A stretch of DNA of 64,000 nt from an uncultured Anaerolineae bacterium (lineage in GTDB: Bacteria > Chloroflexota > Anaerolineae > J036 > Brachytrichaceae). The position numbers and the translations under genes were made by a program. The notes beneath the pieces were generated by a model, which saw only the letters and a list, made by a program, of their open reading frames with translations, did no database searches and was not told the DNA's origin. Each line of letters starts with the position of its first letter. The first letter of the stretch is position 1. Shown one piece after another: positions 1 through 64,000 of the stretch. Location of the stretch: contig CALGMA010000003.1 of the NCBI GenBank assembly GCA_937959265.1, positions 62,001 to 126,000 on the forward strand, read 5' to 3'.

Positions 1-723
1 AAAGGCCTCGCAGGCAAATTCGTACCAGGTGCACGCTCCATCGTTGGTGATGTGATAGATGCCGTAGGCCTCGGTTTCGATCAGCCGGGCAATCTGTTGT
101 GCCAGGTCCTTGGTAAAGGTCGGGGTACAAGTCTGATCGTTTACCACCCGAATCGGCTTACCTTCTCGGGCGAGTCGCAGCATGGTGTTGACGAAGTTGC
201 TGCCTTTGCCGCTGGCGCCGGCCAGCCCATATAAGCCGCATGTGCGCACGATGTAGTGTTTGCGCCAGGCGGCGCGGATGAGCAGTTCACCGGCCAGCTT
301 GCTGGCGCCGTAGGCGCTGATCGGGTTGGGTGAGTCGGTCTCGACATATGGCATGCGCTTGGCGCCGTCGAACACGTAGTCGGTGCTGACGTGTAGCAGC
401 GCAGCGTCCAGCTCGCGGCAGGTCAGCGCCAGCCGTTGTGCTGCCAGCGCGTTCACAGCCAGTGCCTGTGAGGCGTCCGACTCAATGTCGTCTACGCGAT
501 GATAGGCTGCGCAGTTGATCACCACGTCCGGCGAGAAGCCGGCGATGGTGGTGCGCACCTCGACTGCGTCGCACACATCGAGCGCGATTGGAGAGGGCCA
601 ATCGGTCTCGAGATCGTTCACCGTGATCGCCCCGCGCGCCGTGCCCAGTACGTCGTGGCAGGCGAGCGCTTTCATCAAGTCGCGTCCAAGCTGGCCATTT
701 GCGCCGATCAACAAAATTTTCAT
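1..723 (-). CDS. rfbD: dTDP-4-dehydrorhamnose reductase (3' end cut by window edge)
   Basis: This SDR-family enzyme makes the last reduction in dTDP-L-rhamnose synthesis, for cell-surface polysaccharide. The frame starts at an ATG at 723 and stays open to the window edge, giving 241 residues and losing the C-terminus. It begins with a Rossmann motif (LLIGANGQLG). It continues with INCAAYHRVD, STDYVFDG, the catalytic YGASK and GLYG, which are the usual family landmarks in the usual order. It is divergent from asd. The ugd gene close by also makes sugar-nucleotide precursors. Confidence 0.9.
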   Translation of the reverse strand, partial: MKILLIGANGQLGRDLMKALACHDVLGTARGAITVNDLETDWPSPIALDVCDAVEVRTTIAGFSPDVVINCAAYHRVDDIESDASQALAVNALAAQRLALTCRELDAALLHVSTDYVFDGAKRMPYVETDSPNPISAYGASKLAGELLIRAAWRKHYIVRTCGLYGLAGASGKGSNFVNTMLRLAREGKPIRVVNDQTCTPTFTKDLAQQIARLIETEAYGIYHITNDGACTWYEFACEAF

Positions 724-792
724 GACTCTATACCATTGAGAGAAAGAGAATCTGACCCCCGGCGCTGTGAATTATCGTCGAAGCGGCTGCGG

Positions 793-798
793 TATCAT
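793..798 (+). promoter_or_regulatory. -10 box of asd (leaderless candidate)
   Basis: TATCAT lies 8 nt before the ATG at 807, with no Shine-Dalgarno sequence between them. Transcription from this box would start at or next to the start codon. Confidence 0.5.
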
Positions 799-806
799 CT
801 CCGCGT

Positions 807-1898
807 ATGTTTGCCAACAAGGTTCCTGTCGCTATCCTCGGCGCGACCGGTGCTGTCGGGGCACGTTTCATTCAGTTGCTGCACAACCACCCTACCTTTC
901 GGATCGTCGCATTAGCGGCCTCCGACCGCAGTGAAGGCAAGCGTTATGCCGACGTTGCGCATTGGGTTTTGGAAGGTGAGATGCCTAGAGCAGTGCGGGA
1001 TATGACGCTGCTGGCGACCGATCCCGACGTCGTCTTGCGCGCTGCGCCAGACGTGCGGGCGGTTTTTAGCGCGTTGCCCAACGAGATCGCAGCCATTGCC
1101 GAGCCGGCGTTCGCTCAGGCCGGCGTGCTGGTCTTTTCGAATGCGTCTTATCATCGCATGGTGCCAGATGTGCCGCTGATCATCCCCGAGGTCAACGCCG
1201 AGCATTTGCGCCTGCTTCGCCATCAGCGTCAAAAGCGAGGATGGACAGGCGGCATCGTGTGCAACACGAATTGCACGGTAAGCGGGCCAGCGATGACGCT
1301 GCGGCCGCTGTATGACGCTTTCGGCGTCCGGCGTGTGTTTTGCGTCTCAATGCAAGCTATCAGCGGGGCCGGCTACCCAGGCGTGCCGTCACTAGATATC
1401 ACCGACAACGTGTTGCCCTACATCAAAAACGAGGAGGAGAAATTAGAAGCCGAAGCGCGCAAGTTGCTGGGCCGTTTGGATGGGAGCACGATCCACGAGG
1501 CTGGCTTTGGCCTCAGCGCGCACTGCAACCGCGTGCCGGTGATTGACGGCCATATGGTGACCATGTCGGTGGAGACGGAGCGCCCCGTCACGCCAGAGGA
1601 TGCAGTACGTGTCATGCGCGAATTTCGCTGCGAGCATGTTGCGGGGTTGCCCACCGCGCCCGACTGTCCTATCGTGATTCGCGAGGAGCCCGATCGCCCT
1701 CAACCCCGGCGCGACCGGCTGACCGGTTCACCCGTGGGTGGCATGAGTGTGGTCGTGGGGCGGGTGCGTCGCGAGCCGTTGTTCGGCGATTATGGCGTCA
1801 AGTTCGTCACACTGGCACACAACACCATACGTGGTGCAGCGGGCGGCAGTGTGTTGAATGCCGAACTCGCCTGGCGGATGGGGTTAGCGGGTGATTGA
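807..1898 (+). CDS. asd: Aspartate-semialdehyde dehydrogenase
   Basis: This enzyme reduces aspartyl phosphate to aspartate semialdehyde with NADPH, at the branch point to lysine/diaminopimelate, threonine and methionine. The 363-residue product starts with the NADP-binding loop GATGAVG. It has the catalytic-cysteine motif NTNC at about residue 153 and the substrate-binding stretch SMQAISGAGYPG. The Cys context and length resemble the archaeal/fungal-type subfamily more than the E. coli type; this is a judgement from motifs. The start at 807 is favoured because a TATCAT box sits just upstream. Confidence 0.88.
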   Translation: MFANKVPVAILGATGAVGARFIQLLHNHPTFRIVALAASDRSEGKRYADVAHWVLEGEMPRAVRDMTLLATDPDVVLRAAPDVRAVFSALPNEIAAIAEPAFAQAGVLVFSNASYHRMVPDVPLIIPEVNAEHLRLLRHQRQKRGWTGGIVCNTNCTVSGPAMTLRPLYDAFGVRRVFCVSMQAISGAGYPGVPSLDITDNVLPYIKNEEEKLEAEARKLLGRLDGSTIHEAGFGLSAHCNRVPVIDGHMVTMSVETERPVTPEDAVRVMREFRCEHVAGLPTAPDCPIVIREEPDRPQPRRDRLTGSPVGGMSVVVGRVRREPLFGDYGVKFVTLAHNTIRGAAGGSVLNAELAWRMGLAGD

Positions 1899-2003
1899 TG
1901 ATCGATGATTTGATGATGGGGGCTGACAACCGGTAGCCAGCAACTATCAACTGGCGGCCGGCGATTCATGAGGGGCAACCAGCCATCAACAACCAGCACC
2001 AAG
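1888..2003. repeat. Degenerate stutter repeat in the asd-ugd spacer
   Basis: The spacer is made of short near-repeats such as GATTGATGATCGATGATT, followed by variants of CAACCGGTAGCCAGCAAC, ending in the ugd ribosome-binding site. Similar text occurs in the spacers near 29.5 kb and 50.35 kb. Confidence 0.5.
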
Positions 2004-2019
2004 GAGGGGGCTTCCAACT

Positions 2020-3351
2020 ATGAAAAACATCGCAGTGATCGGAGTGGGCTATGTGGGGTTGGTCACGGGAACGTGCTTTGCCGATCTGGGCAATCGCGTC
2101 ACGTGCGTGGATGTGAACGAGGAACGCATTGCGAACCTTAAGCAGGGCATCCTGCCGATCTATGAACCTGGCCTGGAGGAGATGGTGCGGCGCAATATGG
2201 CTGCTGGGCGTCTCTCGTTCACTACGTCTTACGCCGAAGCGCTGAACTGTCCGGAAGGATCTGCGGAGCTGGTCTTCATCGCGGTGAATACGCCGGCGGG
2301 CGTGGATGGCGAGGCTGAACTGCGCTATGTGCGCGCGGCGGCCGAGACGATTGCCCAGACGATGGATCATCCGCTGATCATCGTGAACAAGAGCACGGTG
2401 CCGGTCGGCACGGGCGACTGGGTGGCCGACATCGTGAAGAATAAGCAGCCCAAGCCGATCCCGTTTAGTGTGGTCAGCAATCCGGAGTTCCTGCGTGAGG
2501 GTTCGGCCATTAGCGACTTCATGAACCCCGATCGCATCGTGCTCGGCTCGCTGGACGAGGAGGCGGCCCAAAAAGTTGCACAGCTCTATCTGCCGCTGCG
2601 CGGCCCGATCATGATCACCGACCTGCGCACCGCCGAGATGATCAAGTACGCCAGCAACGCCTTCCTGGCGACGAAGATTTCGTTCATCAACGAGATCGCC
2701 AACATCTGTGAGGCGCTGGGGGCCGACGTGAAAGAGGTTGCTGCCGGCATGGGCTATGACAAACGCATTGGCCGCGCCTTCCTAGATGCCGGCCTGGGCT
2801 ACGGTGGTTCGTGCTTCCCGAAGGACGTCAAGGCGCTGGCGCACATGGCCAATGTGCAGGGCAAGCACCCACAACTGCTCGAAGCCGTCATGCAGATCAA
2901 CGCCGACGCTCGGCGCAGCATCGTGGCTAAGGTGCGCGCGTTGGTTGGCAACAATGGCGCGCATCTCAACCGGCTGGAGGGTAGGACCATCGGCGTCTTG
3001 GGCCTGGCATTCAAAGCCAACACCGACGATATCCGCGAATCACAGCCGATAGACATCATCCGCATGGTCCAGGCCGACGGTGGCATGGTGAAGGCCTATG
3101 ACCCGGTCGCGATGCCGAATGCTGCCAAAGTGCTGCAAAACGTCAAGCTGTGCGAAGATGCCTACGAGGTGGCCGAGGGCAGCGACGCGCTGATCCTGGC
3201 GACCGAGTGGAACGAGTTCAAGAACCTTGACTTGGTGCGCATCAAGCGAATGATGAAGCAACCGGTGATCGTGGATGGCCGTAACTTGTACGACCCGTCC
3301 GTGATGCGCGAACTCGGATTCATCTATCGCGGCGTTGGGCGAGGGTATTGA
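2020..3351 (+). CDS. ugd: UDP-glucose 6-dehydrogenase
   Basis: This enzyme oxidises UDP-glucose twice with NAD+ to UDP-glucuronate, a precursor of acidic surface polysaccharides. The 443-residue product has the N-terminal Rossmann motif [10 protein letters not shown], the substrate motif NPEFLREG and the active-site segment [10 protein letters not shown] with the catalytic cysteine. A second Rossmann-type C-terminal domain follows ([15 protein letters not shown]). Length is normal for the family. A strong AAGGAGG lies just upstream of the ATG at 2020, so unlike asd it has a leader. A terminator follows at 3379. Confidence 0.94.
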
Positions 3352-3378
3352 GAAACCGACGCTGGTGCGTCCGTTCCA

Positions 3379-3414
3379 GGCGCAGGCTTGTGCGAGTCTG
3401 CGCCTTTCGTTTTT
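3379..3414 (+). terminator. Rho-independent terminator after ugd
   Basis: A 7-bp stem, GGCGCAG (3379-3385) with CTGCGCC (3398-3404), is followed by TTTCGTTTTT. It lies just after the ugd stop, so translation of the next gene should begin downstream of it. Confidence 0.75.
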
Positions 3415-3438
3415 GCGGTAGAGTCATGCCTCGACGGT

Positions 3439-4791
3439 ATGACGAAGCGAAGCAGCAGTACGATCAGAAAGCCCGCACGCACCCAGGTCATGCGCCTCGG
3501 CGATGGCATTGTGCGCGCCAAATTGCCCAACGGCCTGCGCGTGATTGCTCAAGAGATGCACGTCGCGCCAGTCGCGGCGCTGAGTGTGTGGTATCGCGTC
3601 GGTTCACGCAACGAGCATGGCGGCATCACCGGCATCTCGCACTGGGTCGAGCACATGATGTTCAAGGGCGCCCGCAAGTACTCCGAATCTGACCTCGACC
3701 GCCTCATCAGTCGCAACGGCGGCGTGAATAACGCCTTCACCTGGCTCGACTTCACGACGTACTACGAGACCCTGCCTGCGGACAAGATCACACTGGCTTT
3801 GGACCTAGAAGCCGACCGCATGGCGAACGCGCGCTTCGACAGCCGCGCAGTGGCGCTCGAACGCGACGTCATCCTGAACGAGCGGCAGATGTACGAGAAC
3901 AGCCCCGGCTTCCGGCTGGGTGAGGAGATCCAGGCTGCGGCGTTCAAGGCGCATCCCTACGGGCATGCGGTCATCGGCTATGCGTGCGATTTGCAAGCGC
4001 TCACGCGCGACGACTTGTATGCCTACTATCGGCAGTATTATGCGCCGAACAACGTGGTGATCGCCATCGCCGGCGATTTCGACGTGCGTGACATCCTGGC
4101 GCAGATCGAGCGCCGCTACGGGCAGCTCAAGCCGGCGCCGAAGGCACCCTCGGTGGCCGCTGTCGAGCCGCCGCAGAAGGGCGAACGTCGCGTCGTGGTG
4201 CGCGGCGAGGGGGATACGGACTACCTGGCGTTGGCCTTTCACGCGCCGGCGGCGACGCACGAGGACTACATGGCGTTCGTCGCGCTCGACTCGGTGCTGT
4301 GTGGCGCGAGCGGATTGTCGTTCTTCGGCGGAGGCGGCAGCAATCGCAGCAGCCGACTGAGCAGAGCACTGGTGGATGCCGGCTACGCAGCCGATGTTGA
4401 TGGTGGCCTCGTCCCAACCATTGACCCTTTCCTCTACACTTTGCAGGCTACAGTGATGGCCGGCAGGGAAGTCGCCGAGGTGGAGGCGAAAGTGTGGGCC
4501 GAGCTGGATCGTGTCCGGCGCGACGGGGTGACGCGCGCCGAGCTGGATAAGGCGATCAAGCAGACGCGGGCGCAGGTCGCCTTCAGCGCCGAGACGGCGA
4601 CCAACCAGGCGTTCTGGCTGGGCTTCAGCGAGGTCATCGCAGATTACACGTGGTTCACTACCTTTCTGGAGCGGCTGGGGCACGTGTCACCGGAGGATGT
4701 CGTTCGCATCGCCCATCGGTATCTCACACGTGACAACGTGACCGTCGGCTGCTATCTGGCGCAGGACAAGGCCAATCGTGGCGGTGTGTGA
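3439..4791 (+). CDS. M16 family zinc peptidase, catalytically complete subunit
   Basis: This is a processing-peptidase-like metalloprotease of the pitrilysin/insulinase family. The inverted zinc motif HxxEH is present as HWVEH, with a downstream ERDVILNE segment supplying the third zinc ligand. Two M16 half-domains fit the roughly 450 residues. I chose the ATG at 3439 because the longer frame would begin inside the ugd terminator; the ATG at 3490 is also possible. The next gene is a second M16 protein without the zinc motif, as in two-subunit bacterial M16 pairs. The natural substrate is unknown. Confidence 0.85.
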   Translation: MTKRSSSTIRKPARTQVMRLGDGIVRAKLPNGLRVIAQEMHVAPVAALSVWYRVGSRNEHGGITGISHWVEHMMFKGARKYSESDLDRLISRNGGVNNAFTWLDFTTYYETLPADKITLALDLEADRMANARFDSRAVALERDVILNERQMYENSPGFRLGEEIQAAAFKAHPYGHAVIGYACDLQALTRDDLYAYYRQYYAPNNVVIAIAGDFDVRDILAQIERRYGQLKPAPKAPSVAAVEPPQKGERRVVVRGEGDTDYLALAFHAPAATHEDYMAFVALDSVLCGASGLSFFGGGGSNRSSRLSRALVDAGYAADVDGGLVPTIDPFLYTLQATVMAGREVAEVEAKVWAELDRVRRDGVTRAELDKAIKQTRAQVAFSAETATNQAFWLGFSEVIADYTWFTTFLERLGHVSPEDVVRIAHRYLTRDNVTVGCYLAQDKANRGGV

Positions 4792-4899
4792 AGCCCGGCG
4801 TTGCTACGCGTTACGGGTGTACAGGTAGAATGTCGAACGTGCCGTTGGGCCTGCCGGCGCGGCCTTCCCATAGCCGGCTGTTACACAGAAGATGCCTGC

Positions 4900-6243
4900 A
4901 TGCCTAGAAAAGTGACGCATCGGTCGAGGCCGCTCAACCGGCGCGCTGAATCTCGCACGCGCCTGCCTTCACTGCCTCACAGCGGCAATGTTGCCTGCCT
5001 TTCGCTGGCCAACGGTGTCAACCTCTATGTCTACGAGAATTTCTCCAGCCCGTCTGTCGTAGTCAACGGCTACCTGGAGGTCGGCGCGCTCGACGAGTCG
5101 GGCGCGAAAGGGGCCGGCCTGGCCGGTTTCGTAGCCGATTGCCTGACGCGCGGCACACAGCGTCACACTTACGAGCAACTCTACGAGCAGATCGAAGCCG
5201 TGGGTGCCAGCCTCAACATCTATGGCGGTATGTTCACGACCGGCTTCTTCGCCAAGAGCCTGGCCGAGGATTTGCCGCTGATGCTTGATCTGTTGAGCGA
5301 CGTCATTCGACACCCGACCTTCCCCGAGTCCGAGGTGGCCAAGGAGCGCGCCGAGTGGCTCACCGACCTGCACGAGCGCGCGACAAGCACCCGCGCCATG
5401 TGCGGCCTTGCGTTCAACGAGCTGTGCTATCCGGAGGGCCACCCCTATCACTATTCTGCAGACGGCTACCTGGAGACGGCGCAGGCGATTACGCTGGACG
5501 ACGTGCGCCAGTTTCACGCGACGTTCTACGCGCCGGCCGGCATGGTGATTGTGATCGTCGGCGCGGTGAAGGCTGAGCAAGCGCACGACCTGGTCGCGGC
5601 GCACTTCGCGGACTGGGCGACGACGCGGCCGGCGCGCAGCGTGAATCTGGAGGCGCCGCCGATCACCGAACGGCGCTGCCGACACGTCCACATCCCCGGC
5701 AAGAGCCAAACCGCCATGCTCCTCGGCAACCCCGGACCGTCCCAGCTCGACCCACAGTGGCTGACCTGCGCTATGATGAACAGCATCTTCGGCCAGTTTG
5801 GCATGTACGGCCGTCTGGGCGAGCGCGTGCGCAAGGAGGAGGGGCTGGTCTATTACATCGGCAGCCGATTTGAAGGTGGGTTGGGGCCGGGGCCATGGAA
5901 CGTCTACGCCGGCGTGAATCCGGGCGCGGTGGATCGCGTGGTCGAGATCGTGCGTGCCGAGATGCGCCGCATACGCGAACGCAAGGTGAACCCGGCCGAG
6001 CTGGACGACAACAAAGCCTACTTCGTGGGGTCGCTGCCGCTACAGATGGAGACCAACGAGGGGATCGCCGGCCAGATCCTCAACATGGTGCGCTTCCGGC
6101 GTGGTTTGGACTGGCTCCTGGAGTATCCGGAGCGCGTGTATGCAATCACTGCTGCGGATGTCCAGGCGGCGGCGCAGCGATGGCTTGATCCGGAGCACTA
6201 TGTCCTGGCGACGGCCGGGCCTGCAGTTGGAGACAGCGCGTGA
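4900..6243 (+). CDS. M16 family peptidase-like protein, non-catalytic partner
   Basis: This 447-residue M16 homologue aligns with its upstream neighbour but lacks HxxEH. The corresponding helix reads GLAGFVADCLTRGT. It keeps the family segment ending in RVRKEEGLVYYIGS, which in partner subunits helps shape the substrate cavity. The pair probably forms a heterodimer like mitochondrial processing peptidase alpha and beta; that is inferred from the family. The start at 4900 is favoured because the residues before it are arginine- and cysteine-rich and unlike the family. Confidence 0.82.
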   Translation: MPRKVTHRSRPLNRRAESRTRLPSLPHSGNVACLSLANGVNLYVYENFSSPSVVVNGYLEVGALDESGAKGAGLAGFVADCLTRGTQRHTYEQLYEQIEAVGASLNIYGGMFTTGFFAKSLAEDLPLMLDLLSDVIRHPTFPESEVAKERAEWLTDLHERATSTRAMCGLAFNELCYPEGHPYHYSADGYLETAQAITLDDVRQFHATFYAPAGMVIVIVGAVKAEQAHDLVAAHFADWATTRPARSVNLEAPPITERRCRHVHIPGKSQTAMLLGNPGPSQLDPQWLTCAMMNSIFGQFGMYGRLGERVRKEEGLVYYIGSRFEGGLGPGPWNVYAGVNPGAVDRVVEIVRAEMRRIRERKVNPAELDDNKAYFVGSLPLQMETNEGIAGQILNMVRFRRGLDWLLEYPERVYAITAADVQAAAQRWLDPEHYVLATAGPAVGDSA

Positions 6244-6264
6244 GGCGCACGGGATTCATCGCGC

Positions 6265-6639
6265 ATGTTGACGACCGGCGTTGACATCATTCACATCCCG
6301 CGCGTTGAGGAAGCGGTGGCGCGCTATGGCGATCGCTTCTTGCAACGGGTGTTCACGCCGCACGAGTTGGCGTATTGCCGAGGACGCATCCCGGAGTTGG
6401 CCGCGCGATTTGCGGCCAAGGAAGCGGTGTCGAAAGCGCTGGGTGTGGGGGTGCGCACGCTGTCGCGGCACGGCATCGGTTGGCACGACGCGGAGGTGAT
6501 CAACGGGCGCGGCGGCAAGCCAGGGGTGCGCCTGCACGGTCGCGCGGCGCATTTGGCCGCCGAGCTTCACCTGACGCAATGGGCGCTATCGCTCACGCAC
6601 GAGCGGGAATATGCCGTCGCTTTCGTCGTGGCGCTGTGA
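6265..6639 (+). CDS. acpS: Holo-[acyl-carrier-protein] synthase
   Basis: AcpS transfers 4'-phosphopantetheine from CoA to a serine of acyl carrier protein. The 124-residue length is typical. The motif [10 protein letters not shown] near the start carries the Mg-binding Asp, and [13 protein letters not shown] carries the second metal ligand Glu and the CoA-binding Lys. It starts 22 bp after the M16 pair on the same strand and may be co-transcribed with it. Confidence 0.92.
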
Positions 6640-6662
6640 GCGGCGCAGCGCGGTCGGTGTGG

Positions 6663-7220
6663 CTAGAACCTCAAGCGCGCGACCAGCGTCGTGACGGCGA
6701 TGGCTAACCCGACGACCGGGATCAAGGCGAAGATGAAGCCGGGCGATCCTGCCAGCAGGGCGAACAGGGCCGGTAACACCGCAAAGTAGGCTGCGCCGAT
6801 CACCATCGCAACGGCCGCGACCAGCCAGATGTGTTGGCCGCGGTCTTTGCCGTTCACGCGCCGGATCGCCTCGGCGACCAGGCTGCCGGCGGCCGGCCCC
6901 ACGAAGATCGTAAGGATGAGCGCGAAGAAGCCGATGCGCCCGACGAATTGCAGCACGAAACCGATGCCGATGCCCAGGACGAACGCGATCAGCGCGGCGA
7001 GGATGTATTGCTTCGGCCCAGCGGTGTAGAACGTCGCGACGCGCGCCTTGACGTAGTAGGGGCACACGTAGCCGGTCGGTGTGCGCTGTGCATCCTTGAC
7101 GGCCAGCGGCCGGTTGCACTTTGCGCAGCGCAGCGTGGATGGCGCTGCGGCCTGGTAGTTGCCGGGGCAGTCGAACGCAGCCGGCGCTTCGGCCGTCGGC
7201 GCTGTGGTCACATACGTCAT
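6663..7220 (-). CDS. Zinc-ribbon membrane protein of unknown function
   Basis: The 185-residue product has a short N-terminal metal-binding region (a CAKC pair with a further Cys in GYVCPYY), followed by about four hydrophobic segments: LAALIAFVLGIGIGFV, FFALILTIFVGPAAG, WLVAAVAMVIGAAYFAV and FALIPVVGLAIAVTTLV. This fits a small cytosolic zinc finger fused to an integral membrane domain. I do not recognise a specific function. It is convergent with acpS. Confidence 0.7.
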   Translation of the reverse strand: MTYVTTAPTAEAPAAFDCPGNYQAAAPSTLRCAKCNRPLAVKDAQRTPTGYVCPYYVKARVATFYTAGPKQYILAALIAFVLGIGIGFVLQFVGRIGFFALILTIFVGPAAGSLVAEAIRRVNGKDRGQHIWLVAAVAMVIGAAYFAVLPALFALLAGSPGFIFALIPVVGLAIAVTTLVARLRF

Positions 7221-7282
7221 GATAGGCTAACCTTAAGCGACAAAGATAAGCAGCGCATGAACAACGCGCCTCTGCGCTGCCC

Positions 7283-8221
7283 TCAAGGCTGCCCATCCGT
7301 TCTGTCTTGCCGCGTCTTGCGGATGACGTCCAGCATCGCAGCGTGGATCAGGCCGTTGCTGGCGACCACTTGTCGGCGCGCGAACATGGCCTGGCCGCCG
7401 TCGAAGTCGGTCGCCACACCGCCAGCTTCGCGCACGATGACGATGCCGGCGGCGATGTCATGCGGCTGAATCTTCAGCTCCCAGTAGCCATCCATGCGCC
7501 CGCAGGCGACCCAACACAGGTCGAGCGCAGCAGAGCCAACGCGCCGCACCTCCTGAGAGGCGCGTTGGAAGGCCAGGAAGTAGTCGAAGTTGTTCTCTTC
7601 GCTCTCGCGCCGGTCGTAGGGGAAGCCGGTATTGAGCAGCGCGTAGGCGAGCGGGTAGATATTCGAGACGTGGATCGGCCGGCCGTTCTGCGTCGCGCCT
7701 AATCCATGCGCTGCCGCATACATCTCGTCGCTCATCGGCGCATAGACCACGCCGAGCACGGGCGCGCCGTTCACCAGCAGCCCGAGCGATACTGCGAACA
7801 CGGGGAAGCTATGGGCAAAGTTCACCGTGCCATCCAGGGGATCTACCTGCCATTCGAGTTGACTGTGAGAAGTCGAAGATCGAGCGGGCAGTTCGCCGTC
7901 GGGATGTCTGCGTTCTTCACGCTCGATTCTCGTCTCGTATGCGCCGCCCTCCTCGCCGATGACGCGATGATCGGGAAAGGCGCTCTGCAGCGCCTCGACG
8001 ATGAAGGCTTCGCTGCGGTGATCGAATTCGGTGACTGGATCGGTGTCGCGCGATTTGTATCGCACGGCAATGCCGTCGCGCTGCGCTTCGATTTGCCGCA
8101 GGCCCTCGCGCAAGATGGCGCCGGCGCCGCGCGCGATGGTGGTCGCCTCGTGGAGGATGAGCGAAAGGTCGCGCGCGGAGATCTCGGATGAAGTGGTGTG
8201 GCGAAGCGGTGATGGGTTCAT
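7283..8221 (-). CDS. Inositol monophosphatase family phosphatase
   Basis: This Mg-dependent sugar or inositol phosphate phosphatase has the family motifs [28 protein letters not shown] and [15 protein letters not shown], which hold the metal ligands. The 312 residues are longer than usual. About 20 extra residues lie between GEEGG and WQVDPLDGT, rich in Arg, Glu and Ser, and their DNA looks like the stutter repeats seen in nearby spacers. Substrate could be inositol phosphate, a histidinol-phosphate-like compound or PAP; the sequence does not settle it. It is divergent from dtd. Confidence 0.87.
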
Positions 8222-8255
8222 ATGACGGCGCGATTCTACTCGCCGGCGCGCGGTG

Positions 8256-8261
8256 TATCCT
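8256..8261 (+). promoter_or_regulatory. -10 box of dtd (leaderless candidate)
   Basis: TATCCT is 8 nt before the ATG at 8270, with no Shine-Dalgarno sequence. Confidence 0.45.
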
Positions 8262-8269
8262 TTACGCCC

Positions 8270-8731
8270 ATGCGTGTCGTCCTACAGCGCGTCAAACACG
8301 CCTCGGTCACGGTAGCAGGGCAAGTCGTCGGCGCGATTGGGCGCGGCGTGGTGTTACTGGTGGGCGTTGCCCATGACGACACACGCGAATCGGCGGAATG
8401 GATGGCGAAGAAGATCGCCGGCTTGCGCGTCTTCTCGGCGCTCGATGCCACGTCTCACTTCGATCGCTCGCTGTTGGATGTCGGCGGGGCTGCGCTGGTC
8501 GTCAGCCAGTTCACTCTCTTTGGCGATGCGCGCAAAGGGCGTCGCCCGGATTTCACGCGCGCGGCGCGGCCTGAGGTCGCTGCGCCGCTTGTTGCCTATT
8601 TGTGCGATGCCTTGCGCGCGCAGGGCGTGCCAGTTGAACAGGGGGTATTCGGCGCCGATATGCTGGTCGAGTTGGCGAACGATGGGCCAGTCACGCTCAT
8701 CCTGGACACGCCTGCGCCCGGCAGCGCATAA
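8270..8731 (+). CDS. dtd: D-aminoacyl-tRNA deacylase
   Basis: Dtd hydrolyses D-amino acids mischarged on tRNAs and also removes glycine from tRNA-Ala. The 153-residue product begins [15 protein letters not shown] and has both family signatures: SQFTLFGD in the middle and NDGPVTL near the C-terminus. The start at 8270 matches the family N-terminus. A longer frame from 8222 adds 16 unrelated residues. Confidence 0.93.
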
Positions 8732-8805
8732 GCGTTGCACACGGGTTGTCTTTTGCTACACTCCTGCTTCATATCCTCATCGCGATCAAAGGACAACGAC
8801 AACCT

Positions 8806-9804
8806 ATGAACATCGTTCGACTCGGCATGATCGGCGTGGGCGGTATGGCCCGCCACCACATTCGACAAATCCTCAAACAGACCGATACGACCCAGATCAC
8901 TGCGCTGTGTGAACCGAATAAGGACAACTATGCGAAGGCGGCAGAGTTGTTCGAGCAGGCCGGCCAGCCCGTGCCCCCTTGCGAGCCTGACTTCGACAAG
9001 TTTTTGCAGAAGTACGGCAAGCATATTGATGCAGCGTTCATCGTCACTCCCCACAACCAGCACTTCCCGCAAGCCAAAGCATTGCTGGAGGCCGGCAAGG
9101 ATGTGTTGGTGGAAAAGCCGATGGTGATGAACACCTCGGAAGCCAAGAGGCTGATCAAGGTGCGCGACAAGACCAAGCGATTGCTGGCCGTCGCGTTCAA
9201 CGGCAGCATGTCGCCTTCCATCCGCAAGGCGGCCGGGATGTTGCGCTCCGGTCAGATGGGCGCTGTGTTGACTGTCAGCGCGAATGTCTGGCAGAGCTGG
9301 GAGCAAGGTACCCGCGGCTTGTGGCGGCAGGACCCAAAAATCTCCGGCGGCGGCTTCATGTTCGACACCGGCGCGCATCTGCTCAATACCGTAGCCGACC
9401 TGCTGGGCGAGCCGTTCAGCCAAGTTGCCGCGTTCATTGACAAGCGCAACACCAAAGTGGACATCCTGACCGTAGCCATTGCTCGCACCTGCTCCGGCGC
9501 GCTTGTGACGATCAATGGTTGCGGCGCATCGCCCGTCACCAACTCCGACGTCAAGCTGTTCTGCGAGAACGGCCTGATACAAGTGGGCGTGTGGGGCGAT
9601 TACTTCAACTTGCAGATGAAGGGCGAGCCGCAGCCCAAGCCGGTCGAGCTGCCGCCCGACCTCGGCGTGTGGCAGACCTTCGTCAAGGTGCGCAATGGCG
9701 AGATGGACAACCCCAGCCCGGCAGAGAATGGGCTGCGCATGATCCAGCTTTGGGACGCCATCAAGAAGAGTGCCCGGCAGGGTGGGGCGGTCGTAGAGAT
9801 TTGA
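8806..9804 (+). CDS. Gfo/Idh/MocA family NAD(P)-dependent oxidoreductase
   Basis: This is a sugar or inositol dehydrogenase-type protein of 332 residues. The Rossmann motif GMIGVGGMARHH starts at about residue 7, and the family EKP motif appears in VEKPMVMN. The C-terminal alpha/beta domain carries GGGFMFDTGAHLL, typical of the substrate-binding half. A purine-rich AAAGGA precedes the start at 8806. No neighbour identifies the substrate. Confidence 0.85.
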   Translation: MNIVRLGMIGVGGMARHHIRQILKQTDTTQITALCEPNKDNYAKAAELFEQAGQPVPPCEPDFDKFLQKYGKHIDAAFIVTPHNQHFPQAKALLEAGKDVLVEKPMVMNTSEAKRLIKVRDKTKRLLAVAFNGSMSPSIRKAAGMLRSGQMGAVLTVSANVWQSWEQGTRGLWRQDPKISGGGFMFDTGAHLLNTVADLLGEPFSQVAAFIDKRNTKVDILTVAIARTCSGALVTINGCGASPVTNSDVKLFCENGLIQVGVWGDYFNLQMKGEPQPKPVELPPDLGVWQTFVKVRNGEMDNPSPAENGLRMIQLWDAIKKSARQGGAVVEI

Positions 9805-9811
9805 CCGCGGA

Positions 9812-9868
9812 GCCGCGAAGGGCACAAGGCGATGTCCGAAGCGACGTCGCCTTGTGTCTCTTCGTGGC
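9812..9868. terminator. Long inverted repeat, probable bidirectional terminator
   Basis: An imperfect 20-bp stem pairs 9812-9832 (core GCGAAG, GCACAAGGCGA) with 9847-9868 (TCGCCTTGTG, CTTCG). It lies exactly between the convergent ends of the oxidoreductase and the nitrilase-like gene. Confidence 0.6.
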
Positions 9869-9871
9869 GCG

Positions 9872-10684
9872 CTAGTATTTGCGCACCACTGCGCGGTAGC
9901 TGAGCGGTTGGCGCGTCTGGAAGATTTGCGTCTCTTCGCGAATGCGGCGCGATTCGTCCAGGTTGAGCTTGGCGACGATGTAGCCCTCCGTCGTCTCATC
10001 CAGGTCTACGATCACCTGACCGCGCGGGCCGACGATCATGCTCTCGCCCGCAAAGGTGGTGGCCGGCTCCTCGCCGACGCGATTGGCCGCGCACACGAAG
10101 CAAGCGTTCTCGGCGGCGCGGGCTGATATGAACGTGCGCCACTCCTCGGCCCGCGCGTTGTCCCAGGCCGCGCTCACCAGGATCACCTCGGCGCCGTCCA
10201 GGCACAGCGCGCGCGTCCCTTCTGGGAAGAATACGTCCCATCCGACTTGTAGGCCGATGACGCCTGCGGCGGTCTCGGCGACCTCCAGGCGAAAGCCGGG
10301 GCGGAACAGCATCTGCTCTTCGCCCTTGAGATGAATCTTGCGGTACTGCGTCACCACATCCCCCTCCGGCCCGATGAGCACGGCGGAGTTGAACAGGATG
10401 CTCTCGACGCGCTCTTTGCTGGCCATGCCGAAGGCGATGTGCACGCCTTGTTCGTTTGCGCGCTGGGCCATGACGTTCGTGGAAGGGCCGGGCACGCGCT
10501 GGGCAAGCTGCGTGAACTTTACGCCGCATTCATAGCCGGTCGTGGCCAGCTCGGGGAAGACGATCACGTCCACCTTCTGCGCGCTGCTGATCTTGCGCAC
10601 GAAGTCGGACATCTTGGCCAAGTTCGCTTCGGGTTCTCCCAGCTTGGTATCCATTTGGACGACGGCGACGGTAATCTCTCGCAT
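9872..10684 (-). CDS. Nitrilase-superfamily protein lacking the catalytic cysteine
   Basis: The 270-residue product has the carbon-nitrogen hydrolase fold: VVQMDTKLGE at the start, the catalytic Glu in FPELATTGYE and the catalytic Lys in RKIHLKGEE. Where active members read I-C-Y/W-D-x-x-FPE, this protein reads VGWDVFFPE. The cysteine codon is replaced by GGA (Gly). Without the nucleophile, amidase or nitrilase chemistry by the known mechanism is not expected, so it may be a regulatory or binding protein, or have other chemistry. The rest of the fold looks intact, so random decay is less likely. Confidence 0.82.
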   Translation of the reverse strand: MREITVAVVQMDTKLGEPEANLAKMSDFVRKISSAQKVDVIVFPELATTGYECGVKFTQLAQRVPGPSTNVMAQRANEQGVHIAFGMASKERVESILFNSAVLIGPEGDVVTQYRKIHLKGEEQMLFRPGFRLEVAETAAGVIGLQVGWDVFFPEGTRALCLDGAEVILVSAAWDNARAEEWRTFISARAAENACFVCAANRVGEEPATTFAGESMIVGPRGQVIVDLDETTEGYIVAKLNLDESRRIREETQIFQTRQPLSYRAVVRKY

Positions 10685-10869
10685 GACAACTCCAGTTGCA
10701 AGGCAGGATGTGTGATTGTTGGTCGAACTTCTGTTCTACTGGATTGTAACCCACGCGCCGGCGAGCAAGGGCGTTTTCGGCAGCAGGCCGGTTCAATGCC
10801 GGTTTCACCATGTGCTGCGCCGATCGATCCATTGCGCAGATATCGTTCATCCTCTGCCGGCATCGTTGA

Positions 10870-10875
10870 TAAAAT
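10870..10875 (+). promoter_or_regulatory. -10 box of the cytochrome oxidase genes (leaderless candidate)
   Basis: TAAAAT, extended by an upstream TG, is 9 nt before the ATG at 10885. No ribosome-binding site lies between. Confidence 0.45.
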
Positions 10876-10884
10876 CGCAAGCCT

Positions 10885-11493
10885 ATGAACCAAACAACCG
10901 TCGCTCCGCGGCCGATCAGCGCAGAAGCCGTGCATGCCAACGAGAACCGCAAGTTCGGCATGTGGCTCTTCCTTAGCTCGGAGCTTCTGATCTTCGCCGG
11001 CTTGATTGGTGCGTTTGTCCTCACCCGTCGGAACGCTTTCCAGAATGGCCTGGAGTGGTGGGAGCCAAACACCCTCAGCCTGGCGCTCGTCAGTATCAAC
11101 ACCTTTGTCCTGCTGGCCAGTAGCTTGATGGTGGTGCTCGGTATCGAAGCGATTCGCGTCGACAACCAGCGCAAGCTGCAGCGTTACCTCATCCTAACGG
11201 CGATCCTGGGTGCGATGTTCTTGGGCGGCCAGGCAATCGAGTACTCACTGCTGATCTTCGAGGAAGGTCACTCGTTTGCCGATCCGTTCGGCACGGCCTT
11301 CTTCACCCTCACCGGCATTCACGGGTTACACGTGTTCGTCGGCGTGCTTTGGTGCCTGATGACCTTACTCGTGGCCCGGCGCGGCACGTTCTCGTCCTAC
11401 AATTACACTACCGTTGAGATCTTCGGCCTGTATTGGCACTTCGTGGATCTGATCTGGGTGATCATTTTCACTGTGGTCTATCTGACCAACTGA
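10885..11493 (+). CDS. ctaE: Cytochrome c oxidase (heme-copper oxidase) subunit III
   Basis: Integral membrane subunit of an aa3-type terminal oxidase. The 202 residues hold five hydrophobic helices, a start typical of the family (ENRKFGMWLFLSSELLIF) and the late motif FTLTGIHGLHVFVGV, then YWHFVDLIWVIIF. It is the short, five-helix form of subunit III. Subunit IV follows 9 bp downstream. Subunits I and II are not in the window. Confidence 0.92.
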   Translation: MNQTTVAPRPISAEAVHANENRKFGMWLFLSSELLIFAGLIGAFVLTRRNAFQNGLEWWEPNTLSLALVSINTFVLLASSLMVVLGIEAIRVDNQRKLQRYLILTAILGAMFLGGQAIEYSLLIFEEGHSFADPFGTAFFTLTGIHGLHVFVGVLWCLMTLLVARRGTFSSYNYTTVEIFGLYWHFVDLIWVIIFTVVYLTN

Positions 11494-11502
11494 GGGGTTC
11501 CT

Positions 11503-11793
11503 ATGGCGAATACTCCTGCTTCACACAGCCACTCTGGCGCACAGCGCAAGCACACTAACCCCGTCCTGGTTTTTGGCATCTTGACTATCGCCACCATCTT
11601 CGAAGTCGTAGTCACGCTGTTCCACTTGCCGCAAAACATAATCGTGCCGATCTTACTGGCGATCGCGTTTGTGAAGGCTGGCCTGGTCGCGGCTTATTAC
11701 ATGCACCTGCGCTACGAGAAGTGGATCTACACAGCCATCTTCATTACGCCGGCGCTGTTCGCTGTCTTTCTCATCTTTACGCTCGCGGTTTGA
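11503..11793 (+). CDS. ctaF: Cytochrome c oxidase subunit IV (prokaryotic small subunit)
   Basis: This 96-residue protein has three hydrophobic helices (LVFGILTIATIFEVVVTLF, ILLAIAFVKAGLVAAYYMHL and IFITPALFAVFLIFTLAV). The middle AFVKAGLVAAYYMHLRYE stretch is typical of small oxidase subunit IV. It begins 9 bp after subunit III with a GAGGGGTTCC ribosome-binding site. It is thought to help assemble or stabilise the oxidase. Confidence 0.85.
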   Translation: MANTPASHSHSGAQRKHTNPVLVFGILTIATIFEVVVTLFHLPQNIIVPILLAIAFVKAGLVAAYYMHLRYEKWIYTAIFITPALFAVFLIFTLAV

Positions 11794-11873
11794 TCCGAGA
11801 GGGGGTGTGCTTCGTAGCGTTCCCTCACTGAACGTGCGTCCCTGATCCGAAGACGAGGCTCTACGCACCGGCC

Positions 11874-13193
11874 TCAGCGTGTTTCCCACGCCTCGATCGC
11901 GCGCTTCAGCGTCGCCATGAAGCGGTCGGCATCGGCACCATCCAACGCGCGATGATCAAAGCTCAAGCTCAAGTAAGCCATGGGGCGAATCGCCAGCGCA
12001 TCCGCGCCGTTTACCTCTACCACAATTGGCCGCTTCTCCACCTTGCCGACGCCGAGGATGGCGCACTGCGGCTGATGGATGATCGGCGTCGCCAACAAGC
12101 TGCCCAGCCCGCCGTGATTGGTAATGGTGAACGTGCCGGCCTGTATGTCTTCGGGTCGCAGCCGGTTACTTCGTGCCCGGTCCGCCAGGTCCTGCACGGC
12201 GCGCGCAAGCCCGAGCAGGTTCAGCGTGCCGGCGTCGTGGATGACCGGCACGATCAGTCCGTCGTCCAGCGATACCGCGATGCCAATGTTGATCTGGCGA
12301 TGGAGGATGATGCCGCGCTCGTCCCAGGAGGCGTTGACACGCGGGTGCTGTCTGAGCGCGTTGACGGCAGCGGCGATGAAGTAGGGCAGGAGGGTGAGGC
12401 GCACACCGTCTCGCTCGAAAGTCACTCTGTTCACTTCGCGATGGGCGACGATGCGTGCGCAGTCCACTTCCCACACGGTGGTGGCGTGTGGGCTGGTTTG
12501 GACGGATCGCACCATATGCTCGGCGATGGCGCGGCGTATGCTGCTAAGCGGGATGATCTGATCGCTCGGGGCTGGCGAGGTTGACGCTTGTACCTCGGTG
12601 CGCTGTGGCGAGCCGGTCTCTTCGCTCGGTTTGAACAGCTCGCCGCTGCTCGGATAGTCCCACGGCGCCGGTTCGACTTCGCTCCTGCTGCCCACCCCCC
12701 GTTCTTCTACAGCCGATTTCTTGCTTGCGCCGGCCCGCGACGCGATGAACGCCAGAATATCCTGCTTGGTGATGCGGCCGCCCTCGCCGGTGCCGATGAC
12801 CTGGGACACGTCCACGTTGTGTTCGGCGGCGATGCGCGCGACCACCGGCGACAGCCTGGTCGCGGCGCGTCTGGGTGCCGACTGCGTCTCCGGACTGCGC
12901 GCTTCGCCTGTCACCGTGTGCACGTCAGATGTACCGGCTTCTGGCGGCGTCTCGCCGGGCTGGCCGATGTAGGCGACCAGTGCACCGGCCGGCACCGTGT
13001 CGCCCTCGTTGACATATAGCTTGAGCAACGTGCCCTCACCGGGGGCAGTGACCTCGGTAGTTACCTTGTCGGTCTCTACCTCAAAGATCGGCTCATACAA
13101 CTTCACTTCGTCGCCGGCGTTCTTCAGCCATTTGCTGATCTTGCCTTCTACCACGCTCTCGCCGAGCTGGGGCATGACAATTGGAGTGCCCAT
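11874..13193 (-). CDS. 2-oxoacid dehydrogenase E2 (dihydrolipoyl acyltransferase), probably branched-chain type
   Basis: E2 core subunit that carries the acyl group on lipoyl-lysine to CoA. From N to C: lipoyl domain with the lipoylated Lys in ETDKVTTEV (about residue 43), an E1/E3-binding domain (SPVVARIAAEHNVDVSQVIGTG), a flexible linker rich in Glu, Ser and Pro, and the catalytic domain with ITNHGGLGS and the active-site SFDHRALDGADADRF. I use the ATG at 13193, which matches the family start. Last gene of the mutase-E1-E2 operon; no E3 gene is present here. Confidence 0.9.
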   Translation of the reverse strand: MGTPIVMPQLGESVVEGKISKWLKNAGDEVKLYEPIFEVETDKVTTEVTAPGEGTLLKLYVNEGDTVPAGALVAYIGQPGETPPEAGTSDVHTVTGEARSPETQSAPRRAATRLSPVVARIAAEHNVDVSQVIGTGEGGRITKQDILAFIASRAGASKKSAVEERGVGSRSEVEPAPWDYPSSGELFKPSEETGSPQRTEVQASTSPAPSDQIIPLSSIRRAIAEHMVRSVQTSPHATTVWEVDCARIVAHREVNRVTFERDGVRLTLLPYFIAAAVNALRQHPRVNASWDERGIILHRQINIGIAVSLDDGLIVPVIHDAGTLNLLGLARAVQDLADRARSNRLRPEDIQAGTFTITNHGGLGSLLATPIIHQPQCAILGVGKVEKRPIVVEVNGADALAIRPMAYLSLSFDHRALDGADADRFMATLKRAIEAWETR

Positions 13194-13197
13194 GGAT

Positions 13198-13262
13198 TTC
13201 CTGTTTGGATGCGTATGGTGTGTCGCGTATCGCATAATCGCGTTACGCGACACGCGATAAGC
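13198..13262. repeat. Imperfect palindromic stutter repeat between E2 and E1-beta
   Basis: Built of GCGTATCGCG-like units. The left arm TGTCGCGTATCGC pairs with GCGTTACGCGACA around an AATC-type centre. The same style of repeat occurs at 23650-23755. Confidence 0.5.
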
Positions 13263-14246
13263 TCAATACACCGCCAGCTTTCGCATCGCCTCGGCGATCC
13301 GATGTATGTCGGGCATGAACCAATCCTGCAGTGGGCGGCTGTAGGGCATGGCTGGCACGTCCGGCCCGGCGAGGCGCATAATCGGCGCGTCCATATACTC
13401 GAATGCTTCCTCGCACAAGAGGGCGGCGACCTCTGCGCCGTAGCCGAGAAAGCGATTGTCTTCGTACACGATCAACGCCTTGCCGGTCTTCTTGAAGGAT
13501 GCCAGCACCGTCTCTTTGTCGAGTGGGTTGAGCGTGCGCAGATCTACCAGCTCGACGCTGATGCCTTCCCTGGCCACTTCTTCGGCAGCTTGCTGGCAGT
13601 AGAAGTGCATCATGCCGTAGGCGTAGACGGTGATGTCTTGACCCTGGCGCGTGACTTTCGCCTGTCCCAGCGGCTCGGTGTAGTCGTCCTGCGGCACCTC
13701 GCCTTTGATGGCGCGATAGCCTTTCTTCGGTTCGAGGAACAGCACAGGGTTGTCGTCGCGGATGGCCGATTTCAGCAGCCCTTTAGCATCACGCGGGTTC
13801 GAGGGGATGACGACCTTCAGGCCGGGCACATGAGCGAAGGTGGCCTCTACCGATTGTGAGTGATACAAGCCGCCACCCACGCCACCGCCGTAAGGGCAGC
13901 GGATCACCATCGGCACGCAGTATTGTCCGCCGGAGCGATAGAACATGCGGGCTGCCTCGTTCACGATTTGGTTGTAGGCCGGGTGGATGAAGTCGGCGAA
14001 CTGGATCTCACACACCGGTCGCATGCCGTTCATCGCCGCGCCGATGCCCACGCCGACGATAGACGATTCGGACAACGGCGAATCAATGATGCGAGTGGGG
14101 CCGTATTTGGCGTAGAGCCCTTGCGTAGCCAGGAATACGCCGCCGCGCGGGCCGATGTCGGTGCCGGTGATGAACACGCGCGCGTCGCGTGTCAGCTCTT
14201 CGTCCAGCGCCTCGCGGATCGCTTCGATCAAGGTCTTTTCTGCCAT
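13263..14246 (-). CDS. 2-oxoacid dehydrogenase E1 component, beta subunit
   Basis: Pairs with the alpha subunit to form the thiamine-diphosphate enzyme that decarboxylates branched-chain 2-oxoacids. The 327 residues show TLIEAIREALDEEL at the start, FITGTDIG, the ADFIHPAYNQIVNEAARMFY segment and RCPYGGGVGGGLYHSQS, all standard for E1-beta. The C-terminal transketolase domain contains ELVDLRTLNPLDKETV. It lies between E1-alpha and E2 in one operon. Pyruvate dehydrogenase is the alternative, but context favours branched-chain substrates. Confidence 0.9.
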   Translation of the reverse strand: MAEKTLIEAIREALDEELTRDARVFITGTDIGPRGGVFLATQGLYAKYGPTRIIDSPLSESSIVGVGIGAAMNGMRPVCEIQFADFIHPAYNQIVNEAARMFYRSGGQYCVPMVIRCPYGGGVGGGLYHSQSVEATFAHVPGLKVVIPSNPRDAKGLLKSAIRDDNPVLFLEPKKGYRAIKGEVPQDDYTEPLGQAKVTRQGQDITVYAYGMMHFYCQQAAEEVAREGISVELVDLRTLNPLDKETVLASFKKTGKALIVYEDNRFLGYGAEVAALLCEEAFEYMDAPIMRLAGPDVPAMPYSRPLQDWFMPDIHRIAEAMRKLAVY

Positions 14247-14249
14247 TGT

Positions 14250-14333
14250 GAAAGAGTTTTTGAGTTTCGAGCCCTAAGCTGCAGAACCGATGCGGATGAC
14301 TTGAACTCGCAACTCAACACGAAGAACTTCAAA
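14250..14333. repeat. Stutter-type inverted repeat between E1-beta and E1-alpha
   Basis: GAGTTTTTGAGTTTCGAG on one side and CTTGAACTCGCAACTCAAC on the other form a loose inverted repeat of GAGTT/AACTC units. Confidence 0.4.
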
Positions 14334-15380
14334 CTACTCGGCGAAAACAGGTCCCATCGCCCACGCGACCGTCGGATAGGGTGCGCTCTCGGCGTGGCGC
14401 AGCGCGTCATCCACTTCAGCTTGCGCGCGTTGCTCGATCTCGGCGATCATCGCCGGTGTGAGCACGCCCATCTCCAGAAGATGACTTTGGAAGCGCGGCA
14501 GCGGGTCCTGCATACGCAGGCGCACTTTCTCTTCCTGGCTTCGGTAGGTGTTGTCGTTGTCGTCAGACGAGTGGGGCGTGATGCGCACTACGCGCACCTC
14601 CAGGAGCGTCGTTCCTTCGCCAAGGCGCGCCCGTTCGATAGCTTCCTTCGCTGCAGCGTAGCTGGCGAACACATCCAGCCCATCCACGCTAACGCCGCGA
14701 ATTCCGTAGGCGGCGGCGCGGTCCGCCACTCTTTCGATCGCCATTTGCAAGCGCATCGGCACTGAGATGGCATATTCGTTGTTCTCAACCACGACCACCA
14801 GCGGCAGCTTGTGTACGCCGGCCCAATCCAGCGCTTCGTGAAAGTCGCCCTCGCTGGTGGCGCCTTCACCAATGCATGTCACTGTCACCCGGTCGCCCCC
14901 CTTGAGCTTCTCGGCCAGTGCCACGCCGGCGGCCTGAGGTAGTTGAGTGCCTACGGGGCTGGAGATGCTCAGGATGTTGGCTGGCTTGTAACAGTAGTGG
15001 TTCGGCATCTGACGCCCACCGGAGCTGGGGTCGCCCTGTTTGCCGAATGAGCCGAGCAGCACATCGCGCATAGACATACCCAGCGCGATCACCATCGCCA
15101 GATCACGATAGTAGGGATGGAGAAAATCGTAGCCGCGCCGCATGGCAAAGGCGATGCCGACTTGTGCTGCCTCGTGGCCGATGCCAGAAATGTGAAAGCC
15201 GATCCGACCCTGGCGATGTAGCACCCAGCAGCGCTCGTCTAGCCGGCGCGAGCGCACCATCACTTCGTACATCTCGCGCAGGCATTCAGGCGATGGTGTT
15301 GCAGGCCGCGCGGTCCGATTTGGCGCTTCCAGCGCGTGGCTGTTGCGATCCCTGACATTGGCAATATCCAACTCCGGCAT
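14334..15380 (-). CDS. 2-oxoacid dehydrogenase E1 component, alpha subunit
   Basis: Thiamine-diphosphate-binding subunit of the branched-chain-type dehydrogenase, 348 residues. The ThDP motif is GEGATSEGDFHEAL through VVVVENN. Other family stretches are GRIGFHISGIGHEA, HPYYRDLA and SSPVGTQLPQAAG. I chose the ATG at 15380 because GGAGGAACCGATC precedes it directly. It starts 13 bp after the mutase stop, so the two genes are very likely co-transcribed. Confidence 0.9.
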   Translation of the reverse strand: MPELDIANVRDRNSHALEAPNRTARPATPSPECLREMYEVMVRSRRLDERCWVLHRQGRIGFHISGIGHEAAQVGIAFAMRRGYDFLHPYYRDLAMVIALGMSMRDVLLGSFGKQGDPSSGGRQMPNHYCYKPANILSISSPVGTQLPQAAGVALAEKLKGGDRVTVTCIGEGATSEGDFHEALDWAGVHKLPLVVVVENNEYAISVPMRLQMAIERVADRAAAYGIRGVSVDGLDVFASYAAAKEAIERARLGEGTTLLEVRVVRITPHSSDDNDNTYRSQEEKVRLRMQDPLPRFQSHLLEMGVLTPAMIAEIEQRAQAEVDDALRHAESAPYPTVAWAMGPVFAE

Positions 15381-15393
15381 GATCGGTTCCTCC

Positions 15394-17073
15394 TCACACC
15401 ACCAACGGTTCCTCGTATACGCCGAATACCGCACGCAGCACATCCATGATCTCCTGCAAAGTGGCGTAGGCCTTCACTGCGTCGAGGATGAACGGCATCA
15501 GGTTTTGGGTCGAGCGGGCGGCGTCGCGCAGTGCGTTCAGTCGGGCTTCGACCGCGGCGTTGTCACGCTCACGCCGGACGCGCGCCAACCGTTCGAGCTG
15601 ACGGCGCTCGCCGTCCGGGTTTAACTTCAACAGGGGAATGCGGATCGGTGTATCTTCTACATACTCGTTCACGCCGACGATGATGCGCTTGCGCTCCTCG
15701 ATCTCCCGCTGGTAAAGCGCTGCCGAGTCGGCGATCGCGCGCTGGAAATACCCCTGTTCGATGGCTGGGATCACGCCCCCTTGGTTGGCGATCTCCTTGA
15801 AGATGCGGCGTACTTCCTGCTCCATGCGGTTGGTCAGCGCTTCGACGAAGTACGAACCGCCGAGCGGGTCTACCGTGTTCGTCACGCCGCTCTCGTGTGC
15901 GATCACCTGCTGTGTGCGCAGCGCGATTTGTGCGGCTGCCTCCGATGGCAGGGCCAGTGCTTCGTCGAGTGAGTTCGTGTGCAGCGATTGTGTGCCACCC
16001 AGCACGGCGGCCAGGGCCTGGATCGCCACGCGCACGACGTTGACTTCCGGCTGCTGCGCGGTCAACGAAACACCAGCCGTCTGGGTATGAAAGCGCATCA
16101 ACCACGAGCGCTCATTCTTCGCGCCAAATGTCTTGCGCATCTCGCGCGCCCAGATGCGCCGGGCAGCGCGATACTTGGCGATCTCTTCAAAGAAGTCGTT
16201 GTGGGCGTTGAAGAAGAACGACAGCCGCGGTGCGAACGCATCTACGTCAAGGCCGCGCGCCATCGCCCAGCGCACATACTCCATGCCATCGGCCAAGGTG
16301 AAGGCCAGTTCCTGTGCAGCAGTGCTGCCGGCCTCGCGGATATGATAGCCGCTGATAGAGATCGTGTTCCACAGCGGCATGTGTTTCGTCCCGAACTCGA
16401 TGGTGTCGGTGACCAGGCGCATCGAGGGTTGTGGTGGGAAGATGTATTCCTTCTGGGCGATGTACTCTTTCAAGATATCATTTTGCAATGTGCCGCCGAG
16501 CTTCGTCCTGGGGATGCCGCGTTTCTCGGCTGCGGCGATGTACATCGCCCAGACTGCTGCAGCCGGCGCGTTGATGGTCATCGAGGTCGTGATGCGGTCG
16601 AGGGGCAACCCATCGAGCAGCACTTCCATATCGGCCAGCGAGCAGCACGCTACGCCGCAGCGCCCGAATTCCCCATGCGCTTCTGGCGCGTCTGTGTCGT
16701 ATCCGTAGAGCGTGGGCAGGTCGAAGGCGATGCTCAGGCCGGTCTGGCCGCGCTCGAGCAGGTACTTGAAGCGGGCGTTGGTCTCCTCGGCGGTGCCGAA
16801 GCCGGCGAACATGCGCATCGTCCATAGTTTGCTGCGATACATCGTCGGGTGGATGCCGCGGGTGTACGGGTATTCGCCGGGCTGACCGATGTCACAGAAG
16901 TAGTCGCTGCCGGCGATGTCGAGCGGGGTGTACAGGCGATTGATCGGCTCGGACGACGTGGTGACGAATTCGTCCATTCGCTCCGGCAGGCGCGCCAACG
17001 AACGGTGCAGCACGGTCTCGCGCCACTGCGCGTGCTTCTCACCCAGTTGGTCGAGGAATCGTTGGTCAAACAT
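15394..17073 (-). CDS. Methylmalonyl-CoA mutase, large (catalytic) subunit
   Basis: Isomerises (R)-methylmalonyl-CoA to succinyl-CoA with adenosylcobalamin, the end of valine, isoleucine and propionate breakdown. The 559 residues cover the TIM-barrel domain only: [68 protein letters not shown] and the late [20 protein letters not shown] are typical. There is no C-terminal B12-binding domain, so a separate small subunit must exist elsewhere. I chose the start at 17073, which matches the family. First gene of the E1/E2 operon. Confidence 0.92.
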
Positions 17074-17658
17074 CGCGGTTGGTTTGTGAATCAAATAAAA
17101 ATAACCTTCGGAACGATTCGCCCGCCTGCACAAGCGCAACTCTCGACTGCGGATGTAAATCTGTCATTCCGAAGCGGGGCGAGGAGTCTAAGCTTCGATC
17201 CACATACGCGCTGGTTCAAGGCACAGATTCCTCGCGGGTTTTTAACCCGCTCGGAATGACTGGTAGTGTTTCTGCTGCGCCGTTTTGCCCGCGGTAATCG
17301 CGAACTCGGAATGATGGAGCACAGCAGAGTAAAAGGAGTTCGCCTTTGGCGAAGGTTCTGCCGGAGCGAGCAAACGAAGAACGAGCAGGCGACTCGCGTC
17401 CAACCTCCCACAAGCGTCATGGCCATGTGTTGGTTGCAAGTAGTTCGTGTGAATCTCAGTTTTATTTGATCGCGCCGAACAACACGGTGCGGCGCTGTAG
17501 GCCTCTCGAATCACGAACCGTTGCGCCGGTATTGTAGCCGGTTGTGACGTTCGCGATCAAGGGATGTTGTCCGACAAACACGTAGGTGAAAAGACTGAAC
17601 GGCTGGGTTGCTGACATCCCGTGCAGCGTAGCTGAAGGCGACTGGTTCGCTGCGATGA
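17074..17658. other. Gene-poor 585-bp spacer with repeat elements
   Basis: No convincing intact gene was found. The segment holds the inverted repeat at 17163-17260. Further on it has a TTCGCCTTTGGCGAA palindrome around 17339 and a weak minus-strand frame (about 17462-17623) that resembles nothing I recognise. It borders the acyl-CoA dehydrogenase remnant, so it looks like an accessory or decaying region. Confidence 0.5.
17163..17260. repeat. REP/MITE-like inverted repeat with GTCATTCCGA ends
   Basis: GTCATTCCGA at 17163-17172 is matched by TCGGAATGAC at 17251-17260. Near the right end lies a perfect hairpin, GCGGGTT-TTT-AACCCGC (17234-17250). The AGGAGTCT and AGATTCCTCG segments inside also mirror one another. 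No transposase is encoded, so it would be a non-autonomous or REP-type element. Confidence 0.6.
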
Positions 17659-17820
17659 TGGGACGCCACACGCATCCATGGCGGGCGCGGTTATCTGACC
17701 GAGTTCAAGATCGTGCGCGATTTGTGCGACGCTATAGGCGGGCCGATCTACGGCAGCGCGTCGGACATTCAGCGAAATATTGAGACGCGGCTGCCGAGCA
17801 TTGAAAACGACTTGCTCTGA
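17659..17820 (+). pseudogene. Acyl-CoA dehydrogenase C-terminal remnant
   Basis: One frame encodes about 53 residues ending at the TGA at 17818. It includes RIHGGRGYLTEFKIVRD and then IYGSASDIQRNIETRL. This matches the C-terminal signature of acyl-CoA dehydrogenases (HGGxGY...E..vER..RD, then IYeGtseIQRniiArrL). The frame is closed upstream by a TGA and nothing of the N-terminal domains is present. It therefore looks like a truncated fragment, in a region that otherwise encodes acyl-CoA catabolism. Confidence 0.6.
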
Positions 17821-17837
17821 TCTCGGTCAGCGCCGTG

Positions 17838-18278
17838 CTATCGAATGAGGCGGATGAGGAGCACAGCGACGCCAGCCAGTGCGAGCGCGCGAAACACGAG
17901 TACGGCGACGCGGTTGTTCAATCTGACGAGCGTCAAGAGCAGGGCAGCGAGCACGACGGCAGTGATGGCTACCTCGAAGCCAGCGCGCGGCCAGACCATC
18001 AAGTAGGTGGACGCCACGCCGAGAATGACCATGGCAACCGCCTGTAATCGCGGAGGGATGCGATCAGCCAGAGCGGCGAACAGCGGTGTGGCGCGATGCG
18101 CTGTCAAGATGGTGGCAACGAGAAGCAACCAACCGACTCCATTCACCAAGTCGGGCAGGCCAAACGTTTGTGAACTAACCTGTAAGCGGTTTGCCACTGA
18201 GCTGATGAAGTAGGCGGTGGTAAGGAAGATCACCAGGAGCGGCGTGAACTGCAAACGGAAGGTGTGTGAGTTGCGCAT
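17838..18278 (-). CDS. Small integral membrane protein of unknown function
   Basis: 146 residues with about four or five hydrophobic segments, including FTPLLVIFLTTAYFISSV, WLLLVATILTAH, AVAMVILGVASTYLMV, AITAVVLAALLLTLV and ALALAGVAVLLIRLI. I recognise no family. The start at 18278 omits seven extra residues of the longer frame and is not supported by a clear ribosome-binding site. It lies downstream of the cysteine-rich peptide on the same strand, so a role in its export or in immunity is possible but is only an inference from position. Confidence 0.6.
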   Translation of the reverse strand: MRNSHTFRLQFTPLLVIFLTTAYFISSVANRLQVSSQTFGLPDLVNGVGWLLLVATILTAHRATPLFAALADRIPPRLQAVAMVILGVASTYLMVWPRAGFEVAITAVVLAALLLTLVRLNNRVAVLVFRALALAGVAVLLIRLIR

Positions 18279-18309
18279 TTCGTTTCGGCATGTGTGCATC
18301 AGCGTGACT

Positions 18310-18353
18310 TAGTGAGGTTGCAAAAGTTCATTGAGAACAGCGCAACCTCACTA
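18310..18353. repeat. Perfect 12-bp inverted repeat
   Basis: TAGTGAGGTTGC (18310-18321) and GCAACCTCACTA (18342-18353) are perfect complements separated by 20 nt. The element lies between the peptide stop and the membrane-protein start and is followed by TATATATAC. It could be a terminator or attenuator for the peptide, or an operator; there is no T-run to decide. Confidence 0.6.
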
Positions 18354-18374
18354 TATATACCCGCTAAGCCAGAG

Positions 18375-18656
18375 CTAGCAGCCGCAGCGATTGCACCTAT
18401 CGCACTCGTAACAGTAGTTGCCAGCTAGACCGCATGTGACCGCAGCCAGCGCGCAGGCAAATGGATCACCCTGCAAGCAGAAAAGTGTCCAGAAGGCGCA
18501 CTGTGACGCATAGAACGCACACGCTGCACACGGCACGCTGCAGTCCGCTGTGGTTGTCTCGCTTCCAGCCGCAGGAGTTGATTTGACCTGCGCCTGTAAT
18601 TGAGCAAGTTTATCTGATAGATTCGCTGTTTGCTGGCTATGGCAGTGGTGTGCCAG
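18375..18656 (-). CDS. Cysteine-rich small peptide, bacteriocin/RiPP-like candidate; start unresolved
   Basis: The open frame runs from 18662 to a TAG at 18375. Its last 82 residues begin [15 protein letters not shown], a helical leader-like stretch, then [12 protein letters not shown], then a 55-residue core with 12 cysteines. Numbering from that Asn, they lie at 28, 32, 35, 42, 49, 57, 64, 71, 74, 77, 80 and 82, so several are seven apart and the tail is a C-x2-C series ending GC. No ATG, GTG or TTG is in frame. A CTG at 18656 right after AAGGA is the only near-start, or a frameshift joins it to an upstream frame. The composition faintly recalls halocin C8-type peptides. It is divergent from the carboxylase. 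Confidence 0.55.
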
Positions 18657-18701
18657 TCCTTGCTAGTGTGCAATACTATATCCTGTTGGAGGCTGCCCAC
18701 G

Positions 18702-20336
18702 ATGGACGTCATCGAATCGCAGGTTGATCCGGAATCGGATTCGTTCAAGCAGAACGCCGAGCGCAATCGCGCGCTGGCCGCAGAATTGCGAGCGCGCGTG
18801 GCGCAGGTGCGAGGCGGCGGTGGTGAGCAGGCCAGGCAGCGCCATGCCGAACAGGGCAAACTCTTCGCGCGTGATCGCATAGATCGTCTCCTTGACCCCG
18901 ACGCGCCCTTCCTCGAATTGTCGCCGCTTGCGGCGTGGGAGATGTATGACGGCGAAGCGCCCGCGGCTGGCATCGTCACCGGCATCGGCCCAATCGCGGG
19001 GCGCGAGTGCATGATCGTTGCCAACGATGCCACCGTGAAAGGTGGCGCCTACTACCCGATCACGGTCAAGAAGCATCTGCGCGCCCAACAGATTGCGCTG
19101 GAGAATCGCCTGCCATGCATCTACTTGGTGGACTCCGGCGGCGCATTCCTGCCAATGCAGGACGAAGTATTCCCTGACGCAGACGACTTTGGGCGCATCT
19201 TCTACAACCAGGCTGTGATGAGCGCAGCGGGCATCCCGCAGATCGCGGCGGTGATGGGCAGTTGCACCGCTGGCGGCGCCTACGTGCCCGCCATGAGCGA
19301 CGAAGTCGTGATCGTCAAAGGCACAGGTACTATCTTTCTCGGCGGACCGCCGTTGGTGAAGGCAGCGACTGGCGTCGAAGTCTCGGCGGAAGCGTTAGGC
19401 GGCGCCGACGTGCACACCCGCCAGTCCGGCGTGGCCGACCACTTCGCCGAGGACGACGAGCACGCGCTCGTCATCGTGCGCAGCATCGTGGCGACGTTGA
19501 CTCCTGACGCTCCACCAGACTCGAGAGTCGCGCGTGGGGAGTTGGAAGTGGGAGGTCAGGTCGAAGAGCCGCGCTATGTTCCCGCCGAACTCTACGGCAT
19601 CCTCCCCATTACGTTCCGCGTGAGCTATGACGTGCGCGAGGTGATCGCGCGGTTGGTGGATGGCAGCCGGTTTCGCGAGTTCAAGGCGCGCTACGGCGTG
19701 ACGCTGGTGTGCGGCTTCGCGCGCATCTATGGCTATCCAGTTGGCATTGTCGCCAACAACGGCATCCTGTTCAGCGAGAGCGCGCTGAAGGGCGCGCACT
19801 TCATCGAGTTGTGCTGCGCACGAAATATTCCCCTGCTGTTTCTGCAGAACGTCACCGGCTTCATGGTTGGCCAGACGTATGAGGCAGGCGGCATCGCCAA
19901 GGACGGCGCGAAGATGGTCAACGCCGTGGCCAACGCGGGCGTGCCCAAGCTGACCGTAATCATCGGCGGGTCGTTTGGCGCCGGCAACTACGCCATGTGT
20001 GGACGCGCCTATGGCCCGCGCTTCCTGTGGATGTGGCCGAACGCGCGCATTAGCGTGATGGGTGGTGAACAAGCAGCCAACGTGCTGCTGACGATCAAGC
20101 AAGATCAGCTCGCCCGGCGCAACCAGCCGCCGCTGACGCCCAATGAACAGGCTGCCTTCAAGCGGCCTATCCTGGAGAAATACGAACGCGAGGGCAGCCC
20201 GTATTACTCCACTGCTCGCCTGTGGGACGATGGCATCCTCGACCCGGTCGAGACCCGGCGTGTTCTGGGACTGGCGCTTGCGGTGTGCGCCTGCACGCCG
20301 ATGCGCGAGACGCGCTATGGGGTGTTCAGGATGTGA
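18702..20336 (+). CDS. Methylcrotonyl-CoA carboxylase, carboxyltransferase (beta) subunit
   Basis: Transfers carboxyl from biotin to 3-methylcrotonyl-CoA in leucine breakdown. The product has the MCC-beta landmarks [84 protein letters not shown] and [16 protein letters not shown]. Length is 544 residues from the ATG at 18702, which GGAGG precedes by 8 nt. About ten extra residues (near 19503-19560) separate the two crotonase-like halves, and the DNA there resembles the nearby stutter repeats. The biotin subunit follows 80 bp downstream. Confidence 0.93.
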
Positions 20337-20337
20337 G

Positions 20338-20412
20338 GTTGTAACATCGTTGGTGTTGGCGGTGTCGGTAGTATCGGACATTACTGACACCAGCAGCACT
20401 GGCAGTGCCGAC
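20338..20412. repeat. Stutter repeat of GTGTCGG/CCGACAC units
   Basis: GTTGGTGTTGGCGGTGTCGG on the left and GACACCAGCAGCACTGG then GCCGACACG on the right make an imperfect inverted repeat in the spacer between the two carboxylase genes. The same units fill 33275-33460. Confidence 0.55.
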
Positions 20413-20416
20413 ACGA

Positions 20417-22219
20417 ATGGCTCGCATCACCAGACTCCTGATCGCCAATCGCGGCGAGATAGCCGTGCGCATCATTCGCACCTGTCGTCGGCTGGGCATC
20501 GCGAGCGTGGCGGTCTATTCCGAAGCGGATGCCGGTGCGTTGCATGTGCGGTTGGCAGATGAGGCAGTGTGCATTGGCGCGCCGTCGGCACAGGAATCCT
20601 ATTTGCATGGCGAGCGCATCATCGCGGCAGCGCAGCGCGCTGGCTGCGACGCTATCCACCCTGGATACGGCTTCCTGGCCGAGAACGCCGATTTCGCGCA
20701 GGCTGTTGCCGATGCCGGGTTGCTCTTCGTCGGCCCTACACCGGACGTCATCCGTCGCATGGGGTCGAAGATCGCGGCGCGCCTCATTGCGCAGCAGGCT
20801 GGTGTGCCGGTTGCCCCTGGCTTCGAAATTGAAGATGAAAGATTGAGCGCTGAGAGAGACGATCAGTCCTTTCTCGATGCTCGATTTGCGATTCTGAATT
20901 CGATCGGCTTCCCTCTGCTCATCAAAGCATCGGCCGGCGGCGGCGGGCGGGGCATGCGCATCGTGACCTCGATAGATGAATTCGGCGCGGCGCTCGAATC
21001 GGCGCGTCGCGAAGCGTTCAAAGCGTTTGGCGATGACCGCGTTTACGTCGAAAAGTGCATCGCGCGCCCGCGCCATATCGAAGTGCAAGTGCTCGGCGAT
21101 ACACACGGCAATCTAGTGCACCTGTTCGAGCGCGAATGTTCGATTCAGCGCCGGCATCAGAAGCTCGTCGAGGAATCACCGTCGCCCTTCCTCGACGTCG
21201 CTCTGCGTGAGCGCATGGGGCAGATGGCCATCGCCCTGGCGCGGGCGGTGAACTACACCAATGCCGGCACGGTTGAGTTCATCGTTGACCCGGAACGCAA
21301 CGTCTATTTCTTGGAGATGAACACACGCCTGCAAGTGGAACATCCGGTCACAGAGAGTGTCGTGCTTGCCGGGGCGCGCTGGCCTGCCCTTGATCTGGTG
21401 GAGTGGCAGTTGCGCATCGCGCAGGGCGAGCCGCTGCCCTTCAGCCAGGCCGATCTGCGCCAGTGCGGACATGCCATCGAGTGTCGGGTCGTTGCCGAAG
21501 ATCCGGCGAATGGCTTCCTGCCTGTGACAGGCCATATCGTCCGGGTGGTCGAGCCGCTGGGCGCAGACGTGCGCGTGGATTCCGGCATCGAGCGCGGCAG
21601 CGAAGTGACGCCACACTACGATTCATTGCTGGCGAAGCTGGTCGTGCGCGGTGAAACACGCGGTGACGCCATCCGCAAGATGGATGCCGCGTTGCGCGAT
21701 TACGCGATCGAGGGCGTGGCGACGAACCTCGCCTTGCTGCGCGATGTGATTGCCCATCCGGCTTTTCGCCGTGGCGACACGACGACCGATTTCATCGAGC
21801 GTTACTTCACTAGTTGGCCGTCGTTGCGCGATGCTGGCGCCGAGCGGCCTACGACGTTGCTCATGTCATCGAACCCGTGGCGCCAGCGTGATCGCTTCCG
21901 CATAGGCGAGGGCGTGGTGCACGCTGGTCAACCAGCCAATCGCGCGCGCTCGGAGGCGATGTCAACCGCGGCCCGGCCAGATGTGCCGGCGCGCCGCCCT
22001 TCGGTCGGGAGGCAGATCGAAGCGCCGATGCCCGGCCAGATTGTGGATGTGCGGGTGAGAGTGGGCGATGCGGTTGCGGCTGGGGCCACGCTGGTCGTGC
22101 TCGAGGCGATGAAGATGGAGACGCGCTTGACTGCACCGGCGGCGGGTCGCGTTCGGCGCGTTCACTGCGTGGAAGGCCAAACGGTCGAGCGCGGCCAGGT
22201 GTTGGTCGAGCTAGAGTAA
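20417..22219 (+). CDS. Acyl-CoA carboxylase alpha subunit (biotin carboxylase plus biotin carrier)
   Basis: Carboxylates biotin with ATP and bicarbonate and feeds the beta subunit just upstream, so methylcrotonyl-CoA is the likely substrate. Order: biotin carboxylase N-domain (LLIANRGEIAVRIIRTCRRL), ATP-grasp with KASAGGGGRGMRIV and EMNTRLQVEHPVTE, C-domain, a spacer, and a C-terminal biotinyl domain with the biotinylated Lys in LEAMKMETRL. 600 residues. The loop before IGFPLLIKAS is some 8-10 residues longer than usual and is encoded by DNA resembling an inverted stutter repeat. The stop overlaps the convergent lyase gene by 9 bp. Confidence 0.93.
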   Translation: MARITRLLIANRGEIAVRIIRTCRRLGIASVAVYSEADAGALHVRLADEAVCIGAPSAQESYLHGERIIAAAQRAGCDAIHPGYGFLAENADFAQAVADAGLLFVGPTPDVIRRMGSKIAARLIAQQAGVPVAPGFEIEDERLSAERDDQSFLDARFAILNSIGFPLLIKASAGGGGRGMRIVTSIDEFGAALESARREAFKAFGDDRVYVEKCIARPRHIEVQVLGDTHGNLVHLFERECSIQRRHQKLVEESPSPFLDVALRERMGQMAIALARAVNYTNAGTVEFIVDPERNVYFLEMNTRLQVEHPVTESVVLAGARWPALDLVEWQLRIAQGEPLPFSQADLRQCGHAIECRVVAEDPANGFLPVTGHIVRVVEPLGADVRVDSGIERGSEVTPHYDSLLAKLVVRGETRGDAIRKMDAALRDYAIEGVATNLALLRDVIAHPAFRRGDTTTDFIERYFTSWPSLRDAGAERPTTLLMSSNPWRQRDRFRIGEGVVHAGQPANRARSEAMSTAARPDVPARRPSVGRQIEAPMPGQIVDVRVRVGDAVAAGATLVVLEAMKMETRLTAPAAGRVRRVHCVEGQTVERGQVLVELE

Positions 22220-23086
22220 CCCCGCGGCTCGCGCTCGGGCCAATACGTTCTCGGCTTGCTTAATGATCGGCCCGTCCACCATGCGCCCTTCCAGGGCGAA
22301 CGCGCCTAGTCCGGCGGTGGCCTGCTCGTGTGCGGCTTGCACGATGCGCTGTGCGCGAGCGATCTCCTCCGGCGACGGCGCGAAGGCGCGGTTGACTGCT
22401 TCCAACTGCCGGGGGTGGATCACCATCTTGCCGGTGTAGCCAAGTTGCCGTCCAAAGCGGCACTCTTCCTCCAGGCCGGTCAAGTCGTTCAAGTCGAAGA
22501 ACACGATGTCGATCGCCTGCAGTTTATGGGCGGCGGCAGCGATTACCACTGCGCTGCGCGCATAGAGCACCTCGATGCTCGACGGCGTGCGCACTGCGCC
22601 GATGTCGGCCGCCAGGTCGTCTGCGCCGAAGATCAACGCTTGCAGCGGCGGGCCTAACTGGGCGATCTCGCGCAGGTTCAACACGCCCTGGGCCGTTTCG
22701 ACGATGGCTAGCAGCGCGACTGCACCGGCTTCGATCCCATGTTGGCGCGCCTGCGCCGCGATCAGGTCGCGCGCGGCGGCCAGGTCTTCGGCGCTGTTTA
22801 CCTTGGGAATGACGTAGCCATCAGGTCGGCCCATGATAGTCTCGGCCACATCGTCGGCGAAGAATGGTGTCTGCCAGGCGTTGGTGCGCACCAGCCGCTC
22901 ACGGCGGCCGAAGTCCATAGTCTGGAGCGCTTCGCGCGTAGTTCGGCGCGCCATCGCCTTGTTGGCCGGTGCGACGGCATCTTCCAGATCCATCACGACG
23001 CTGTCGGCATCGAGCTGCGTAGCTTTCTCGATCTTGCGCAGGCTATCGCCGGGCATGAATAGGAGCGAACGTCGTAGGGGGAACAT
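22211..23086 (-). CDS. CoA-ester lyase, HpcH/HpaI-citrate lyase beta family
   Basis: A Mg-dependent lyase that cleaves malyl-, citramalyl- or related CoA esters. 291 residues: RRSLLFMPGDSLRKIEKA at the start, DSVVMDLEDAVAP with metal/CoA-binding residues, RTNAW, VIPKVNSAEDL, ALLAIVETAQGVLNL carrying the metal-binding Glu, FGADDLAADIGA, and GKMVIHPRQLEAVN. It lies downstream of a MaoC hydratase, a frequent pairing. Methylmalyl-CoA, citramalyl-CoA and malyl-CoA are all possible substrates and the sequence does not decide. Confidence 0.87.
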   Translation of the reverse strand: MFPLRRSLLFMPGDSLRKIEKATQLDADSVVMDLEDAVAPANKAMARRTTREALQTMDFGRRERLVRTNAWQTPFFADDVAETIMGRPDGYVIPKVNSAEDLAAARDLIAAQARQHGIEAGAVALLAIVETAQGVLNLREIAQLGPPLQALIFGADDLAADIGAVRTPSSIEVLYARSAVVIAAAAHKLQAIDIVFFDLNDLTGLEEECRFGRQLGYTGKMVIHPRQLEAVNRAFAPSPEEIARAQRIVQAAHEQATAGLGAFALEGRMVDGPIIKQAENVLARARAAGLL

Positions 23087-23087
23087 G

Positions 23088-23144
23088 GATGGTGACTGGT
23101 AACTGGATAGCCTGATGACTTAATGACCTGGTGGCTCAGTGGCC
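23088..23144. repeat. Stutter-type spacer between MaoC and lyase genes
   Basis: Contains tandem variants such as CTGATGACTTAATGACC and TGGTGGCTCAGTGGCC. No gene or clear ribosome-binding site was seen. Confidence 0.35.
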
Positions 23145-23145
23145 A

Positions 23146-23625
23146 CTACTCGGAGAATGTGGCCGGATTGACATCCCCGTCCCGTTTCCGAAACAACGCT
23201 GTTCGTTCGAACTCAATCACGATTTCACCGCGCTGGTTGCGGCCGATGTGGCGCAGGCATACCACGCCGGCGCCGGGGTTCGACCGGGAGTCGCGCTTGC
23301 TGAGCACTTCGCTGCTCACGTAGAGCGTGTCGCCGTGGAACATCGGCCTGGGGTGCCGGACGTTGTCATAGCCCAGATTGGCAATGATCGTGCCTGCGGT
23401 CAGGTCGGCCACCGTTAGCCCCACCGCCAAACCCAGCGTGAAAAGGCCGTTGACGATGCGCGTTCCGAACTGCGTCTGGGCGGCGAAATACTCGTCCAGG
23501 TGCAACGGCTGCGTGTTCATCGTCAGCGCACAGAACAGCACGTTGTCCGCTTCGGTGATCGTCCGGCCAAGTGCGTGCTCGATGCGCATACCGGCTTCCA
23601 GCTCTTCGTAATACTTGCCGGCCAT
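23146..23625 (-). CDS. MaoC-family (R)-specific enoyl-CoA hydratase/dehydratase
   Basis: A single hot-dog-fold hydratase of 159 residues. The family core is visible as TITEADNVLFCALTMNTQPLHLDEYFA, with NTQPLHLDE matching the usual N-x-P-x-H-x-D-E hydratase signature, and GTRIVNGLFTLGLAVGL. With the adjacent CoA-ester lyase it could hydrate mesaconyl-CoA or a related branched enoyl-CoA; that is inferred. The ATG at 23625 gives the usual length. A TATAAAAT box lies 10 nt upstream, with no Shine-Dalgarno sequence. Confidence 0.85.
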   Translation of the reverse strand: MAGKYYEELEAGMRIEHALGRTITEADNVLFCALTMNTQPLHLDEYFAAQTQFGTRIVNGLFTLGLAVGLTVADLTAGTIIANLGYDNVRHPRPMFHGDTLYVSSEVLSKRDSRSNPGAGVVCLRHIGRNQRGEIVIEFERTALFRKRDGDVNPATFSE

Positions 23626-23649
23626 CGCAGTCGGGATTTTATAATGTCT

Positions 23650-23755
23650 GCATCGGCGCATTGCGTATCGCGTGTGCGTGAGACGCGCGGCGCGTGAAGC
23701 GTAAAACGCGAGATGCGAGACGCAAGAAGCAACACGTGACAACTCAATAACCCCA
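23650..23755. repeat. Stutter repeat of GCGTATCGCG/ACGCGAGATGCG units
   Basis: The divergent spacer between MaoC and the acyl-CoA dehydrogenase is almost entirely made of units such as GCGTATCGCGTG, GTGAGACGCG and ACGCGAGATGCGAGACGC. It is the same family as 13198-13262. Confidence 0.5.
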
Positions 23756-23772
23756 ACACCAGGAGGTGTGAG

Positions 23773-25692
23773 ATGGAAATGTCGCAAGGCAGGGAGCTGG
23801 TGACTCAGGTTGCGCTGTCAACCGGCGCCAGCCAGGCCGAAGCTGAAGCCCTCGGTGAGGTAGCCGGAGCGGATGATGCCGCTAACGCGCTGTTCGCCCC
23901 GGAGTATCAAACCGAAAACAGCCCCGTCCATCGCGCGATATGGGATGACCGCTGTCCCGTAGAGTTGTTCGATGCTCCCCCGCCGTCTGCCGCGCAAGGC
24001 CGCGCAAAAGCAGCCATGGATGCCGCCTTCGACATCGTTCAGCGTCACCAGCATGCTGGCACCTATGTCAACAGCGACGGTCCCTACGCCGGCAAACTCT
24101 CCGACGCCCTCATCGCCGACCTCGGCCAGGTGGGATATTACGGCGCGCTCATTCCAGAGGCGTATGGTGGCTTAGGGCTTGACTTCCCCACGTTCGCCGT
24201 CGAAGAGACGCGCATGGCAGTTATTGCGCCGTCGGTAGCGATGCAGAACAGTGTGCACGAAGCCATCGGCGCCGTCGGGCCACTGCTGTTCTTTGGCAAC
24301 CGGCAGCAAAAAGAATGGCTGCGCGCCCTGGCGACCGGCTGTCCGCAGAGCTGCTTTGCCCTAACCGAGTCGCAGGGTGGTTCTGATTTGAAGAACATGC
24401 TCACCCGTGGCGTCATCACCGATGGCGAGATCCTCATCACCGGCCAGAAGTGGTTCATCACTAACGTGTATCCCGGTGGGTTAATGTGCCTGGTGTGCAT
24501 GCTGGAGGGTCCGGATTTACCCTCTAGCCCGCAGGTGTTGATTGTCGAGCTGCCGCAGGAGGAGAACGAGCATTACTGGCTGACGCGCTATAAGCTATCT
24601 GCGCTGCAGGAGCTGCGCAACTACGGCGTGAATTTCAACGGCCTGCGCGTGCCGCTCGCCAACTGGATCCATCCCAAGAACGTCCCGAACGGCCTGACCA
24701 TCGCCTATCACTTGCTCAACCGCGGCCGGGTGAGTGTGTGCGCTGTGGCGGCCGGCCGCTTGCGCACCATGCTGCAACATATGCGCCTGTGGGGCCGTAC
24801 GCGCATCAGCATGAGCAAGCCGATTGACCAGCGCGACCTGCCGCTGGAGGACTATGCGCGCATGGCCGGCCTGATCGTCTGTGCTGATGCCTTTCGCGAT
24901 TGGACGGCCTGGCTGCTGCAAAAAGGCTATCGCGGCGAGTTGGAGACCGGCGCGGCCAAGGTTACGGTGACGCGCCTGCTGAACGAAGCGATGGACCGCA
25001 TCTATCCGCAGTTCTGGGGCGGCCGGGCGCTCGACGTATGCCATCCCTACTCGCGGCAGGTGGCCGAGCTGAAAGCAGCCGAGATCTATGAAGGGCACAA
25101 CAATATGTTGTGTCTGGCTTGGTTCGCCGCGCTCACTAAGCGACACAGCGCGCGCTTCATGATGCCAATCTTCAAACGTGTCCAGGAACTGGGGCTAAAG
25201 CGCTTCGATCCGGCTAATCCGGCGCATCTGTGGCAGTTGCGCAAGGAGTTGCCCGAATACGGCAAATGGATTGTCGGTCATCAGGTGGATCTGCGCGGGC
25301 ACACACCGCTGCCGCCCATGTCGCGCGAGTTGGCGCGCTGTGCCCGGGCTGCCGTCCACGGGCTGCAAGGTATGGCCATCGTCATGGATGGCGCCATGCG
25401 CGAGCACCGCGAAGACCTGATCAACCGCCAGGGCGTGGTTCAGGAGCTGGCGCTGGAAGCGCACCAGTACATCGCCATGCTGGTGACGGCACTGCATGCG
25501 CGACATGCCGGCGATCCTATTGTGGAGTTGGCCGCCCAGACCTTCTGCGAGGAACAGTTGCGGCGCTTGCGCGGTGGTCGGCGCACGCGCGAGCAACATG
25601 CCCGGTTGGTCGAGTTGGGCAAGCTGGTTCGCGATGGCAAATTCCATCTCCTGGATGGCGTGCCGGAGAGCGAGGTCAACATGCCATGGTAG
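23773..25692 (+). CDS. Acyl-CoA dehydrogenase, long (639-residue) form
   Basis: FAD enzyme that introduces the first double bond into an acyl-CoA. The N-terminal helical domain is followed by [21 protein letters not shown], the FAD/substrate segment [24 protein letters not shown], and the C-terminal helical domain with [14 protein letters not shown] in place of the usual YEGT. Some 200 residues of extra C-terminal helix make it longer than the usual 380, like the very-long-chain class. AGGAGG precedes the start. Substrate unknown; the context suggests a branched or short acyl-CoA. Confidence 0.87.
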
Positions 25693-25705
25693 CCGCGGCA
25701 GTGGC

Positions 25706-25736
25706 GAAACCTGGTTTCTCGAAGAAACCAGGTTCC
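25706..25736. repeat. AACCTGGTTTC palindrome
   Basis: Perfect 11-bp arms AACCTGGTTTC (25708-25718) and GAAACCAGGTT (25724-25734) around TCGAA. It sits in the 58-bp spacer between two same-strand genes. It has the same design as the palindrome at 47889, so it is probably a dispersed REP-like family. Confidence 0.7.
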
Positions 25737-25750
25737 TGTCTTTTCTTCAC

Positions 25751-26518
25751 ATGCACATTCTCGATCACACTTTCTTGATTAGTGGCGGCGCCTCCGGCCT
25801 GGGCGCGGCATGTGCTCGCATGGTCATCGCAGCCGGCGGCAATGCCGTGATCGCCGATGTGAATGCCGAGGAGGGACAGGCGCTGGCCGGTATGCTGGGC
25901 GATCGTGCGCGCTTTGTGTTGGCCGATGTGACTAGCGAGGCCGATGTGCAGCGCGCAATTGCGCGGGCGACGACGATGTTTGGCGCGTTGCACGGGGTGA
26001 TCAACTGCGCCGGCGTTGCCATCGTCGAGCTGGTGCTGCGCAAAGGTCAGCCACACGCGCTGGATTCCTTCACGCGCGTCATCGCGATCAACCTCATCGG
26101 CACCTTTAACGTTGCACGTTTGTCGGCGGCGGCGATGGCAGCCAACGCGCCGGATGCCGAAGGCGAACGCGGTGTCATCATCAACACGGCGTCAGTGGCC
26201 GCGTTCGAGGGACAGATTGGTCAGGTGGCATATGCAGCGTCGAAGGGTGGTGTGGTGGCCATGACGCTGCCGATGGCGCGTGAGCTGGCGCGCTACGGCG
26301 TGCGCGTCGTGGCGATCGCGCCGGGCATCTTCGACACGCCGCTGTTGGCCAAGTTGCCCGAACTGGCGCGCCAATCGCTCGCTCAGCAAGTGCCCTTCCC
26401 ACCACGACTTGGCCGGCCAGACGAATTCGCCGCGCTCGCAAAACACATCATCGAGAACGTGATGCTGAACGGCGAAGTCGTCCGGCTGGATGGCGCAATT
26501 CGCATGGCGCCGAAGTAG
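25751..26518 (+). CDS. 3-hydroxyacyl-CoA dehydrogenase, SDR type (HSD10-like)
   Basis: NAD-dependent short-chain dehydrogenase of 255 residues, closest in pattern to 3-hydroxy-2-methylbutyryl-CoA dehydrogenase of isoleucine breakdown. Motifs: [13 protein letters not shown] (NAD site), [30 protein letters not shown] with the catalytic Ser, Tyr and Lys, and [16 protein letters not shown]. The ATG at 25751 is the family start; longer frames run through the palindrome. It follows the acyl-CoA dehydrogenase on the same strand and ends 3 bp from a convergent gene. Confidence 0.87.
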
Positions 26519-26521
26519 CAT

Positions 26522-27412
26522 TCAAGCGCGCAGCAACGGCATCACCGCTTCGGCAAATAAGTGTGTGCCTTCGATGCGCGGTGAGTCTGCGAAGTGCACG
26601 GTAATTCGTTTTGCGCCTTGCGCAATGATGGTCAGCAGCTGTTCGGCGATTTGCTCTGGCGTGCCGGCAACGCCCCCTTCCAGCCGTCGCACGAACGGCT
26701 GTGTCTGCAGGCGTCTCACGGCATCGTCACTTTCGGCGATCAGGATGCCGACGCGGACGACTTGGGCGATTTCATCGTAATCGCGACCAACGGCGCGGCA
26801 GTGTGCCCGAAGGATGTTCTGCTTATGCGCATAGGTTTCCAAGTCCGTGTAGGGGTAGTTCCACCAGTCGGCATACTGTGCGACGACACGCAGCAGATGC
26901 TTCTCGCCAGCGCCGCCAACCATGATCGGCGGCAACGGCGAGGGTCGCGGCTCGCAGTAAGCACGGGTGATTTGATAATGTTCGCCCATGTAGTTCGCTG
27001 GCGCATCTGTCCACAATGCGCGGATCACCTGAATCGCCTCGGCGAGTTGCGCGATGCGGGTGTGCGCCGGGGGGAAGGGCCAGCCGTAAGCCAGATATTC
27101 TTCTTCGTTCCAGCCTGCGCCGATGCCCAATACGAAGCGCCCACCCGAAATTATCTGCGCGGTTGCCGCCATCTTGGCCAGGTGCGGCGGGTTACGGAAG
27201 CTGTTGCACAAGACTTCATGACCGCACAGCTTCTCTGGATAACGCGCTAGCGCGAAAGCCAGCAGCGTCCATCCTTCAGCAACTTTGTGACTGCCGTACT
27301 GAACATGATCGGGGAACCACAGCGAATCGAAGGGCGTGACCACACGGTCGAGATACGGGAATGTATCCTCGACCAGCCGCGACCATATGTTGAGGCCGAT
27401 TGGGATGTGCAT
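26522..27412 (-). CDS. LLM-class (luciferase-like) F420-dependent oxidoreductase
   Basis: TIM-barrel flavin/F420 enzyme, 296 residues. Recognisable stretches are FDSLWFPDH, the CNSFRNPPHLAKMAATAQIISGGRF-type core (FVLGIGAGWNEEEYLAYG) and PPIMVGGAGEKHLLR, typical of F420-dependent LLM proteins. The ATG at 27412 has TACAGT 7 nt upstream and no ribosome-binding site, matching the leaderless pattern. The substrate cannot be told from sequence. Confidence 0.82.
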   Translation of the reverse strand: MHIPIGLNIWSRLVEDTFPYLDRVVTPFDSLWFPDHVQYGSHKVAEGWTLLAFALARYPEKLCGHEVLCNSFRNPPHLAKMAATAQIISGGRFVLGIGAGWNEEEYLAYGWPFPPAHTRIAQLAEAIQVIRALWTDAPANYMGEHYQITRAYCEPRPSPLPPIMVGGAGEKHLLRVVAQYADWWNYPYTDLETYAHKQNILRAHCRAVGRDYDEIAQVVRVGILIAESDDAVRRLQTQPFVRRLEGGVAGTPEQIAEQLLTIIAQGAKRITVHFADSPRIEGTHLFAEAVMPLLRA

Positions 27413-27586
27413 AGAGGACACTGTATCACTGTGCGCACTGGAGGGGCTCGGTCGGTGAGCGCTGAAAGAGAGGCAAAATCGAGGCTGCATCGCGGACGCT
27501 TTGATCCGGGGTAAGGCATACTACGACGTCTTTGACTGTTTTTAATTTCGCTTTAACTGGGCTATGCTAGTTTGAAGGAGGTGTAT

Positions 27587-28558
27587 ATGGCAACTGCCAG
27601 CGGCATGCCATCTAAATTAAGGCGGCGATCTGCAAAGACCAGCGAGCATATCCTGGCATATGGGCTGCTCGCGCCAGCACTGCTGCTCTTTCTTGCATTC
27701 ACGGTCTTCCCTATCGGCTTCGGCTTCTACATCAGCCTGCACAATTGGCGATTGGGGCCGCGCGAGTTCCTCGGCCTGGGCAACTATCTGCGCGCGCTGA
27801 CACCCGGATCGGAATTCTGGCCTTCACTCGGCGCGACGTTGACCTACTCGTTGCTCGCCGTGCCGTTTCAGATCAGCATCGCGCTGACGCTGGCGTATTT
27901 GCTCTTCCAGAAGATCCGCGGCAAATCGCTCTTTCGCGTGATAATGTTCCTGCCGTGGGTGACCTCGACCGTGGCGACAGCGGCGGTGTGGGCACGGCTG
28001 TATAGCCCCGACATCGGCCTTATCAACAGCGTACTTCGCGGGTTGGGTATGCAGCCGTTGCGCTGGCTGCTGGAGGACAAGGGGGTTTTTACCTTGATTG
28101 CCAACTGGCTGGGTGTCACGCTGCCGGACTGGCTGCGCGGGCCGAGCCTGGCCATGGTCGCGGTAGTGATCTACACCACCTGGGTATTCGTCGGTTACAA
28201 CATGACGTTGTTCCTGGCCGGCCTGGGTAATATTCCTGGCGAGATGTACGAGGCAGCCAAAATTGACGGCGCCAACGGTTGGCAGCTCTTCCGTCACATC
28301 ACCTGGCCGTTGCTCTCGCCAACCACGTTCTTCGTCGTGCTCATCACGGTGATTGGCACCCTCAAGGCGTTCAACCACATCTGGGTGATGACCCAAGGCG
28401 ACAACGGCACGCAGACGGCCAGCATCCTGATCTATCGCCAGTTCTACGAGTTCCAGCGCGCCGGCTACGCCAGTGCGCTCGCCTTCCTGCTGTCCGCGGT
28501 GATTTTGCTGGTAACCATTCTGCAAAACCGCGTTGCTGCCGAGCGGGTGAACTATTGA
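27587..28558 (+). CDS. ABC sugar transporter permease, MalF/UgpA type
   Basis: First of two inner-membrane permeases of a CUT1 carbohydrate importer. 323 residues with six hydrophobic segments. The cytoplasmic EAA loop, which binds the ATPase, reads EMYEAAKIDGANGWQLFRHITWP. AAGGAGG just upstream fixes the start at 27587. The second permease starts 3 bp after its stop. No ATPase gene lies in the cluster, as is common where one shared ATPase serves several importers. Confidence 0.9.
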   Translation: MATASGMPSKLRRRSAKTSEHILAYGLLAPALLLFLAFTVFPIGFGFYISLHNWRLGPREFLGLGNYLRALTPGSEFWPSLGATLTYSLLAVPFQISIALTLAYLLFQKIRGKSLFRVIMFLPWVTSTVATAAVWARLYSPDIGLINSVLRGLGMQPLRWLLEDKGVFTLIANWLGVTLPDWLRGPSLAMVAVVIYTTWVFVGYNMTLFLAGLGNIPGEMYEAAKIDGANGWQLFRHITWPLLSPTTFFVVLITVIGTLKAFNHIWVMTQGDNGTQTASILIYRQFYEFQRAGYASALAFLLSAVILLVTILQNRVAAERVNY

Positions 28559-28561
28559 GCC

Positions 28562-29488
28562 ATGGCTACCGCAACGGCTGCCCCACTTGCGCAAGTCGAA
28601 ACGCGCCGTGCGCCCGGCCGGTCGCTGGACCGGGTGAATCCGCTGATCTATCTTGTGCTGATCATCGTCGGCGTCGCTTCGCTGATCCCGTTCGTGTGGA
28701 TGGTGATGACGAGCGTGAAAGACTATGGCGATGTCGTCTCGCTCAGGTTCTGGCCCTGGCCGCCGCTCGGCAATTCCGCGCCGCGCTTCGACAACTTTGC
28801 CGAGGCCATCCGTCTGATTGGCGTGGATCAAGACACCGGCCTGCCGATGTTCTTCCGCCACGTGCTGAACACGGCGCTGGTGACGGCGATTGTCATCGCG
28901 TCCTCGGTCACCACGTCGGTACTGGCGGCCTACGCTTTTGCCCAGTTGGACTTTCCGGCCAAGAATGTCCTGTTTATCCTGGTGCTGGCCACCTTCATGA
29001 TCCCAGAGGAGCTGATTTTGGTGCCGCGCGCGGTGATGATGAACAAGAACTACCTGAACTGGTACAACACCGTGCCGGCGATGGTGGCGCCCTTTTTGGT
29101 CAACGCCTTCGGCATCTTCTTGATCCGGCAATTCTTTCTGCAAATTCCCCGTGATTTGTACGATGCCGCGCGCATAGACGGCGCCGGCCACATGCGCTAC
29201 CTCACCACGGTGATGATCCCGCTCGCCCGTCCGGCTATCCTCACGCTGGCGCTGCTCGAGTTCATCTGGACGTGGAACGAGTTCCGTTGGATTCAGCTCG
29301 TCACGTCCAGCTCGAACATGCGCACGGTGTCGGTGGGGCTGGTGGGCTTCTTGCAGACCGACGGCGGCGCACAGACGCAACTGGCCATGGCGGTAGCAGT
29401 CATGGTCGTGCTGCCGGTGGTCGTGCTGTATTTCTTCACTCAGCGCTACTTTACCGAGGGCATCACAACGACCGGTTTGAAGGGTTGA
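28562..29488 (+). CDS. ABC sugar transporter permease, MalG/UgpE type
   Basis: Second permease of the importer, 308 residues, six hydrophobic segments. The EAA loop reads DLYDAARIDGAGHMRYLTTVMIPLARP. It keeps the family opening LIPFVWMVMTSVKDYGD and the late ending QRYFTEGITTTGLKG. It is 3 bp from the preceding permease, so the two are translationally linked. Confidence 0.91.
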   Translation: MATATAAPLAQVETRRAPGRSLDRVNPLIYLVLIIVGVASLIPFVWMVMTSVKDYGDVVSLRFWPWPPLGNSAPRFDNFAEAIRLIGVDQDTGLPMFFRHVLNTALVTAIVIASSVTTSVLAAYAFAQLDFPAKNVLFILVLATFMIPEELILVPRAVMMNKNYLNWYNTVPAMVAPFLVNAFGIFLIRQFFLQIPRDLYDAARIDGAGHMRYLTTVMIPLARPAILTLALLEFIWTWNEFRWIQLVTSSSNMRTVSVGLVGFLQTDGGAQTQLAMAVAVMVVLPVVVLYFFTQRYFTEGITTTGLKG

Positions 29489-29504
29489 CTCGAGGTAAGG
29501 GGAG

Positions 29505-29665
29505 GTGATGGGTATAGGCTTATCCCGTACGGTGGATGTCGTAATTTGTAACTGATGATTGACAATCGCGGATTGGTGATCGGCTGAGTCCAAGCCGGCG
29601 ACCAATGACGACCGGTAACCAGTAGCTGACAACAGACAACTAGAGAAGACAATCAGAGACTAGGA
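29505..29665. repeat. Stutter repeat between permease and binding-protein genes
   Basis: The spacer is full of near-repeats of AACTGATGATTGACAATCG and its complement, with GACCAATGACGACCGGTAACC and GACAACAGACAACTAG, ending in the AGGAGG of the next gene. It may be transcribed within the operon and could form RNA structure. Confidence 0.5.
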
Positions 29666-29672
29666 GGAAACT

Positions 29673-31124
29673 ATGACACGCAAACTCATTCCATTTGTGG
29701 CTGCGATGGCCATGTTGATGGCGGCCTGCGCGGCACCGGCCACACAAGCACCCGCGCCGACTGAGGCGCCTGCAGCCACACAAGCACCCGCGCCGACCGA
29801 GGCTCCTGCGCCGACTGCCGAGCCGGCCACCGGCGTGGATGCGATCACCCTGAGCAAGGACAACCCCACGGAGATCCTGTTCTGGCATCGCTACTCCGGC
29901 GGCGCGCAGAAGTTCGTCGAACAGTTCGTCGAGAAGTTCAACGCCGAGAACGAGTTCGGCATCAAAGTCACCGCCGAGAAGATTGACGGCAGCTACGCCG
30001 ACCTATACAGCAAGATCAACGCCGCGATTCAAGGCGGCACGCCGCCCAACATCGCGCAGGCCTATCAGAACCAGGCATCGTTCTATCGCCTGGACGGCAA
30101 CGTGATTGACCTCGCGCCGTTCATCACCAGCAAGAAGTACGGCCTGACCCAGGAAGAGATCAACGACTACTTCGCCTTCTTCCTGGAGAGCGACAAGAAT
30201 CCGCAGTTCCCCGGCGAGGTGCTGGGCTGGCCGACCAGCCGCTCGGCCGCCGTGCTCTACGTCAACCTGGACTGGTTGAAGGAGCTGGGCGCCGAAGAGC
30301 CGCCGAAGACTCTGGCCGAGTTCGAGGAGCTGGCCTGCAAGGCATCCGACCCGGCCAATGAGCGCTACGGCCTGGCCTGGCAGAACGACATCAGCAACTT
30401 TGCGGCGTTGGTGTTTGCCAACGGCGGGCGCGTGCTGAGCGAGGATGCCACCAGCTATGCCTTCAACAGCGAGGCCGGCGTGGAGGCGTTGTCGTTGCTC
30501 AAGCGCCTCTTCGAGAACAAGTGCGCCGTCGAGATCCCTAGCGCCGAGCGCTTCGGCGAGCAGACGCGCTTTGCCGGCCAGAAAGTGCTGTTCGTGATGG
30601 CTTCCAGCACCGGCCTGCCGTTCTACGCGGATGCGGTGGCGAAGGCCGAGAAGCCCTTCCGCTGGACTTACGTGATGTTCCCGCAGAAAGATGCGGCCAA
30701 GCCGGTGGTGGACATCTACGGCGCGTCGTGGTCGGTCTTCAAGAGCGCGCCGGAGAAGGAGCTGGCTTCGTGGCTGTTCCTCAAGGCGTTCACCGAGCCG
30801 GAGAACATCGCCGGCTGGGCGAACGCGTCGGGCTACATGGCCGTGCGCAAGAGCGCCGCGCCGAAAGCGATCGAGACGGTGAAGAACGACGAGCGCTACA
30901 AGAACTTCCCCGAAGCGGCCGAGGCTTACGCGCGCTTGTATGACATGGTGGCGTTTGGCGCGGTCGAGGCGCCCGTCGCCGGCTATGACCCTGTGCGCAA
31001 GCTGATGAGCGAGGTCGTTTCGATGGTCGCGATCAAGGGCGAGGGTGATGTGAAGGCAGCCCTGGATAAGGCCGTTGAAGAGGCTAACGCGGTGCTGAAA
31101 GAAAACGCGCCCGGCGGTTACTAG
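29673..31124 (+). CDS. Extracellular sugar-binding lipoprotein of the ABC importer
   Basis: 483 residues. A signal peptide ends in a lipobox (MLMAACA), so the mature protein is anchored by a lipidated Cys. A low-complexity linker follows, encoded by a 36-bp tandem repeat (29739-29810 plus a partial copy) that yields ATQAPAPTEAPA units. The rest is a family 1 solute-binding protein: LFWHRYSGGAQKFVEQFVEKFN, then GGTPPNIAQAYQNQ, then NVIDLAPF. Ligand is probably an oligosaccharide or glycerol phosphate ester; unproven. Confidence 0.9.
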   Translation: MTRKLIPFVAAMAMLMAACAAPATQAPAPTEAPAATQAPAPTEAPAPTAEPATGVDAITLSKDNPTEILFWHRYSGGAQKFVEQFVEKFNAENEFGIKVTAEKIDGSYADLYSKINAAIQGGTPPNIAQAYQNQASFYRLDGNVIDLAPFITSKKYGLTQEEINDYFAFFLESDKNPQFPGEVLGWPTSRSAAVLYVNLDWLKELGAEEPPKTLAEFEELACKASDPANERYGLAWQNDISNFAALVFANGGRVLSEDATSYAFNSEAGVEALSLLKRLFENKCAVEIPSAERFGEQTRFAGQKVLFVMASSTGLPFYADAVAKAEKPFRWTYVMFPQKDAAKPVVDIYGASWSVFKSAPEKELASWLFLKAFTEPENIAGWANASGYMAVRKSAAPKAIETVKNDERYKNFPEAAEAYARLYDMVAFGAVEAPVAGYDPVRKLMSEVVSMVAIKGEGDVKAALDKAVEEANAVLKENAPGGY

Positions 31125-31148
31125 TCGGCCTGGATGCCGCTCTGTGAT

Positions 31149-31182
31149 AGGGAGGTCGAAAACGGCCTCCCTGTTCTTTTTC
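31149..31182 (+). terminator. Rho-independent terminator after the ABC operon
   Basis: Stem AGGGAGGTCG (31149-31158), loop AAAA, complement CGGCCTCCCT (31163-31172), then GTTCTTTTTC. A classic intrinsic terminator, 25 bp past the binding-protein stop. Confidence 0.85.
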
Positions 31183-31307
31183 TGGTGCATCGCGCGTGGT
31201 GCGCGCCCGATGCTCGGACCCTCTGACGGCTCGCCGCGTCCGAGCGTTCGGCAGCTCTTGTTGAATCACATCGGGTCGGCTAAACTTGCCGCACAGGGAG
31301 GACGAAC

Positions 31308-31823
31308 ATGAGCGATGCGTTGATTGATGTCGTGGTTGCTGCGTTCAATGATGCGATGGCGGCAACGGCAGCGATGGATCGGCTGGTACAGATGCGACGC
31401 GAAGGCCAGATCGAACTCAAGGCAAGGGCGATCGTGCACCGCGACGATGATGGACGCTTGCACATCAAGGAGATGGACGATCCCGGCGCGGCGCGCGGCG
31501 CCGTCGTGGGGGGCGCAGTTGGCGGCGTGATTGGGCTGTTGCTTGGCCCGCTGGCGGTCCCTGCTGCGGCTGTCGGCGCAGCCATCGGCGCGTTGACCGA
31601 GAAGCTGCATGACGCCGGCATCGAGGACGGCAAACTAGAGCGGCTGGGCGAGGGGTTAAAGACCGGCGTTGCCGCCGTGGTTGCTATGACGACGGCGGAC
31701 TCTTCGGCCGAGGTGCAGCGCCTTATGCGCGAAGCCGGCGCAAGCGTGGTCACCGAAGGTTTGAACGAGTACACCTACCAGAAGCTGGCTGCGATTTCCG
31801 GCGCGTCTCAATCATCATCGTAG
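31308..31823 (+). CDS. DUF1269-type membrane protein
   Basis: 171 residues. An N-terminal alpha/beta part (LIDVVVAAFNDAMAATAAMDRLVQM) is followed by a Gly/Ala-rich hydrophobic hairpin, GAVVGGAVGGVIGLLLGPLAVPAAAVGAAIGALTEK in the middle, then a second alpha/beta part ending SVVTEGLNEYTYQKL. That arrangement is typical of the DUF1269 family, whose function is not known to me. GGGAGG precedes the start. It converges with the selenoprotein candidate, 17 bp apart. Confidence 0.8.
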   Translation: MSDALIDVVVAAFNDAMAATAAMDRLVQMRREGQIELKARAIVHRDDDGRLHIKEMDDPGAARGAVVGGAVGGVIGLLLGPLAVPAAAVGAAIGALTEKLHDAGIEDGKLERLGEGLKTGVAAVVAMTTADSSAEVQRLMREAGASVVTEGLNEYTYQKLAAISGASQSSS

Positions 31824-31840
31824 TTACAGGTCAGATCGCT

Positions 31841-32434
31841 TCAGTCAGTCTGGCTGCTGCCAACTGCTCCAACTGCCCGCAGCAGCTCGGCATCGTCAGG
31901 ATAGTCGCCGGCGTGCTTGCTGTAATAGGCGAAGCTCACGTGTCCATCTTCGCCGATCACGAACATGCCCGGCATTTGGAATGGATCGCCCACCGGTCTG
32001 CCGATTGGTAGCCCGTCGAACTTGCCCTCTAGTGTTGCCTGCGCGCCTTTCAGCCAGACCGCCGGCCCGAACAACTGGTCGGTGTTGCCGCGCGCCAGAC
32101 CATAAGCGCGGTACGAGGTTGCCTCCGGATCGCAGAAGCAGCGCACACCGGGCGCGCGTTCGCCGCAGAATCGCTCGGTCTCCTCAGGCCGGCCCATCGT
32201 CACGACGACGACCTGCGCGCTGGCAGCTTCGATGCGCGGGTTGAGCTTGGCCAACCTGGCCAATTCCGACCGGCAGAACACTCAGCCAAAATGGCGCAGG
32301 AAGACCAGCAAGACGCGCCCTTGTCGCAGCAACTCCGCCAGCGTGACGCACTCGCCGGTGGTTTTGGCCAACGCAATGTTTGGAGCGACATCGCCCACCT
32401 GCAACCGTGGGCTGACCGTGGGTCGTTCACTCAT
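31841..32434 (-). CDS. Peroxiredoxin-like selenoprotein candidate (in-frame TGA read as Sec)
   Basis: One frame from the ATG at 32434 to the TGA at 31841 is interrupted only by a TGA at 32282-32284. Read as selenocysteine, it gives a 197-residue thioredoxin-fold redox protein of the AhpC/TSA (Prx-like) type. It has VSPRLQVGDVAPN, then a VLLVFLRHFG strand, then U51-V-F-C54, the U-x-x-C form of the CxxC active site. Homologues from memory have Cys there (FLRHFG-C-x-FC-R). Downstream sequence stays in frame and family-like (GPAVWLKGAQATLEG, MPGMFVIGEDGHVSFAYYSKHAGDYP). A SECIS-like hairpin follows the TGA. A plain nonsense mutation is the alternative. Confidence 0.75.
32247..32263 (-). promoter_or_regulatory. 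Bacterial SECIS-like hairpin for UGA recoding
   Basis: On the mRNA strand, TTGGCC-AGGTT-GGCCAA forms a perfect 6-bp stem with a 5-nt loop, beginning 18 nt after the TGA. The loop lies 25-29 nt downstream and has a G in its first two positions. Both agree with the published bacterial SECIS pattern (loop about 16-37 nt from UGA, early G). The E. coli fdhF upper hairpin is also 17 nt with an AGGU-type loop. Confidence 0.65.
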
Positions 32435-32471
32435 CGGTACGTCGTAATCTTAAACCGGTTCGGCGCCTGGC

Positions 32472-33269
32472 TCAGCGCCGGCGCGTCCACTCGTCGTTCG
32501 CATACTTTGTGGCGCGCAGCTCTGCTGCGCAGCGCAGTTCGTCCGCCGTCAACACGCCGACGGTGAATCGGATGTCCAGCGCCTCGGCGAAGGCGCGCTG
32601 CCACGTTTCCGCGGCTGCGTCCCATGATACAGGGCGCGCCAGCACATCCTGCAGCGTTGCAGCGTGGGCGCGCACCTGCTCCGGTGGGGGTGCATCGAGC
32701 AGGTAGGTGCAGATGCGCGCAATGTCGCCGTGCAGCGGTAAGCTGCCGTGCTGAAGCACGCCGTCTACGCGTCGCCACTGCGCGCTGCCCACCAGCTTCC
32801 GGCCGGCGCCGACGACTTCGTAGTCGCTGGGCGCTTCAAAGCACACCGGGCCTTTGGCTCTGTTCTCTTTGGCCACGCGGTTGGCGCTGACGCCCGGCAC
32901 ACCGAGCAGACGCAACGCGCCCATGATTGCCTCCGCAATGCGCCGATACGAAGTCATCACGTCGCCTTCGGCGATCGGGTGGGTGATGGGCAGCGACACG
33001 CTGTAGGTCAGCTCGTCGGCGTGCAAGATGGCCAACCCGCCGGTCGGGCGGCGCACGATGCCGATGCCGTCGGCCCGACAACGCGCCTCGTCAACGGAGT
33101 CAATGCGTTGTGATTGGCCCAGGCTGATGGTCGGCAGCTGCCAGTCGTAGAGTCGAAGTGTGGGCGGTTGTTGTCCGGCGCTCACCGCCCGCGAGATAGC
33201 CTCATCGCGGGCCATGTTTGTTGCGCCGTCATGCGCGCCGTCGTAGATCAATCGGAATTCGAAAGGCAT
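32472..33269 (-). CDS. Lipoate-protein ligase / octanoyltransferase family protein
   Basis: Attaches lipoate or octanoate to lipoyl domains, such as the E2 subunit encoded at 11874. 265 residues with the family signature RRPTGGLAILHADELTYSV, the lysine-containing KLVGSAQWR, and QHGSLPL. The short form resembles LipM/LplA catalytic domains without the accessory domain. LplA, LipM or LipL activity cannot be distinguished by eye. Confidence 0.87.
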   Translation of the reverse strand: MPFEFRLIYDGAHDGATNMARDEAISRAVSAGQQPPTLRLYDWQLPTISLGQSQRIDSVDEARCRADGIGIVRRPTGGLAILHADELTYSVSLPITHPIAEGDVMTSYRRIAEAIMGALRLLGVPGVSANRVAKENRAKGPVCFEAPSDYEVVGAGRKLVGSAQWRRVDGVLQHGSLPLHGDIARICTYLLDAPPPEQVRAHAATLQDVLARPVSWDAAAETWQRAFAEALDIRFTVGVLTADELRCAAELRATKYANDEWTRRR

Positions 33270-33274
33270 GACGG

Positions 33275-33460
33275 GGTTGGTGTCGCTGGTATCGAAAAGG
33301 TGTCGGAAGTGTCTTTGGTCTCGGTAGTGTCACTGGTGTCAACGATATCAGACATCAACGACTCCATTGACACTCACGACACCAGCAACCAACACCAACG
33401 ACACTACTAAACTAATGATCCCAGCAACCGATACCAACGACACCGATGACGCTAACGACA
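33275..33460. repeat. Large inverted repeat of GTGTC / GACAC units
   Basis: The left half (to about 33345) has GTGTC- and TGGTGTC-type units; the right half has GACACC and CAACGACACC units, so the halves are complementary in style. It fills nearly the whole spacer between two same-strand genes and could fold into a long imperfect hairpin in the transcript or DNA. Confidence 0.6.
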
Positions 33461-35014
33461 CTATTCAAGCCCTGCCTGCGCCAGCCTGACCAGCGTGCGC
33501 ACGCCGTAGCCCATCGCGCCTTTGACCAGATGGCCTTTGTTCTCGTTGCTGAACATCATGCCGGCCATGTCCACGTGCGCCCAGGGATACTCGTCTTCGC
33601 CCTCAACAAAGCGATACAGGAAGTAGGCTGACGTACCTACCCCGCCGACGCGCCCGCCGCTGTTCTTGATATCGGCATAGTCGCTCTTGATCTTGTCGCC
33701 GTATTCGGGATAGAGCGGCAGACGCCATAGTTTCTCGCCTTGGGCCTCGGCGGCGCGCAACACGGCATTCGCCCAGGCGTCGTCGTTGCTGAACAGGCCG
33801 GCGGCGACCCCTTCGCCGAGCGCGATGACGCACGCGCCGGTGAGCGTCGCCAGGTCAACCACGCCGCGCGGCTTGAAGCGCTTGGCGTAGTGCAGCGCGT
33901 CGGCCAGGATCATGCGTCCTTCCGCGTCGGTGCTGATGACCTCCACGGTAAGCCCGTTCATCATCGTGATTACGTCGGCGGGGCGATAGGCTCGGTCGCC
34001 GGGCATGTTCTCCACCAGCGGGATCAGGCCGACGACGTGTTGGGGAAGATCGAGGCCGGCAATTGCTTGCATCGCGCCGAAGACGGCTGCGCCGCCGCTC
34101 ATGTCGGCCTTCATGCTCTGCATGTTCTCGCTCGGCTTAATGGAGATGCCGCCGGTGTCGAAGGTCACCCCTTTGCCGATGAAGACGAGGGGGCGCAGGT
34201 CGGGAGCGGATGGGTCAGCGTTGGCGGCGCGCGGCTTATGCTCTAGGACGACGAAGCGCGGCGGATGTGCGCTGCCTTGCGCCACGGCCAGCACGCCGCC
34301 CATGCGCTCCTCGGCGATGCCGGCTTCGCCTAGCACGGTGCACCTCAGGCCGGTGCGCGCGGCCATCTCTTGCGCGGCCTGGGCAAAGGTTTCGGGATAT
34401 AGCGCGTTCGGCGCGCGGTTGACCAGTGTGCGCGCCGCGTTGACGGCTTCGGCGACGATCTGACCGGCGCGCGCGCCGGCTTCGATCTCGGCCAGCTTAG
34501 CGGCGTCGTATTCGACGATGATCAGTTCCTCGATCGCCCGATCGTCGTCCTTCGACTTGTGTTCGCGGAAGCGGTACGCGCCCATCAACGCGCCTTCTAC
34601 GGTGGCCTGCGCGGCCTCGCGCGGTTGCAGGCCGCCGATGCCGCTGCCGTGCACAATGGTCGCGACGCGCCGACAGCCCAGGTCGCGCGCCTTGCGCACG
34701 GCCGAGCCGCTGGCCTGCCGGGCGCGATCGGGCGTGAATTGCTCGCGCTTGCCCAGCCCGGCGACGATGACGCGCGGGGCGGGGATCAGGCCGGAGGTGT
34801 ACACGACAGCGACTTCGTTCAGCTTGCCGGTGAAGTCGCCCAACTGAATAAGCTTGCTAATCGCGCCGCTGCCCGGTACGCCGTCGGATGAGCCGAGCGC
34901 TGTATCTACTGCGCCGGTTGCGCCGCCGGGCGCAGTCACGCCCTCGAATAGGTTGACGATGACGGCATCGGCGTTGATTGCCTGGATCTGCTTGTTGACG
35001 ACGGTGACTTGCAT
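33461..35014 (-). CDS. pepA: Leucyl aminopeptidase (M17)
   Basis: Dizinc/dimanganese cytosol aminopeptidase, 517 residues. The catalytic domain has GKGVTFDTGGISIKPSENM, KADMSGGAAVFGAM, and the metal site STDAEGRMILADAL, followed by VVDLATLTGAC. All are family landmarks in the usual order. The ATG at 35014 has TACAAT 7 nt upstream and no Shine-Dalgarno sequence. Confidence 0.94.
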   Translation of the reverse strand: MQVTVVNKQIQAINADAVIVNLFEGVTAPGGATGAVDTALGSSDGVPGSGAISKLIQLGDFTGKLNEVAVVYTSGLIPAPRVIVAGLGKREQFTPDRARQASGSAVRKARDLGCRRVATIVHGSGIGGLQPREAAQATVEGALMGAYRFREHKSKDDDRAIEELIIVEYDAAKLAEIEAGARAGQIVAEAVNAARTLVNRAPNALYPETFAQAAQEMAARTGLRCTVLGEAGIAEERMGGVLAVAQGSAHPPRFVVLEHKPRAANADPSAPDLRPLVFIGKGVTFDTGGISIKPSENMQSMKADMSGGAAVFGAMQAIAGLDLPQHVVGLIPLVENMPGDRAYRPADVITMMNGLTVEVISTDAEGRMILADALHYAKRFKPRGVVDLATLTGACVIALGEGVAAGLFSNDDAWANAVLRAAEAQGEKLWRLPLYPEYGDKIKSDYADIKNSGGRVGGVGTSAYFLYRFVEGEDEYPWAHVDMAGMMFSNENKGHLVKGAMGYGVRTLVRLAQAGLE

Positions 35015-35021
35015 GGTTGAG

Positions 35022-35027
35022 ATTGTA
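35022..35027 (-). promoter_or_regulatory. -10 box of pepA (leaderless candidate)
   Basis: TACAAT on the minus strand, 7 nt before the start codon at 35014. Confidence 0.5.
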
Positions 35028-35047
35028 GCGCTGCTGCATGCGACGAT

Positions 35048-35656
35048 TCACGCCAGGGCGTACTGTTCGCGGTATCGCTGCAATAGCGAGAGCGCCTGGG
35101 CTAATCGCTCGCGGTTGCGCGGGTCGTTCGTCCAACGGCTGACGCCGCTGGGGTGGGGCAGGGGCAGGATGATGCGCCCGTCGCGCTCGAAGGACCGGCC
35201 GATGGCCTCGGTGAGCGGTATGTCGTCGCCGAGGAAGTGGGCCGTGGCCAGGCGACCGACCGTCAGGATGAGCTTTGGCCGGATGAGCGCCAGTTCGCGC
35301 TCGAGGAAGGGCCGGCACAACGCGCGTTCGCGCGCGGTGGGCACGCGGTCGCCCTGGCCGCGCGCCGGGCCGGGATAGCATTTGGTGATGGCGGTGAAAT
35401 AGCAGCGGGCGCGGAACGCATCTTCGCTAAAGCCGGCTTGCGCAAGCCAATGAAACAGCGCGCGCCCGGCCTGGCCGCTGAACGGCTTGCCGCGCGAGCG
35501 CGACGCAGCCGCCGGCGCCTGGCCCACCAGCATCATCCTTGGCCGCGCGGCAGGTTGGTTGACGACGATCAGCGACGGCGCGACGAAGAAGCCGGCCTCG
35601 GTGCAGGCGCGGCACGAGGCGATCTTGGCATGCAGTAGTGCCAGCGCGCGCAACAT
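35048..35656 (-). CDS. Uracil-DNA glycosylase superfamily protein (4Fe-4S type)
   Basis: Removes uracil from DNA. 202 residues with motif A as LVGQAPAAASRSRGKPFSGQAGR and motif B as LPLPHPSGVSRW. Four cysteines (the CRAC pair near residue 15, then one in KCYPGPARG and one in ALCRPFLE) have the spacing of the Fe-S-bearing UDG families 4 and 5. It starts 6 bp after the endonuclease IV-like gene, so the two act together in base excision repair. Confidence 0.85.
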   Translation of the reverse strand: MLRALALLHAKIASCRACTEAGFFVAPSLIVVNQPAARPRMMLVGQAPAAASRSRGKPFSGQAGRALFHWLAQAGFSEDAFRARCYFTAITKCYPGPARGQGDRVPTARERALCRPFLERELALIRPKLILTVGRLATAHFLGDDIPLTEAIGRSFERDGRIILPLPHPSGVSRWTNDPRNRERLAQALSLLQRYREQYALA

Positions 35657-35662
35657 CGCCGC

Positions 35663-36559
35663 TCAGGTCAGCGTCGCCTTGACCGGTCGGCGACCGGCGG
35701 CTTTGAACGCGCGCGCATAGGTGTTCTGCATCAGCACGGCGTCTTCTTCCAGGTTAGGAGTCTCGCATAGCACGCGGCCCGCCGCGCCTAGATCGGCCAG
35801 CGCTTTGAACAGCGCCTTGTATTGAATGTCGGATTCGGCCAGGTTGAGGTGGTTCTTTTCGCCCTTGGGCGTGTAGGCGATGCCGCTGAAGTGGATGTGC
35901 ATGTGTTTAAGTCCGCGCTCGCCCAGGCCGGCGGCGATCAGCCGCAGGGCGTCGGCGAATTCGTCGTAGGAGTTGAACGAGCCATCGCCTGGCCGGGCGT
36001 GCAGATGCGCGAAGTCCACACACGGCAGGACGTTTTCGATCTCGCGGCTCCAGTTGATGGTTTCCTCCAGCGTGCCGAGCATGGCGCTTTTGCCCATCGT
36101 CTCGGGCCGCAGGAGGACGTTGACCTTCTCCTTGCGCAGCGTCTCCTCGACTTCGCTCAGCCGTTCGAGGGCGAGGTGGTAAGCCTCTTCCGGGGCGCGC
36201 TTCATGTATGCGCCGGGGTGAAAGATGATGTCGGTGGCGCCGGCTTTGGCGCCGGCCCGCGCGGCGGCCAGCAGCCGTTCGCGCCCGGCGGCCCACATTT
36301 CGGGCGTGGCGTTCAGGTTGATGTAGTAGGGCGCGTGCACGCTGATCGCCACGTCGTATTGCTCGGCGGCCTGACGGATGCGCGCGCAGGCGTCGTCGCT
36401 CACCCGCACGCTCTGCACCCAGGCCAGTTCAAGGGCGGAGAGGCCCAGCTCGCGGATGCGTTGAACGCCGCCGGCGCTGCCGCCGTTCTTCGGCGTGCTG
36501 AGCGGCGCGCCGACAGTGCCGAAGCGAAAGGGCAGGTCGGGGTGTGCGGCTTTGCTCAT
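35663..36559 (-). CDS. nfo: Endonuclease IV-like AP endonuclease (deoxyribonuclease IV)
   Basis: TIM-barrel AP endonuclease that cuts DNA at abasic sites. 298 residues with the metal-site stretches ISVHAPYYINLNA, IIFHPGAYM, LLRPETMGKS, CVDFAHLHAR and MHIHFSGI, then ESP-like CETPNLEEDA. It is followed by a uracil-DNA glycosylase with a 6-bp gap. The start at 36559 has TACAAT 7 nt upstream. A sugar-phosphate isomerase-type relative is the alternative, but the metal ligands fit Nfo. Confidence 0.82.
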   Translation of the reverse strand: MSKAAHPDLPFRFGTVGAPLSTPKNGGSAGGVQRIRELGLSALELAWVQSVRVSDDACARIRQAAEQYDVAISVHAPYYINLNATPEMWAAGRERLLAAARAGAKAGATDIIFHPGAYMKRAPEEAYHLALERLSEVEETLRKEKVNVLLRPETMGKSAMLGTLEETINWSREIENVLPCVDFAHLHARPGDGSFNSYDEFADALRLIAAGLGERGLKHMHIHFSGIAYTPKGEKNHLNLAESDIQYKALFKALADLGAAGRVLCETPNLEEDAVLMQNTYARAFKAAGRRPVKATLT

Positions 36560-36566
36560 GACAGGG

Positions 36567-36572
36567 ATTGTA
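36567..36572 (-). promoter_or_regulatory. -10 box of the nfo-udg operon (leaderless candidate)
   Basis: TACAAT on the minus strand, 7 nt before the ATG at 36559. It is back-to-back with the rnhB box 40 bp away. Confidence 0.5.
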
Positions 36573-36612
36573 ATGGGTGGTGTAGCAGGTGGTGCCGATT
36601 GGAGGGCTGAAT

Positions 36613-36618
36613 TATCAT
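36613..36618 (+). promoter_or_regulatory. -10 box of rnhB (leaderless candidate)
   Basis: TATCAT 9 nt before the ATG at 36628, no ribosome-binding site. Confidence 0.45.
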
Positions 36619-36627
36619 CGCGTGACG

Positions 36628-37299
36628 ATGCCCATCGTTCATCAACGTTCCCCATCGTTGCGAGAAGAGCGCGTGCTGCAACGCGCCGGCCATCGCCTCA
36701 TCGCCGGCGTGGACGAGGCTGGGCGCGGCGCTTGGGCTGGACCGGTGGTCGCTGCTGCCGTCATTTTGCCCTGTGATCGCTGCACGTTGTCTTTCCTGCG
36801 CGGTGTCAACGATTCCAAGCAGCTCACGCCGGTGCAGCGCGTCGCTATGCGTGAACGGATCCAGCGTGTGGCGTTGGCTTGGTCGGTCGGCAGCGCCAGC
36901 AGTGCTGAGATTGATGCGCTCGGCATCCTTGTTGCGACCCGGCTGTCGATGGCGCGCGCCGTTGCCGGGCTGCACATTGCACCGGATGCGCTGTTGATTG
37001 ACGCGGTTGACTTGCCGGAGTTGCCCATCGTCCAGCACACCTTCGATCATGCCGACGCCATCAGCCTGTCCGTCGCTGCTGCCTCCATCCTGGCCAAAAC
37101 ATCGCGCGATGCGATCATGTGCGCGCTGGATGCGTCGGCGGCCGGCTATGGCTTTGCCCGTCACAAAGGCTACGGCACGCGTGCGCATACCGAAGCGTTG
37201 GTTCGACTCGGCGCGTGCTGGGCGCACCGCCGCACTTTCAAGCCGGTTGCCTCGCTCTGCTCCCAACCCCTCTGTTCCCCCCTGTCCGTTGACCGCTGA
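36628..37299 (+). CDS. rnhB: Ribonuclease HII
   Basis: Removes RNA from RNA-DNA hybrids and single ribonucleotides from DNA. 223 residues with the type 2 RNase H signature GVDEAGRGAWAGPVVAAAV holding the first Asp-Glu pair, LLIDAVDLP with the next Asp, and SVAAASILAKTSRDAIM. It lies divergent from the base-excision repair pair. The start at 36628 matches the family N-terminus. Confidence 0.93.
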   Translation: MPIVHQRSPSLREERVLQRAGHRLIAGVDEAGRGAWAGPVVAAAVILPCDRCTLSFLRGVNDSKQLTPVQRVAMRERIQRVALAWSVGSASSAEIDALGILVATRLSMARAVAGLHIAPDALLIDAVDLPELPIVQHTFDHADAISLSVAAASILAKTSRDAIMCALDASAAGYGFARHKGYGTRAHTEALVRLGACWAHRRTFKPVASLCSQPLCSPLSVDR

Positions 37300-37322
37300 C
37301 TTCTGATCTCTCACCCTGACCT

Positions 37323-38093
37323 ATGCCTTTCACTCCCGAACAATGGTTGCTCGGTGCGCTAGCCGCGTTGCTGGTTGGCTTTTCGAAGACCGGCGTGCCC
37401 GGCGTCGGCATCCTGGTCGTGCCGTTGATGGCGCTCGTCTTTCAAAATCGCGCCGCCGTCGGAACGACGGTGTTGCTGTTGATCTTTGCCGACCTCTTTG
37501 CAGTGTATTGGTATCGCCGCTATACGCGCTGGGATAAATTGTTGCAGTTGCTGCCATGGGTTGCCGTCGGTATGCTGGCCGGCGTGGTTACCCTGTTCGT
37601 CGTTGGCGAAGACGCGCGCGGACGAGACCAGATCAATGTGTGGATCGGCGCGTTGGTGCTCGTCATGCTGGCGGTGTATCTGGCCCGGCTGAAGTGGGGC
37701 GACCGGCTACAACCCTCGTCACGCGCCGGCCTGGTGGCGACCGGCAGTGCTGCAGGCTTTGCTACCACCGTGTCGAACGCCGCCGGCCCGATCATGTCCA
37801 TCTACATGACCAGCCTTGGGCTGCCCAAGCACGAGTTCATGGGCACGACGGCCTGGTACTTCTTCATCTTCAACGTCGCTAAAGTGCCGCTCTATCTGAT
37901 CGTGATGACGTTGGCGCCGGAACGCCCCTTGTTCACAGTCGAAGGTCTCATCTTCGACGCATTCATGCTGCCGGTAATCGTCGTCGGTGTGACCGCCGGT
38001 CGCTGGGCGCTGTCGCGTGTGCCGCAGGGTGTGTTCAACGGGCTGGCGCTTAGCTTGTCGGCACTTGCGGCACTCCGATTGCTCTTTGGATGA
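37323..38093 (+). CDS. TauE/SafE-family permease
   Basis: Putative sulfite/sulfonate or organic anion exporter, 256 residues with about seven or eight hydrophobic segments. The first, LLGALAALLVGFSKTGVPGVG, has the family G-x-x-K/Q pattern, and the second repeat SAAGFATTVSNAAGPIMSIYMTSLGLPKHEFMGT is typical. It begins 23 bp after rnhB. The substrate cannot be told. Confidence 0.85.
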   Translation: MPFTPEQWLLGALAALLVGFSKTGVPGVGILVVPLMALVFQNRAAVGTTVLLLIFADLFAVYWYRRYTRWDKLLQLLPWVAVGMLAGVVTLFVVGEDARGRDQINVWIGALVLVMLAVYLARLKWGDRLQPSSRAGLVATGSAAGFATTVSNAAGPIMSIYMTSLGLPKHEFMGTTAWYFFIFNVAKVPLYLIVMTLAPERPLFTVEGLIFDAFMLPVIVVGVTAGRWALSRVPQGVFNGLALSLSALAALRLLFG

Positions 38094-38293
38094 CGGAACC
38101 GTTTTCTGATTGCAATCTCATAACCAATACTGTTACAGCGTGCGAAAATCTTGCGTAGAATATATTTGATAAGGTCTGGTCGAGGTTTCTATCCACCCAC
38201 CGCCTTACTGGTCGTCAACTCAGTCTTGCGTGACGCTGCATGGGCAACGCGCTGCCATGCGGCGCGCGCAGACGAATCACTTAGGGGGAGCTT

Positions 38294-40027
38294 ATGAGTT
38301 TCGTACGACATTTTCTTCGCCCGGTTGCGGCGGGGATGTTGGCCTGCGTCATCCTGGAGTGGGCTGCATCGCCGGTGCGCCAAGTCCACGCAACTGCGGA
38401 CTGGCATGTCTCTGCCGACGGCTCGGATGCGCCTGGCTGTGGCTCGTCTGCCAATCCATGCCGGTCCATCACCTACATCTTGACCGCTGTGCCCGGATTC
38501 GCCGACGGCGATGTGATTCGCGTAAGCGGAACGCTTGCTGAGAATGTGAACCTCGGTCGCTCGACAGCGATCATCGGCCACACGTCTGACGCGACCATTC
38601 GAGCCGCTAATCCCGGCAGCGTGATTAGCGTCTCCGCTGGGGTGAGCGTGACGCTGAGCGGGCTGACGGTCAAGGACGGCAACGCCATCGAAGGTGGGGG
38701 TATTCGCAATGAGGGCACGCTCATTGCCAGCAACGTGGTCGTCACGGCCAATATGGCGTCCAGTATCGGCGGTGGCATCTACAACGCCGGCACGTTGACG
38801 ATGACGAACAGCAGGATCGCCGGCAACCGGATCATCGGCGCGGGTGAGGCTGGCGGCGGCATCGAGAACACCGGCACGCTGTCTTTGTCCGACACTTTCA
38901 TCGAGCACAACAAAGGTGGCGCCTACGGCGGCGGCATCGAGAATTTTGGTGGCCAGGCCAATTTGGTTCGTGTAGTCATTCGTAAGAACGAAGCAGCCAG
39001 CGGCGCTGGCATCGAGAACGGCAACGCCGGTGTGCTTGTTGTCGAGGCTTCGGCGATCGTCGAGAACGCCGGCAGCAATCAGGGTGGGGGAATCAACAAC
39101 AGCAGCACGTTAGTGTTGCGCAACGTAACGCTGAGTGGAAACTCGCTGTTGGCGGGACCGGGTGCAGGGCTGCAGAACGCGGGCGGCGGGAGTGCTTCGC
39201 TCAGCTTCGTTTCGATTGTCAGCAACACCGTCAAGAACACATCGAGCACCGACGTGAGTGGTCTGTCCGCGGTGGGTAGCACCGTCGCGCTAACCGCGAC
39301 GGTGATCGCCTACAACACGATTAGAAATTGTTACACTGGCAGCGGTGGGGTGTTCCAATCCTTCAACTACAACGTCAGCAGCGATGACAAGTGCAGCTTT
39401 CTCACTCAGCCGCAAGATGCAACTGATGTGAATCCGAAGCTGGCTCCGCTGAAATTCGGCCATGGTACCTATACGCATGCGCTGCTGCAAGGCAGCCCGC
39501 TGCTCGACATCGTAGACCCAACTGCTTGCCTGTCCGCGGACCAGCGCGGGGTGGCCCGGCCACAAGGGGCGAAGTGCGATGTCGGCGCGCATGAAGCGAC
39601 TGCTGCCGAACTCAATGCAGCCGATCTCGAGATCACTACCGTTGCGCCGGCTTCCGTGCCGCGATCCAGCGGTTACTCGATCACGTTGCAGGTGAAGAAC
39701 CTCGGTCCGAACGACGCGCAGAGTCCGGTTGTTGCGACCACGCTGCCGGCGAATGCGCAGTTCATCAGTGCGGAGGGCAACAATTGGTCGTGCGGGCTGA
39801 GCGGCGTCACACTCACATGCAACTACGAGCCCTCGCATATGTCCGTGGGCTTGGCGCCCATCATCATCATCGCCCTCCAGGCGCCTGTGAATGAGACGAC
39901 GCTGACAGCGACGGCGGTCGTGAGCACGCTCAGCGCCGATCCAGATCTGGCCAACAATACTGTGACAGCGACCAGCTCGGTGGTTATCACCGACACCAGG
40001 GTTCATCTCCCCATCATCCAGCGCTAG
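38294..40027 (+). CDS. Secreted beta-helix protein with DUF11 domain
   Basis: 577 residues: signal peptide, then a parallel beta-helix region with many GGGI-x-N and GTL-x-x-SN-type turns (about residues 45-330). A segment of the choice-of-anchor Q type follows (SPLLDIVDP, then DQRGVARPQGAKCDVGAHE). Then a DUF11-like Ig fold begins ADLEITTVAPASVPRS. It ends in VHLPIIQR, like many Chloroflexota exported proteins. Probably a surface or adhesion protein. AGGGGGAG precedes the ATG. Confidence 0.8.
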   Translation: MSFVRHFLRPVAAGMLACVILEWAASPVRQVHATADWHVSADGSDAPGCGSSANPCRSITYILTAVPGFADGDVIRVSGTLAENVNLGRSTAIIGHTSDATIRAANPGSVISVSAGVSVTLSGLTVKDGNAIEGGGIRNEGTLIASNVVVTANMASSIGGGIYNAGTLTMTNSRIAGNRIIGAGEAGGGIENTGTLSLSDTFIEHNKGGAYGGGIENFGGQANLVRVVIRKNEAASGAGIENGNAGVLVVEASAIVENAGSNQGGGINNSSTLVLRNVTLSGNSLLAGPGAGLQNAGGGSASLSFVSIVSNTVKNTSSTDVSGLSAVGSTVALTATVIAYNTIRNCYTGSGGVFQSFNYNVSSDDKCSFLTQPQDATDVNPKLAPLKFGHGTYTHALLQGSPLLDIVDPTACLSADQRGVARPQGAKCDVGAHEATAAELNAADLEITTVAPASVPRSSGYSITLQVKNLGPNDAQSPVVATTLPANAQFISAEGNNWSCGLSGVTLTCNYEPSHMSVGLAPIIIIALQAPVNETTLTATAVVSTLSADPDLANNTVTATSSVVITDTRVHLPIIQR

Positions 40028-40041
40028 TGCGATGCCATCAG

Positions 40042-40080
40042 AGGCGCGACGCCGCGCTCGTACGGCTGTGCGTCGCGCCT
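40042..40080. terminator. Bidirectional terminator-like inverted repeat
   Basis: Perfect 11-bp arms AGGCGCGACGC (40042-40052) and GCGTCGCGCCT (40070-40080), between the convergent ends of the beta-helix protein and the subtilisin. Confidence 0.6.
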
Positions 40081-40109
40081 GTTATGCGGACGAGTGGTTC
40101 ATGGAGAAA

Positions 40110-43100
40110 CTACCGCCGTGCAACGGACGGGTGGTACAGCTCGTAAGTCGCTGGCGCGAGCCACATCGTGGCCGGCGCGACGCGACCGAAGCCGTCATCC
40201 AGACGTGCGTCGAGCAGGAAGCTGTGTGCCGGCCACGCCTCCAATGGCGGCAGCCACGTGGCGAAGCGGATCTCCACCTGACCACCAGGCGGCAGCCCGC
40301 CACGCCAAATCAACTGTGCGCCTTTGCGCTGGAGCATCCCCGCGCTGGCGGTGTGCGTGATCAGCGCCGGGAAGGTCAAGCTGGTTGGCAGCGTGAGGGT
40401 GATCGTCGTCTGCGGCGCAGAAATCTTGCCGGCATTCATGGCGCGCAACGCAATGGTCATCGGGCGGTTCCATTGCAACGGTGCCGATTGCATCTGCAGC
40501 GTGCCGCGCAGGGTGGGTGCGTTGGCATGCACGATTGCTGCGCGTGTGAAGTGCAGCCCCATATCATTCATGCTGATGCGTGCCGTCGCCGTAAGCGGCT
40601 TCCCAGCGTCTGCCGTGTCAACGCGCGCTGCGAAGGTCCACATGAACACATCGCCGGCACGTACGTCCCCCGTCCATATGCCGGCTTGTTGCCCGCCGGC
40701 GTTGGGGAGCGATGAAGAGACGATCGTCATGTCGTCCGAGACGCCGACCTGCACGGAGACGGAGTGGCGATCGGCAGAGCGCGATAGCGAAGGCGGGAAG
40801 ACCGCGTCGGCGCGCAACGTCAACGTAAAGAGCACCGTCTCCCCGAGGCGCGCGCTGGGCCGGTCTGCGATGAGTGCCGACTGCCCCAGCGGCGATAGCC
40901 AGCCGACGATGCGATTCATCAACTCGACGCGACTGGATTCCGGCAGCGCCTCGAAGGCGAACGGCACAAACACCGTGCGCCAGATCGGTGACTGTGGCCC
41001 GATGGCAGGATCGCGCGCGTTGCTGCGCGCCAATCCGAAGGGTTGGCCGCTGTCTCCGCGCAGGATCACCTCTGCGCCGTTGACCGGCTGCACAGCACTG
41101 CTCAGGTTCCAGTTGTAGGGAAATGGCAGCAGCGGTCCGCCGGGGACGTCGTTGCCCAACACCGTGCCCGCTAGGCCGATCACGTTAGACGTCACGTCGT
41201 CGTAGTCAATCGCGCCAACGCCCAGGTAGGTGCGCGCGAACGGGCTGAGGCCGGTGTAGGCCAGCGCCGCCTGAGAGGTAAGGAACAGCCGTCCGCCGCC
41301 GTCAAGATATTGCTTTAGTACGTGCTCCTCTTCCGGCTTGAGCGGGTCGAACCAGTCATAGCCATTGAACCAAATCACGATGGGATATCGCTGCAGCGTC
41401 GCGATGGAGGGTGAATCGGTGATGTATGTGCTCCACCGCAGGTCCCAGTGATCGGCCGCGTTACCCATCGCCGCGAGCGCGTCCAGGTAATCGGCCTCGC
41501 GGGAGTAGAAGCGCTCATCATCCACCAGCAGAATGCCGGCCGGCGTCTTGCTGGTGAAGGTGACTGAAGCCCGATAGTCTGGCGCAGCTTGCAGATAGCT
41601 CGTTAGGGTGATCACGTCGCTGGCGTTCCAGCCCGCTGTCGCCGGCACGTTTACCGTCATCGTCACCAGCGTCGTGGCGCACGGCGCCAGTGTCACACGG
41701 GTGTCGCTCAGACGAGTATCCCAGCGGTTGCCGCTGGGCTCCAACACGATCGTCTGAGCCGTTCCACCGTCGCCGGTGTTGCGCAGGCGCACCACATGCG
41801 TGACCGTGCCGCCGGGCGGAGCAATGCCGGCCGACGTCAAGTAGCCATCGTGCGAGAGCATCTCTACCCCGAATGCCGGCCTAGGCGCGACGAACGCGTT
41901 GAGCGTGCGGCTGATGATCGCTGCACGCTCGTCGACTGAAGCGATGGCCTCTAGACCAAACGCATAGTAGGCTGCGCGCCACTTCAAGCACTGCGCAGCC
42001 CACACCCCCGCGCCGCCGATGCCGGTTGGGTCGTCGCTGATAGCGTTGGTGTATTTACCGATCAGTTGGCCGTTATCCGGGCGGAGAACGGTGACCAGGT
42101 CCGGCATCAGCGCGCCGGCTGCCTGGGTGAACGAGATCATCTTGCCTTCCAGCGGACCATCGGGCACACCGACCACCGCGCTGGCGTTGAAGTTCTTGGC
42201 CTGGTATTGGGCATTCACGCGGGCGAAGTAGGGGTAGTAGATGAAGTCGCCTCCGCCGTCGTGGAATGCCACGCTCTGGCCGGTGAGCAAGAGGCTGCGC
42301 CCGGTGGCTAGGTAACGCGACAGCACGTCGCTTGCACCAACCATGCCCGGCGAATCGAAGGGCGCGCTCCAGATCACCGCGTCATACTGTAAAAGCTGCG
42401 TGATCGTCGGCGTGTCCTGCGGGACTCTTTTCACACGATACTCGTCGTAGCCGAGCCGAAGTGCGTCGAGGGCTTCGCGATAGGCAGGCGCGACGCTGCC
42501 ATAGTAGAACGCGCCCGAGTCCACGAAGGCGATGCGCTGCGTGGGTTCCAGGAAGAAGTCCTCGTCCACCAGCGCGCCGTTGCTGATAGAGACTGTGCGG
42601 GTCTGTACCAGGTAGCCAGCGGTGCGCGCTTCTAGCACGTAGACGCCGGTCGGCAGATCGAGCGCATACCGGCATGGCAGGCAGTTGTTGTTGGAGATGG
42701 AGAACTTCGGCGTGCCCAGCGCGCGCACCGTAGCCGTGATGTAGCTGCCTGTTCGCGCGTCGCGCACGACGCCGCGCACGCTCCCAGAAGGCTGGTAAGT
42801 GAGGGTGAGGTTGATGTTGACGGCGTTGCCGTTCGCCACCAGGCGGGCGGGCGAGGTGGCGGTGAAGTAGCCGAACGCACCGGCCTCGATGCTGTAGATG
42901 CCGCCCGGCACGCGCAACACATAGTCGCCGCTCGCATCGGTCGTGGTTTGCGCCTGCAGCCCATTTGCCTGGTTCCGGGCGATCACCTTCGCGCCGCTGA
43001 TCGGTTGCGCGCCATCACCGATCTTGCCAGCGATCACCCCCGATGGCAGGATTGACAGCACGGCGTTGTAGGCGTCAATGCGGCCCCAGCCAGAAGCATT

Positions 43101-44597
43101 GTTGGGGACCGTGTTCGTCAACGGTCGAGCGGTGCTGGTGAGGGCGTAGAGCATCGCGCTCGAGTTGAGTTCCGGCGCAGCACTCAACATCAGTGCTGCT
43201 ACACCTGCTACGTGCGGTGCGGCCATCGAGGTGCCGTTGTAGCTGGCATAGCCGCCGCCGGGGAAGGTCGAGACCACGTTCACTCCCGGCGCGCTGATCA
43301 CCGGCTTCACGCTGCCGTCAATTGGCGAGGGTCCGCGACTCGAGAAGTAGGCCACTTCGTCCTCTTCGTCCGTGGCACCCACGCCGATCACGCCGGGCAT
43401 GCTGGCCGGCGACCCGACCGAACTCGGATTGGGTCCGCGGTTGCCATTGGCAAAGACGACGAAGATGCCGGCGCGCTGCAGCGCGGCTAGGTCCTCTTTG
43501 AACTCGGTGTTCGTGCCATCTGTCGAGCTCCACGAATTGTTCAGCACGTCCGGCGCGTAGGCCGGGTCGCCGCCAGGTGCCAGCACGAACTCGAACGCGC
43601 TGTGGATCCAACTGAACAAACCAAACCCCTGGCTGTTCAGCCCCTTCACGGCCATCCAGCGCGCGCCTGGTGCGACACCTACGCCGCTCTGTCCGACCAT
43701 GGTGCCCATCGTGTGCGTGCCGTGTCCGTTAGCGTCGGAGGGATAGATCGCGCCTTCATCGGTGGCGTCGAACCAATTGTGAAGGTGATCGGCCGCCGGG
43801 CCGCCCGTCCATCCCCGGTAACTGGCCTGCAGCGCAGGATGTAACCAGTCCACGCCACCGTCAATGTTGGCGACGACGACGCGTTCGCCGCGGATGCCCA
43901 GGCCGCGCCAGACCTGATCGGCGCGGATCTTGCTCACACCCCAGGTCACTTCGCCGGATGCCGGTGCTTGTGCGATGTTGGGACGCAAGGTATGGCCGAT
44001 CAGTGCCGTGGGCTGTGGCGCCGGCTTCTCAAGCTGCGTGCGTAGCGTCTCGGTGATTGAGCCGGCGTTGGCGATGGGCAGTGCAACCGAACGCACCCAC
44101 TCGTCCAACCGGACAGACTCGACATCATCGCGCTGTGCGATAGCCAGAATCACTGCCGGCGTGGCGCGCAATGCCAGGCCGTTGAAGATCCAGTAGGTCC
44201 GCAAGTTGTCGGCCTGTGCTGCGACTTCGGAGGTGTTCAGGTAGCTCAGGATGCCGCGTTGTGATTCTGTGGCGATGGACTTGAGCGCCTGCACGAACGC
44301 CGCGCGCGTTTCGCGCAGGGCGGATCGCGGCGCATCGCGCATGTTTTCCATCCACTGGTCCGCTCCGCGGATGGCCGGCTTCATGCGGACGATGAAGCGG
44401 ATGCGCTCGTCGGGAGAAGCGTGGACTAGCGTCCGTCGCAGGCTCGGCGCGATCGCTGGGGGCAGGCTGTCTTCGGAGGGCAAATCCGGTTGGGACGGCT
44501 GTGCGGCGACGCGCGGTGGCGCATTGCTTATAGGTGAGCCGTGCGCAAAGGCGATGACCAGGACCAGCCCGAGCCAAAGGCGAATGAAGCGACGCAT
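40110..44597 (-). CDS. Large secreted subtilisin-like (S8) protease
   Basis: 1495 residues. Signal peptide, then a propeptide-like stretch (about 60-180). The S8 domain follows: catalytic Asp246 in ANIDGGVDW, His292 in NGHGTHTMG and Ser457 in NGTSMAAPHVAG. Two carboxypeptidase-regulatory-like beta domains follow, then two glutamine-amidotransferase-like segments (the second begins GILLVDDERFYS), and C-terminal Ig-like domains. It ends YHPSVARR, reminiscent of the tail of the neighbouring beta-helix protein. Probably extracellular or surface-attached; substrate unknown. Confidence 0.9.
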   Translation of the reverse strand: MRRFIRLWLGLVLVIAFAHGSPISNAPPRVAAQPSQPDLPSEDSLPPAIAPSLRRTLVHASPDERIRFIVRMKPAIRGADQWMENMRDAPRSALRETRAAFVQALKSIATESQRGILSYLNTSEVAAQADNLRTYWIFNGLALRATPAVILAIAQRDDVESVRLDEWVRSVALPIANAGSITETLRTQLEKPAPQPTALIGHTLRPNIAQAPASGEVTWGVSKIRADQVWRGLGIRGERVVVANIDGGVDWLHPALQASYRGWTGGPAADHLHNWFDATDEGAIYPSDANGHGTHTMGTMVGQSGVGVAPGARWMAVKGLNSQGFGLFSWIHSAFEFVLAPGGDPAYAPDVLNNSWSSTDGTNTEFKEDLAALQRAGIFVVFANGNRGPNPSSVGSPASMPGVIGVGATDEEDEVAYFSSRGPSPIDGSVKPVISAPGVNVVSTFPGGGYASYNGTSMAAPHVAGVAALMLSAAPELNSSAMLYALTSTARPLTNTVPNNASGWGRIDAYNAVLSILPSGVIAGKIGDGAQPISGAKVIARNQANGLQAQTTTDASGDYVLRVPGGIYSIEAGAFGYFTATSPARLVANGNAVNINLTLTYQPSGSVRGVVRDARTGSYITATVRALGTPKFSISNNNCLPCRYALDLPTGVYVLEARTAGYLVQTRTVSISNGALVDEDFFLEPTQRIAFVDSGAFYYGSVAPAYREALDALRLGYDEYRVKRVPQDTPTITQLLQYDAVIWSAPFDSPGMVGASDVLSRYLATGRSLLLTGQSVAFHDGGGDFIYYPYFARVNAQYQAKNFNASAVVGVPDGPLEGKMISFTQAAGALMPDLVTVLRPDNGQLIGKYTNAISDDPTGIGGAGVWAAQCLKWRAAYYAFGLEAIASVDERAAIISRTLNAFVAPRPAFGVEMLSHDGYLTSAGIAPPGGTVTHVVRLRNTGDGGTAQTIVLEPSGNRWDTRLSDTRVTLAPCATTLVTMTVNVPATAGWNASDVITLTSYLQAAPDYRASVTFTSKTPAGILLVDDERFYSREADYLDALAAMGNAADHWDLRWSTYITDSPSIATLQRYPIVIWFNGYDWFDPLKPEEEHVLKQYLDGGGRLFLTSQAALAYTGLSPFARTYLGVGAIDYDDVTSNVIGLAGTVLGNDVPGGPLLPFPYNWNLSSAVQPVNGAEVILRGDSGQPFGLARSNARDPAIGPQSPIWRTVFVPFAFEALPESSRVELMNRIVGWLSPLGQSALIADRPSARLGETVLFTLTLRADAVFPPSLSRSADRHSVSVQVGVSDDMTIVSSSLPNAGGQQAGIWTGDVRAGDVFMWTFAARVDTADAGKPLTATARISMNDMGLHFTRAAIVHANAPTLRGTLQMQSAPLQWNRPMTIALRAMNAGKISAPQTTITLTLPTSLTFPALITHTASAGMLQRKGAQLIWRGGLPPGGQVEIRFATWLPPLEAWPAHSFLLDARLDDGFGRVAPATMWLAPATYELYHPSVARR

Positions 44598-44670
44598 GCG
44601 ATGATTGTCGCATGAGCGCAGGCGCCAACCGGTTGCGCCTGCGCGTTGGGGTTGTGCGAAGGCCGGGTGT

Positions 44671-45051
44671 CTAGGGTGCCGGCAGCGGCGAGACCAACGG
44701 GCCCAGAATGAGGCTGAACAGCCAGTAGATCACTGCCATCGCAATGGCAGCGATGATCCCCCCGGTGAACCCTTGCACTGTCAACCCGGGGATGAACTTG
44801 GCGGCGATGATCAGGATCACAGCCGAGACGACCAGCCAAACGAGGACGTTCAACAAACTCCCTCCGCTTATCTGGACGCCGAATAATCCCAATAACCACA
44901 GGACCACGCTGGATACCAGCGAGATGACGATAGCGCCGATCACCGCTGCGCTGAATCCAGCTACGCTCAGCCCTAAGTTGAGCCGGCTGACGATGAGCAG
45001 GACGACAGCGGCGATGATGACGCCAACGATGAAACCGATGATCTGACCCAT
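44671..45051 (-). CDS. Four-TM holin-like (phage_holin_4_2-type) membrane protein
   Basis: 126 residues, almost entirely hydrophobic, with two similar halves: IGFIVGVIIAAVVLLIVSRL...GFSAAVIGAIVISLV and VLVWLVVSAVILIIAAKFIPGLTVQGFTGGIIAAIAM. This is the layout of the four-TM holin-like family common in actinobacteria and Chloroflexota. GAGGAGAAATC precedes the start. No phage genes are nearby, so a lysis role is doubtful. Confidence 0.75.
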   Translation of the reverse strand: MGQIIGFIVGVIIAAVVLLIVSRLNLGLSVAGFSAAVIGAIVISLVSSVVLWLLGLFGVQISGGSLLNVLVWLVVSAVILIIAAKFIPGLTVQGFTGGIIAAIAMAVIYWLFSLILGPLVSPLPAP

Positions 45052-45117
45052 GATTTCTCCTCCTTCCTTGAGTGAATTGCTTGGCAGAGCAGCTCAGCCC
45101 GGTCGAACGCGAAGGAG

Positions 45118-45475
45118 TCACACCCCTGACGCGCCTTGATAGTGGTGAGTGGGAAAGTCCTGTTGGACGCGGTTTAGGTCAGGCAGGTTGATCCACCTGC
45201 GCGCCGAGCCGTCAGTGCCAAAGGATATTATTGAGCATGATGAGCAAGCACACAAGTTGATCCGCTGTTGCGTGGTGCGGTTCACAGCGATCAACCCGAA
45301 GTGCATCTCGTAGCCCAGCGTCCACTCGAAGTTATCGAAAGCGGACCGGTAGGCATAGCCGCGCACGGCAACGCCGTCGTGCAGGCGTTCCTGCACGCCG
45401 GTCAGCGCGCGGTCAATGAACTCGACCCGCCTCGGGCGTCGCACAATCTCGCCGCAGCCGGCGCATAGCGCTCAA
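45118..45475 (-). pseudogene. GH1 beta-glucosidase C-terminal remnant
   Basis: The frame encodes GVAVRGYAYRSAFDNFEWTLGYEMHFGLIAVNRTTQQR (positions about 45270-45380). It matches the GH1 ending in which VRGYfxWSLlDNFEWxxGYxxRFGLvyVDyxTqxR is conserved. The upstream catalytic barrel is missing and the downstream part is unrelated, so it is a fragment. The frame opens near 45444-45475. Confidence 0.6.
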
Positions 45476-45483
45476 GCGGGCTT

Positions 45484-46182
45484 CTAAGGCGATTCACTGA
45501 CGAGCGCCGGCGCAAAGGGCGCGAGCGGCGGTAGATCCACCAACCGTCGCAGCCACGCAACGAACTCGGTGCGCGGTATCGCTCGCGCGCCGAGCGAAGT
45601 CGTATGCGGCGTCTCCTGTTGGCAGTCCATCATCGGCACGCCCATACAGCGCAGCCGGGCGATCAGGTGCACCAGTGCGACTTTCGACGCGTCGGTCACG
45701 CAGCTGAACATACTCTCGCCGAAGAACATCCGACCGATCTGCACACCGTAGATGCCGCCGACCAGTTCGCCATCCAACCACGCTTCGACGCAGTGCGCGT
45801 GACCCATCGTGTGCAGCGCGCAGTACGCTTCGATCATCTCCGACGTGATCCATGTGCCGGCTTGCTTCGGTCGCGGCGCAGCGCAGTTTAGCATCACGTC
45901 GCGGAAGGCGGTGTCGTAACGAATCTCGAAGCGGCGGCTGCTCAGTCGCCGGCGCAGCGACCGGCTGATGTGAAGTTCAGCGGCGAAGAGCACCTGACGC
46001 GGATCCGGACTCCACCATAGGATCGGCTCGCCCTCGCTATACCATGGGAAGATGCCGCGGCGATAGGCATCGAGCAGGCGCTGGGGCGAAAGATCACCGC
46101 TGGCGCATAGCAAGCCGTTAGGGCGGCGCAGTGCGCGTGCGATGGGTGGAAAAGGCGTATCTTTGCGTAACCAGGGAATCAT
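45484..46182 (-). CDS. aat: Leucyl/phenylalanyl-tRNA--protein transferase
   Basis: Adds Leu or Phe to N-terminal Lys or Arg of proteins to mark them for ClpAP. 232 residues with GLLCASGDLSPQRLLDAYRRGIFPWYSEGEPILWWSPDPR at the start (the classic segment), WITSEMIEAYCALHTMGHAHCVEAW and GGIYGVQIGRMFFGESMFS. Length is normal. I took the ATG at 46182, which matches the family start; the longer frame adds 23 unrelated residues. Confidence 0.93.
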   Translation of the reverse strand: MIPWLRKDTPFPPIARALRRPNGLLCASGDLSPQRLLDAYRRGIFPWYSEGEPILWWSPDPRQVLFAAELHISRSLRRRLSSRRFEIRYDTAFRDVMLNCAAPRPKQAGTWITSEMIEAYCALHTMGHAHCVEAWLDGELVGGIYGVQIGRMFFGESMFSCVTDASKVALVHLIARLRCMGVPMMDCQQETPHTTSLGARAIPRTEFVAWLRRLVDLPPLAPFAPALVSESP

Positions 46183-46365
46183 GCGACGCTTAGCCGTTGT
46201 GTGTCTTGCAAACCGGCGTGGGCTGAGCCCATCGAAGCCCGCACCTTGCACCTCTCAAGCGTGAAGTGCACTCGCTATATAATCACGTGCGAATCTTAAG
46301 CGAAGTTCTCGAGATGCCGACTTGCGTTGCAAGTCTATCATCTTCGATGAAAGGAGCCTCTCCGA

Positions 46366-47733
46366 ATGCCTCAACTCATCACCCCCGACAGTGCGCGCAT
46401 CGCCGGCCGCGGTCAGCAACCGATTCAGGTGATTGATGTCGGCCACGATCCGGCGCTGAAGTCGGCGTTGTTGTCGGGTCGGTTGACCAATCTCGTCGCG
46501 CCGTTTATCTATCATGATCCGTCCAAGCAAATTGCCTACATCCTGATGCCGATGGAGCTGAACCTGCGCGATATGGAGCAGCAGCGCATCATCGGCCAGT
46601 TGACGCAAACTGTGATGCGCGGCTTGCCAGAGAATGCGCCGCGCGCCTATCTGTTGCAACCGCGCATCTTTTTTAGCCTGCAATCGCTGATTGAAGCGAT
46701 CCTGGAACAAGATGGCATCACGCCGGAGATGCTGCGCGCCCAGCAAGAGCGGGTGGATTTGTTGCGCGAGCTCGTGCGCATCGCCGACGAAGCGACATTG
46801 CGCGCCAAAGCGCGCGAGAACGACCCGAAGATTGACGCGACGTTCTTCGATATTCTCTCCGCTAGCATCGAGGCGAATCTGGCATCCGGCCGCGAGCAAG
46901 CCGCCCAGCAATTGGCCAACCTGCAGCAAGTGCTGATCGAGGAGACGACCTACGGCAAGTCTATCGGTGTGCGCATGGCAGCGCTGGAGGCTTTCCGCAA
47001 ATCACCGACGCGCGAGACGTTGCTCGAGCAGTTAATCGCTGCGCCCGATGCCGAGTCGCGCGAGATGCTGATTGCCCTGGGCCGCCAGTTGCTCGACTAT
47101 GCCTTCTTCCAGCAACTGACGATGCGCATCGAGTCAGCGGACGAAGCTGACAAGCAAAAGTTGATCGCTCTACGCAAAGAGATCCAGGAGACGCGCGATA
47201 GGATTGATGCTGCTTCACGCGCCTACATGGAGGAGAAAGCCGCGCTGATCCAGGCCATTGCCTCAAGTGATAACCCGCTGGAGACTGCCCGTGAGCACGA
47301 TGCCGAGATTGACGATGCCTTCTTCGCCGTGTTGCAGGCCAGTGCTCAGGATGCTCAGCGCCGCGGTGATGAGCAGATGCTCAAAGCGCTGTCCGCTGTG
47401 AACGAGGTTGTCATGCAGGTCATCGCCGAGCGACAGCCGCCCGAGGTGCAGATGATCAACATGCTCCTCGCTGCCAAGTATCCCGACGAGACCGAGAAGC
47501 TCCTCAACGAATTCAAGGATGCTGCCGATGACCGGCTGATCGCCATCATGGCGCAGTTCGCCGACCAACTCGCCCAACAAGATCGCACCGACCTCGGCGC
47601 CAAGCTGACCAAGATCATGGTGCAGGCGCGCAAGATCCTGCCCAGGTACGATCCGTCGAAAGAAGCGGCTACCGGCGGAGCGCATCCACCGGAAGAACCT
47701 CCCAAGCCGGTCATCGAGATCGCGCGACGTTGA
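46366..47733 (+). CDS. CpXC-like helical protein without its cysteines
   Basis: 455 residues. The N-terminal part (QVIDVGHDPALKSALLSGRLTNLVAPFIYHDPSKQIAYILMP) resembles the beta domain of CpXC-family proteins, and IGQLTQTVMRGLPENAPRAYLLQP also fits. The usual CpxC cysteine pairs are absent, so zinc is probably not bound. The rest is a long helical region with a possible coiled coil near residues 250-310 (DEADKQKLIALRKEIQETRDR). GAAAGGAG precedes the start. Function unknown. Confidence 0.65.
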   Translation: MPQLITPDSARIAGRGQQPIQVIDVGHDPALKSALLSGRLTNLVAPFIYHDPSKQIAYILMPMELNLRDMEQQRIIGQLTQTVMRGLPENAPRAYLLQPRIFFSLQSLIEAILEQDGITPEMLRAQQERVDLLRELVRIADEATLRAKARENDPKIDATFFDILSASIEANLASGREQAAQQLANLQQVLIEETTYGKSIGVRMAALEAFRKSPTRETLLEQLIAAPDAESREMLIALGRQLLDYAFFQQLTMRIESADEADKQKLIALRKEIQETRDRIDAASRAYMEEKAALIQAIASSDNPLETAREHDAEIDDAFFAVLQASAQDAQRRGDEQMLKALSAVNEVVMQVIAERQPPEVQMINMLLAAKYPDETEKLLNEFKDAADDRLIAIMAQFADQLAQQDRTDLGAKLTKIMVQARKILPRYDPSKEAATGGAHPPEEPPKPVIEIARR

Positions 47734-47742
47734 TGTGAACGG

Positions 47743-47874
47743 AGCCTTGCAGAGCGGCCTGATTAACTATGCCTGCTCAAGGCTAGCTTGCCATTGTGCA
47801 GTGGGCAACACCCAAGCCGTAGGGTAAGGCGCCTTGAGAGGCACTAGCCGGTCTGACCTCCTGACTTACCTACG
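47743..47874. ncRNA. Candidate structured RNA in convergent spacer
   Basis: Three consecutive stem-loops were read on the plus strand. First, AGCCTTG (47743-47749) pairs with CAAGGCT (47778-47784), with inner AGC/GCT and GGC/GCC pairs. Second, TTGCCA (47788-47793) pairs with TGGGCAA (47802-47808) with one bulge. Third, CGTAGGGTAAG (47818-47828) pairs with CTTACCTACG (47865-47874), enclosing a GCCT-TGAG-AGGC hairpin. It could be a 3' UTR, a small RNA or a decayed repeat. I know no matching family. Confidence 0.35.
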
Positions 47875-47888
47875 ACTGCAACTGCAGG

Positions 47889-47925
47889 GCAGAACCTCAG
47901 GTTCTCTGAGAACCTGAGGTTCTGC
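47889..47925. repeat. 37-bp near-perfect palindrome (AACCTCAGGTTCT type)
   Basis: 18-bp arms, GCAGAACCTCAGGTTCTC and its exact complement, surround a single T at 47907. Each arm also contains an internal AACCT-C-AGGTT palindrome. It is the same design as 25706-25736. It lies between convergent genes and may also act as a terminator. Confidence 0.75.
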
Positions 47926-47930
47926 TGCTC

Positions 47931-48314
47931 CTATGCCGCAGATGCCGCCAGCGCTGTGATCAGCAATTCTGCAGTTGCCGGATTGGTGGCCAGCGGCACA
48001 TTGTGCACGTTGCATACGCGCATCAACCCCTGAATGTCCGGCTCATGTGGGTGAGCGTAGAGCGGATCTACGAAGAAGATCACCGCGCGCACATTGCCCT
48101 CGACCACGCAGGCCGCGATTTGCGCGTCGCCGCCGTAGGGACCGGATAGATAGCGATGCACGGGTAGCCCAGTGGCTTGTACGATGCGTTCGCCCGTCGT
48201 TCCGGTCGCGATCAGGTCAAAGAGCGCGAGCGCCTCGCGATGGCGCAGGCAAAACGCCTGCATCGCGTCCTTCTTCCGGTCGTGGGCGATTAGGGCGATG
48301 ACGGGCCGGCGCAT
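47931..48314 (-). CDS. mgsA: Methylglyoxal synthase
   Basis: Converts dihydroxyacetone phosphate to methylglyoxal and phosphate. 127 residues with [36 protein letters not shown] and the catalytic-Asp segment [22 protein letters not shown]. Length and motif order are typical. Four bp separate it from the next gene upstream. Confidence 0.94.
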
Positions 48315-48317
48315 AGG

Positions 48318-48596
48318 TCAACCGCCTGACGAGAGCGACGCGATCGAGTCGTTCGTCTCTTCCAGCTTCTGCTTGTTCTCGTCGTAACGCGGCTCCAGTC
48401 CGTCCAGCAGCGCTTGCTTATTGGTGTCCGCACCGAGCGTGCGGCGAATCGCGTCCGACGCCCTGTTCATCGGATCAAGGAAGAACAGCGACACGGCGTT
48501 GTTGGTGATCTGGTTGATCTGGTCGCGCCCGATGAAGTCCCTGCCGGCATGCGCGTTGCCGCTGACATGTGCGCCACCGTTCGTGTCTGTGCTCAT
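48318..48596 (-). CDS. Small acidic protein with GNAHAGRDFIGRD motif
   Basis: 92 residues from the ATG at 48596, preceded by AGAAGG. It starts MSTDTNGGAHVSGNAHAGRD and continues FIGRDQINQITNN, a turn-rich glycine motif I associate with small adaptor or effector-associated modules in Chloroflexota and cyanobacteria. A helical region with Asp, Lys and Glu follows (YDENKQKLEETNDS). No catalytic motif was seen. The stop is 3 bp upstream of mgsA, so the two may be co-transcribed. Confidence 0.6.
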   Translation of the reverse strand: MSTDTNGGAHVSGNAHAGRDFIGRDQINQITNNAVSLFFLDPMNRASDAIRRTLGADTNKQALLDGLEPRYDENKQKLEETNDSIASLSSGG

Positions 48597-48723
48597 CTCG
48601 TTTTGACCTTCTCTGCAATAGAATCGGCTGTCGGGAGACGCTCGCGTGAGCATTGTTTCTGCGAATGCGGAAGTGACTCGACGACCGGCTCTAAGGCTTA
48701 TCGTGAAATGAGAATACCTGCTG

Positions 48724-49842
48724 ATGGATCGTATCTCTCGCATTCCCATTATCGCAGCGGTGATCGCGCTTTGCACGGCGAGCATATTGCTCGTTGCCCC
48801 ACAGTCCCTTACGCGTCCGGTCATGGCTGTCCCGGCATCTCCTCAGTCGCAGCAGGCGGTCCGAGTGGCGACGCGCATCGTCGAGCCACTGGTCGTGCAG
48901 CAGGGCGATTCGTTGAGCGGTTTCAGCATTGACGTATGGCGCGAAGTGGCGCGTCGCGCTGGCCTGCGATATGAGTTCGTCTTGGTAGACAGTGTGCAGG
49001 AGATGCTCGAAGCGGTTGAGCGTGGGGACGCCGATATAGCCATCGCAGCGATCAGCATGACGCCCGAACGCGAGGCGCGTATAGATTTCGCGCATCCATA
49101 CTTCCAATCCGGGCTCCAGATCATGACGCCGATCCGGCAGGCTGGCTTCTTCGATGCATTGCGCAACATTCCCTGGTTGGATCTGCTACAGGTAGTCGGT
49201 GGGTTCTTCTTCTTGATCGTGATCGCCGCGCATGCGATCTGGCTGGCTGAGCGAAGATGCAACCCGGACTTTCCACAAGGATATCTGCGCGGCATCGGTG
49301 AAGGGGTGTGGTGGGCTGTGGTCACCGTCGTCACCGTCGGCTATGGTGACCGCACGCCGAAGCGGCCCTTGGGCCGGGTGATCGCCATCGTCTGGATGTT
49401 CGCCAGCCTTTTCCTCATCGCCCAGCTCACGGCTACAATCACTGCGCGCCTGACGCTACAAGGGCTACAAGGCCAGATCGACGGCGTGAACGACCTGCCC
49501 GGCAAGCGCGTCGTCACCGTCACGGGCACGACGGCTGACCAGTTTCTCACTGCGCGAGGCGTCGTCCACAGCACGGTCGCGCAGATCGAAGAAGCCTATG
49601 CACGCTTGCAAACCGATCGCGCCGATGCGATCGTCTACGATGCGCCGATTCTGAACTACTACGCTGCGAACGCCGGCAAGGGCAAAGTGCGCATGGTCGG
49701 CGAGGTCTTCCAGCCGGAGCCATACGGCATTGCGCTTGCGCCGAGCAGCCCCTATCGCGAGGTCATCAGTCAAGCCGTACTGGAACTCTACATCGACGGC
49801 ACGCACCAAAAGTTGACGCAGCGCTGGTTCGGCGCGCCGTGA
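48724..49842 (+). CDS. Prokaryotic glutamate-receptor-like K+ channel (GluR0 type)
   Basis: 372 residues. N-terminal signal or anchor, then the S1 part of a periplasmic amino-acid-binding domain (about 45-140, ADIAIAAISMTPEREARIDFAHPYF). Then a TM helix (WLDLLQVVGGFFFLIVIAA), a pore loop with the K+ filter TVGYGD at residues 204-209, a second TM helix, and the S2 half of the binding domain (245-370). The order S1-TM-pore-TM-S2 is that of ligand-gated GluR0. A ligand such as an amino acid is likely but unproven. Confidence 0.87.
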   Translation: MDRISRIPIIAAVIALCTASILLVAPQSLTRPVMAVPASPQSQQAVRVATRIVEPLVVQQGDSLSGFSIDVWREVARRAGLRYEFVLVDSVQEMLEAVERGDADIAIAAISMTPEREARIDFAHPYFQSGLQIMTPIRQAGFFDALRNIPWLDLLQVVGGFFFLIVIAAHAIWLAERRCNPDFPQGYLRGIGEGVWWAVVTVVTVGYGDRTPKRPLGRVIAIVWMFASLFLIAQLTATITARLTLQGLQGQIDGVNDLPGKRVVTVTGTTADQFLTARGVVHSTVAQIEEAYARLQTDRADAIVYDAPILNYYAANAGKGKVRMVGEVFQPEPYGIALAPSSPYREVISQAVLELYIDGTHQKLTQRWFGAP

Positions 49843-49843
49843 T

Positions 49844-50356
49844 TCACTTCACACCGATCAGTTCTACGTCGAAGGTGAGCCGTGCGTTGGGTGGGATGAC
49901 GCCACCGGCCCCGGCTGCGCCGTAGGCCAGTTCCGGCGGGATGATCAGCCGGCGCTTACCGCCCACGCGCATGGTGGCCAGTCCTTCGTCCCAGCCACGG
50001 ATGACCTGTCCCACGCCGAGGATGAACTCGAACGGCTGGCCGCGGCTGATTGAGCTATCGAACACTGTGCCGTTATCCAGGTAACCGGTGTAGTGCACGA
50101 TCACCGTCTGTCCGGGCTGCGGCTGCGCACCCGCGCCGACCACTTCGTCAATGTATTGCAGTCCTGAGGCTGTGGTAACGAGCTGCGCCGCGGCGTTGGG
50201 CACTTGCGCCATGGCTTGGGGCGGCGGCACTTGCGGGGCAGGGGCCATCGCCGGCGCGCTCGAGCCGCCTCCGATGAAAGAGAGCGCCAATAGCAGGACA
50301 GTTGCAAGAGCGATCACTCCGATGATCAGCCAGGCGTTCGAAAGTTGTCTCGACAT
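49844..50356 (-). CDS. FKBP-type peptidyl-prolyl isomerase, membrane-anchored
   Basis: 170 residues. An N-terminal TM anchor ([19 protein letters not shown]) and an Ala/Pro linker are followed by the FKBP domain. That holds [68 protein letters not shown] and [24 protein letters not shown], all canonical. It probably acts on folding proteins outside the cytoplasmic membrane. Confidence 0.92.
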
Positions 50357-50412
50357 CGGTCAAGTCGTCAAGTCCGTCAGGTCCTCAGCCTCTGATGGCC
50401 AATCGCCAATCA
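50352..50412. repeat. Stutter-type spacer before FKBP
   Basis: GTCAAGTCGTCAAGTCCGTCAGG then AATCGCCAATCACTCATC. Short tandem variants overlap the start of the FKBP gene and the end of gcvPB. Confidence 0.4.
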
Positions 50413-51894
50413 CTCATCATCTGCGATCACGCAGCACAGCACCAGCTCTTTGGCAGCCTTCACCTCGTCCAGCCGCTTCATCGGTGCGGTGTGGGGCGCG
50501 TCCTTCAACAGTTGCGGATTTTGCCGCGCTTCTTCGGCGATTTGGAGCATCGCGTCGCAGAAGCGGTCGAGTGTCTGCTTGGGTTCGGTCTCGGTCGGTT
50601 CGATCAACAGCGCCTCGGGCACAACTTTGGGCAATGGGAAGTAGTTGGTCGGGGGGTGGAAGCCATAGTCCATCAGGCGCTTGGAGATGTCCAGTGCAAC
50701 GACCGACGGCGCGCCGGCAATCTTGCCCTGGGCGCACGTCTCGTGCATGCAGAAGCGCTCGCCGTGTGGGAAAGGGTAGACGTCGCGCAGCCGGGCTTGC
50801 ACGTAGTTGGCGTTCAACACGGCGTGCTGGCTCACTGCGCGCAAGCCTGCTTCGCCGTGTACGCGGATATAGGTGAACGCTCGCACCAGCATGCCGAAGT
50901 TGCCGTGGAAGGCGCGCATGCGCCCGATGCTCTTGGGCGGCATGTGCCATTCGTAGCGCCAGTCGTCCTCTCCTTCTTCCACGGCGCGCACGATCGGGCC
51001 GGGCAGGAAGTCCACCAACTTCTCGTTTGCTGCCACCGGCCCGCTGCCCGGGCCGCCGCCGCCGTGCGGTGTGCTGAAGGTCTTGTGCAGGTTGTAGTGG
51101 ATCACGTCGAAGCCGATCTCGCCAGGCTTGGCGATGCCGAGCAGCGCATTCATATTCGCGCCGTCGCCATAGACCAGGCCGCCGGCGGCATGAACCAACG
51201 CGCATACTTCCTCGATGTGTTCCTCGAACATGCCCAGGGTGTTCGGGTTGGTGATCATCAGGCCGCACACCGTGTCGTCGAGCTGCGCCTTGAGCGCGGC
51301 GAGGTCCACGTTGCCGCGCGCGTCGGATGGGATCTCGACCACGTGCAGGCCGGCCATGGCTGAGGAGGCCGGGTTGGTGCCATGCGCGCTGTCGGGGATC
51401 AGCATCTTCGTCCGCTTGTGGTCGCCGCGGTCGGTGTGATAAGCGCGCATCATCAGGATGCCGGTGAACTCACCTTGCGCGCCGGCGGCTGGCTGCAGGC
51501 TTGCACCCTTGAACCCCGCGATTTCGGCCAGATACGTCTGTAGCTCGTATATCAGGCACAGCGCGCCCTGGGCTGCGTCCGCATCGGTGAGCGGGTGGAG
51601 TAGGGCGAAGCCGGGCAACCGCGCCGCGTCCTCATTGACGCGCGGGTTGTATTTCATGGTGCAACTGCCGAGTGGATACAGCGTTGTGTCTATCGCAAAG
51701 TTCAACTGCGAAAGCCGCGTGAAGTGGCGCGTCACGTCAATCTGGCTCACCTCTGGCAGCGGCAGCCGCTCACGTAGCAGCGCTGAGGGCAACACGTAGA
51801 GGGGCACGTCGCTCTCGGGCAGGTGAACACCTCGGCGCCCGGGCGACGACAGCTCGAAGATCAGGGGTTCCACGATGCGTCTACCTCCATACAT
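50410..51894 (-). CDS. gcvPB: Glycine dehydrogenase (decarboxylating), subunit 2
   Basis: PLP subunit of the glycine cleavage P-protein (split type). 494 residues with LYPLGSCTMKYNP, AAGAQGEFTGILMMRAYH, PDSAHGTNPASSAM and the PLP-binding Lys in HYNLHKTFSTPHGGGGPG. Length is typical for subunit 2. An internal GTG at 51873 with GGAGGT upstream is an alternative start. Subunit 1, gcvT and gcvH are not in the window, so the gene is isolated from its usual cluster. Confidence 0.93.
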   Translation of the reverse strand: MYGGRRIVEPLIFELSSPGRRGVHLPESDVPLYVLPSALLRERLPLPEVSQIDVTRHFTRLSQLNFAIDTTLYPLGSCTMKYNPRVNEDAARLPGFALLHPLTDADAAQGALCLIYELQTYLAEIAGFKGASLQPAAGAQGEFTGILMMRAYHTDRGDHKRTKMLIPDSAHGTNPASSAMAGLHVVEIPSDARGNVDLAALKAQLDDTVCGLMITNPNTLGMFEEHIEEVCALVHAAGGLVYGDGANMNALLGIAKPGEIGFDVIHYNLHKTFSTPHGGGGPGSGPVAANEKLVDFLPGPIVRAVEEGEDDWRYEWHMPPKSIGRMRAFHGNFGMLVRAFTYIRVHGEAGLRAVSQHAVLNANYVQARLRDVYPFPHGERFCMHETCAQGKIAGAPSVVALDISKRLMDYGFHPPTNYFPLPKVVPEALLIEPTETEPKQTLDRFCDAMLQIAEEARQNPQLLKDAPHTAPMKRLDEVKAAKELVLCCVIADDE

Positions 51895-51971
51895 CCGAGG
51901 CGCTATCTTATCGCAACTGACGGATCATCGTGGCCTACAGTTGGCACGTTTGCAGTCGCCAAATGCTTACG

Positions 51972-54500
51972 TCACTTGGGCGTTTCGGCGCTCGTCGCCA
52001 GCCGGATAAGCGTGAGCGAATCCGTGGGCGAACTGACCTTGATGAAGATCTGGCCACCGGGCGAGAGATATGGCCCGCTATGGGTGTTTTGCGTCGTGAG
52101 GTCCGAAGCGTCGTTGATCACTGCCTCGAAGGCGCGCGTCTGCCAGTTGAAGAGTGCGATGGACGCGTCACGCAGCGCGCTGAGTGATGTGCTGGCGTTA
52201 TCGAACTCGATGTTCAACGTGATTTGAGACATCGTGTTCGTCGTGCGCACATCCAGCCAGGGCGTAAGTGCGATGATGTGTTCTCCAGTTTCCATCAGCA
52301 GGCCGTTGTCGTTCAGCTCGGCGCCTGCGTTGGTGGCGATGATGTTCCAGGTGAATACATCGGGCGGCAACATCTCCCCTGCCGCAACCAGGTGCTGTTC
52401 GACCGGCAAGCGCCACAGGCGGAGCGCACGATCGGTGTAGTCTGCCCCTTCGATCTGCGCGCCGGTCTCATCGCGCCATTCCCAGCAACCGAGGTACACC
52501 CCCGGCCCAACGCTTTCGGCGCCGAAGACGGTGCTGACCAACCCGAACTGGGCATCCTGGCGAATCGGTTCATCGCTGAAATCCTGCCAGTTCACCAGGG
52601 CATCGGCTAAGGGCGGCGTGTTCTGCTCGAAGGGATACGCGCTCCCGGCCAGGCTCACGGAGCTGCCCGATGAACTCGGTCTGGATGACCGCCCGGAAGC
52701 GCCGAAGCCGAATGTTCGCCCGCCGGTCAACCGTTCGCGGCTGGCGTTGATGGTGCGTAGGAGCGGCAGGGAATGCGGATGGCCGACGACCAGGTTGAGT
52801 TTGACGTCGGTCGTCACGCCGGGTGCGACGTCGCCGATCGCTTGATAGTCCTTGCCGGCGACGACGGCGCAGTTGCGCAGGCGATGCGGCGTATCGTTGC
52901 GGATCGTGCCGGCGATGGTTGCTGCGGTGTTGCCCGTGCCGGAGATGAAGCGTAAGGATGCGTTGACCGGCAGCAGCGTCGCGCCATCGCGTGCGTATAC
53001 CGTGCGCACGTCGCTGTTCGTCACGGCGATGCCGATGATACGGCTAGGTTCGCCGATGGCGAAGGTAACAGAGGTCGCCGGCTCGTCCGGATTGCGCGGC
53101 GGCTCTACCAGGCGCATGAGTGAGCGCCCGGCTTCCAGGGAAGCTTCTACGCGACGTGGCGAGAACAGGCCGAACACGCCGAACGTTTGTGCGTCGCCTG
53201 TCGTTGCGTCGCCCAGCGTCACGCTCAGCCGGTGTACGTGCGGTTGGTTGCCTCGCAGGCGAAAGCCCGTGAGCAGGCCGAGCAAAGTGAAGGCAATCAC
53301 AATGGCTGGCACGGTCACCCATGCCCAGCTTAACTTGCGCAACCGGCGCAGGATGAGGAAGTTCAGCGGTCCGATGACCAGCACGTAGAGTGCGAAGAAA
53401 CCGCCGACGACGAGTGATGGCGGCGGGCTAGCGGCGGTCAACGCAGCAGCAGCGAAAGTGGCTGCTGTGCCTTCGCCGATGATGCCCACGTCGTTGGCGA
53501 GGCCGGCGCGACCGCCGAGCAAGGCAGTGAAGAGCGCAGCCCGGCCGGGCCAGTCGCGCAGAGGCGCGAGCGCAGGATCAAACGCCAGTTGGTCCACCAT
53601 GCCGCGGCCAATCTCGCGGCGTAGGATCAACGGTGTCTCGCTCGAGCCGGCCAGGGTGCGCACGTGTGGGGCTGCCGGTTGTAAGCGGATGACCGGGACG
53701 GACGACGAGGGTAGCACGTCGAGCGACTCGAACGCAACAGGTGCGGCCAGCGCGATCAGCGCGCCGGCGTCGGTGTCGCTGAGCGCACGCTCCGACCGGC
53801 CGGGCGCGATTTCGTTCAATCCACCGAGCACCAGCTCGGCGTTCGGCCCACCGGCCAGGATCAAGTGCCCACCGCTTGCCACCCATTGTCGGATGGCGTC
53901 GCGCTGCGCCTGGGTGAAGGCGTTGGTGTCCACGTTGTCGAGGACGATGGCGTCAGCAATAGCGAGGGCTGCGACGCGATCCGGAAACTGGTCGAGGCGG
54001 AGCAAGGCAAGCGCGCTGGTGCTGCCGTTGGGCGCGCGTACGTCGCCGATGAAGTTGAACGCATCGGGCGGATCGCTGGCGATCAGCACCAGCCGGTCGG
54101 TGGGCGCGAGCTGGCGTGTGACGGGAGTGACGGATGCAATGACCTGGTCGCCGGAAATCAGCCGCACCTCCAACGAGTCGCTGCCTGGTGGCGCGTAGAG
54201 CATCACCTGCCGGCGCGCGTTGCGGCCCAGTGAGACCGGCTGAACGAATCGTTCGGTCGTAGCCAGGCTGGTATTGGTCACTTCTAACTCGCCTTCGATC
54301 GGGTCGCCAGAGTTGACCAGCGTGATGCGCAGCGGCGTCCAGGCGTTCTCTTTTACGTAGGAGTTGAACCCGGCATCCACGACCACGCTGACGCGGATGT
54401 TTGGTTGGCGCGCTGGTTCGGCGTAGGAAGGGTTGCTGAGAGCGACGATGCCTGCGACGCACGCGAGCGCGAGAAGGGTGGATGTTCGCGCCCTCTTCAT
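51972..54500 (-). CDS. Large exported protein with C-terminal membrane helices and beta domains
   Basis: 842 residues. Signal peptide, then an Ig-like domain (WTPLRITLVNSGDPIEGELEVTN). A GATase-like domain follows (AIVLDNVDTNAFTQAQRDAIRQWVASGGHLILAGG). Mid-protein TM helices come next (PPSLVVGGFFALYVLVIGPLNFLIL and WVTVPAIVIAFTLLGLLTGF), and then a C-terminal beta-rich part. I know no function; similar proteins are found near secreted or surface systems. It is divergent from the GAF-PP2C gene, with only 41 bp between the starts. Confidence 0.7.
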   Translation of the reverse strand: MKRARTSTLLALACVAGIVALSNPSYAEPARQPNIRVSVVVDAGFNSYVKENAWTPLRITLVNSGDPIEGELEVTNTSLATTERFVQPVSLGRNARRQVMLYAPPGSDSLEVRLISGDQVIASVTPVTRQLAPTDRLVLIASDPPDAFNFIGDVRAPNGSTSALALLRLDQFPDRVAALAIADAIVLDNVDTNAFTQAQRDAIRQWVASGGHLILAGGPNAELVLGGLNEIAPGRSERALSDTDAGALIALAAPVAFESLDVLPSSSVPVIRLQPAAPHVRTLAGSSETPLILRREIGRGMVDQLAFDPALAPLRDWPGRAALFTALLGGRAGLANDVGIIGEGTAATFAAAALTAASPPPSLVVGGFFALYVLVIGPLNFLILRRLRKLSWAWVTVPAIVIAFTLLGLLTGFRLRGNQPHVHRLSVTLGDATTGDAQTFGVFGLFSPRRVEASLEAGRSLMRLVEPPRNPDEPATSVTFAIGEPSRIIGIAVTNSDVRTVYARDGATLLPVNASLRFISGTGNTAATIAGTIRNDTPHRLRNCAVVAGKDYQAIGDVAPGVTTDVKLNLVVGHPHSLPLLRTINASRERLTGGRTFGFGASGRSSRPSSSGSSVSLAGSAYPFEQNTPPLADALVNWQDFSDEPIRQDAQFGLVSTVFGAESVGPGVYLGCWEWRDETGAQIEGADYTDRALRLWRLPVEQHLVAAGEMLPPDVFTWNIIATNAGAELNDNGLLMETGEHIIALTPWLDVRTTNTMSQITLNIEFDNASTSLSALRDASIALFNWQTRAFEAVINDASDLTTQNTHSGPYLSPGGQIFIKVSSPTDSLTLIRLATSAETPK

Positions 54501-54541
54501 CACTGCACGGCGATTATAAATCTGGTATTCTCGCCTTCGCG

Positions 54542-56392
54542 ATGATGCTCGAATCCTCAATCGTCATCGCTGTCACAGTGGCGATCATGCTCCTTGCGGC
54601 GACGATCCTCAGCATGGTCTGTCTGCGTCGCCGAAGCGAGGCCCGTCACCGGTTGAGCACACGCGTGGCCGAACTCCAGGCCCTGAGTGATGCTGTGAGC
54701 GCCATCGCCGCTGCATCGCTGGACGAAGATGAGCTTTGCCGGCTGGTGTACGAGCGCGCCGCGCAGGTCGTGGACGCCTCCGACTTTCAGCTCGGCCTGT
54801 TCGACGGTAGCCGCTATGTGATCAAGTTGCGCTACAGGCAAGGCGTAGCGCAACCCGGCTCTCAGTTCGACTTGTCGGAGACGGGCGGCATCGTGGGGTG
54901 GCTGCGCGATCATGGCCAGCCGCTGATTGTGTATGACTTCCGAATCGAGATGGATAATCTGCCGGCCAAACCGCGCTACAGCAGTGCCAATCCGCCGCGT
55001 TCCGCCGTGTTCGTCCCTATGGTCACGCGCGACACGGTGATCGGCGCCCTCGCGATCCAAAGCGAGCGACCGAACGCCTATACCGATGCGCACCTGCGCA
55101 TGCTCAGCATCATTGCCAACCAAGCAGCTGCGGCGATTCAAAACGCGCGCGCCTTGCAGCGCGAACGCACGCGTGCCCGGCAGATGGAGCTGGTGAGCGA
55201 GGTGGCGCGCTCGACTGCCTCACTGTTCGACCTCCAGTCACTCCTGCCGCGTCTTGTCCAATCCATCCAGTCCGCTTTTGGCTATTACTTCGTCGGCATC
55301 TTTCTGGTGGATGAGTTGGGGCAGATCGTATGCAGCGCAGCCAGCCATCCGGCTGTGATCGGCAAGCGCCAGCGCATGGGCGAGGGGTTGGTCGGCGCGT
55401 GCATCGCTGAAGGGCGCATGATCGTTGTGGACAACACATCGTGTGACGGACGCTTCATCTTCATGCCGGAGATGCCGGCGACGCAAAGCGAGGCCGTGCT
55501 GCCGCTCAAGATCGGCGAGCGCGTGATCGGTGCGCTCGACTTGCAATCGGACCAGCTATGTGCGTTCGATCGCGATGAGGCACACTATTTAGAGGTGCTG
55601 TCACAGCAGGTTGCCATCGCTGTCGAAGATGCCCGGTTGTATGAGCAATCGGTCGAACGTCAGCAACTCGAACAGGAGCTGAACTTCGCGCGCGAAATCC
55701 AGACCAGCTTCCTCCCGAAAGTCTGGCCGCAGGTCGAGGGCTGGAGCGTGGCCGGCAAGTGGCGCGCTGCGCGGCAGGTAGGCGGCGACTTCTACGATTT
55801 CATCGCCCTGCCCGGATCGCGTTGGGGCTTCGTGATCGCCGACGTGGCCGACAAGGGGGTGCCTGCCGCGCTGTTCATGGCGCTGTCGCGTACGCTGATT
55901 CGCGCAGTGGCCTTCAGCGGCCGGGAGCCGGACGAGGCGCTGGCGCGTGCCAACCAACTGATTCAAGCCGACTCGACCTCCGATCTGTTCGTCACCATGA
56001 TCTACGCGATCTGGGACCCGCGTGCTGGAAATATGGCCTTGGCCAATGCTGGGCATAATCCGCCACTGCTGTGCCGTGTAGACGGTGAGGTCAGTGTGCT
56101 TCGCTCGCGCGGCATCGCGCTGGGCGTAGTGGATCGGTTGTTGCCGGAGTCGGTCTTCCTCGAACTGCAGGCCGGCGATGTGTTGTTGCTCTACACTGAT
56201 GGCATGACCGACGCGATTGACGAAAGCGGCGAGGCGTTCGGTATGCCGCGCTTGCAAGCGGCGCTGGCGCAATCCCGTCACCTCGACGCCGAGGGTATCG
56301 CTAATGCGCTGCTGCAGGCTGTGGACGAGTTCATCGGCGATGAGGCTGCCTTCGACGATCAAACGCTTGTCGTGCTCAAGCGCGAGGTGTAA
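54542..56392 (+). CDS. Membrane-anchored GAF-GAF-PP2C (RsbU/SpoIIE) serine phosphatase
   Basis: 616 residues. An N-terminal TM helix (SSIVIAVTVAIMLLAATILSMV), then two GAF domains (about 45-200 and 225-375), then a PP2C-like phosphatase (about 390-610). The phosphatase has FAREIQTSFLP, ARQVGGDFYDFIAL with metal Asp, GFVIADVADKGVPAALFMALSR and LFTDGMTDA-like LYTDGMTDA. It likely responds to a small ligand by dephosphorylating an anti-sigma-factor antagonist; no partner kinase or STAS gene is nearby. Confidence 0.88.
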   Translation: MMLESSIVIAVTVAIMLLAATILSMVCLRRRSEARHRLSTRVAELQALSDAVSAIAAASLDEDELCRLVYERAAQVVDASDFQLGLFDGSRYVIKLRYRQGVAQPGSQFDLSETGGIVGWLRDHGQPLIVYDFRIEMDNLPAKPRYSSANPPRSAVFVPMVTRDTVIGALAIQSERPNAYTDAHLRMLSIIANQAAAAIQNARALQRERTRARQMELVSEVARSTASLFDLQSLLPRLVQSIQSAFGYYFVGIFLVDELGQIVCSAASHPAVIGKRQRMGEGLVGACIAEGRMIVVDNTSCDGRFIFMPEMPATQSEAVLPLKIGERVIGALDLQSDQLCAFDRDEAHYLEVLSQQVAIAVEDARLYEQSVERQQLEQELNFAREIQTSFLPKVWPQVEGWSVAGKWRAARQVGGDFYDFIALPGSRWGFVIADVADKGVPAALFMALSRTLIRAVAFSGREPDEALARANQLIQADSTSDLFVTMIYAIWDPRAGNMALANAGHNPPLLCRVDGEVSVLRSRGIALGVVDRLLPESVFLELQAGDVLLLYTDGMTDAIDESGEAFGMPRLQAALAQSRHLDAEGIANALLQAVDEFIGDEAAFDDQTLVVLKREV

Positions 56393-56466
56393 GCGATCGC
56401 GAAGATCGACAAAATAACGCCGTCACCGTTTGCTCGGGCCCAAGGTACAGCGTCAGACGAGCTCAT

Positions 56467-57127
56467 TCACCGGGAGGAGCAAGGGTAGCCGATGATGGCC
56501 AGCGCCATCGGCAGCCCGAGCGTTCCCGCGCGCACCGCCGACACGTGCGTGCTGCCGACCGCAATCCATACCGGCAACGGGTTTTGCATCGGCCGCGAAT
56601 ACACGCCGAGGCCGCCCAGCGCTGGGCGGTGCTTGCCCGACCACGTCACACGCTCGCTCTCGCGCAGCGTCAGCAACAGGTCGAGCTTCTCGGCGAACAA
56701 CTCATCGTAGTCGTGCAAGGTCGTAGCCGAACAGTGGATACGACTCAATGAACGAGCCGCGCCCGGCCATGATCTCGGCGCGGCCGTTCGAGAGCATGTC
56801 GAGCGTAGCGAAGTTCTGGAACACGCGCACCGGGTCGTCGGAACTGAGCATGGTGACGGCGGTGGACAGGCGGATGCGCTTCGTGCGCCCTGCCGCTGCG
56901 CCCAGAATCACCGCCGGCGCCGAGGCGAGGAATTCGGGCCAATGATGCTCGCCGATGGCGAACACATCCAGCCCGACCTGATCGGCCAGCTCGATCGTCT
57001 CGATCAAGTTAGCCATGCGCTCGACCGGGCTGATGGTCTGGACGGTGATGGGATCGGGCGTGTTTTCGACGAACAAATGCATACCGACTTCGAAGGCGCT
57101 GTTGTGAGTGTGCGGGTTCAGGGTCAC
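56467..57127 (-). pseudogene. Frameshifted, truncated LLM-class luciferase-like oxidoreductase
   Basis: The N-terminal part is clear: [40 protein letters not shown], then [21 protein letters not shown]. An extra base at about 56716 then breaks the frame. The second frame resumes with [26 protein letters not shown] and ends at [13 protein letters not shown]. About 120 residues of the C-terminus are missing. Decay is therefore double: a frameshift and a truncation. Confidence 0.75.
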
Positions 57128-57188
57128 CCCCCCGCAGGTTAGCACAGCCTCTTGGCTCTCACCCTGCCTGAGACCGCACAATGGCGGC

Positions 57189-57452
57189 ATGGCACAGTCC
57201 AGCATTTTCAACGGCCGCTACACAGCCGACCCGCGCCTGCTCGCGTGGCGCAAGTTCAATCAGGCAATCGGCATGGACAGCTCGGCCGGCATCCTATATG
57301 AGACGCATCGCGTGCGCGTCGGCGAATATGAGTGCATCTACGGCAATATGCCGCACTTTAGCCTGGCTGCAGTGAGCGAGCATGTGCCCGTCACCAGACG
57401 CCGCGAGACCATGCGCGGGCGCTTGGGGCGGCAAGGAGTCGCCAATGCCTGA
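57189..57452 (+). CDS. DUF4188-like protein, short or N-terminally truncated
   Basis: 87 residues. [46 protein letters not shown] resembles the C-terminal half of DUF4188 proteins, which usually have some 60-70 residues more at the front. The ATG at 57189 has no clear ribosome-binding site. It overlaps the start of the next gene by 8 bp (57445-57452), suggesting translational coupling. It lies next to a decaying gene, so truncation is plausible. Confidence 0.6.
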
Positions 57453-58128
57453 GCGGACGCGCGTGGTCAAGATCAAGCTGCCTCTAGCCAACGCCTACGT
57501 GCTCGCCGGCAATTGCACAGTGCTGGTGGACACCGGCGCGCCGGGCGATCATGCCAGGATCGTCGCTGCGCTGGCGCGTGAAGGAATTGCGCCGCGCGAC
57601 ATCGCCTTGATCTTGCTGACGCACGGCCACGGCGATCACGCCGGCAGCGCCCGGGCACTGCGCGCGTTGACCGGCGCGCCGGTCGCTTTGCATGTAGCGG
57701 ATGTGGACATGGTGCGTCGGGGGCGGAATCGCTCTCTCTCGGCTACCCGTTGGACGGCGCGCATCCTCAGGCCGTTTGTGGATAAGCCGTTCGAGGCGTT
57801 TGAGCCAGACATCTGCTTCGAGGACGAGTCGTCACTGGCGTCATTTGGCGGGCACGGCATGCCTGGCCGAGTGATTCACACGCCGGGCCATACTGCCGGC
57901 TCGGTCAGCGTGCTGGTTGAGGATGTCGCCATCGCCGGCGATGTGATGATGGGTGGGCATCTCGGCGGGGAGATTTGGCCAGTCCAGCCACGCCTGCACT
58001 ACTTCGCTGAAGACAGAATCGCCTTGCGCCAGAGCATTGCCCGGCTGATCGCGCTCGTGCCTCGCACGTGGTACGTCGGCCATGGCGGACCTGTGACGAT
58101 GGCAGATGTGGAGCGTGTGTTTGGTTGA
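57445..58128 (+). CDS. Metallo-beta-lactamase-fold hydrolase
   Basis: 227 residues with the dinuclear zinc motif THGHGDHAGS, a further metal ligand in HTPGHTAGSV, IAGDVMMGG and the final GHGGPV. The opening VLVDTGAPGDH is typical. AAGGAG precedes the ATG at 57445. Substrate unknown: glyoxalase II, lactonase and generic hydrolase are all possible. Confidence 0.87.
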   Translation: MPERTRVVKIKLPLANAYVLAGNCTVLVDTGAPGDHARIVAALAREGIAPRDIALILLTHGHGDHAGSARALRALTGAPVALHVADVDMVRRGRNRSLSATRWTARILRPFVDKPFEAFEPDICFEDESSLASFGGHGMPGRVIHTPGHTAGSVSVLVEDVAIAGDVMMGGHLGGEIWPVQPRLHYFAEDRIALRQSIARLIALVPRTWYVGHGGPVTMADVERVFG

Positions 58129-58182
58129 GCCAGCGGACGGACGCGTTCGGCGCCCGCATCGCGCAGTCGCACGGTCGCGCAA

Positions 58183-58188
58183 TAGAAT
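58183..58188 (+). promoter_or_regulatory. -10 box of the MerR gene (leaderless candidate)
   Basis: TAGAAT 6 nt before the ATG at 58195. Confidence 0.45.
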
Positions 58189-58194
58189 AGCGCC

Positions 58195-59070
58195 ATGCTC
58201 CGCATTGGCGACTTCTCGCAACTGGCGCAGGTGAGCGTGCCTACCCTTCGGCACTACGACGAACTCGGCCTGCTCAAGCCTGCCCACGTGGACAAGTTCA
58301 CCGATTATCGCTACTACACAGTGGAACAACTGCCACGCCTCAATCGCATCCTTGCCCTGAAGGATTTGGGCCTGTCGCTCGACCAGATTAAGCGCCTGTT
58401 GAAGGACGACGTGCCGCCAGCGCAGTTGCGTGGCATGTTGGCGATGAAGCAGGCCGCGATCGAACAGCAGATCGAGGTCGAGCAGGCGCGGCTCGCACGG
58501 GTGGAGGCGCGCCTGCGGCAGATCGAAAGCGAGGGGCAGGCGTCGAAGTACGACGTGGTGCTGAAAAAAGTGGACGCGATGACGATCGCCGGCCTGCGAC
58601 AGGTCGTCCCGCATGTCTCGCAGATGGGCGACTTGCGTTGGCCCACGCTCGATCGCCTGTACGATTGGTTGAAAGCGCGCGGCGTTGCGGAGGACAATGC
58701 GCAGCCGGAGTTGATGATCTATCACAACTCCGAATACAGCGACGAGAACATCCAGATGGAGGTTGCGGTCGGGCTGGACAACACTGCATTGAAGGTGCTG
58801 GCGCGGGATGAGCGCAGGGACGGGCCGGTACAGGTGCATAAACTGCCACGCGTCGAGGCGATGGCGACCACCATCCATCACGGTCGCCTGTACGACATTC
58901 CGGAAGCCATCATCGCGCTCTTTCGGTGGATCGGCAGCAACGGCTATTGCTCGGCTGGCTCGATTCGCGAAGTGCATCTGTTCGGGCGCGAGCACGACAT
59001 CCCCAATGAAGAAGAGGCCATCCACACGTCGCGGGTGATGGAGATTCAAATCCCCGTCGAACGGGAGTAG
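58195..59070 (+). CDS. MerR-family regulator with GyrI-like effector domain
   Basis: 291 residues: MerR winged-helix DNA-binding domain at residues 1-70 (IGDFSQLAQVSVPTLRHYDELGLLKPAHVDKFTDYRYY), a coiled-coil linker, and a C-terminal GyrI-like small-molecule-binding domain from about residue 120. This is the layout of BmrR/TipA-type regulators that bind lipophilic cations or drugs. A transporter target is not obvious nearby. The next gene is a lipid hydroxylase, which may or may not be its target. Confidence 0.88.
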   Translation: MLRIGDFSQLAQVSVPTLRHYDELGLLKPAHVDKFTDYRYYTVEQLPRLNRILALKDLGLSLDQIKRLLKDDVPPAQLRGMLAMKQAAIEQQIEVEQARLARVEARLRQIESEGQASKYDVVLKKVDAMTIAGLRQVVPHVSQMGDLRWPTLDRLYDWLKARGVAEDNAQPELMIYHNSEYSDENIQMEVAVGLDNTALKVLARDERRDGPVQVHKLPRVEAMATTIHHGRLYDIPEAIIALFRWIGSNGYCSAGSIREVHLFGREHDIPNEEEAIHTSRVMEIQIPVERE

Positions 59071-59205
59071 TCGCTCCGGCCTAACTGACGTGACATCAAC
59101 TGCCGTCAAACTCATGCTTGCCTGCACTTCACGCCGCGCGTTGACACGGTTGCTTTGCACACGTAGGCGCTCAATTACAATACAGCGCGCCGACAAGGAG
59201 GCAGT

Positions 59206-59916
59206 ATGAAATTGCTCGATCGATTGATGGCAGTGGATGTTGACGCCATCCCCCATGACAAGATCATTTACGACCAGGCGCCGGTACGCTTGTTCAAGTC
59301 CGACTTTCTCGAGAAGTTCACGCATATCACGCCGCAGGCGATCTTGTGCATCTGGTTGCCGGTGATCGCGTTCTTCGCTGTCACAGGGGTGCTGAACTGG
59401 CCGGCCGGCGCGTCGCCGTTGTGGTATCTCGCCGCATTTGGATTCGGCTTCGTATTGTTGTGGACGTTTCTCGAGTACATCCTGCACCGCTTCGTATTTC
59501 ACTACCGGCCACGCAGCCGGACGCAGTGGCAGTTGATCTTCCTGTTCCACGGCGTGCACCATTACCAGCCGCACATTAAGACCCGACTGGTGATGCCGCC
59601 GGCGGTGAGCATTCCGGGCGCAATTCTCTTCTACGCCTTGTTCTACCTCGTGCTCGACGTCATCCTGGGTCTGCCGTTTCTCGTTGCGCCGATGTTCGCC
59701 GGCACTGTGCTGGGCTATGTCAGCTATGACATGATTCACTACGCCACGCATCACTTGCCTGCCAAAGGCAGCGCGATGAAGTTCCTCAAGCGTCATCACA
59801 TGGAACATCACTACAAGACGCCCGATGCGCGCTTTGGCGTGAGCACCAGCTTGTGGGATCAGGTCTTTCACACCGAGCCAGACGATGCCTCCCAGCCCTC
59901 GCACCGGCGCGCGTGA
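59206..59916 (+). CDS. Fatty acid hydroxylase / sterol desaturase superfamily membrane enzyme
   Basis: 236 residues. Several TM segments and a di-iron His cluster: LEYILHRFVFHY, FLFHGVHHYQPH, HYATHHLP and HHMEHHYKTPDARFGVS. These fit the integral-membrane 2-hydroxylase class. Substrate may be a fatty acid or hopanoid; unknown. AAGGAGG precedes the ATG at 59206. It follows the MerR gene with 135 bp between. Confidence 0.87.
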   Translation: MKLLDRLMAVDVDAIPHDKIIYDQAPVRLFKSDFLEKFTHITPQAILCIWLPVIAFFAVTGVLNWPAGASPLWYLAAFGFGFVLLWTFLEYILHRFVFHYRPRSRTQWQLIFLFHGVHHYQPHIKTRLVMPPAVSIPGAILFYALFYLVLDVILGLPFLVAPMFAGTVLGYVSYDMIHYATHHLPAKGSAMKFLKRHHMEHHYKTPDARFGVSTSLWDQVFHTEPDDASQPSHRRA

Positions 59917-60016
59917 GCACGTTTCGAACACAGCGGGGCGGAGAGGCCGGAAAGGTACTCAACTCTCCTTCGCCTTTCCCGCGGCTCCATGTTGAGAGTA
60001 CTGAACAGCGCCTCGC

Positions 60017-60022
60017 TATAAT
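60017..60022 (+). promoter_or_regulatory. -10 box of the NYN gene (leaderless candidate)
   Basis: A consensus TATAAT lies 8 nt before the ATG at 60031. Start of transcription would fall close to the A of the start codon. Confidence 0.6.
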
Positions 60023-60030
60023 CCACCCAG

Positions 60031-60864
60031 ATGCCAGGCTATCGAACCAGTGTAGGAATCTATGTGGATGTCGCGAATATTGCCATGAACGGCGGGTATG
60101 GCATGCAGTTCGATGTGCTGCGCGAATTTGCCTGCCATGACGACGCCGAAGTGGTTCGGTTGAATGCCTATGTCGCCTACGATGCAGCGCGCGCCGAAGA
60201 AGATCCGAGCTATGCCGAGGGCCAGCGCAACTTTCATTCCTCGTTGCGCGACTTCGGCTATAAGGTGATCCAGAAGAACGTCAAGCGTTATACCGACGCC
60301 GAAGGCAACACGATCGCCAAAGCCAACTCCGACCTCGACATGGCGGTAGACATGTTGCTGCAGTCCGAGAAGCTCGATCGCGTGTTGATGCTCACCGGCG
60401 ACGGGGATTTTGTGCAGGTCGTGCGCGCGCTGCAGAACCGTGGCTGCCGTGTCGAGTTAGTGGCGTTCGAAAACGTGTCGTCTGAACTGCGCCGCGAAGT
60501 GGACGTGTTCACGCCCGGCTGGCTCATCCCCAACTTGCTGCCGATCAAAAGCGCGCAACGCGGCGCGCCGGCTTGGGGCGAGATCGGCTCGCGCGTGCGC
60601 GGCGTGTGCTACTACCACAAAGAAGTCGAAGGTTACGGCTTCATGCGCTTCCTGGATCGCGTAGATGCCGATCTGTGGATCTCGGACACGCGCCGCAAGG
60701 ACTCACCTTACAAGACGGCGTATTTCCACGATACGTATTTGCTCGACCGCCTGGAGCCCGGTGAGATTCCCAACCGCGACATCATCTTCGAATTTGACTT
60801 GAACAAGAGTATGCGCAACGATGGGCTGGAGGCGCGCAACATCAAGATCGTTGCCCGTTTATAA
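60031..60864 (+). CDS. NYN-domain (LabA/DUF88-like) protein
   Basis: 277 residues. N-terminal PIN-like NYN nuclease domain (1-165) with acidic residues in VGIYVDVANIAMNGG, NSDLDMAVDMLL and MLTGDGDFVQVVRALQNRG, as expected for metal-dependent ribonuclease activity. The C-terminal part (195-277; RVRGVCYYHKEVEGYGFMRFLDR) looks like a cold-shock/S1-like beta fold and could bind RNA. Biological role unknown. Confidence 0.82.
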   Translation: MPGYRTSVGIYVDVANIAMNGGYGMQFDVLREFACHDDAEVVRLNAYVAYDAARAEEDPSYAEGQRNFHSSLRDFGYKVIQKNVKRYTDAEGNTIAKANSDLDMAVDMLLQSEKLDRVLMLTGDGDFVQVVRALQNRGCRVELVAFENVSSELRREVDVFTPGWLIPNLLPIKSAQRGAPAWGEIGSRVRGVCYYHKEVEGYGFMRFLDRVDADLWISDTRRKDSPYKTAYFHDTYLLDRLEPGEIPNRDIIFEFDLNKSMRNDGLEARNIKIVARL

Positions 60865-60884
60865 GCAAATCTGATCGTTGCGCA

Positions 60885-60890
60885 TAGAAT
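60885..60890 (+). promoter_or_regulatory. -10 box of the PPOX gene (leaderless candidate)
   Basis: TAGAAT 10 nt before the ATG at 60901. Confidence 0.4.
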
Positions 60891-60900
60891 TCGACTATCC

Positions 60901-61290
60901 ATGCCCAAGATTCCCAGCGAGTACCTCGATCTGTTCCAGAAGAAATCGTTTGCGCATCTGGCGACGGTCATGCCGGATGGCAGTCCACAGGTAACGCCGG
61001 TGTGGGTGGACTATGACGGCGACTACGTCGTCATCAACACTGCACGTGGCCGGGTGAAAGATCGCAACATGTCGCCGGGGGCGAAGGTTGCCATCGAGAT
61101 CATGGATGCCGAGAATCCCTACCGCTACATCCAAGTGCGTGGGCATGTCGCCGAGGTGACAGAAGCAGGCGTGCGTGAGCACATAGACCAGCTCTCGATC
61201 AAATACACCGGCAAGCCATTCGGCCCGCTGCGCCCCGGCGAAGTACGGGTGATCTACAAAATCGCTCCGGACAAGCTCGATTTGCACTGA
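60901..61290 (+). CDS. PPOX-class F420-dependent oxidoreductase
   Basis: 129 residues with the split beta-barrel flavin/F420 fold: FAHLATVMPDGSPQVTPVWVDYDGDYVVINTARGRVKDRNM and GHVAEVTE are family-typical. Members reduce biliverdin-like or other substrates with F420H2; the specific substrate is not known. The window's LLM enzyme also belongs to a class that commonly uses F420. Confidence 0.85.
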   Translation: MPKIPSEYLDLFQKKSFAHLATVMPDGSPQVTPVWVDYDGDYVVINTARGRVKDRNMSPGAKVAIEIMDAENPYRYIQVRGHVAEVTEAGVREHIDQLSIKYTGKPFGPLRPGEVRVIYKIAPDKLDLH

Positions 61291-61303
61291 GTTGGGGGCC
61301 CAC

Positions 61304-61347
61304 GAATTGCACAGAGATAAGGTTCATCTGTGAAATCTGTGCGATTC
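61304..61347. repeat. Imperfect inverted repeat (GAATTGCACAGA type)
   Basis: Arms GAATTGCACAGA (61304-61315) and TCTGTGCGATTC (61336-61347) with one mismatch, spaced by 20 nt. The inner ATCTGTGAA text repeats the arm. It lies between same-strand genes and may be a dispersed element or a terminator. Confidence 0.5.
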
Positions 61348-61369
61348 CGCGGCTCGCTTGCGCTTCCCC

Positions 61370-62536
61370 ATGAAGATAACCCGCATTACATCCATCATGG
61401 CCGACGGCGGCCATCGCATCATCGTCTTCGTCAAAGTGGAAACCGATCAGCCGGGCTTGATCGGGTGGGGTGAGGCCACGCTGGAGGGCAAGCCGCGCGC
61501 CGTCGTTGGCTGCATCCAAGACATGGAACCGATGATCGTCGGCCAGGACCCGCGCCGGGTCGAACACTGTTGGCAAATCCTGTATCGCAGCGGTTTCTGG
61601 CGCATGGGTGTGATCGGCCTCACGGCCATTAGCGGCATCGAGCAGGCGCTGTGGGACATCAAAGGCAAGGATCTGGGTGTGCCGATCTATGAGTTGCTCG
61701 GCGGGCGCGTGCGCGACAAAGTGCGTTGCTACACCCACTTCGGCGGCGATACGCCCGAAGCGATGGCCGAGAGCGCCCTCAGCAAGAAGGCGAAAGGCTG
61801 GACGGCCATCAAGACCGTGCCCGTGCCCATTACCAATGTTCTCGACGGTCCGCGCAAATTGGATGCGGCGGAAGCCGGCCTGCGTGCAGTGCGTGACGCC
61901 GTCGGCGACGACGTGGACATCTTGCTCGACATGCACGGGCGCCTGACGCCGCAGATGGCGATTCAATATGCCAAGCGCTTCGAGCCTTACACGCCGCTGT
62001 TTATCGAGGAGCCATGCCAGGCCGAGAACCCGGCGGTGATGGCCCGCGTGGCCAATGCCACCACCATCCCCATAGCGACTGGCGAGCGCCTGTTCCTGCG
62101 CTGGGGCTTCCGCGAGATCCTTGAGACGGGCGGGGCGAGCCTGCTGCAGCCCGATCCGTGCCATTGCGGCGGTATCAGCGAGACGCGCAAGATCGCGACG
62201 ATGGCCGAGACTTACTACGCTGGCCTCGCGCCGCACAACCCCTACGGTCCGCTGGCGACGGCGGTGAGCGTTCACATTGATCTGGTCTCCCCGAACTTCG
62301 TCATCCAGGAGATGATTGATCCGGATGTCGCGCCGGAAGCGCAGGCGCTGGTGAAAGAGCCGCTGCCGGTGGTGGATGGCCACATCCTGCCGCCGACCAA
62401 GCCCGGCCTTGGCGTTGAGGTGGATGAGGCTGAATGCGCCAAACGTCCTCCTGACTTCTCCATCGAGAAGTCCGGCGGCATGGTTATGCGCCACTACTAC
62501 GCCGCGCACGAGGACGGCGCAGTGGCGGATTCCTAA
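61370..62536 (+). CDS. Enolase-superfamily dehydratase (galactonate dehydratase-like)
   Basis: 388 residues. The capping domain is followed by a TIM barrel with metal ligands in DILLDMHGR, FIEEPCQAEN and IATGERLFLRWGF. The catalytic His lies in LAPHNPYGPLAT, the pattern of the mandelate racemase/D-galactonate dehydratase class. It likely dehydrates an aldonic or sugar acid. I took the ATG at 61370. The next gene may act in the same pathway. Confidence 0.85.
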   Translation: MKITRITSIMADGGHRIIVFVKVETDQPGLIGWGEATLEGKPRAVVGCIQDMEPMIVGQDPRRVEHCWQILYRSGFWRMGVIGLTAISGIEQALWDIKGKDLGVPIYELLGGRVRDKVRCYTHFGGDTPEAMAESALSKKAKGWTAIKTVPVPITNVLDGPRKLDAAEAGLRAVRDAVGDDVDILLDMHGRLTPQMAIQYAKRFEPYTPLFIEEPCQAENPAVMARVANATTIPIATGERLFLRWGFREILETGGASLLQPDPCHCGGISETRKIATMAETYYAGLAPHNPYGPLATAVSVHIDLVSPNFVIQEMIDPDVAPEAQALVKEPLPVVDGHILPPTKPGLGVEVDEAECAKRPPDFSIEKSGGMVMRHYYAAHEDGAVADS

Positions 62537-62583
62537 CCCTATTCCTCTCCCCGAGACAAAAAGTGGGGGTGGAGTTAACGCCA

Positions 62584-64000
62584 ATGCACAAAATCATTGC
62601 CTCAGAGCCGTGCGCACAGCCGCCGGCGTGGGCACTCAAGCAGCGCCGGCTGTTCGATGCGATGCGCGCGGCGGCCCAGGTTTACCTCGACAAGTACACC
62701 CGCGACGATGGCGCGCTGATCTGGGCGACGACCTGGCCGGATACACGGGATGGTGTGGACGACTTCTACGAGGCGTTCGTCAACTGGCCGCTGTTGTATC
62801 TACTCGGCGGCGACGATTGGTTCCTCGGGACGGCGCAGCGTGAATGGGACGCCATCACCCGCCAGCTCACCGCGCTGGGGCCGGTGCTGGACGAATACGA
62901 GCGCGGCTACGACCAGTTCCACCAGAGCGAGCACTACACTTATTTCTACTTCTTGTGCTTAGCCGATCCGACGCATGCGCAGAACATCACGCGCGCTCGG
63001 CGCTTCGCCGAGCTGTATGTTGATCCGCGCGCCGGCAACTATGACCCAGTGCACAAGCTCATCCGCGCGCCGCACAACGGCAGCGGTGGGCCGCGCTGGG
63101 GCTTCTTCGATTCGCAGGATCGTCTTTGGTCCTATAGCCCCTGGATGGAGCCCTACGGCCTGCCCTTCGACGATGTGCCCGGCGTAACCACCCTCCACGA
63201 TTTGCGAGACCCAATCCTAGCGCGCCGCATGGGCGAGGTGGTGCACGCGCGTTACGGCAAGGGCGATGTTGCGGCCAATCTCGGTGCGACCAGCCTCATC
63301 GCCAACGCTTGGCTGCTGACCGGCGAGCCGCGCTATCGCGACTGGCTGGCCGAATACGTCGGCGCGTGGATGGCGCGCGCGCAGGCCAACGGCGGGCCGA
63401 TCCCCGACAACGTCGGCTTGTCGGGGCGGGTGGGTGAGTACCTGGACGGCAAATGGTATGGCGGACTATATGGCTGGCAATGGCCGCACGGCTTCTATAA
63501 CCTGGCCATGGCGACGTTGGTCGCTGCTACTGCAGCGTTCCTGGCTACCGATGATGCGCGCTACTTCGATTTGCCGCGCTGGCAGTTGGACGGCGTCTGG
63601 TCTCAGCGCGCCCTGTTGCCCATACGCGAAGTCAAGCACAGCAGCCTCGGCCATCACTGGGTCGGCCAGCTCGTGGCGTCGGGCGATCCGGATGCCGTGC
63701 ACTACGTCGGCCGGCTGGACATGGAGGGCCGCGCCGATGGGACAGAAGACGCGCCGATGTGCGTCGTCCCCTATCGCCACGGCGATCATGGCTGGTTCGA
63801 CTATCAACCGATGTCGCCCATCTACTCGGCCGCGCTCTGGAATCTGACGCGCAGCGATGCCGACTTTGCGCGCCTGGTCGCCCTGCGCGAAGCCGAGCAT
63901 TACGACTGGCGCAAGGTCATCTCCTTCCGCGGGAAAGAAGACGCCGGCCACGAACAACCCTGGCTGTGCTTCCTGCAAGGCGAGAATCCAGACTACCCGG
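62584..64000 (+). CDS. Unrecognised large protein, possible carbohydrate-active (alpha/alpha)6-barrel (3' end cut)
   Basis: The frame begins at the ATG at 62584 and runs to the window edge (472 residues, end missing). It is rich in Trp, Tyr and His with repeated helical segments (FDAMRAAAQVYLDKYTR, TSLIANAWLLTGEPRYRDWLAEYV, YNLAMATLVAATAAFLATDD), which resembles helical-barrel glycosidases or lyases. I recognise no family signature. It begins 47 bp after the sugar-acid dehydratase, so shared carbohydrate metabolism is likely. Confidence 0.6.
   Translation, partial: MHKIIASEPCAQPPAWALKQRRLFDAMRAAAQVYLDKYTRDDGALIWATTWPDTRDGVDDFYEAFVNWPLLYLLGGDDWFLGTAQREWDAITRQLTALGPVLDEYERGYDQFHQSEHYTYFYFLCLADPTHAQNITRARRFAELYVDPRAGNYDPVHKLIRAPHNGSGGPRWGFFDSQDRLWSYSPWMEPYGLPFDDVPGVTTLHDLRDPILARRMGEVVHARYGKGDVAANLGATSLIANAWLLTGEPRYRDWLAEYVGAWMARAQANGGPIPDNVGLSGRVGEYLDGKWYGGLYGWQWPHGFYNLAMATLVAATAAFLATDDARYFDLPRWQLDGVWSQRALLPIREVKHSSLGHHWVGQLVASGDPDAVHYVGRLDMEGRADGTEDAPMCVVPYRHGDHGWFDYQPMSPIYSAALWNLTRSDADFARLVALREAEHYDWRKVISFRGKEDAGHEQPWLCFLQGENPDYP

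Follow-up and report, generated by a model that had tools for sequence, protein, structure and literature searches.

The locus described here raises the question of whether the TGA that interrupts an otherwise continuous reading frame ends translation or is itself translated. Within the window, by which we mean the whole 64,000-nucleotide stretch of DNA analysed, a continuous 198-codon frame runs along the minus strand from 32434 to 31841, specifying 197 residues and ending with a TGA at 31843-31841. Its single internal stop is the TGA of codon 51 (32284-32282), which is flanked as in FLRHFG-U-VFC-R. A frame of this length with one TGA had been reported in the preliminary description, which gave no strand; it is borne out and lies on the minus strand. 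The downstream frame of 146 residues to which that description also drew attention is present in the list of open reading frames as 31841-32281, and its GTG start at 32281 is the codon immediately after the in-frame TGA. The GC content by codon position is alike on the two sides, at 0.66/0.46/0.74 before the TGA and 0.67/0.50/0.76 after it. We consider it very probable that codon 51 is decoded as selenocysteine (Sec) and that the gene encodes a selenoprotein. The computed basis for this comprises the frame, conservation of the TGA, Cys in distant relatives, a covarying SECIS-type hairpin, the sel genes and the fold, from which we infer the translation event. The elements of the predicted gene are as follows.

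31841..32434, minus strand: gene for a predicted Prx-like UxxC selenoprotein with Sec at residue 51 and Cys at residue 54, based on the frame, the family matches and the codon in relatives
32282..32284, minus strand: TGA at codon 51, predicted to be read as selenocysteine; TGA in 9/9 same-genus genomes and TGT or TGC in 74/74 distant loci
32273..32275, minus strand: TGC for Cys54, the second half of U-x-x-C; TGC or TGT in 59/59 TGA loci and 90/90 Cys loci
32247..32263, minus strand: SECIS-type hairpin UUGGCCA(GGU)UGGCCAA, 24-25 nt after the UGA, based on the contrast between TGA and Cys forms and on covariation in relatives

The identity of codon 51 in related genes bears directly on the question. 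Among named bacterial and archaeal genomes, a scan identified 100 relatives, from which 80 loci were kept. Codon 51 is TGA in the six close ones, which share 83-91% identity and come from records of Candidatus Roseilinea, Thermoflexales and Anaerolineae, and the 74 distant ones (about 30-41% identity), mainly from Saprospiraceae and other Bacteroidota but also from Armatimonadota, Acidobacteriota and others, all have TGT or TGC, as the preliminary description had expected in anticipating Cys at this site. Within the window's class, a match at E 0.001, often a weak or incomplete one, was obtained in 233 of 396 sampled genomes. The 69 loci examined comprise the top 30 and a further 39, the latter (selD apart) made up of the paralogue from the window's own genome and 38 loci from the listed matches, mostly by rank. 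Codon 51 is TGA in 53 of these 69 and Cys in 16, with no other residue, counts that describe a non-random sample since partial, weaker and some other class matches were omitted. All nine sampled genomes of the same genus carry the TGA, the window's own included, with the other eight at 78-94% identity; in the same family outside the genus, TGA is found in three of four loci at 48-50% identity and TGC in the fourth (L113). In alignment, each of 40 rows has either Cys or TGA in the column of codon 51, and the second Cys of the motif is retained in all 149 loci (59 TGA and 90 Cys). The six close named loci lie on the same contigs as six class loci, which places six duplicates within the 59 TGA loci, and the fairer figures are those for distinct sequences, 48 TGA and 90 Cys. 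Relatives on plasmids (124 records) are all below 60% identity. Close relatives with Cys and no hairpin had been named beforehand as evidence that would speak against Sec; the close relatives carry TGA, including all of those in the genus, and Cys appears farther out, in forms that mostly have no hairpin.

One copy is at odds with the genome to which it is assigned. The gene at L105/L020, on a contig of 3799 bases (G238:C26), is 90% identical to the window's gene and thus as close as the same-genus copies, though G238 belongs to another genus. This genome has the TGA locus, yet none of selA, selB and tRNA-Sec was found over cut-off in it, and the 3.8-kb contig was probably wrongly binned.

Published rules for bacterial SECIS elements, as given in the legend to Fig. 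2 of PMC13188914, specify a loop of 3-9 nt, an upper stem of 4-16 bp, a G in the first two loop positions, a distance of 16-37 nt from the UGA and a minimum free energy of at most -7.5 kcal/mol. The hairpin in the window agrees with them, having a loop of 3 (or 5) nt, 6-7 bp and a G at loop position 1 or 2; in the alternative reading of 32263-32247, 6 bp close the loop AGGUU. Folded alone, it has an energy of -8.8 kcal/mol. The 55-nt region is no more stable than shuffled versions of it (z -0.90), 39 of 200 of which equal its stability, and Rfam gave no SECIS match, which is weak evidence either way. What is informative for the hairpin is the contrast between TGA and Cys forms together with covariation, rather than the folding energy of the 55-nt region. 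Of the 48 distinct TGA sequences, 36 form at least five pairs in a fixed register, as do 2 of the 90 distinct Cys sequences, those of L081 and L113; with duplicates kept, the TGA figure becomes 47 of 59 loci and that for Cys stays at 2 of 90. Looser treatment of the inner ends gives 47 of 59 for TGA, again with duplicates, and 9 of 90 for Cys. Fewer than five pairs form in the fixed register in 12 of the 48 distinct TGA sequences. Best-stem scores differ between the distinct TGA and Cys sequences (Mann-Whitney p = 8e-14, with relatedness not corrected), and 40 of the 48 sequences with TGA, as against 43 of the 90 with Cys, have a G at loop position 1 or 2.

Covariation was assessed after sorting the loci by best-pairing loop length, and rows that did not fit were omitted from both sets. 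In set 1 (13 sequences; a 17-locus group minus L135, L136, L139 and L150), six of seven pairs are double-changed and the score is 0.582 against 0.243 for shuffled data, while in set 2 (15 sequences; a 20-locus group minus L140, L147, L149, L167 and L170) three of six pairs are double-changed and the score is 0.559 against 0.269. Both scores exceed those of all 500 shuffles, and slid registers reach at most 0.203; the count of double-changed pairs in set 2 is reached by 26 of 500 shuffles. The analysis covers the 17- and 20-locus groups, and the 11-locus group with the window's own relatives lies outside both. Loci L111 and L112 share the LARLAK stretch of the window, and paired synonymous changes there preserve the stem; the L111 hairpin alone folds with -4.8 kcal/mol, short of the -7.5 rule. 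Five further TGA loci (L140, L142, L147, L149 and L150) form a separate group with RHFG-U-x-FC, whose neighbours in the tree are Cys forms of Acidobacteriota and Kapaibacterium. The hairpin is absent from this group in the registers tested, and the group may use a different SECIS placement.

Decoding of UGA as Sec depends on dedicated machinery, and the preliminary description had proposed a search for the sel genes as a check. The window's genome (4.0 Mb in 52 contigs, completeness 94.22, contamination 5.12) contains selA (524 bits), selB (326) and selD (361), all above cut-off, as well as a tRNA-Sec with 72.6 bits that ARAGORN calls as tRNA-SeC with anticodon tca. This call matters, as the RF01852 cut-off is 47 and a tRNA-Ser reaches 47.9 bits. 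With presence judged at E 1e-60, selA is found in all nine same-genus genomes, and its presence is therefore not explained by a single contaminated bin. Across the sampled class selA occurs in 318 of 396 genomes, and because it is this common its co-occurrence fails to discriminate between Sec and Cys forms: it is present in 41 of 48 genomes with a TGA locus and 14 of 16 with a Cys locus among the examined loci. In the seven TGA genomes with no selA at this threshold, selB is over cut-off in six. Two further genes of the window's own genome (G000) carry an in-frame TGA.

G000:C6:171103-172038 (L132:57-1160), minus strand of L132: selD with an in-frame TGA in ASCAGUAGK, predicted selenoprotein
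G000:C4:55548-56138 (L131:349-939), plus strand of L131: second Prx-like gene with a TGA, in RHLA-U-HYC, predicted selenoprotein

The TGA in selD is at what we take to be the expected Sec site. The second Prx-like gene has a strong SECIS-type hairpin, CUGGUGC(AGUU)GCACCAG, and scores 113 bits against NF040769, below the cut-off of 120. Together these genes point to an active Sec system in Roseilinea-type Chloroflexota, with no fewer than three predicted selenoproteins, namely two Prx-like proteins and SelD.

The protein obtained by reading through the TGA matches Pfam AhpC-TSA (PF00578) with 58.1 bits against a cut-off of 26, with AhpC-TSA_2 and Redoxin also matching, and residues 16-187 match the NCBIfam model NF040769 (SelL-related redox protein) with 150.7 bits against a cut-off of 120. 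Modelled with Sec as Cys, the protein is predicted by AlphaFold to adopt a thioredoxin/peroxiredoxin fold (pLDDT 89.5, pTM 0.87), in which strands occupy residues 21-45 and U51 lies directly before a long helix at 52-70. The 50 best PDB matches listed by Foldseek are mostly peroxiredoxins, with LsfA first and AhpE and Bcp among them. Human prostamide/prostaglandin F synthase (PDB 9us9 and 9usa, presumably the product of PRXL2B/FAM213B) ranks second by fold with a TMt of 0.80 and is the closest solved protein by sequence (2.4e-8). Its Cys44/Cys47, which are replaced by Ser in 9usa, align with U51/C54. This enzyme shares the fold with the window's protein and differs in being eukaryotic, in having CxxC where UxxC stands here and in sequence, with 23% identity in the fold match.

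What this protein does is a separate question from how codon 51 is read. A likely role is that of a thioredoxin-fold selenol/thiol oxidoreductase, and we moderately favour a disulfide oxidoreductase over a peroxidase. That the gene encodes a selenoprotein which is instead a peroxidase, a peroxiredoxin proper, would fit the AhpC-TSA match and the prevalence of peroxiredoxins among the listed fold matches. The motif of peroxiredoxins is T-x-x-C, and the corresponding motif of Sec-containing peroxiredoxins is given as TxxU in PMC13188914. The window's protein has neither, residue 48 (U-3) being His, and its nearest relative among solved sequences is a prostamide/PGF synthase with CxxC. The missing T-x-x-C and this closest relative of solved structure favour the selenol-thiol oxidoreductase, and we regard the peroxidase as unlikely, though not strongly so.

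Three other readings concern the TGA itself. Were it an ordinary stop, the locus would be a pseudogene or two pieces, a 50-residue peptide and the 146-residue protein from GTG 32281, and the presence of the latter in the open reading frame list is in keeping with this. The TGA is, however, shared by every sampled genome of the genus, with the protein of both flanks conserved; codon-position GC is alike on its two sides; and a protein started at the GTG would be deprived of strands 21-45 and of the catalytic residue. A weak further point is that no clear ribosome-binding site is seen by eye before the GTG, nor is one seen before the ATG. An ordinary stop is therefore very improbable. An error of sequencing or assembly that turned TGC or TGT into TGA would be in line with the Cys codons of distant relatives, but the identical TGA occurs in eight other genomes of the genus, including five of the six close named records, and the hairpin goes together with the TGA forms; as the same TGA recurs in other genome assemblies, such an error is very unlikely, to the point of being hardly credible. 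An equally negligible probability attaches to UGA being read as Trp or another residue through reassignment of the code or a suppressor tRNA, a reading for which no support was found: the gene itself terminates with TGA, the tca-anticodon tRNA at L003 is called tRNA-SeC (ARAGORN, four loci scanned), and the site is Cys in all 90 non-TGA loci.

For the decoding of codon 51 as Sec, we propose the following course of events. SelA would make Sec-tRNA(Sec) from selenophosphate supplied by SelD, and SelB carrying this tRNA would bind the hairpin within the coding sequence past the UGA, so that Sec would be inserted at codon 51 instead of termination. In the folded protein, Sec51-x-x-Cys54 at the helix start could form a two-electron redox centre, in which the Sec51 selenol may attack a disulfide or a peroxide and Cys54 may resolve the product as a U51-C54 selenenylsulfide. 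A cellular reductant such as thioredoxin would then restore the Sec51/Cys54 pair.

The mixture of Sec and Cys forms within one class invites the question of how one has replaced the other. A quick tree was built from 86 proteins (52 Sec and 34 Cys). For the class rows the site was masked; of the 74 distant Cys loci 18 were included, and L105 was omitted as a duplicate of L020. The Sec/Cys label changes at least nine times on this tree, four of the changes being forced by well-supported branches; alone, the tree cannot separate Sec gain from Sec loss. Two Cys forms, L117 and L113, nest among Sec forms.

G270:C2:883237-883776: L117, Cys form (TGT), the sole Cys row beside 9 Sec rows in a clade with support 96

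In G270, selA was not found at E 1e-60, and neither selB nor tRNA-Sec came over cut-off. In the register shared by its Sec sisters, L117 has a hairpin of 7 bp, longer there than in any other of the 90 Cys loci. The closing pair of this hairpin has been lost, which puts it outside the stricter fixed-register count. L113 (G218; TGC) is the single Cys row beside 12 Sec rows in a clade with support 99. Its genome has retained selA, selB and tRNA-Sec, and the 6-pair hairpin of L113 is in a register other than that of its nearest Sec relatives. The L117 hairpin is possibly a relic of a SECIS element. Against relics, 9 of the 90 Cys loci have at least five pairs in one of three registers, and one of them, L081 from Actinomycetota, has eight pairs, so that the pairing in L117 and L113 may be due to chance. 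We tentatively suggest that the family has swapped Sec and Cys several times within one class and that reversals to Cys leave readable SECIS relics, a reading we find plausible without yet leaning towards it. According to PMC13188914, documented changes from Sec to Cys concern mainly FdhA and SelD. If the suggestion is true, the loss of Sec in this family would be readable as a sequence of steps. The mixed Sec and Cys forms, with hairpins that mostly track the codon, provide a natural series for studies of Sec-Cys replacement.

The window's gene is a further member of a redox family already known to include selenoproteins. The 'Prx-like thiol:disulfide oxidoreductase' family (PF00578, UxxC/UxxU) is among those predicted with high confidence in a 2026 review (PMC13188914), and the same family is listed in a 2022 review (PMC9312934). 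The marine GOS survey counts 225 Prx-like 1 UxxC selenoproteins with pfam00578 (PMC2398784), and these resemble the window's gene in domain and motif, by description. In a 2006 survey (PMC1794560), Chloroflexi have three selenoproteins in three families, and the Prx-like thiol:disulfide oxidoreductase family is entered with the number 8. Sec in the phylum is likewise not new, since Sec-containing formate dehydrogenases are described in deep-sea Chloroflexi (PMC5736913). The literature on selenoproteins of Chloroflexi, Chloroflexota and Anaerolineae, as far as it was covered, yielded no paper on this gene, and the four terms sought in the deep-Sep paper (PMC12013277) were not found there. The preliminary description thus stands where it proposed a probable selenoprotein, which the conserved TGA, the hairpin and the sel genes support, and gives way on novelty, the family being already listed as one of selenoproteins.

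Compared with the Prx-like thiol:disulfide oxidoreductases (representative WP_010940744.1), the window's gene is alike in PF00578 and one Sec in UxxC, by comparison of domain and motif, and unlike in coming from a Roseilinea-type Chloroflexota lineage. SelL has two Sec in UxxU. The window's protein, although it matches the SelL-related model NF040769 above cut-off, has Cys at the second motif position (codon 54, TGC) and so differs from SelL proper. The TGA form of the redox family to which the window's gene belongs is found in 48 of the 64 class genomes with examined loci, and with selA common in the class, such genes may often be cut short in annotation. A reading of raw sequence without tools had in this case picked out a selenoprotein that the tests support as real.

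The surroundings of the gene include the following features.

32472..33269, minus strand: lipoate-protein ligase-like gene (PF21948, 105.8 bits), directly upstream at 37 nt
31308-31823, plus strand: DUF1269 protein (PF06897, 59.7 bits), convergent to the selenoprotein gene
27572-31124, plus strand: two permease-like frames (by eye, from translation), then a solute-binding protein (PF13416, 108 bits)

No clue to function comes from the neighbours, as the 3.5-kb loci L111-L114 contain none of the six that were tested, and a match to the DUF1269 protein is absent from several same-genus loci, for example L018, L019 and L102. Five of the six close named loci keep the order uracil-DNA glycosylase, aminopeptidase, lipoate-protein ligase and selenoprotein; the contig of L020 begins inside the ligase. 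The genes at 27572-31124 look like an ABC uptake operon.
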